DNA of 21,155 nucleotides from Anaerolineae bacterium CG2_30_58_95 (GTDB taxonomy: Bacteria > Chloroflexota > Anaerolineae > Anaerolineales > Villigracilaceae), in assembly GCA_001872165.1 (NCBI GenBank), contig MNXK01000041.1, positions 1 to 21,155 of the forward strand. Direction: 5' to 3'. Below the pieces are notes generated by a model. That model worked only from the letters and a program-made list of their open reading frames with translations. It searched no databases and was not told the DNA's origin. Shown here piece after piece: positions 1 through 21,155 of this stretch (positions are counted from its first letter, which is position 1; every line of letters begins with the position of its first letter). The translations under genes were made by a program, and so were the position numbers.

Positions 1-783
1 GCCTTCTGGGAGGAATTCCGCCACGCCGTCAAATCCGCCAACCGCGACGCCTACCTAGTTGGCGAAATATGGACTGCCGATCCACGTTGGGCAGACGACA
101 GGCACTTCGACGGCCTGATGAACTACCCGCTGCGCGATGCTCTCCTACGCCTGCTTTACGCTGGCACATTGGACATGCCGCATTTCGTCGAAAAGGCCGA
201 GGGGCTGCTGAAGAGCTATCCGCGCGAGAACGTCTACGCCATGTACCTTCCGCTCGGCTCGCACGATACCGAGCGCCTGTTCACCAAAGTGGAGCGCAGC
301 ACCGAAAAGGCCAAACTGGCTTTCCTGTTCCAGTTCGCCTACCCAGGCGCGCCGGCCATCTATTACGGCGACGAGATCGGCCTGGAAGGCGAGAAGGACC
401 CCGACTGCCGGCGCGCTTTTCCCTGGGATCGAAGCAAGTGGAACATGGAGTTGTACCAGTGGGTCAAGACGCTGATCGCCCTGCGCAAACGCTATCCGAG
501 CCTGCGCCGCGGCGACTTCCGGCGCCTGCTCGCCGACAATTCCAACGGGCATTACGTTTTTGCGCGCACACTGGGCGAGGAGAAGATCGTCATCGCCATC
601 AACGCCGGGCCGCATATCCAGAAGATTGACGTGCCGCTGGCCTCATTGGGCTGGCAGGATGGCCGCCCGCTGCGCGGGCTGCTGGATAGCCAGGAATATG
701 CCATCTCCGGCGGCCACCTTACCCTCAGTCTCCACCCGTGGAGCGGGGCGTGGGTGGGAGAACGACAATTGCTTGCATTGTAG
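1..783 (+). CDS. GH13 alpha-amylase / neopullulanase-like enzyme, 3' part only
   Basis: The reading frame is open from the first base, so the 5' end lies outside the window. The visible 260 residues hold the second half of a GH13 catalytic barrel and a C-terminal beta-sandwich. The general acid/base Glu lies in VGEIW (Glu at bases 64-66) and the third catalytic carboxylate in GSHDTER (Asp at 265-267). The stretch YPGAPAIYYGDEIGLEG, followed by KDPDCRRAFPWD, is typical of neopullulanase, maltogenic amylase and cyclomaltodextrinase. The nucleophile Asp motif must lie upstream. The family hydrolyses alpha-1,4 (and some alpha-1,6) glucosidic bonds in maltodextrins. Whether the protein is secreted cannot be judged without the N-terminus. 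Exact substrate is not resolved. Confidence 0.93.
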   Translation, partial: AFWEEFRHAVKSANRDAYLVGEIWTADPRWADDRHFDGLMNYPLRDALLRLLYAGTLDMPHFVEKAEGLLKSYPRENVYAMYLPLGSHDTERLFTKVERSTEKAKLAFLFQFAYPGAPAIYYGDEIGLEGEKDPDCRRAFPWDRSKWNMELYQWVKTLIALRKRYPSLRRGDFRRLLADNSNGHYVFARTLGEEKIVIAINAGPHIQKIDVPLASLGWQDGRPLRGLLDSQEYAISGGHLTLSLHPWSGAWVGERQLLAL

Positions 784-801
784 TGAATCTGAGTGTATAT
801 T
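773..801 (+). promoter_or_regulatory. sigma70-type promoter for the 827-1421 pair
   Basis: TTGCAT (773-778) and TATATT (796-801) are separated by exactly 17 bases and lie 25 bases before the ATG at 827. The -35 overlaps the last codons of the amylase, so the downstream pair has its own promoter. Confidence 0.55.
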
Positions 802-826
802 GATAGCAGAAAAGGATAATGATTCT

Positions 827-1039
827 ATGAACATTCTTGACTCTCTAAGGATAGACCGATCTGCGTTCAAAGTCACATCACTCTTCGACGAAACAAGTGA
901 GAAGGATTATTGGTTTAGCAAGACTCCTTACGAACGCTTGGAAGCAGTTGAGATAATGCGGCAGATCATTTATGGCTACGATCCATCTTCCACCCGACTT
1001 CAAAGACTTCTTTCAGTTACTCAACTCACATCAAGTTGA
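827..1039 (+). CDS. small conserved protein overlapping a nucleotidyltransferase gene
   Basis: A 70-residue protein starting MNILDSLRI, preceded by AAAGGA about 10 bases before the ATG. The frame is open further upstream, but that part overlaps the amylase in another frame, so ATG 827 is chosen. The middle (DYWFSKTPYERLEAVEIMR) resembles short proteins that I recall directly preceding nucleotidyltransferase genes in many bacteria. Its last 68 bases overlap the start of the next gene in a different frame, which implies translational coupling. It may be the antitoxin-like or regulatory partner of the MNT protein; its biochemical role is not known to me. The segment is clearly AT-richer than its neighbours, which suggests horizontal acquisition. 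Confidence 0.75.
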   Translation: MNILDSLRIDRSAFKVTSLFDETSEKDYWFSKTPYERLEAVEIMRQIIYGYDPSSTRLQRLLSVTQLTSS

Positions 1040-1421
1040 GTACTTGCTCATCGGTGGTTACGCGGTAGGGTATCACGGCTATCCTCGCGCAACTGGCGAT
1101 ATGGACATATGGATTGCCATCCATCCGCAAAACGCAGAGAAGGTGGTCACTGTCCTGAGGAAATTCGGATTCGACTTGCCCGAGTTATCGGTTGAACTCT
1201 TTCTGAAGGAAAATCAGATCATCCAGATGGGCGTTCCGCCGGTCAAGATAGACATTACGACTACAATTTCTGGAGTAAGGTTTGACGAGTGTTATGCGGA
1301 ACGTATTATAGATATGCTTGATGGCGTTCAAGTCAATCTGATCAACCTGAAGCATCTGAAAGCCAACAAGAAAGCCAGCGGCAGGCTCAAAGACTTGACT
1401 GACGTGGAGCATCTGCCATAA
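972..1421 (+). CDS. MNT-type nucleotidyltransferase (AbiEii/DUF6036-like)
   Basis: A 149-residue minimal nucleotidyltransferase. The core motif is visible: Gly-Gly at residues 28-29 (LLIGGYAVGYHG), the metal-binding Asp pair in GDMDIW (Asp43, Asp45), and a third acidic residue in PPVKIDITT (Asp94). Proteins of this fold transfer NMP groups. Stand-alone members are often toxin or toxin-neutralising components that modify tRNA or a protein partner. The start lies within the preceding gene (68-base overlap) and no separate promoter is seen between them, so the two are read as one unit. Function as a toxin-antitoxin member is inference from gene arrangement. Family assignment is confident; the substrate is unknown. 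Confidence 0.82.
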   Translation: MATIHLPPDFKDFFQLLNSHQVEYLLIGGYAVGYHGYPRATGDMDIWIAIHPQNAEKVVTVLRKFGFDLPELSVELFLKENQIIQMGVPPVKIDITTTISGVRFDECYAERIIDMLDGVQVNLINLKHLKANKKASGRLKDLTDVEHLP

Positions 1422-1422
1422 T
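1395..1422 (+). promoter_or_regulatory. putative promoter for the patatin-like gene
   Basis: TTGACT (1395-1400), a 16-base spacer and CATAAT (1417-1422) overlap the end of the nucleotidyltransferase gene and lie 35 bases before the ATG at 1458. A strong ribosome binding site (GAGGAGGG) follows about 6 bases before that ATG. Confidence 0.45.
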
Positions 1423-1457
1423 TAACCAAGCGCAAGCCATGATGAGGAGGGTATCCC

Positions 1458-2681
1458 ATGAAATTTGACCTGGTTTTCGAAGGCGGCGGCGCAAAAGGCA
1501 TGATCTTCGTCGGCGCGCTGCAAGAGTTCGAAGCGCGCGGCAACACGCACGGACGCCTGCTCGGCACCTCGGCCGGCGCGATTACGGCCACACTGCTCGC
1601 CGCCGGTTACGGTTCGCAGGAGATGCTGGAGGCGCTGGCCGAAAAGCAGGACGGGAAATCCGTCTTCACCAGCTTCATGGGCACGCCGGCCCCTTTCACG
1701 AAAGAGGAGATCCTTGACAGCGACATTCTCACGCTGCTGAAGAGCATTGACATCCCACTGATCCCGGAAGCCATCGAAGAGAAATTGGATGACAAACTGA
1801 TTGGATGGCTGGCCAAACAGCCCCGCTCCAGCCACCTGGTCTCGTTCGTGGAACGCGGCGGCTGGTACTCGGCGGACAACTTCATCCGTTGGCTGCAAAC
1901 GAAACTGGATAGCGGTAAATACAAGCGCAAACCGCGCCAGTTCAGCGGGATAACCCTCGAGCAGTTCTACGCCGCCACCCGGAAAGACCTGTCCCTGGTC
2001 GTCTCCGATACGACCGGTGAGAGCATGTTGGTGGTCAATCACCGCACGGCCCCGGAGTGTCCGCTGGTCTGGGCCGTGCGCATGTCCATGAGCATCCCGC
2101 TCCTGTGGCAGGAAGTCGTCTGGCAGAAGGAATGGGGACTCTACCTCGGCCAGGACATCACCGGTCACACCATCGTGGACGGCGGCCTGCTCTCGAATTT
2201 CCCGATCGAACTATTCCTCTCCAGCCTGGAAAACGTCACTGCGCTGATGGGCCCCAAAGGCGACGCCCCGGTGATGGGATTGCTGATTGACGAGACGCTG
2301 CCTGTCCCCGGCGCGGAACAGCCTGCCGCGCAAAAACCGTCCTCGGGCATTGGCGAGCTGCAAACCGTGCGGCGTATCTCGAACCTGGTCAACACCCTGC
2401 TCTCCGCCCACGATAAGATGGTCATGGACGCATTCGAGAAACTGGTGGTACACCTGCCCGCCCAGGGCTACGGCACGACCGAATTCGACATGAGCGACGA
2501 ACGGCGCGAACTGCTGGTGGCTGCCGGACAAAAGACGATGTCGAAATACCTCGACCAGCGCGCCATGGTCAGCTTCGCCGTGGTGGATGAAGCGGAAGAG
2601 GATCGGGCCGCCGAAACAGCCAACAAGATCGCGGCGCGTATACTGGGCAGAACGATCAACCAGAAATTGACCCCCGCTTGA
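1458..2681 (+). CDS. patatin-like phospholipase / acyl hydrolase
   Basis: A 407-residue patatin-family protein. The oxyanion-hole motif GGGAKG is at residues 9-14, the nucleophile elbow GTSAG at 36-40 (Ser38), and the catalytic-dyad Asp in VDGGLLSNFP (Asp241). These are all the residues a Ser-Asp dyad lipid acyl hydrolase needs, so the enzyme looks active. No signal peptide or membrane segment is evident at the N-terminus (MKFDLVFEGGG), which points to a cytoplasmic or peripheral membrane enzyme. The long segment between Ser and Asp (about 200 residues) and a C-terminal extension of about 160 residues are larger than in short bacterial patatins. AGGAGG precedes the ATG at good spacing. Substrate (phospholipid or other acyl ester) cannot be read from sequence. 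Confidence 0.92.
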   Translation: MKFDLVFEGGGAKGMIFVGALQEFEARGNTHGRLLGTSAGAITATLLAAGYGSQEMLEALAEKQDGKSVFTSFMGTPAPFTKEEILDSDILTLLKSIDIPLIPEAIEEKLDDKLIGWLAKQPRSSHLVSFVERGGWYSADNFIRWLQTKLDSGKYKRKPRQFSGITLEQFYAATRKDLSLVVSDTTGESMLVVNHRTAPECPLVWAVRMSMSIPLLWQEVVWQKEWGLYLGQDITGHTIVDGGLLSNFPIELFLSSLENVTALMGPKGDAPVMGLLIDETLPVPGAEQPAAQKPSSGIGELQTVRRISNLVNTLLSAHDKMVMDAFEKLVVHLPAQGYGTTEFDMSDERRELLVAAGQKTMSKYLDQRAMVSFAVVDEAEEDRAAETANKIAARILGRTINQKLTPA

Positions 2682-2693
2682 ATACTGATCGAA

Positions 2694-2712
2694 AAAGGTC
2701 TCGGAGACCTTT
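2694..2712. repeat. short perfect palindrome at the sirtuin breakpoint
   Basis: AAAGGTCTC, one base, GAGACCTTT: a 9-bp perfect stem. It lies 13 bases after the patatin stop codon and 12 bases from the point where homology of the minus-strand sirtuin remnant ends. It could act as a weak terminator for the patatin gene, although no T-tract follows. The AGGTCT/AGACCT core recurs in the hairpin at 21048-21080. Confidence 0.5.
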
Positions 2713-2723
2713 AGGGTCTGAGC

Positions 2724-3053
2724 TGCCCTCTGGTGCAACCCATCCACGTTCTGCGTGATTAGTGTAAATCGCGGGGCGCGGCGCGCCATCTCGGCCAGGG
2801 CGTAATGACCAGGATTTGGCTCGGCGCCGCGCACTTTTTCGCGGCGCATGGCATACCAATCCCAGACTAGCTTGGGATTCCTGCGGAAGGCCTCGGGCGT
2901 CGCTAAATCTTCAGGCTTGTACTGCGTCCATAAGCCAGTTTGAGCTTCGCGGAAGGTGCACAGGCCCGATTCCTGCGAGATGCCCGCGCCGGTCAACGCG
3001 GCGATGCGCTCCGAAGCACGTAGGAAGCGAACAAGTTCAGAGGGAAATTGCAT
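2724..3053 (-). pseudogene. truncated Sir2/CobB-type deacylase remnant
   Basis: The first 110 codons from the ATG at 3053 match the N-terminal half of an NAD-dependent protein deacylase. The NAD motif GAGISQESG is followed by TFREAQTGLW, and then TQNVDGLHQRA. The match stops right after NVDGLHQRA: the catalytic His-Gly, the zinc-binding cysteines and the C-terminal Rossmann part are absent. The frame stays open to 2211, but that portion is only the antisense of the patatin gene. A Pro normally found in the GIPTFR segment is Cys here. I read this as a gene truncated at its 3' end, perhaps at the palindrome at 2694-2712. It lies 107 bases downstream of the HigA-ImmA gene on the same strand. Confidence 0.82.
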
Positions 3054-3160
3054 GGCAAAGAGACTCTCGTAGAGTCGGCGCGCCTGGCGGCGAGAATTCC
3101 ATACGTTGCTCGAATTCGGCGCAAGACTGCCTTGAGCGTGGTTTGAATGCGGGATATGAC

Positions 3161-4351
3161 TCAGTTTTCAGCGCTAAACAGTTTGCGGACGGTTTTGTGC
3201 CCAAGCAATTCGTCAAAGTTGTTGTAATTGTTCGCTTCCCAGCGCAGGCGTCCTGCCACAATTGCCGGGGAGATGCCTAATTTGTCAGCAAATGCCACAA
3301 TTCCTCTTTCGCTTATGATGTTATGTTTTTCTAGATTCCAGGTTTCTTCAGGGAGGAGCAAGCTGGCAGCAAGGTCGTTGGCTTCAATTTCCTGCGGAGT
3401 GCACGTCCGGGACGCGCCTTGCTCGGTATCGTCAAAGAATGCCACATTGCCGTTTTCCAGATGCAAGTAGATGTGCGCTAGTTCGTGTACCAACGTGAAC
3501 CAGAAGTTATCAAGGCGGTCATGGCGCAGGGTCATTCCAATGATGGGCCGTCCGGACGGAGATTTGAAACATGCGCCATCCAGGTAGGTTTTTGGCAGGT
3601 GGGCGAGAATGACAAATGCGATGCCGCGCTTCTGTAGCAGTTCTCTTGCCAGCACAGGTCCTTTTGACAGGTTACTTAGTTTCACCACATCGCGGATGAA
3701 CTCCTGCGTCAGGTTGCTGTGATCGTAAGGAGGCAGTCCCTGTTCGGATGCAATTTCCAGCACGCGGGCTTGCCAGGCTTCCATGGCACGCTCATCCAGT
3801 TGGCCTTCAGAGTTGCGACAGTAGACCCTTTGCGGTGCGTGCCCCTGAAAACTGGCAAACAGTTCCTCGAGCAGTTCCTCGGCGTATTGCTTGGCATCCT
3901 GTAACGTACCGTTGAATGACTTGAAGTAGCCGCGCTTGTACATTTCTTTGAAGGGAAAGTCACGGTGGCTGTATCTTGGTGCATCCAGGTTCCTGCCGGA
4001 TTCGCTCAACAGAACTTCAGCGGGAATATCCAGCCCAGCGTGCAGGGCACGAATCATCGCCAGGCTCAAGGGACGTTTTTTATTCAGCACTTCAGAAACT
4101 TTGCTCTGACTACCGATGTATTGTTCCAAATCCTTGCGCGTCAGCCCTTTCTGTTCCATGCGAAACTGGATGGCTGCTACCGGTTCGGGCAAGCCAATGG
4201 GGAAGGTCTCTTTCTCGTAGTTTTCGATGAGCACGGCAAACAGTTCCAGTTCTTCTTCCTCAGGTGTGCCGGGTTGGGCTTCCATCAAATTTTCGAGATG
4301 GGCCAGAGCCGACTGGTATTCGGCTTCGTTCTTGATGATTTTCGGCTTCAT
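3161..4351 (-). CDS. higA: HigA-type antitoxin fused to ImmA/IrrE metallopeptidase
   Basis: A 396-residue two-domain protein. Residues 55-116 form a HigA/COG5499-like XRE helix-turn-helix (LTRKDLEQYIGSQSKVSEVL, then PLSLAMIRALHAGLDIP). Residues about 215-370 form an ImmA/IrrE (DUF955) zinc peptidase with HELAH at 289-293 and a downstream acidic/hydrophobic motif (EIEANDLAASLLLP, 321-334) that supplies a further metal ligand. Its ATG shares one base with the stop codon of the upstream higB-like gene (TGATG), so translation is coupled. Stand-alone HigA is about 100-140 residues, so the protease domain is an addition. The HTH probably binds the operator-like repeats at 4652-4702. The peptidase could self-cleave or cleave a partner under stress; that role is inference. 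Confidence 0.9.
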   Translation of the reverse strand: MKPKIIKNEAEYQSALAHLENLMEAQPGTPEEEELELFAVLIENYEKETFPIGLPEPVAAIQFRMEQKGLTRKDLEQYIGSQSKVSEVLNKKRPLSLAMIRALHAGLDIPAEVLLSESGRNLDAPRYSHRDFPFKEMYKRGYFKSFNGTLQDAKQYAEELLEELFASFQGHAPQRVYCRNSEGQLDERAMEAWQARVLEIASEQGLPPYDHSNLTQEFIRDVVKLSNLSKGPVLARELLQKRGIAFVILAHLPKTYLDGACFKSPSGRPIIGMTLRHDRLDNFWFTLVHELAHIYLHLENGNVAFFDDTEQGASRTCTPQEIEANDLAASLLLPEETWNLEKHNIISERGIVAFADKLGISPAIVAGRLRWEANNYNNFDELLGHKTVRKLFSAEN

Positions 4352-4644
4352 CAGATTATCTCCGCGTTTATCCTGTTATATTCTTCGTGCGTGCCAACAA
4401 ACCGGATGTAGACGATTTCTGTGTTGTAGTGGATCTTTACGACCAACCGGTAATGCTTGCCTTTGATGTTGAATACCACCCGGTTCCCCAGCAGGATATC
4501 TGCGCTGCGATACCGGGCTTTGATGTCGACGGGGGATTTCCAATGGGCGTGCTCAGCTTCTTTTTCCCAGGCTTTCAGGGCATCTTCTACGTCTGGGGGT
4601 TCCATCCAACACGCAAGCAGTTTTTGTCTGGTGATAATATGCAT
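4351..4644 (-). CDS. higB: HigB-family mRNA interferase toxin
   Basis: A 97-residue protein of the HigB toxin family (PF09907-like). It starts MHIITRQKLL and has the typical central block ALKAWEKEAEHAHWKSP and the C-terminal core VVFNIKGKHYRLVVKIHY followed by VYIRFVGTHEEY. Members are ribosome-dependent or free ribonucleases of RelE-like fold that cut mRNA. The His in FVGTHEEY and the basic residues before it match the usual active-site area. The toxin gene precedes the antitoxin gene, the standard hig order, with a one-base stop/start overlap. No strong Shine-Dalgarno is visible before ATG 4644. Expression is probably controlled by the repeats just upstream. Confidence 0.92.
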   Translation of the reverse strand: MHIITRQKLLACWMEPPDVEDALKAWEKEAEHAHWKSPVDIKARYRSADILLGNRVVFNIKGKHYRLVVKIHYNTEIVYIRFVGTHEEYNRINAEII

Positions 4645-4651
4645 CTTATGC

Positions 4652-4702
4652 TTTATCCCTTTTTGGGAAATATACTAGTGACGTTTATCCTGTTTTGGGA
4701 AT
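4652..4702 (-). promoter_or_regulatory. paired operator-like repeats and -10 box upstream of higB
   Basis: On the plus strand TTTATCCCTTTTTGGGAAA (4652-4670) is repeated as TTTATCCTGTTTTGGGAAT (4684-4702), start points 32 bases apart, about three helical turns. Each copy has a palindromic core, TCC(C)...GGGA. Between them the minus strand reads TATATT (4674-4669), a plausible -10 located 25 bases before ATG 4644. Two dyads flanking the core promoter fit cooperative autorepression by the HigA helix-turn-helix protein. Binding is inferred, not shown. Confidence 0.6.
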
Positions 4703-4714
4703 GACACGAGCAAG

Positions 4715-4765
4715 CTATTTCCTTTCCACGATTTTGACCTCTTCCTCTGACAACCCATATATCAT
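4715..4765 (-). pseudogene. possible C-terminal scrap of a restriction-modification gene
   Basis: The minus strand reads IYGLSEEEVKIVERK followed by a stop at 4715-4717. This resembles the last residues (YGLTEEEIKIVE) common at the C-terminus of Eco57I/TaqI-type DNA methyltransferases and combined R-M enzymes. Only about 16 codons can be argued, and the open frame upstream of them shows nothing recognisable. It may be chance. Confidence 0.25.
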
Positions 4766-4841
4766 CCCCAAAAGGGACAACTTTTGAAATGGGGGGACCA
4801 CAGAGGGGCTGGTCTTCTTGATTTTACAACGAAACTCCCCA

Positions 4842-4877
4842 CAGGAGACAGTCACTTTCGGAAGTGACTGTCTCCTG
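4842..4877. repeat. perfect 16-bp-stem hairpin repeat
   Basis: CAGGAGACAGTCACTT, loop TCGG, then the exact reverse complement. It sits between the divergent hig operon and the lipoprotein gene, immediately before the lipoprotein -10 box. It has no T-tract, so it is not a classic terminator on either strand. It could be a dispersed genomic repeat or a structured boundary element. Confidence 0.75.
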
Positions 4878-4886
4878 CATCTGCGA

Positions 4887-4892
4887 TAAAAT
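4887..4892 (+). promoter_or_regulatory. -10 box for a probable leaderless mRNA
   Basis: TAAAAT ends six bases before the ATG at 4899, so transcription should begin at or next to the start codon. No ribosome binding site is present. The same six-base spacing is seen at the ATG at 13445. Confidence 0.45.
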
Positions 4893-4898
4893 AGAGCC

Positions 4899-5684
4899 AT
4901 GCCCACCCTCTCACACCTTCGCTCTCGCAAAGCCTTATCAGTCGCCATTCTGATGACATTGCTGGCCGTCAGCGCCTGCTCCCGATCCGCGCCGGAAGCT
5001 CCTCTGTTCCTGCCCACGCTCACGGCCACGAGACTGCCTGCCTTTCTGCCTATGGCCACAGGCACGGCTACGCTCTCGCCCACCCCCACCATCCCCCCCA
5101 CTCCCACCATCACTCCCAGCCCAACCCCTTACGTTCCTTTCCACGCCACCGCCATGGTGAACAACCTGCTGCTGCGCACCAACCCGGGCACTCTCTTCCC
5201 CGCCCTGCGCATGATGCAGAAAGACACATCCCTGCTTGTGCTGGGACAGTCCCCCGGCGGCGAATGGATCTCCGTCCAGACACCCACGAATGAAAGCGGC
5301 TGGGTCTTTGCGAAACTGCTGGAGTCTGACCAGCCCCTGGACCTCATCCCCTTCATCCAGCCGGAGAACGTACAACTAGTCAAAGGCCACGTGGTGGATG
5401 CAAACAACCAGCCCGTCAACGGCATCCAGTTTGCCATTACCCAGGGTCAGGGGACAGATGCGCCCCGCAACGACGCCATGACCGACGCTAACGGCGATTT
5501 TTACGCGTTCATGCCCCTCACTGCATCCGGCGAATGGTACGTCAGCTACGTCGCCATCGCCTGCACCAGCAACAAGATGGACGCCAACTGCAACTACCTG
5601 GGCGGGAAAGTGGGCCAGTCAGAACCTGTCGGGACCTTCATCACGCTCCCCCTGACATCAACACTGGAATTTACCTGGAAATAA
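4899..5684 (+). CDS. lipoprotein with SH3-like domain and carboxypeptidase-regulatory-like domain
   Basis: A 261-residue exported lipoprotein. A basic N-terminus and hydrophobic stretch end in the lipobox LLAVSAC, with Cys27 the lipidation site. A Pro/Thr-rich linker (TPTIPPTPTITPSPTP) spans about residues 64-86. Residues about 88-150 look like a bacterial SH3 domain (NNLLLRTNPGT, GEWISVQTP, GWVFAKLL). Residues about 165-261 resemble a CarboxypepD_reg/transthyretin-like fold (KGHVVDANNQPVNGIQFAIT, TDANGDFYAF). Such proteins are displayed on the outer face of the cytoplasmic membrane and bind wall or surface polymers. The partner is unknown. It has no ribosome binding site and probably a leaderless transcript. 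Confidence 0.85.
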   Translation: MPTLSHLRSRKALSVAILMTLLAVSACSRSAPEAPLFLPTLTATRLPAFLPMATGTATLSPTPTIPPTPTITPSPTPYVPFHATAMVNNLLLRTNPGTLFPALRMMQKDTSLLVLGQSPGGEWISVQTPTNESGWVFAKLLESDQPLDLIPFIQPENVQLVKGHVVDANNQPVNGIQFAITQGQGTDAPRNDAMTDANGDFYAFMPLTASGEWYVSYVAIACTSNKMDANCNYLGGKVGQSEPVGTFITLPLTSTLEFTWK

Positions 5685-5688
5685 GAAA

Positions 5689-5770
5689 TGTAGGGCAGGT
5701 TTCTAACCGTTCGGCTGAGCTCACGGCGAAGCCTGCCATCCGATGTGGCGGGTAAAATACCCGCCCTACA
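5689..5770. repeat. 82-bp MITE-like inverted-repeat element
   Basis: The ends TGTAGGGCAGGT (5689-5700) and ACCCGCCCTACA (5759-5770) are inverted repeats with one mismatch. An inner hairpin (GGCGGG, TAAAAT, CCCGCC) lies at the right end. No coding capacity. It fills the gap between the lipoprotein stop codon and the PPOX gene and may also supply the TAAAAT -10-like element for that gene. Confidence 0.65.
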
Positions 5771-5790
5771 ATTAACAGAGCACAGAAAAT

Positions 5791-6213
5791 ATGGACGCTG
5801 AGAGACAAAAGAAAATCGAAGCATTACTCGCCAAACCCACCCTGGCGCGCCTGGCAACCGCCTCCCCCTCCGGTCAGCCGCACGTGGTGCCGGTCTGGTT
5901 CTTGTGGGAGGAGGGCGCGGCCTGGATCAGTTCCTATCAGTCCACGCGCAAGGTCAAGGATTTACGGCGCAACCCCAAGTGCGCCCTCATCGTGGATCTG
6001 CCCAAGTCCGAGGGCGGCATCACTGCCGTGCTGCTGGAGGGCGAAGTGGAGCTTCTCGCCGGGAGCAGGCCCGAGGTCCACGCCTGCATCGAACGTCTCT
6101 ATCTCAAATACCTCGGTCCAAAGGGAATCCTGAAGAAAGAGCCGCAGGAATGGCTGAATTCACCCGAAAACCTGCTCATCAAATTGACGCCCAAGAAGGT
6201 TGCTTCCTGGTAA
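5791..6213 (+). CDS. PPOX-class pyridoxamine 5'-phosphate oxidase-like protein
   Basis: A 140-residue split-barrel flavin- or F420-binding protein. The family pattern is visible: LARLATASPSGQPHVVPVWF at 18-37, AWISSYQSTRKVKDLRRNP with the Lys/Arg pattern that grips phosphate, and VLLEGEVELL followed by a helical segment. It lacks the extended C-terminus of true PdxH, so it is more likely an F420- or FMN-dependent reductase or a related oxidoreductase than a vitamin B6 enzyme. It is cytoplasmic (no signal sequence). The start codon at 5791 gives the usual family length; the ribosome binding site is weak. Substrate unknown. Confidence 0.82.
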   Translation: MDAERQKKIEALLAKPTLARLATASPSGQPHVVPVWFLWEEGAAWISSYQSTRKVKDLRRNPKCALIVDLPKSEGGITAVLLEGEVELLAGSRPEVHACIERLYLKYLGPKGILKKEPQEWLNSPENLLIKLTPKKVASW

Positions 6214-6274
6214 AGATCATTCAGGGTTAAAATAGAGTAAGGGTCAAACCACTCATTTTCGAGGAGAAAAAACC

Positions 6275-7477
6275 ATGTCCACAACCGTATCGAGCGAACA
6301 ATGCATCAAAGCCTCACCCGCGCAGGTGTATTACGCCTTCACCCACGCCATCGCCCTGCACGAATGGCTGTGCGACTTCGCCACAGTCGCGGCGCGCCCC
6401 GGCGGGCGCATGTACCTGTGGTGGCACGGCGATTTCTACTCTGCGGGTGAGTATGTCTCGCTGGAAGAGAACAAATCGGTCGTCTTCAAGTGGTTCGGGC
6501 GCGGCGACCCGGCCCCGAGCGAGGTTGCTGTCAGCATCGAGGAAAAGGATGGCGGCATGCGGATCACACTGTCCCACACCGTCCCGGATGGCAAAGACTG
6601 GGAGACGCGCGCCAAAGGCTTCAAAGCAGAATGGGACTCCACGCTCCCCAACCTGGCCTCCGTGCTCGAAACCGGCCTCGACCGGCGCATCTTCGACCGC
6701 CCCATGCTGGGCATCAACATCAGCGATTTCAGCCCCGAGATCGCCAGGGCCTTGGGCGTACCGGTAACACAGGGAACGCGCATTGACAGCCCGCTCGAAA
6801 CGATGGGCGCATATAAAGCCGGCCTGCGCAAGGACGACGTGCTGGTGCAGTTCAACGGCAAGCCCATCACCAACGATTTCGGCAGCCTGGTCACGGCCTT
6901 GCAGGGTAAAAAAGGCGGCGACGAGGTCGAGGTGGTTTTTTATCGCGGCCCAGAGAAGAAGACGGTCATCATGGAGCTATCCAAGCGCCCGGTCCCGGAG
7001 ATTCCCTGGCAGCCTGCGGAACTGGCGCGGCAGGTGCGCGCCAAATACGACGAGTCGCTGGCTGCGCTGGAGCAATGTTTTCAAGGTGTGACCGAAGCCG
7101 AAGCGGACCATGAGCCGGCTGCCGGCGAATGGAGCGCCAAGCAGACCCTGGCGCATCTCATCCAGACCGAACGCAACTGGATCGCCAACCTGGATGACGT
7201 GGTCGGCGGCTACGAGCGCCTGGCTGACGACTGGGGCGGCAACCTGCCAGCCCACATCAATGCTACCCTCATGGCGTACAAGAACGTGCGAGGGTTGTTA
7301 GCTGAATTGAAGCGCCTGGCTAATGAAGCGGTCGCATTCCTGGCTGCCCTGCCGCCGGAATTCGTCGCCCGGAAATGCAGCTACTATCAGGCTGCCTGGC
7401 AGATGCTCGAGGCGCAGTCGCACACATTCTCGCACGTCGAGCAGATCAAGTCTGCCATCGCCGCGGCGCACAAGTAA
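6275..7477 (+). CDS. three-domain SRPBCC (AHSA1-like) - PDZ - DinB-like fusion protein
   Basis: A 400-residue cytoplasmic protein with GAGGAG ahead of the ATG. Residues 1-140 look like an AHSA1/START hydrophobic-ligand domain (IKASPAQVYYAFT, GGRMYLWW, SVVFKWF, a terminal helix KGFKAEWDSTLPNLASVLE). Residues 143-236 form a PDZ domain (LGINISDFSPEIARALGV, AGLRKDDVLVQFNGKPI). Residues 250-400 form a DinB/YfiT-like four-helix domain with GEWSAKQTLAHLIQTE and HTFSHVEQI; His294, His383 and His387 fit the metal triad. There is no signal peptide or protease domain, so the PDZ is not of DegP type. DinB-like proteins include thiol-dependent metal transferases. The combination suggests PDZ-mediated docking of a substrate for the metal domain, but the role is unknown. 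Confidence 0.85.
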   Translation: MSTTVSSEQCIKASPAQVYYAFTHAIALHEWLCDFATVAARPGGRMYLWWHGDFYSAGEYVSLEENKSVVFKWFGRGDPAPSEVAVSIEEKDGGMRITLSHTVPDGKDWETRAKGFKAEWDSTLPNLASVLETGLDRRIFDRPMLGINISDFSPEIARALGVPVTQGTRIDSPLETMGAYKAGLRKDDVLVQFNGKPITNDFGSLVTALQGKKGGDEVEVVFYRGPEKKTVIMELSKRPVPEIPWQPAELARQVRAKYDESLAALEQCFQGVTEAEADHEPAAGEWSAKQTLAHLIQTERNWIANLDDVVGGYERLADDWGGNLPAHINATLMAYKNVRGLLAELKRLANEAVAFLAALPPEFVARKCSYYQAAWQMLEAQSHTFSHVEQIKSAIAAAHK

Positions 7478-7496
7478 CAAGCAGTAAAAACCGTTC

Positions 7497-8393
7497 ATGC
7501 CCAGCCTACGAAGCCGCATCTTCCGCCTGTTCCTGAAACGCCTCAAAGGGCGCGCTTTCTCTGGCGAATCCACCCAGGAAGAACGTGCAAGGATCAACGA
7601 GGCGGCCCGGCGGGGCATCCCCCTCCCCAGGGGCATAACGATCCGATCCGTGACAGCCGGGGGCGTCCCCGCAGAATGGATCGAGCTGGCCGGGACCGAT
7701 CCTGACCGCGCCATCCTTTATTTGCACGGCGGCGGTTATATCCTTGGTTCGCCGGACACCCATCGCGGCGTGGCCGCCCGTCTGGCCAAAGCCAGCGGGG
7801 CGCGGCTGCTCCTGCTCGATTATCGCCTGGCGCCGGAGCACCCCTTTCCGGCCGCTTTGGATGACGCCCTGGCTGCTTATCATTGGATGATAAACGAGGA
7901 AATTTTGCCTTCCAGGATCGTCATCGGCGGCGATTCGGCTGGCGGCGGGCTGACGCTGGCGACTTCAACCTGCTTGCGCGATTCGGGCGAACCCCTACCT
8001 GCCGCGCTGTTCTGCATTTCCCCGTGGATAGACCTGACCTTCTCTGGCGAATCCATGCGCACGCGTGCAGATGCAGACCCGCTGCTCAGTCCGCATGGCG
8101 GTCATCTCGTGAAAGACTACGCCGGCGAGAATGACCCTGCCAACCCGTTAATTTCACCCTTGTTCGCTGACCTGCGCGGCTTCCCGCCCACATTCATCCA
8201 CGTTGGGAATGACGAAATCCTGTTGAGCGATTCCACCCGGCTGAAAGAAAGGATGCAGGCCGCAGGTGTGGATGTCTCGCTCGCGATCTGGGCGGGCATG
8301 TGGCACGTCTTCCCCGTCTTCGCGCCATTCATCCCTGAGGCGCAGAAAGCCATTGACCAAATCGCCGCCCACATCAAGGCGCACACCCTATAG
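7497..8393 (+). CDS. alpha/beta hydrolase, HSL-family esterase
   Basis: A 298-residue hormone-sensitive-lipase (family IV) esterase. The oxyanion-hole HGGGY motif is at 77-81, the nucleophile in GGDSAGG (Ser147), the acid in HVGNDEILLSD (Asp239) and the catalytic His in WAGMWHVFP (His270). YRLAPEHPFPAALDD is also a family hallmark. The enzyme should hydrolyse short-chain acyl esters or lactones. No signal peptide is present. It follows the SRPBCC-PDZ-DinB gene by 19 bases on the same strand, so co-transcription is likely. No good ribosome binding site is visible before the ATG. The natural substrate cannot be assigned; a monoterpene lactone hydrolase-like role is only one option. Confidence 0.92.
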   Translation: MPSLRSRIFRLFLKRLKGRAFSGESTQEERARINEAARRGIPLPRGITIRSVTAGGVPAEWIELAGTDPDRAILYLHGGGYILGSPDTHRGVAARLAKASGARLLLLDYRLAPEHPFPAALDDALAAYHWMINEEILPSRIVIGGDSAGGGLTLATSTCLRDSGEPLPAALFCISPWIDLTFSGESMRTRADADPLLSPHGGHLVKDYAGENDPANPLISPLFADLRGFPPTFIHVGNDEILLSDSTRLKERMQAAGVDVSLAIWAGMWHVFPVFAPFIPEAQKAIDQIAAHIKAHTL

Positions 8394-8497
8394 AGAGCGA
8401 CACGATTATCCAGAGGATTGACGCAACTTGCCAGGATGAAATAACCAGGCAACGCACAGAACACAAATGGACGATCCCCTGAAATAAGGAGCAGAAA

Positions 8498-8785
8498 ATG
8501 ACCGCTTACGTCATCGTAGATATCGAAGTCACCGATCCCGCCGGTTACGAGGCATACAAGAAACTCGCCCCCGCAGCCGTGAAGCTCTTCGGCGGGAAAT
8601 ATCTCGCCCGCGGCGGCCCGAATGAAACCCTCGAAGGCGATTGGCATGCCAACCGTCTGGTAATCCTGGAATTTCCCACTGTAGCGCAGGCAGAAACCTG
8701 GCTCGAATCGCCAGAGTACGCTCCCGCACGCGCGCTGCGGCACAAGTATGCCAGGACGAACATGGTCGTGGTGGAAGGTGGGTGA
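8498..8785 (+). CDS. DUF1330 family protein
   Basis: A 95-residue dimeric alpha/beta-barrel (ferredoxin-like) protein. It begins TAYVIVDIEVTDPAGYEAYKK and contains the family blocks GGKYLARGG, RLVILEFPTVAQAETW and YAPARALRHKYA. AAGGAG precedes the ATG at good distance. The molecular function of DUF1330 is not established. It is 104 bases after the esterase gene and could belong to the same transcript. A GTG start for a small frame (8782) overlaps its TGA. Confidence 0.9.
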   Translation: MTAYVIVDIEVTDPAGYEAYKKLAPAAVKLFGGKYLARGGPNETLEGDWHANRLVILEFPTVAQAETWLESPEYAPARALRHKYARTNMVVVEGG

Positions 8786-8922
8786 ATAAAGCCTATCCCG
8801 GCGGCACGGACGAGTATCACCGCTGGCTGCCGGTTGTCGCCGCGGCGCGCTTGAGCGAGAATATCCCGGAAGTGGAGGGGTGGCGACTGGCGCAGGTGCG
8901 GCGAAGGCTGCGAGAGAGTTGA
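8782..8922 (+). pseudogene. 46-codon frame resembling a phosphotransferase C-terminus
   Basis: GTG at 8782 overlaps the TGA of the DUF1330 gene by four bases (GTGA). The frame reads EYHRWLPVVAAARLSENIPE followed by a basic amphipathic tail (WRLAQVRRRLRES). The segment LPVVAAARLSENIPE resembles the last helices of aminoglycoside/choline-kinase-type phosphotransferases as I remember them. All catalytic parts are absent. It is either the 3' scrap of a lost kinase gene or a small coupled protein; I favour the scrap. Confidence 0.4.
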
Positions 8923-8937
8923 CAGGCGGGCTATAAT
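8919..8937 (+). promoter_or_regulatory. TTGACA-N7-TATAAT element
   Basis: TTGACA (8919-8924) and TATAAT (8932-8937) are only seven bases apart, far from the usual 17. The same geometry appears at 17311-17329 and, on the minus strand, at 13235-13217. No gene starts directly downstream here; the next start is at 9093. Confidence 0.35.
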
Positions 8938-9031
8938 AATTGCAGAGTTTTTAAGCTTTCGCCGCCCATAAGCCTTTTCACCCGCCAAACGGCGGATGAA
9001 AATATAGTTAGCCACTTGAGCAATAATGTGC

Positions 9032-9060
9032 TTGACAATAAGCTCAAAATCATCCATAAT
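9032..9060 (+). promoter_or_regulatory. sigma70 promoter of the FitA/FitB-like operon
   Basis: TTGACA (9032-9037), a 17-base spacer and CATAAT (9055-9060) lie 33 bases before the antitoxin ATG at 9093. TTGAGC (9016-9021) and GCTCAA (9042-9047) form an inverted repeat around the -35, a possible antitoxin operator. Operator function is inference. Confidence 0.65.
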
Positions 9061-9092
9061 GGTGGCACTTTGAAACCGTTTTGGAGGATTCT

Positions 9093-9335
9093 ATGCCCAC
9101 GCTTACAGTAAAAAACATTCCTGGTGATTTATACACTCAATTGAAACAATCTGCCGAAATTAATCGCCGTAGTCTCAACAGTGAGATTATTATCTGCATC
9201 GAGCGGGCCATTCGCAGTAGCAAAATCAATCCAGAAACTACATTGGCAAGGGCACGTAAATTGCGCGAAAAGACAATCTCCCACCCCATCAAAGATAATG
9301 AATTTGCTCAAGCGAAAATAGCAGGGCGATTATGA
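9093..9335 (+). CDS. FitA/VapB-like ribbon-helix-helix antitoxin
   Basis: An 80-residue protein starting MPTLTVKNIPGDLYTQLKQS, the ribbon-helix-helix signature of Arc/FitA-type antitoxins. The helix SAEINRRSLNSEIIICIERAI follows, and the C-terminal tail (residues about 50-80) would wrap the toxin. GGAGG at 9083-9087 fixes the ATG at 9093 as the start; an in-frame TTG at 9081 lies within the ribosome binding site and is rejected. Its TGA overlaps the ATG of the toxin gene (ATGA). It should repress its own promoter at 9032-9060. The locus is AT-richer than the surrounding genes, consistent with acquisition by transfer. Confidence 0.88.
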   Translation: MPTLTVKNIPGDLYTQLKQSAEINRRSLNSEIIICIERAIRSSKINPETTLARARKLREKTISHPIKDNEFAQAKIAGRL

Positions 9336-9751
9336 TAGTAGTAGATACCAACATCATCGGTTATCTGTACCTTGCCAGTGAACGTTCAATTCAAGCGGAA
9401 GAAGCCCTGCTCAAAGACCCTCATTAGGTAGCACCGCTCCTCTGGCGCAGTGAATTTCGCAATGTATTGGCACTCTATATTCGGAAGGCAGTTTTTTCTC
9501 TCGAAGATGCCAACCGTATCATGGAAGAGGCAACTACTCTAATGCAAGGACGCGAATATGAGATTGCCTCGCTCCAAGTCCTCTCGCTGGTTGCCAGTAG
9601 TACCTGCTCTGCATACGATTGCGAATTTGTCGCACTCGCGCAAGATTTGAATGTGCCCATTGTAACTGTGGATAAACAAATACTGGAGCAATTTCCAAAC
9701 TACGCGGTATCACTTGATGATTACGTTAAGCAAACCAACGACGTCGGCTAA
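9332..9751 (+). pseudogene. FitB/VapC-like PIN-domain toxin interrupted by one amber codon
   Basis: From ATG 9332 the frame encodes a PIN-domain ribonuclease of 139 codons but has TAG at 9425-9427, codon 32. The acidic active-site residues are all present: Asp in VVDTNII, Glu in WRSEFRNV, Asp in AYDCEFVALA and Asp in VTVDKQI. Related toxins carry Trp at or near the stop position (the following residues are VAPLLW), so a single TGG to TAG change explains it. The rest of the frame is intact, so inactivation is recent, or the codon is suppressed. No ATG or GTG restart lies close behind; an in-frame TTG at 9467 would drop the first catalytic Asp. Confidence 0.88.
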
Positions 9752-9932
9752 CATCGGCTCCATCGGACCCCGAAAGAGCCGGGGAAGGCACGCACGGCTC
9801 GCCAGATTTGGCGCGATAATTGGGAAGGAGTCTTTCCGGTCACGCCGCTGCCGCTGAGTCAAACCGTTAAATGGCTGACCTTATAGATAAAACGCCATCC
9901 AACCACATGCCGTTAGTTAGCAGCGACGCCCA

Positions 9933-11078
9933 TCAGGGCGTCTCTGCTTTTCCTGTCCAAACTCTCCCCGCCTGGATGATGGTTCTATCCGGCACATCGG
10001 CCAGGATGATCGCCCCGTTGCCGATGCGCACGCCGGAGCCAATCCGAATACCAATCGCCGTCGTTACGCCCATCCCGACCAACGTCCGCTCGCCGACTTG
10101 GACGAGACCCGCCAGCAAGGCTCCCGGCGCGATGTGACTGTACACGCCGATCTCGCAATCGTGCGAGACCACCGCGCTGGTGTTGACCATGCAGCGCGGG
10201 TGCAGTACCGCCGACGAGCCGACATAGGCATTGGCAAAGACCTGCGCCCCGTCGCCAATGACCGCGCTCGGCTCGACGGTCGCGCTCGGATGCCTCAGAA
10301 CGGGAAACGAATAGCCATAGCTTTCCAGCAGCTCGAAAATCACGACGCGGATTCGAATATCGAGGATTCCGCCGACGCCATTCGCCGCCAGCCGTAAACC
10401 TTTTTCAGCAAGCACCGGCAAAATATCACGCGTGCCCAGCACTGGGAAACCCAATACCCGCGTCCCGGCCGGTATGCCATCATCCACGATGCCGGCGATG
10501 TGGTAGCCGCCCATCGCCAGGGCCATTTCCATCACGGATTTGGCGTGCCCGCCGCCGCCGTAGATCAGGATAGATTTCCCAGGGTCAATGCCCTCCAGCA
10601 CGGGTGCAGGGAGGCTGACTTTGCCAGCCACTTCGCGGATCACGGACTCGGTCACCAAACGGTCGGGAGGCAGCGCGGCCAGGTCAAGCCCCAAAGATTC
10701 GGCGAGGGCGCGCGCGGGCTTGGTAATACGCAAAGATGAAGGATGAAAGATGAAAGATGAAGGATGAAGAACGGAGGAAGAAGGATGAAGGGTGAAGGAT
10801 GAAGGATGAAATTCGGAAGGCTGAGGCAGAGGTTCGTCAACAGTGTCAGTGACGTAGGCCAGAATATCCCCGACGGAAAGGGTATCCCCTTCTTTGACGA
10901 ATATCCGTATAAAGCCCGTTTCTGGAGAAACTACATCAGAGGCGGCTTTGGTGGTTTCGAGGGTGAAAAGCAGCGCGCCTTTTTCGACGGTCTGGCCGTC
11001 TTCGACGTGGATGCCGACCAGCCGCGCCTCAGGCTCGTTGGCGTTCAGAAGGGGAACGAGGATTTCGGATTTGATCAT
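9933..11078 (-). CDS. hybrid E2-like protein: lipoyl domain + E1/E3-binding domain + NeuD/PglD-type acyltransferase
   Basis: A 381-residue fusion. Residues 1-80 form a lipoyl domain (VGIHVEDGQTVEKGALLFTL, then ETTKAASD with the lipoylated Lys44). Residues 90-116 are a linker of HPSSF-type repeats encoded by heptamer DNA repeats. Residues 117-150 form a peripheral subunit-binding domain (ITKPARALAESLGLDLAAL). Residues 168-381 form a NeuD/PglD-type enzyme: Rossmann-like start IYGGGGHAKSV, then a left-handed beta-helix with the catalytic-type His306 in VVSHDCEIG and HIAPGALLAG. The normal E2 catalytic domain is missing. Genes for E1-beta and E1-alpha lie directly upstream on the same strand. I infer that E1 loads an acyl group on lipoyl-Lys44 and the beta-helix domain passes it to an amine or hydroxyl, probably of a nucleotide sugar. 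Confidence 0.88.
   Translation of the reverse strand: MIKSEILVPLLNANEPEARLVGIHVEDGQTVEKGALLFTLETTKAASDVVSPETGFIRIFVKEGDTLSVGDILAYVTDTVDEPLPQPSEFHPSSFTLHPSSSVLHPSSFIFHPSSLRITKPARALAESLGLDLAALPPDRLVTESVIREVAGKVSLPAPVLEGIDPGKSILIYGGGGHAKSVMEMALAMGGYHIAGIVDDGIPAGTRVLGFPVLGTRDILPVLAEKGLRLAANGVGGILDIRIRVVIFELLESYGYSFPVLRHPSATVEPSAVIGDGAQVFANAYVGSSAVLHPRCMVNTSAVVSHDCEIGVYSHIAPGALLAGLVQVGERTLVGMGVTTAIGIRIGSGVRIGNGAIILADVPDRTIIQAGRVWTGKAETP
10732..10811. repeat. heptamer tandem repeat inside the lipoyl-NeuD gene
   Basis: About eleven degenerate copies of GATGAAG/GATGAAA (plus strand) with one AACGGAG and one GAAGAAG variant. It lies wholly within the coding sequence and encodes the HPSSF-like interdomain linker (residues about 90-116). 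The block GATGAAGAACGGA is shared with the array at 12206-12310. Confidence 0.85.
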
Positions 11079-11083
11079 AGAGG

Positions 11084-11208
11084 TTGAAAGTTGAAGGTCT
11101 AATGTCGAACGTCAAATGTTCCCCGCTTCACGTTTCACGCTTCAGGTTTGACGTTTGATCTTTGACGTTTGACGTTTTATGCTCCACGCTTCACACTTCA
11201 CACAATTC
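11084..11208. repeat. intergenic heptamer-period repeat array
   Basis: The 112-base gap between E1-beta and the lipoyl-NeuD gene is almost wholly degenerate heptamers of the type CGTTTGA, CGTTTCA, CGCTTCA and CACTTCA. The array enters the E1-beta frame and provides its last codons and TGA stop (ELCEV-stop). No Shine-Dalgarno for the downstream gene is visible in it. Confidence 0.7.
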
Positions 11209-12204
11209 AAGAGCTGCATGGATGATCGTCTCAACGGATGGCAGGATGGCGTCTTCCAGTGGCTTGGAATTGGCAATCGGCAAATCGAGCGCGGCGACGC
11301 GGTGGAAATGGCAACGACTGAAGTCGTTACTACGTTCCGCGAGGCGCGCCAGGATTTCCGCGCCCCAGCCGAGGGTCAGGCCGCCTTCTTCGACGGTCAG
11401 CAGGCGATGAGTGCGGGCAAGCGAATCGAGCAGCGGGTCGAGCGCGAAGGGACTAAGCTGCGAAAAGAGCACGATCTCGCAGAATATCTCGCGCTCCATC
11501 AACAGCTCGAGCGCTGCCTGGCGGGCAAGCTCGAAGTTGTAGCCGTAGCAGGCGAGGGTAAGGTGAGATTTTACGGCGTGATTCGTAAAACGTAAAACGT
11601 AACTCGTAAAGGGCGCGCCAAAGGGTTGGATTTCGTAATCCACAAGATCTCCTTTGTCTGCCTCGAGCAGCGGACGGGTGTAGAGCAATTTGTGCTCGAC
11701 GAACAACACCGGGTCGTCGTCGGCGATGGCGGCCTCCAGCAGTTGGCCGGGATCACCGAGGGTGTTGGGCGCGACGACGTGCAGGCCCGGCACGCCCAGA
11801 AACATCTTTTCGAGCGATTGGCTGTGGGTCGGGCCGTAGCCGCGCCGCCCACCCATCGGCGTGCGGACGACGAGCGGCACGCGCACCTGGTCATTGTACA
11901 TCCAGCGGAATTTGGCCGCGTGGTTGACGATCTGATCGGCAATCAGGGTCACGAAATCGCCAAACATGATCTCGGCTACCGGGCGCAGACCGCGCAAGGC
12001 CATGCCGGAAGCCACGCCGACGATGGCCGCCTCGGAAATGGGCGTGGTCAGGACGCGCTCGGGGAACGCCGTGCTCAGGCCGCGCGTGACTTTAAATGCG
12101 CCGCCGTAGGGATCGAGAATATCCTCCCCAAGCAGATACACCCGCTCATCAGTATGCATGGCTTTGTGGAGGGAGGTGTTGAGGGATTCGAGAACGGTGG
12201 ACAT
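11191..12204 (-). CDS. 2-oxoacid dehydrogenase E1 component, beta subunit
   Basis: A 337-residue transketolase-type E1-beta. Typical blocks are VYLLGEDILDPYGGAFKVT, TPISEAAIVGVASGMALRG (Glu58 is the conserved cofactor-activating Glu), MFGDFVTLIADQIVNHAAK and RTPMGGRRGYGPTHSQS, followed by a C-terminal transketolase domain. It pairs with the E1-alpha gene upstream to decarboxylate a 2-oxo acid with thiamine diphosphate and acylate a lipoyl group. Around residues 199-210 (FTSYVLRFTNHA) the usual short linker between domains is lengthened by codons from a heptamer repeat at 11581-11610. The last five residues and the stop also come from repeat DNA. The start ATG follows the repeat at 12206 without an obvious ribosome binding site. 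The 2-oxo acid (pyruvate, branched-chain or other) is not determinable. Confidence 0.93.
   Translation of the reverse strand: MSTVLESLNTSLHKAMHTDERVYLLGEDILDPYGGAFKVTRGLSTAFPERVLTTPISEAAIVGVASGMALRGLRPVAEIMFGDFVTLIADQIVNHAAKFRWMYNDQVRVPLVVRTPMGGRRGYGPTHSQSLEKMFLGVPGLHVVAPNTLGDPGQLLEAAIADDDPVLFVEHKLLYTRPLLEADKGDLVDYEIQPFGAPFTSYVLRFTNHAVKSHLTLACYGYNFELARQAALELLMEREIFCEIVLFSQLSPFALDPLLDSLARTHRLLTVEEGGLTLGWGAEILARLAERSNDFSRCHFHRVAALDLPIANSKPLEDAILPSVETIIHAALELCEV
11581..11610. repeat. heptamer repeat inserted in frame in E1-beta
   Basis: Four heptamers of the form CGTAAAA/ACGTAAC lie inside the E1-beta coding sequence and are translated as FTSYVLRFTN in the interdomain segment. The unit differs from the other arrays in the operon but the 7-base period is the same. 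Confidence 0.65.
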
Positions 12205-12205
12205 T

Positions 12206-12310
12206 CTAAAGATGAAGGATGAGAGATGAGAGATGAAGAACGGAAGATGAAAGATGAAGAATGGAGGATGACAAAGTTTCAGCTTTCATCTTTCATCTCT
12301 CATCTTTCAG
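12206..12310. repeat. heptamer array between E1-alpha and E1-beta, partly self-complementary
   Basis: Degenerate GATGAAG/GATGAGA heptamers (12211-12275) are followed by their inverted form CTTTCAT/CTCTCAT (12287-12310), so the transcript can fold into a long imperfect hairpin. The array runs into the E1-alpha frame and supplies the end of the protein (NLKDER) and its TGA. Confidence 0.8.
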
Positions 12311-13207
12311 ATTTGGCAACGGATCGGCTTCGGCGCGGGCGAAGGCGTCGGCGATGGCGGCGGCGACCTCGGATTCAGCGCGGGCGCGCTCGGCGTCAGT
12401 CAGGCGTGGGGCGTGGATCAGCAGCGGGTCTTTCTCCCTAGCGCGGGCGATCTCGGCCGGATCGCGCACGTCGTCGCCTTTGCTGTGGGCGGAGAAACGG
12501 TACGTGTGCAGGATCAGGCCCACGGGTCGTCCGTTCCGGCGGACGCTTCCTACCGCCTCCAACGCGGCAGCCTGGACTTCCAGCACATCGGTGGAATCCC
12601 GTTCCAGGGTCGTGATCCCAAAAGCAGAAAACCGTCCCGTGATCGTGCCAGCGACGGCCAGCTCGATGGGCGTGGTCTGGGCGTAATGGTTGTTTTCCAC
12701 CACGAAGAGGATCGGCAGGCGCCAAAGGGAAGCGATGTTCAGGCTTTCGTAGAGCGCGCCTTCGCCGAGCGTGCCGTCGCCCAGGAAGGTGAGGGCGATC
12801 TTGCCTGTTTTGTTCACCTTTTCGGCCAGCGCCATACCAGTCGCCACCGGCAGGATGCCGCCCTGAATCCCGTTGGAATAGAAGTTGCGCCAGTGGATGT
12901 GCTGGCTGCCGCCGCGCCCGCCGACCAGACCGGTGGCCTTGCCCATCAACTCGGCGGCCAGGCGATAAGGATCGCTCCCCTCCGGGGACGATGCGCCATA
13001 AGCCAGGAAGTGGCCGTGGCAGCGGTGGTTGCTAAAGACCACGTCGCCGGGGTCGGTGACGGAGAAAATTCCAGCCGCATTGGCTTCCTGCCCGATGTAG
13101 GCATGGGTGGTGCCGACCAGCTTGCCGGTCGAAAACTCGGCCAGCAGACGTTCCTCGAAGCGGCGGATGAGCAGCATGGTGCGGAAGAGGGCATAATTGT
13201 CGGGCAT
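12293..13207 (-). CDS. 2-oxoacid dehydrogenase E1 component, alpha subunit
   Basis: A 304-residue E1-alpha. It starts MPDNYALFRTMLLIRRFEER and has THAYIGQEANAAG, HRCHGHFLAYG, GGRGGSQH and the thiamine diphosphate motif GDG (143-145) with NN (172-173), and near the C-terminus YRFSAHSKGDDVRDP, equivalent to the phosphorylation-loop region of other E1s. The order E1-alpha, E1-beta, lipoyl protein resembles acetoin and pyruvate dehydrogenase operons, but the third gene is a NeuD hybrid and no E3 is present. The frame is open far upstream, but beyond 13207 it only mirrors the opposite-strand protease gene. A TATAAT box nine bases before this ATG supports the start and suggests a leaderless transcript. 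Confidence 0.93.
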   Translation of the reverse strand: MPDNYALFRTMLLIRRFEERLLAEFSTGKLVGTTHAYIGQEANAAGIFSVTDPGDVVFSNHRCHGHFLAYGASSPEGSDPYRLAAELMGKATGLVGGRGGSQHIHWRNFYSNGIQGGILPVATGMALAEKVNKTGKIALTFLGDGTLGEGALYESLNIASLWRLPILFVVENNHYAQTTPIELAVAGTITGRFSAFGITTLERDSTDVLEVQAAALEAVGSVRRNGRPVGLILHTYRFSAHSKGDDVRDPAEIARAREKDPLLIHAPRLTDAERARAESEVAAAIADAFARAEADPLPNLKDER

Positions 13208-13216
13208 GACGGAGAC

Positions 13217-13235
13217 ATTATACTGCTTCTTGCAA
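13217..13235 (-). promoter_or_regulatory. promoter of the E1/lipoyl-NeuD operon
   Basis: On the minus strand TTGCAA (13235-13230), seven bases, TATAAT (13222-13217), then nine bases to ATG 13207. The -10 is perfect and its closeness to the ATG implies a leaderless mRNA. The N7 spacing matches the elements at 8919 and 17311. Confidence 0.5.
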
Positions 13236-13237
13236 AT

Positions 13238-13248
13238 AGTTCTGAACT
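13238..13248. promoter_or_regulatory. possible operator palindrome upstream of E1-alpha
   Basis: AGTTCTGAACT is an 11-base perfect palindrome directly upstream of the E1-alpha promoter. Its position fits a regulator site, but a short palindrome can occur by chance. Confidence 0.25.
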
Positions 13249-13262
13249 GAAGCAGCCAAAGA

Positions 13263-13287
13263 GCATGGGAAAAACCATGCTTTGGGT
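13263..13287. repeat. imperfect hairpin in the divergent intergenic region
   Basis: The arms AGCATGG and CCATGCT, flanked by CCAAAG and TTGG, form a stem with a two-base bulge around a short A-rich loop. It lies between the divergent E1 operon and protease gene. No T-tract follows; role unknown. Confidence 0.4.
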
Positions 13288-13325
13288 TCAAATATTTACG
13301 CAGTACTCTGTAACGCACCAGCAAA

Positions 13326-13428
13326 CCAAAGTCGGAGACTTTGGACTCCGTTTGTTGAAAGCAGCGTAATCCAAAGTCGGAGACTTTGGACTCCGTTTCC
13401 GTTTGTCGGAGACTTTGGACTCCGTTTG
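13326..13428. repeat. three direct copies of a hairpin-forming repeat
   Basis: Copies at 13326-13354, 13371-13398 and 13405-13428 share the core GTCGGAGACTTTGGACTCCG. In the first two, CCAAAGT and ACTTTGG form a 7-bp stem around CGGAG. The third copy occupies the -35 region of the promoter of the next gene. Confidence 0.85.
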
Positions 13429-13432
13429 TTGT

Positions 13433-13438
13433 TATAAT
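13433..13438 (+). promoter_or_regulatory. -10 box for a leaderless protease mRNA
   Basis: A perfect TATAAT ends six bases (all C) before the ATG at 13445. There is no room for a ribosome binding site. No recognisable -35; that position is filled by the third direct-repeat copy. Confidence 0.6.
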
Positions 13439-13444
13439 CCCCCC

Positions 13445-14719
13445 ATGTTCTTCCGCACCCTGCGCGGCATCGAGATCGCCTGCTATGCCATCTTTTTCGC
13501 CCTTTTGCTCGGCAGCAGCACCCTGCTCGCCCCCAGCAACCCAACCGAGCGTGTGCGCACCTTCACCCGTCCAGTCGAATTCGATTACTTCGACTGGACG
13601 CTGAATGCCTTCGGCGTCAAATTCGCCCAGGGCGCGCTCGGTACGCCGTATTACTTCGCTGAGGACGCTCGCCACAGCCTCGTGGCAGACGCCCTGGAGT
13701 TGAGCGGGAAGATCATGCAGGATGAATACCAACTGCAAATGATCTATACCGATCCGCAGGTCGAGGATCCCGAATCCGCCTCGGTCGAGCTGAGGGCGGA
13801 GTTGAGCCAGCTCAAGAGTCGCCAGGCCCAACTGATGCCCATCTCCGAGGCTTTCCTGCAGGAACAGGTCGGCGAGGTGGTGGACGAGCTGGGCCTGACG
13901 ACCGGCGGCCAACCCATCCCGCCCATCCTGTTCCACATCACGCCCCTGCCCTACGACTTGATCGTCTCGCGGCGCGACAAGATCCAATCCGAGACCAGCA
14001 TCTCGCTGCTCCCCAACCTCTCCGTAGACCAGCAGGCCGCCCTGGAAGCGCGCGTGGACAAGGGGCTGAACGTCTCCTCGCTGGTCGTGCCGGTGGGCGG
14101 GATCGGCTCGTACCCGACCATGGTCGAGCACACCACCGACCTGAACTGGCTGACCGACACCATCGCTCACGAGTGGATCCACAACTGGCTGACCCTGCGT
14201 CCACTGGGGATGAACTACGATAGCAGCGCTGAACTGCGCACCATGAACGAGACGACCGCCTCCATCGCCGGACACGAGATCGGCGCGCTCGTCCTGCAGC
14301 GGTACTACCCCGAACTGACCCAGGCCCTCCTGCCCCCGGCCATCTTGATAAACCTGCCATTGGGCCCCATTGACCCGGACGACTTACGCAAGCCTTTCGA
14401 CTTCCGCGCCGAGATGCACACCACGCGCGTCCACGCCGACGAGCTGCTGGCCGAGGGCAAGGTCGCCGAAGCCGAGGCTTACATGGAGCAGCGCCGTCAG
14501 CTCTTTTGGGACAATGGCTATGCCATCCGCAAGCTCAACCAGGCTTTTTTTGCATTCTATGGGGCTTATGCGGACGTTCCCGGCGGCGCGGCGGGCGAAG
14601 ACCCGGTCGGCCCGGCGGTGCGCCAACTGCGCGCCCAAAGCGCCTCGCTGGGCGATTTCCTGCGCCGCATCGCACAGATGAGCTCGTTCCAGCAGTTGCA
14701 GGAGGCGGTGGCCAATTGA
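13445..14719 (+). CDS. membrane-anchored HEXXH zinc metalloprotease-like protein
   Basis: A 424-residue protein with one N-terminal membrane segment (IACYAIFFALLLGSSTLL, residues 10-27), so the catalytic part should face outside. The zinc motif is HEWIH (242-246) in LTDTIAHEWIHNWLTL, and the third ligand is probably Glu269 in MNETTASIAGHEIG, a gluzincin-like arrangement. A Tyr/Asp-rich helical region and an acidic C-terminal tail follow. I do not recognise a named family. The frame is open upstream of 13445, but the TATAAT box at 13433-13438 makes the ATG at 13445 the probable start. The stop TGA lies at the first unit of the GAGTTAG repeat array. It lies beside a thiol/prolyl foldase and a PrsW homologue, which suggests envelope protein turnover. 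Confidence 0.78.
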   Translation: MFFRTLRGIEIACYAIFFALLLGSSTLLAPSNPTERVRTFTRPVEFDYFDWTLNAFGVKFAQGALGTPYYFAEDARHSLVADALELSGKIMQDEYQLQMIYTDPQVEDPESASVELRAELSQLKSRQAQLMPISEAFLQEQVGEVVDELGLTTGGQPIPPILFHITPLPYDLIVSRRDKIQSETSISLLPNLSVDQQAALEARVDKGLNVSSLVVPVGGIGSYPTMVEHTTDLNWLTDTIAHEWIHNWLTLRPLGMNYDSSAELRTMNETTASIAGHEIGALVLQRYYPELTQALLPPAILINLPLGPIDPDDLRKPFDFRAEMHTTRVHADELLAEGKVAEAEAYMEQRRQLFWDNGYAIRKLNQAFFAFYGAYADVPGGAAGEDPVGPAVRQLRAQSASLGDFLRRIAQMSSFQQLQEAVAN

Positions 14720-14766
14720 GTTAGGAGTTAGGAGTTAGGAGTTAGGAGTTAGGAGTTAGGAGTTAC
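14718..14766. repeat. GAGTTAG heptamer tandem array
   Basis: Six perfect GAGTTAG units and one GAGTTAC (14718-14766), followed by GATTGACGATTACGATT. It starts inside the stop codon of the protease gene and fills most of the gap to the next gene. The unit contains TTAG and, at the junction, TGA. Confidence 0.95.
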
Positions 14767-14790
14767 GATTGACGATTACGATTTCGCTTC

Positions 14791-16050
14791 ATGCCCTCGG
14801 TTAGAATGCGCAAAGTCATCCTGCCCATCCTGATGGCGTTGCTGGTTGCCTCCTGTGGCAGTCCTACTCCCCTATTGAGCAGCGGCACCCTGACACCCGC
14901 CACGACCCGAGCCTCGCCGACCGCGCCAGGCCCGACCTTTATTCGTTGTCCCTGCCTGGTGCTCAACATCCCACCCGGGCCGGGGACGCCCAGTCCCGCC
15001 GAGGCTATGACCATTCTGGAAGGGGATCACGTTACCGGGCCATCAGATGCCGCGGTCACGCTCGTCATCTACAGCGATTTCCAGTGCCCAAATTGCGCGC
15101 TGGTATCCGCCAGCCTGAAGGGATTGCTGGCCGCCCATCCCGATGACTTGCGGCTGGTCTACCGTCACCTGCCTCTGAGCAGCGAGCATGATAAAGCCGT
15201 GCTGGCAGCGCAGGTTGCCGAGGCCGCTGATTTGCAGGGGAAATTCTGGGAGATGCACAACCTGCTGTACGCCAGCCAGGGGGACTGGTCCGCGCTCACG
15301 GCGGAGGGATTCGAGGCCTGGGCGCGGCAGCAGGCCGCAGGTCTGGGGATGGACGCGGACCGTTTCCAGTCCGACTTGAAGGGCGAGGTCGTCAAAGCCA
15401 GGGTCGAGCAAGCCATCGCCTTCGCGGCCGGTCTGCAAGGGACAGTGCTCCCCATTCTCCTGGTCAACGGCCAGCCCTATCACGGCCTGGCGGATTTCGA
15501 CAGCCTGGATCAAACCGTCCGGCTGTACGCCTTGATCGGACGGCAATTCAGCGCCTGCCCGCCAATGACGATTGACCCGCTCAAGCAGTACCTGGCTACG
15601 CTGCACACCGCCAGAGGCGAGGTGGTCATCCAGTTGTACGCCGACAAAGCCCCCTTCACGGTCAACAACTTCGTCTTCCTGGCGCGGCAAGGCTGGTACG
15701 ACGACATCACCTTTCACCGCGTCTTACTCGGCTTTATGGCCCAAAGCGGCGACCCGAGCGGGACGGGGATGGGCAACCCCGGTTACCTGTTCGGCGACGA
15801 GATTGACCCCTCCCTGCGTTTCGACAGGCCGGGCGTGGTCGGCATGGCCAACGCCGGGCCGGATACCAACGGCAGCCAGTTCTTCATCACCTTCGGCCCT
15901 GTCCCACAACTGGATGATGGCTACACGATATTTGGGCAAGTTTTGCAGGGGATGGATGTGCTGGCTCGACTGTCCGCTCGCGATCCGCAAGCGGGAATCC
16001 CGCTCCCGCCTGGAGATAGCTTGATAAGTGTGACGATTGAGGAAAGGTAA
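14791..16050 (+). CDS. lipoprotein fusing a DsbA-like thioredoxin domain to a cyclophilin
   Basis: A 419-residue exported fusion. The signal peptide ends in LLVASC (Cys22 lipidated), followed by a Thr/Pro/Ser-rich linker. Residues about 75-255 form a DsbA/Thioredoxin_4 domain with active site CPNC (99-102), AVTLVIYSDFQ before it, the FWEMHNLLYA helix, and a TVLPILLVNG segment with the probable cis-Pro. Residues about 262-419 form a cyclophilin: ITFHRV with catalytic Arg310, GFMAQSGDPSGTG, NGSQFFITFG, LDDGYTIFGQV. It should work outside the membrane as both thiol oxidoreductase and peptidyl-prolyl isomerase. ATG 14791 is used; ATG 14806 (MRKVILPILMALL) would give a more compact signal peptide and is equally likely. 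No clear ribosome binding site. Confidence 0.94.
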   Translation: MPSVRMRKVILPILMALLVASCGSPTPLLSSGTLTPATTRASPTAPGPTFIRCPCLVLNIPPGPGTPSPAEAMTILEGDHVTGPSDAAVTLVIYSDFQCPNCALVSASLKGLLAAHPDDLRLVYRHLPLSSEHDKAVLAAQVAEAADLQGKFWEMHNLLYASQGDWSALTAEGFEAWARQQAAGLGMDADRFQSDLKGEVVKARVEQAIAFAAGLQGTVLPILLVNGQPYHGLADFDSLDQTVRLYALIGRQFSACPPMTIDPLKQYLATLHTARGEVVIQLYADKAPFTVNNFVFLARQGWYDDITFHRVLLGFMAQSGDPSGTGMGNPGYLFGDEIDPSLRFDRPGVVGMANAGPDTNGSQFFITFGPVPQLDDGYTIFGQVLQGMDVLARLSARDPQAGIPLPPGDSLISVTIEER

Positions 16051-16056
16051 CTCAAA

Positions 16057-17328
16057 ATGCAAACCCGGTCTCACCACCTCCCCTCTCTACTCCTCGCCAT
16101 CTTTAGCGGGTTGGGAATCCTTTCCACGTTCAGCGGTGGGATGTTCATGCTCCTTTCGGGCATACTCGCGTTTGTCCGGCCAACGCTTTTCCAAAATCTC
16201 GCTGCCTCACCCGACAGTGATTTCCTCCTCGCAAGTGGATTGTTCCTGTGTACGATATTGCTTATCCCGTCAATGTACTACAGCCTGCGCAGGCTGAAGG
16301 ATAAGCCCATCCAACCAGCGTCCATACGCCCTATCCGCTTCTGGCAGGTGATCGTGATCCTGGCGCTTTGGGCTATTGCAATCCTCTTGGGAAACTGGTT
16401 GGGAAACACCCTCAAGGTAAGCTGGCCTGTGACGCCGTTCTTCTATCTGCCAGCAACTGCCCTGCCCGTGCTGACCCTGCTCTGGATCGGGCTGGGAGGC
16501 CTACCGCTCGGCTCCCGCCAGCGATTGTGGGGAACCTTCGGGATCGGGTTACTGGCCGGGCCAGGTTTGGCGACCCTGGCCGAGTTCATGATCTACCTGG
16601 GCTTTGCCGTCCTGGGCGTTGCGCTGCTGGTTATCCACCCCGAATGGATAGGGACTTTTTCGCACATACAGGCGCAGCTATCCACAGCCACGGATCTGGA
16701 GACCATCCTGATAATCCTGGCGCCCTACTCAATGAATCCGCTCATGATCCTGCTGGCCTTCGTCGTCATGTCGGGCCTGGTGCCGCTGATCGAGGAACTG
16801 GTGAAGCCCATCGCGGTGTGGCTGCTGGCAGGTCGCTTGCGAACGCCCGCGCAGGGATTCGCCCTGGGCGCACTGAGCGGCGCGGGGTTCGCCCTGGTGG
16901 AGGGCTTGGTGGCCACCAGCAGCGCCGGGGATGGCTGGGGCGCGCTGACCGTGGCACGCGCCGGCGGAAGCTTGATGCACATCCTGGCAAGCGGGCTGAT
17001 GGGTTGGGGAATCGCCTCGGCCTGGCAGGAACGCCGTATCCTGCGCCTGATCGGCTCGTACGCGCTGTCCGGCAGCATCCACGGCCTGTGGAACGGAATG
17101 ACCGTGACAATCGTTTTCGGCGCGATGCGCGTCTTTCTTGCGGGGAGCAGGCCAGATGCGCTGGGAGCATTCCTCGCCACGGCTGGCATGGTCGTCTTGG
17201 CCATCCTCTCTGTGCTCGCTCTGATCGTGCTGGTATTGGTCAACCGGAAACTGCGCCCCGTCCCTCTTGCTCTGGTGCCTACTCCTGCGGAAAATGGCGG
17301 TCACTCCAAGTTGCCAAATGCTGTATAA
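16057..17328 (+). CDS. PrsW-family intramembrane metalloprotease
   Basis: A 423-residue polytopic membrane protein with about ten hydrophobic segments. The PrsW motifs are present: EE..K in LIEELVKP (Glu246, Glu247, Lys250), ALSGAGFALVEGL (Glu282), SLMHILASGLMGWG (His308) and SGSIHGLWNGM (His342). These match the glutamic-type/CAAX-like active site of PrsW, which in Bacillus subtilis cuts the anti-sigma factor RsiW. The N-terminal about 150 residues are extra membrane segments not needed for the core. It starts six bases after the upstream stop codon, with GAGGAAAGG as ribosome binding site inside the end of that gene, so it is co-transcribed with the foldase. No anti-sigma/sigma pair is visible in the window, so its substrate is elsewhere. 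Confidence 0.88.
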   Translation: MQTRSHHLPSLLLAIFSGLGILSTFSGGMFMLLSGILAFVRPTLFQNLAASPDSDFLLASGLFLCTILLIPSMYYSLRRLKDKPIQPASIRPIRFWQVIVILALWAIAILLGNWLGNTLKVSWPVTPFFYLPATALPVLTLLWIGLGGLPLGSRQRLWGTFGIGLLAGPGLATLAEFMIYLGFAVLGVALLVIHPEWIGTFSHIQAQLSTATDLETILIILAPYSMNPLMILLAFVVMSGLVPLIEELVKPIAVWLLAGRLRTPAQGFALGALSGAGFALVEGLVATSSAGDGWGALTVARAGGSLMHILASGLMGWGIASAWQERRILRLIGSYALSGSIHGLWNGMTVTIVFGAMRVFLAGSRPDALGAFLATAGMVVLAILSVLALIVLVLVNRKLRPVPLALVPTPAENGGHSKLPNAV

Positions 17329-17329
17329 T
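17311..17329 (+). promoter_or_regulatory. TTGCCA-N7-TATAAT promoter element before dedA-like gene
   Basis: TTGCCA (17311-17316), seven bases, TATAAT (17324-17329), overlapping the last codons of the PrsW gene and 29 bases before ATG 17359. It matches the minus-strand element at 13235-13217 at 15 of 19 positions. Confidence 0.5.
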
Positions 17330-17358
17330 CGCCGCTAACTTCAAGCAAAGGATCAATC

Positions 17359-17997
17359 ATGCAAATACTGCTCAAAATCGTTGACCTTTTTCTCCACCTG
17401 GACAAGTACTTGAGCGAGGTCATCTCCACCTACGGTCTGTGGACCTATGCCCTGCTCTTCTTCGTCATCTTCATGGAGACCGGCTTCGTCGTGACCCCTT
17501 TCCTGCCCGGCGATTCACTCATCTTCGCTGCCGGGACGTTTGCCGCGCTGGGGGCGCTGAACCCCTTTGTGCTGTATATCTTGCTGGCCGGGGCAGCCAT
17601 CCTGGGCGACACAGCCAACTATTGGATCGGTCACGCCATCGGCGAACGCGCCTTCAGCGGAGAGATCAAGTGGATCAAGAAAGAATACATGGAGCGTACG
17701 CACGCCTTCTTCGAGAAGCACGGCGGCAAGACCATCTTCCTGGCGCGCTTCGTGCCCATCATCCGCACCTTTGCGCCCTTCGTAGCCGGCGTGGGCGAGA
17801 TGACTTACGGCTATTTCCTTTCGTACAATGTGTTCGGCGGACTGACCTGGGTAGCGCTGTTCCTCTCAGCGGGTTATTTCTTCAGCAATATTCCCTTCGT
17901 CAAGCATAATTTTTCGCTGGTCATCATTGCCATCATCCTCATTTCAATCGTGCCGATGATCGTGGAGGCGTGGAAGACGAGGAAGAAAACGAGGTAA
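17359..17997 (+). CDS. DedA/VTT-domain membrane protein
   Basis: A 212-residue DedA-family protein. The family blocks METGFVVTPFLPGDSLIFAAG (in two pieces), GDTANYWIGHAIG, FEKHGGKTIFLARFVPIIRT and FAPFVAGVGEMTYGYF are all present, with the key acidic residue in the first re-entrant loop (Glu/Asp of ETG and PGDS) and the Arg pair in ARFVPIIR. DedA/VTT proteins move lipids across the cytoplasmic membrane, including undecaprenyl phosphate or phosphatidylethanolamine, and affect envelope stress and proton balance. AAAGGA lies eight bases before the ATG. Its own promoter appears within the end of the PrsW gene. The C-terminal basic tail (KTRKKTR) is cytoplasmic. Confidence 0.94.
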   Translation: MQILLKIVDLFLHLDKYLSEVISTYGLWTYALLFFVIFMETGFVVTPFLPGDSLIFAAGTFAALGALNPFVLYILLAGAAILGDTANYWIGHAIGERAFSGEIKWIKKEYMERTHAFFEKHGGKTIFLARFVPIIRTFAPFVAGVGEMTYGYFLSYNVFGGLTWVALFLSAGYFFSNIPFVKHNFSLVIIAIILISIVPMIVEAWKTRKKTR

Positions 17998-18005
17998 CTG
18001 CTGGG

Positions 18006-18034
18006 TTGACATTATTGCTTGCAACCATTATAAC
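18006..18034 (+). promoter_or_regulatory. strong sigma70 promoter for the UMF1 transporter
   Basis: TTGACA (18006-18011), 17-base spacer, TATAAC (18029-18034). Transcription should start near 18041, which puts the whole element at 18061-18180 in the 5' leader of the transporter mRNA. Confidence 0.7.
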
Positions 18035-18060
18035 TCAGAGGGGTTTCACCTAGAAACAAT

Positions 18061-18180
18061 AGACCTCTTGCATAAGTGCCAGCCTATGATGAAAATTTCT
18101 GCGGGACGGGCTCACATGCCCGTCTTTCGGCGGCGTAGGAGCCGCCTCTACAAAATCCTGGAGACTTTTGCAAGAGGTCT
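18061..18180. mobile_element. 120-bp MITE-like element with terminal inverted repeats
   Basis: The left end AGACCTCTTGCATAAGT and the right end ACTTTTGCAAGAGGTCT are inverted repeats with one mismatch (17 bp). The element is flanked on both sides by AAT, a possible 3-bp target duplication. Inside are two hairpins, GACGGGC/GCCCGTC (18107-18126) and GGCGGC/GCCGCC (18129-18146). It has no transposase, so it would be moved in trans; the ends recall IS5-type elements. It ends 10 bases before the ribosome binding site of the next gene. Confidence 0.82.
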
Positions 18181-18198
18181 AATCTCATTGGAGGATAT

Positions 18199-19566
18199 AT
18201 GTCTGATCAATCTGCACGTCCCATGGTCAATGACAAGCGTGAAATCTTCGGCTGGGCGATGTACGACTGGGCCAACTCGGCCTTCAGCGCCACTGTTGGC
18301 ACTGTATTTCTCGGCCCGTACCTGGCTTCGTTGGCTGCGAATGCAGCCAAGGCGAGTCAAGATGGCATGGCGCACTTGCTGGGCATCCCAATCGCCCCGG
18401 ATTCTTTCTTCCCATACTGTATCTCCATCTCGGTTGGGATGCAGGTGCTCTTCCTGCCCATCTTGGGCGCGATTGCGGACTATTCCCACCGCCGCAAGCA
18501 GATGATGCAATTGTTCGCCACCATCGGCGCCATCGCAACCATCCTCATGTTTTTCACCACCGCCCCGGTCTGGTGGCTGGGTGGATTGTTGTTCGTCGTC
18601 GCCAACCTGGCCTTCGGCGCGGCGATGGTATTCTACAACTCTTATCTGCCCGATATTGCCAGCGAAGACCAGCGCGACCGGGTCTCCTCTTATGGTTGGG
18701 CGATGGGCTACCTCGGCGACGGGTTGCTGCTCATCCTGAACCTGGCCTTTTATCTGATGAGCGACAAGCTCGGCGTGCCAAAAGACTTGGCGGTGCGCAT
18801 CAACCTGGCTTCGGCAGGCATCTGGTGGCTGTCTTTCTCGTTCATCACGTGGGCGCGCCTGCAGGCCCGCCATGCTGTCAAGCATTTGCCGAAAGGCGAG
18901 ACTTACACCAGAGTGGGCTTCAAACAGTTGTGGAGTACGGTCAAGGAAATGAAGAATTTCCCCGAAACGCTCAAATATCTGCTGGCCTACTTCCTCTACA
19001 ACGACGGCATCCAGACGGTGATTGCAGTCTCGTCCACCTTCGCGGCCGCTCCGCTTATCCGCGGCGGGGTGGGCATGGACCAGTCCACGTTGATCATTGT
19101 CATCCTGATGATCCAGTTCATGGCGTTCTTCGGTGCGCTGCTGTGGGGCAAACTCGCCAACTGGGTTGGCTCCAAACGCTCGATCATCGTCAGCCTGGTC
19201 ATCTGGGCGGGTGTCGTGATTTATGCCTATTTTGGCCTGAAGGGCGAAAGCCGGGTGCTCGAATTCTTCATCCTGGGCGCGTTCATTGCTCTTGTGATGG
19301 GCGGCTCGCAGGCCATCAGCCGCAGTCTTTATGCCCAGATCATCCCCTCCGGCAAGCAGGCCGAATACTACTCCTTCTACGAAGTCAGCGAGCGCGGCAC
19401 TTCCTGGATCGGCCCGCTGCTCTTTGGCCTGGTAAATCAAATCTTTGGAAGCCTGCGCCCGGCCATCCTGTCGTTGATTTTCTTCTTTGTCGTCGGCCTG
19501 GCGGTCCTGCTGTTTGTGAATGTCAAGAAGGCAATGGCCGATGTGAAAAGTTTCGAGAATTCCTGA
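18199..19566 (+). CDS. MFS transporter, UMF1 (Atg22-like) family
   Basis: A 455-residue 12-segment permease. The N-terminal EIFGWAMYDWANSAF is the hallmark of the UMF1/Atg22-like family; the loop ADYSHRRKQMM between segments 2 and 3 is the MFS signature. Other blocks are FYNSYLPDIASEDQRDRVSS, YGWAMGYLGDGLL and GGSQAISRSLYAQIIPSGKQAEYYSFYEVSERG, also characteristic. The fungal relative Atg22 exports amino acids from the vacuole; substrates of bacterial members are mostly unknown. GGAGG sits five bases before the ATG. The promoter at 18006-18034 drives it through the MITE-containing leader, which may fold and influence translation. Confidence 0.93.
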   Translation: MSDQSARPMVNDKREIFGWAMYDWANSAFSATVGTVFLGPYLASLAANAAKASQDGMAHLLGIPIAPDSFFPYCISISVGMQVLFLPILGAIADYSHRRKQMMQLFATIGAIATILMFFTTAPVWWLGGLLFVVANLAFGAAMVFYNSYLPDIASEDQRDRVSSYGWAMGYLGDGLLLILNLAFYLMSDKLGVPKDLAVRINLASAGIWWLSFSFITWARLQARHAVKHLPKGETYTRVGFKQLWSTVKEMKNFPETLKYLLAYFLYNDGIQTVIAVSSTFAAAPLIRGGVGMDQSTLIIVILMIQFMAFFGALLWGKLANWVGSKRSIIVSLVIWAGVVIYAYFGLKGESRVLEFFILGAFIALVMGGSQAISRSLYAQIIPSGKQAEYYSFYEVSERGTSWIGPLLFGLVNQIFGSLRPAILSLIFFFVVGLAVLLFVNVKKAMADVKSFENS

Positions 19567-19615
19567 TCATCCTGACGGAACGAAAAAACATGTTTCCCCT
19601 CAAACTTAAGGATTC

Positions 19616-19760
19616 AGCCAGATTACACGGATTAGCACGGATTGGAAAGAATGCCTTGTAAGGCAAAATCATTTGGCCGACTCGCAAGATTGAGTCGGCC
19701 AAATCTGTGTAAATCTGTGACATCGTACCCGAAGGGTAAATCCGTGGCTAAAGAGCCGAA
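19616..19760. repeat. complex inverted-repeat region between convergent genes
   Basis: ATTACACGGATTAGCACGGATT on the left is loosely mirrored by AAATCTGTGTAAATCTGTGA and ATCCGTGGC on the right, around a strong central hairpin (19671-19704). Such CGGATT/AATCCGTG repeats look like dispersed non-coding elements. No gene is seen in the 19567-19812 gap. Confidence 0.55.
19671..19704. terminator. hairpin likely terminating both convergent genes
   Basis: ATTTGGCCGACTC, an eight-base loop, and its exact reverse complement form a 13-bp stem. It lies between the ends of the UMF1 gene (19566) and the minus-strand gene ending at 19813. There is no clean T-tract, though the minus strand has ATTTT after the stem, so the terminator role is a positional inference. 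Confidence 0.4.
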
Positions 19761-19812
19761 AGATTAATTTCGGGGTGAGTCATGTTTCTTTGGGCATATT
19801 TCCTCCCCAAGG

Positions 19813-20463
19813 CTATCTGCCTGAAACTTTGAACAGCCCATCCGGGTTGGCGCCCAACAGCCCGGCCTGCAGTCTGCGCGTGTCTGCCCGCGCGAGATTG
19901 GCAGCCATTTCGTCCGTGATGACGGGGAAAACCTTATACCGATCCATGCCGTCGGCGAGCGCCTCCAGACCGGCGTCGCTGCTCATCCAGTCCAGGTGAT
20001 CGAAAACCTTCAGGTTCACTGGCGTGCGGTAACCAACCAGGGTCTTTTCACCCGCCGCGTTGAAAAAGTCCTCGAAGTAAGACATGACCAGTTCGCGCAG
20101 GCTGCGGAAAACTGGCTCGCGGTAGCGCAAGCCAGTGAAATTGGATTGCGCCACTGCGCCCCAGTGCGCATATTTCTTGAAGAGCGCCAGGAGGTGATCG
20201 TCGTCGCGCTCGTTGGGGATGAGTTCAAGGATCAGCGGTGGATAGCTTATGAGGCGCAACGCCATGGCGGCAAACAGCGCCCCGTCGAAGCAGTGCGCCT
20301 TCCGTTCGCGCAGGACGCGTAACGGGCAGCGGTAGAAATCGTCATCGCTGTAGGGGATGGCGTTGAGGTAATCCTGGATGTGGGCAGGTGTGTCGAGGCC
20401 GGAGAGCGATTTCCGCTCGGCGGTGGTGAGGTGAGAGTCGAAGGTTCGCAATGAATTGCTCAT
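19813..20463 (-). CDS. transglutaminase-like (papain-fold) protein
   Basis: A 216-residue soluble protein. [19 protein letters not shown] places Cys58 at the start of a helix, and [17 protein letters not shown] gives His90 on a strand, the order expected for a transglutaminase-like Cys-His pair; [16 protein letters not shown] follows, with a possible third residue nearby. The block [21 protein letters not shown] is strongly conserved in relatives as I remember them. The function of this family is not known to me; protease, amidase or acyl transfer are all possible. Its ATG overlaps the TGA of the upstream dCTP deaminase gene by four bases (ATGA), so the two are translationally coupled. Confidence 0.72.
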
Positions 20464-21014
20464 AGTTTTGGCAGCACAATGGATTGCTGTTTCTGGTACT
20501 TGCCCTTCTTGTCGGCGTATGAAATGTCACACTCCTCGTCCGCCTCGAAGAACAACACCTGGGCGATGCCCTCGTTGGCGTAGATGCGGGCGGGCAGAGG
20601 CGTGGTGTTGCTGATTTCCAGGGTGACGTAGCCTTCCCATTCTGGCTCGAAGGGAGTCACATTCGTTAGGATTCCACAACGCGCGTAAGTGCTTTTACCT
20701 AAACAGACCGTCAACACCTTGCGCGGAATGCGGAAATATTCGATGGTGCGCGCTAATGCAAACGAGTTGGGCGGGATGACGCACACCTCGCCTTTGAAAT
20801 CCACCATGGATTTCGGGTCGAAGTTTTTAGGGTCAACGACTGCGGAATAAACGTTGGTGAAGATCTTAAATTCGTTGGCCACGCGGATGTCGTAGCCGTA
20901 AGACGACACTCCGTACGAGATGACACCGTTGCGCACCTGTCCCTCGACGAACGGCTCGATCATCCTGTGCTCGAGCGCCATCTTGCGGATCCAATGGTCG
21001 GGTTTGAGGCCCAT
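20460..21014 (-). CDS. dcd: dCTP deaminase
   Basis: A 184-residue dCTP deaminase, which converts dCTP to dUTP plus ammonia in thymidylate synthesis. The conserved active-site elements are present: GKSTYARCG (Ser108, Arg112), [14 protein letters not shown] with the catalytic-type Glu133, and [20 protein letters not shown]. The C-terminal [12 protein letters not shown] is the nucleotide-closing lid. Length is normal for the family. The start is ATG 21014 ([12 protein letters not shown]), supported by AGGAGA on the minus strand about nine bases upstream; the frame is open further up but that part is not Dcd-like. It is followed by the overlapping transglutaminase-like gene. Whether it is mono- or bifunctional (dUTP-forming versus dUMP-forming) is not decided. 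Confidence 0.96.
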
Positions 21015-21047
21015 GAGGTAGTCTCCTAATCTTTTGGTTTGGGGAGA

Positions 21048-21080
21048 AGACCTCACAGGTCTCCAAGACCTGTGAGGTCT
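21048..21080. repeat. perfect 15-bp-stem hairpin upstream of dcd
   Basis: AGACCTCACAGGTCT, loop CCA, AGACCTGTGAGGTCT: fully complementary arms. Each arm is itself partly palindromic (AGACCT...AGGTCT), so a cruciform or two small stems are also possible. It lies 11 bases after the stop of the next minus-strand gene and 33 bases before the dcd start. It shares AGGTCT/AGACCT with the palindrome at 2694. It could act as a terminator/attenuator or be a dispersed repeat. Confidence 0.75.
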
Positions 21081-21091
21081 TACACGTGGGA

Positions 21092-21154
21092 CTATTTGAT
21101 TATGAATGTCACCAGCGTTACTTTGCCCGGCTGTGCTTCGATCCATCTCTCGTA
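21092..21154 (-). CDS. 3' end of an unidentified minus-strand gene
   Basis: On the minus strand the frame entering at the window edge reads [20 protein letters not shown] and stops with TAG at 21094-21092. Twenty codons followed by a stop and then a hairpin is what a gene end looks like, but no family can be named. Its stop lies 77 bases before the dcd start on the same strand, so an operon with dcd is possible. Confidence 0.35.
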
Positions 21155-21155
21155 T

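Follow-up and report, generated by a model that had tools for sequence, protein, structure and literature searches.

Organization of the Operon

The window, which is the entire 21,155-nucleotide stretch of DNA that was analyzed, carries three genes on its minus strand. The first encodes an E1-alpha of 304 aa (12293..13207, with its ATG at 13207), assigned on the basis of Pfam (E1_dh), PDB matches, and a tree. The second encodes an E1-beta of 337 aa (11191..12204), assigned by Pfam (Transket_pyr and Transketolase_C), PDB matches, and trees. Behind both, a single frame of 381 aa (9933..11078) begins with a lipoyl domain carrying Lys44, continues through a short region resembling a PSBD, and ends in a NeuD/PglD acyltransferase domain, as judged by Pfam, TIGR03570, and an AF2 model. 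The E1 pair and the fused third gene lie where the first-pass annotation had placed them, and the domains are those recognized by Pfam. The frame of E1-alpha stays open to 14275 and overlaps a divergent ORF at 13403-14719. No E3 gene is present in the window, as had also been remarked; the sole match to the E3 model in the genome at 1e-20 is located on a different contig (C204).

Architecture of the Hybrid Protein

The lipoyl domain spans residues 1-80 (10839..11078, minus strand), opens with the N-terminal loop PLLNANEPEA, and is supported by conservation and by a Pfam Biotin_lipoyl match over residues 17-75 (E 1.8e-10). The predicted lipoylation site, Lys44, lies in an ETTK motif (codon 10947..10949, minus strand) and is a lysine throughout the alignment of the query and its 120 best homologs except for one gap (120 of 121 rows). 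The gap row, P0087, is a protein of 266 aa devoid of a lipoyl part. In a further alignment, every full-length row listed has a lysine at this position, which is kept in both clades of the family, that of the window and a deeper one. The hybrid thus possesses the lipoyl domain with a conserved lysine that characterizes the E2 of 2-oxo acid dehydrogenases, and Lys44 is predicted to be lipoylated. LipA is present in 19 of 20 chosen hybrid genomes, and all 20 have a match to the E3 model (17 above the cut-off).

A flexible linker with low-complexity HPSSF repeats follows at residues 86-115 (10734..10823, minus strand); its sequence varies among homologs, and the pLDDT of the AF2 model falls below 50 at residues 91-113. 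The linker leads to the PSBD-like region (residues 116-152; 10623..10733, minus strand), the loop of which is four residues shorter than the canonical one. Comparing its profile with that of eight canonical PSBDs, hhalign returns a probability of 88% when run locally (E 2.9e-6, for this single comparison) and 53% when run globally. Two short helices (120-128 and 144-152) are seen in the AF2 model, and Pfam E3_binding does not match the hybrid even at E 10. On these grounds, the region is likely a PSBD, albeit a divergent one.

The NeuD/PglD domain occupies residues 166-381 (9936..10583, minus strand) and consists of a Rossmann-like part and a left-handed beta-helix. Pfam recognizes PglD_N at 170-220 followed by Hexapep, the NCBIfam NeuD model TIGR03570 scores 167 bits and passes its cut-off of 160.8, and the closest solved structures are amino-sugar N-acetyltransferases. 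The predicted catalytic base, His306 (codon 10161..10163, minus strand), aligns with PerB His141, the residue mutated in 4eaa (H141N), and is a histidine in all 121 rows of the query and its 120 best homologs. The E2 catalytic domain, PF00198, is not found in the hybrid by Pfam; with TIGR03570 above its cut-off, the earlier proposal that a NeuD/PglD domain replaces the E2 core is borne out. The N-acetyltransferases NeuD, PglD, PerB, and VioB (TIGR03570) share this domain, the histidine, and, in the deeper clade, PglC-like and DegT partners, whereas their PDB chains have no lipoyl arm and several were solved with CoA or acetyl-CoA.

While other NeuDs end in GvPAk, the hybrid has a C-terminal AG..W motif, which was considered as a sign of lost CoA binding and rejected: it is uninformative about the arm because plain NeuDs of Anaerolineales carry AG..W too. 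As to whether there was one fusion or several, the NeuD tree is poorly resolved, with plain rows nested among hybrids (five changes, one of them forced).

Distribution of the Fusion

The full-length hybrid is found in 75 of 201 Anaerolineales genomes, and the fusion is not a product of chance or assembly. An assembly artefact, which the first-pass annotation had considered, was rejected on account of this recurrence across many genomes. There are 1139 homologs at E ≤ 1e-3, and among the best 120 of these, all except P0087 combine lipoyl and PglD_N domains in precomputed Pfam assignments. E1-beta lies upstream on the same strand in all 31 full-length Anaerolineales loci examined (31 of the 75), at gaps of 7-1511 b, and E1-alpha is also present in 29 of them. 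The same arrangement of E1-beta recurs in 31 of 33 loci from genome contigs, five of which are the same contigs as five of the full-length loci (L092-L096). The two exceptions are L013, where just 235 b of upstream sequence is available, and L031, where the 4.5 kb upstream contains no E1.

The hybrid was not found on viral contigs. Among plasmids, 48 records match it and none covers 80%; the 30 matches listed of these 48 fall on the NeuD part, starting at residue 139 at the earliest. A viral fold library contains NeuD-like and lipoyl-like matches on separate entries, and VIA matches mainly span residues 166-381, such that the arm is barely covered there.

Affinities of the E1 Pair

In 22 chosen genomes that lack a full-length hybrid, the best E1-beta match is 32-45% identical, with no match in four of the 22; in another four (G248, G025, G161, and G204) the matches adjoin PF00198 E2 genes. 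The E1 is thus dedicated to the hybrid, no E1-beta of its kind having turned up in these 22 genomes.

The E1-beta tree places all hybrid-type rows on one side (SH-aLRT 100). A combined E1-alpha and E1-beta tree separates 24 hybrid-type and four NRPS-type rows from 19 PDH/acetoin-type rows with a 100/100 split; the NRPS type comprises only these four rows, with RenH on a long branch and an ACP/NRPS context annotated for one, and the NRPS-type and outgroup E1s were drawn from 11 of 629 plasmid records. The annotated row is from Streptomyces NBC_01136, the genes of which encode a condensation domain, MFS, MbtH, ACP, E1a, E1b, and lipoyl/E2. The others are RenH, for which no paper was found in the open-access PMC literature, and two unannotated loci with E1a-E1b-lipoyl/E2 ORFs. 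Positions common to hybrid and NRPS-type proteins only number 10 in E1-alpha and 14 in E1-beta, compared to four and one for hybrid and PDH/acetoin types and zero and one for NRPS and PDH/acetoin types.

In addition to these E1 positions, the operon has in common with the NRPS-type sets, among them RenH/RenI and NBC_01136, an L[NS].N[DE] loop in the arm and the short loop of the PSBD-like region, although RenH is a single E1a-E1b chain and the operon encodes two separate proteins. Several features do not favor a glycolyl assignment: (i) a whole-arm HMM affords no separation (45.8-58.1 bits for NRPS-type E2s and 38.9-55.9 for canonical ones), (ii) ETTK also occurs in an acetoin-type E2, (iii) GGSQH also occurs in three acetoin-type E1s, and (iv) the nearest solved structure to E1-alpha is human PDH.

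The available text of PMC6335953 describes QncN/QncL/QncM as directing a glycolicacyl unit, and the glycolicacyl modules there include SclQ1-4, with SclQ2 and SclQ3 of 305 and 338 aa (compared to 304 and 337 here); the accessions given there are AFJ11257 for QncN and AFJ11255 for QncL. Sequence likeness to such modules rests on RenH/RenI and NBC_01136, with QncN/QncL and SclQ compared by published description. In the glycolicacyl modules, an E2 (2-oxoacid_dh) catalytic domain follows the arm and ACP receives the acyl group, whereas here the arm is followed by NeuD.

The first-pass annotation had read the acyl donor as a 2-oxo acid; in the acetyl version of that reading, a PDH-like E1 would decarboxylate pyruvate and acetylate the arm, and NeuD would produce an N-acetyl sugar without CoA. 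The operon does share E1-alpha/E1-beta, a lipoyl domain, a PSBD-like region, and a genome-encoded E3 with pyruvate and 2-oxo acid dehydrogenase complexes, PDH E1 models do match, and both the PDH structure mentioned above and the N-acetyltransferase relatives of NeuD would fit acetyl transfer. However, the operon lacks the E2 catalytic domain of those complexes, its E1 pair groups with the NRPS-type E1s outside the PDH/acetoin side in both tree and signature positions, GTTH replaces the GF[ML]H of PDH, and E1-alpha falls below the PDH equivalog cut-offs (247.3 vs 393.85 for TIGR03182; 144.4 vs 411.35 for TIGR03181). Acetylation of the arm from pyruvate is thus unlikely, and the donor in the earlier reading is probably wrong.

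Gene Neighborhoods

In the deeper clade, a PglC-like gene lies upstream in 17 of the 26 loci examined, DegT (a PseC/LegC-like aminotransferase) downstream within 6 kb in 12, and a PglC-like sugar transferase and/or DegT nearby in 22. Two loci (L112 and L113) have a plain NeuD, without E1 or arm, in the same cassette. These neighbors, together with the plain NeuDs in the same setting, support acylation of an amino sugar; both the DegT and the sugar transferase score below the NCBIfam cut-offs of every named enzyme. Across 190 genomes, 56 have both hybrid and DegT, 19 the hybrid only, 31 DegT only, and 84 neither (Fisher P 8e-11 with kinship ignored and with 11 of the 201 genomes set aside for partial or NeuD-only matches). 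DegT at E ≤ 1e-100 is missing from 19 of the 75 hybrid genomes, including G000, G305, and G342, the last of which has none even at 1e-40.

The plain NeuDs suggest that the NeuD domain can work without the arm. They would also agree with an arm that no longer carries an acyl group and is structural or regulatory, NeuD using acetyl-CoA as PglD does and its linkage to E1 being incidental. That scenario is improbable given that Lys44 and the E1 active-site motifs are retained in both clades, the E1 linkage is conserved, and searches of 22 genomes without the hybrid turned up no E1 of this kind.

The clade of the window differs. Neither PglC nor DegT lies beside the operon in L092-L096, which speaks against a glycolyl-sugar role, and among the 33 genome-contig loci PglC occurs only at L039, which the E1-beta tree places with the deeper clade. 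Malate dehydrogenase and citrate synthase are found upstream instead in 13 of 34 loci (the 33 and the window), and a TrxR-like gene in 12. This context would suit a true E2, in which NeuD, as a non-homologous replacement of the core, would transfer the lipoyl-bound acyl group to CoA and the acyl-CoA would feed metabolism or a sugar; NeuD-family structures do bind CoA, and by hand count 10 of the 75 hybrid genomes have no PF00198 E2 (e.g., G342, G169, and G235, at 93-97% completeness). Nevertheless, citrate synthase and E1-alpha are not adjacent but are separated by further genes, in part encoded on the opposite strand, and the window itself has neither metabolic neighbor. The case for an E2 of central metabolism is further weakened by the sugar cassette around deeper-clade operons, and 65 of the 75 hybrid genomes do have a PF00198 match (two of them, G305 and G334, only a weak one), making transfer to CoA quite unlikely.

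Proposed Mechanism and Implications

The reading that we favor, with a probability of roughly 0.5, is that E1 and the hybrid constitute a glycolyl-lipoyl route to an N-glycolyl amino sugar without CoA. E1-alpha/E1-beta would be a thiamine-diphosphate enzyme akin to QncN/QncL and dedicated to the hybrid. Its substrate would be a ketose phosphate (or hydroxypyruvate), the C2 unit of which it would load onto the lipoyl group of Lys44 to yield glycolyl-dihydrolipoyl. The flexible arm would then bring the glycolyl group to the left-handed beta-helix of the NeuD domain, where His306 as the base would enable a sugar nucleotide to attack the thioester through its 4-amino group. The product would be an N-glycolyl amino sugar formed with neither CoA nor O2, and the dihydrolipoyl arm would be reoxidized by an E3 encoded elsewhere. 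While the gene anatomy, the linkage, and the phylogeny are observed, the lipoylation, the glycolyl identity of the acyl group, its direct CoA-independent transfer, and the amino-sugar acceptor are each inferred, and the clade of the window may act like the deeper one. Somewhat more tentatively, the operon may represent O2- and CoA-independent N-glycolylation that arose by a natural domain swap, re-addressing a ketose-derived glycolyl-lipoyl module from ACP to a sugar.

Left-handed beta-helix transferases that take acyl groups from acyl carrier protein are exemplified by LpxA and LpxD (cf. 4ihf-4ihh); their carrier is a separate ACP, whereas the hybrid has its carrier, the lipoyl arm, built into its own chain. 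In searches of the open-access PMC literature, judged by title and the opening of the abstract, none of the titles concerned a lipoyl-NeuD protein or sugar acylation fed by a lipoyl arm. In the text available of each, "lipoylate" in PMC4875605 means fatty acylation and N-glycolyl appears among the abbreviations of PMC6120980, and the residue names sought in PMC2663715 were not found there.

If the favored reading is true, anaerobes would gain a route to N-glycolyl sugars and glycan biosynthesis a new acyl donor. The N-glycolyl routes via the hydroxylases CMAH and NamH need oxygen. The known recipients of acyl groups from lipoyl arms are CoA and, in a small number of antibiotic pathways, acyl carrier protein; a left-handed beta-helix transferase would be a third outlet and a new use for such arms. 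The E2 core would then be exchangeable for another fold, with E1 and the arm staying together.

Architecture of the hybrid protein

The three-gene operon of the first-pass annotation is confirmed by ORF calling and comprises, all on the reverse strand, E1-alpha (12293–13207, 304 aa), E1-beta (11191–12204, 337 aa), and the hybrid (9933–11078, 381 aa). The hybrid contains a Biotin_lipoyl domain (residues 17–75, Pfam) and a NeuD/PglD domain that scores over the curated NCBIfam cut-off, both as annotated. The peripheral subunit-binding domain (PSBD) stands less firmly: the conserved stretch 116–152 has no Pfam match, and profile comparison with eight canonical PSBDs gives a probability of 88% in local and 53% in global mode. 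Its loop is shorter by four residues than in canonical PSBDs. In the predicted structure (mean pLDDT 87.5), this stretch forms two short helices, and the linker (91–113) has a pLDDT below 50. The linker DNA (10734–10823, HPSSF repeats) is similar to a simple repeat at 12204–12310, between the E1 genes; the linker part has eight more match rows, some overlapping, on five other contigs of the same genome, and the protein linker may be an intergenic repeat grown inside the hybrid.

The E2 catalytic domain (PF00198) is missing, in agreement with the first-pass annotation, and its absence rules out membership of the E2 family. An E2-like transfer of the acyl group to CoA is quite unlikely. Every full-length row listed in the alignment keeps Lys44 (the predicted lipoylation site), the SH of the catalytic motif, and the stretch that resembles a PSBD. 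Locus L131 has ENTK in place of ETTK, and the residue after SH, usually D, is E or N in three of these rows. A vestigial lipoyl arm is very unlikely.

Distribution and linkage to E1 genes

Homologues of the hybrid number 1139, with 120 listed. Among 150 Anaerolineae genomes (requested completeness at least 85%, the window's own included), only two encode full-length hybrids, both from the window's family. In the Anaerolineales, 86 of 201 genomes match at 1e-60, sorted by hand into 75 full-length, 3 cut short, and 8 NeuD only. The full-length proteins form two clades: 6 genomes make up that of the window (574–657 bits), and the other 69 a deeper one (339–419 bits), whose aligned rows are ~40–47% identical to the window's protein. 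One genome seemingly has two hybrids, one with no E1 within 4.5 kb upstream (L031, JACQYE010000192.1) and one that stops at the contig end (L040, JACQYE010000016.1). Genomes G080 and G131 of the window's family have an orthologue of the DegT (PseC/LegC-like) aminotransferase and no hybrid or NeuD match at 1e-30. At L118 (9307–10416), NeuD has a long N-terminal stretch without a lipoyl domain by Pfam, which suggests either a degenerate hybrid or a misassigned start.

The association of hybrid and E1, which the first-pass annotation proposed to seek elsewhere, recurs. Searches by tblastn place E1-beta upstream of the hybrid, in the same orientation, in 31 of 33 genome-contig loci and in all 31 fetched full-length order loci (31 of the 75; gaps 7–1511 b), with E1-alpha present in 29 of the latter. 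L092–L096 are in both sets (same contigs), which together hold 59 loci. No E1 was found nearby by tblastn at the eight NeuD-only loci (L112–L119). In 22 chosen genomes without a full-length hybrid, the best E1-beta matches are 32–45% identical, with none in four; in the E1-beta tree, hybrid-type rows lie on one side of a branch (SH-aLRT 100). An opposite-strand gene of one cluster (e.g., L020:9256–9927) separates E1-beta from the hybrid in 16 genome-contig loci; the one member scanned is DUF4013.

Relationships of the E1 components

E1-alpha scores below the cut-offs of PDH models. The best plasmid E1 match is RenH (48.8%), from a sponge symbiont and named for renieramycin, an NRPS product, followed by Streptantibioticus, Nonomuraea, and Streptomyces (47%); acetoin- and PDH-type E1s are lower (at most 44%). 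The Streptomyces locus encodes, in order, a condensation-domain protein, an MFS transporter, MbtH, ACP, E1a, E1b, and lipoyl/E2; those of Streptantibioticus and Nonomuraea are unannotated, with E1a, E1b, and lipoyl/E2 frames present. In the E1a+E1b tree, 24 hybrid-type and 4 NRPS-type rows separate from 19 PDH/acetoin-type rows (support 100/100); the RenH branch is long. Hybrid-type E1s average 43.1% (E1a) and 40.9% (E1b) identity to the NRPS type versus 35.8% and 36.6% to the PDH/acetoin type. Exclusive positions number 24 for hybrid plus NRPS-type, 5 for hybrid plus PDH/acetoin, and 1 for NRPS-type plus PDH/acetoin. Hybrid and NRPS-type E1s share GT[TV]H, S[NS]HR or T[N]HR with HGH, HSKGDD, and GG.RGYGPTHS; HSKGDD, GT[TV]H, and RGYGPTHS occur in none of the 19 PDH/acetoin-type rows.

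The arms of NRPS-type E2s resemble the hybrid in their L[NS].N[DE] loop and short PSBD loop, and their lipoyl motif is ETSK, against ETTK in the hybrid and ETDK in PDH-type E2s. GGSQH, common to hybrid and NRPS-type E1s, is also found in three acetoin-type rows, as is ETTK in an acetoin-type E2, and the types cannot be told apart by HMM scores of the whole arm. Acetylation of the arm by E1 from pyruvate is unlikely.

On a Thermus plasmid (L185:2986–5167), E1-alpha, E1-beta, and a stand-alone ~80-aa lipoyl protein lie next to a TRAP transporter, as in L180, where the lipoyl protein is annotated "hypothetical". Neither stretch contains an E2 gene, and the protein suggests another E1 arm.

Proposed glycolyl transfer

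The nearest structures to the NeuD domain are PerB, PglB, VioB, and PglD, which act on 4-amino sugars (partly from structure titles). His306, the predicted catalytic base, aligns with His141 of PerB. Because LpxD-ACP structures are among the matches (by title), the fold can accept an acyl group from a protein-borne arm. The E1 type and the sugar-acyltransferase features therefore lead us to propose, at a probability of about one half, glycolyl transfer to an amino sugar via the Lys44 arm, all chemical steps of which we infer. A ketose phosphate or hydroxypyruvate would give a ThDP-bound C2 unit on E1, which would become glycolyl on Lys44-bound lipoyl; the NeuD domain would pass it on to yield an N-glycolyl amino sugar, and a general E3 would reoxidize the arm. 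Among 20 chosen hybrid genomes, all have an E3-model match (17 over the cut-off) and 19 have LipA.

PMC6335953 describes QncN/QncL/QncM as directing a C2 glycolicacyl unit and a ketose phosphate as the proposed glycolicacyl source for SclQ1-4. The hybrid would work like a QncN/QncL module with the last domain exchanged, a comparison that draws on the published description of that module. Searches of open-access PMC literature, judged by title and abstract start, brought up no report of a lipoyl-NeuD protein or lipoyl-fed sugar acylation.

Genomic neighborhood

Upstream of the operon, malate dehydrogenase and citrate synthase occur in 13 of 34 loci, the window not among them; 12 of these also have a TrxR-like gene with a CATC motif. 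These neighbors are the strongest point against taking the operon simply as a sugar system in the window's clade. There the sugar cassette is dispersed: DegT orthologues (65–70% identical) lie near prolyl-tRNA synthetase in three genomes, G339 and, without a hybrid, G080 and G131; in G144 and G322 they lie elsewhere. No NeuD occurs near any of these five in the stretches fetched, and the PglC-like genes are at yet other places. In the window itself, a Sir2 protein (2211–3053, reverse strand) aligns with no more than the first 100 positions of a 180-position model, is then antisense to the adjoining ORF, and looks truncated; at 3161–4644 (reverse strand), a HigB-type toxin gene adjoins an HTH + IrrE-peptidase antitoxin-like gene.

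Among the 26 of 69 deeper-clade loci fetched, a Bac_transf (PglC-like) sugar transferase gene lies upstream of the hybrid in 17, DegT follows it in the same orientation, no more than 6 kb downstream, in 12, and one or both accompany it in 22. The neighboring DegT scores best with the PseC and LegC models, below their cut-offs. Since L112 and L113 have the same PglC-like, NeuD, and DegT set without E1 or a lipoyl arm, the Anaerolineales hold one sugar cassette both with and without the lipoyl machine.
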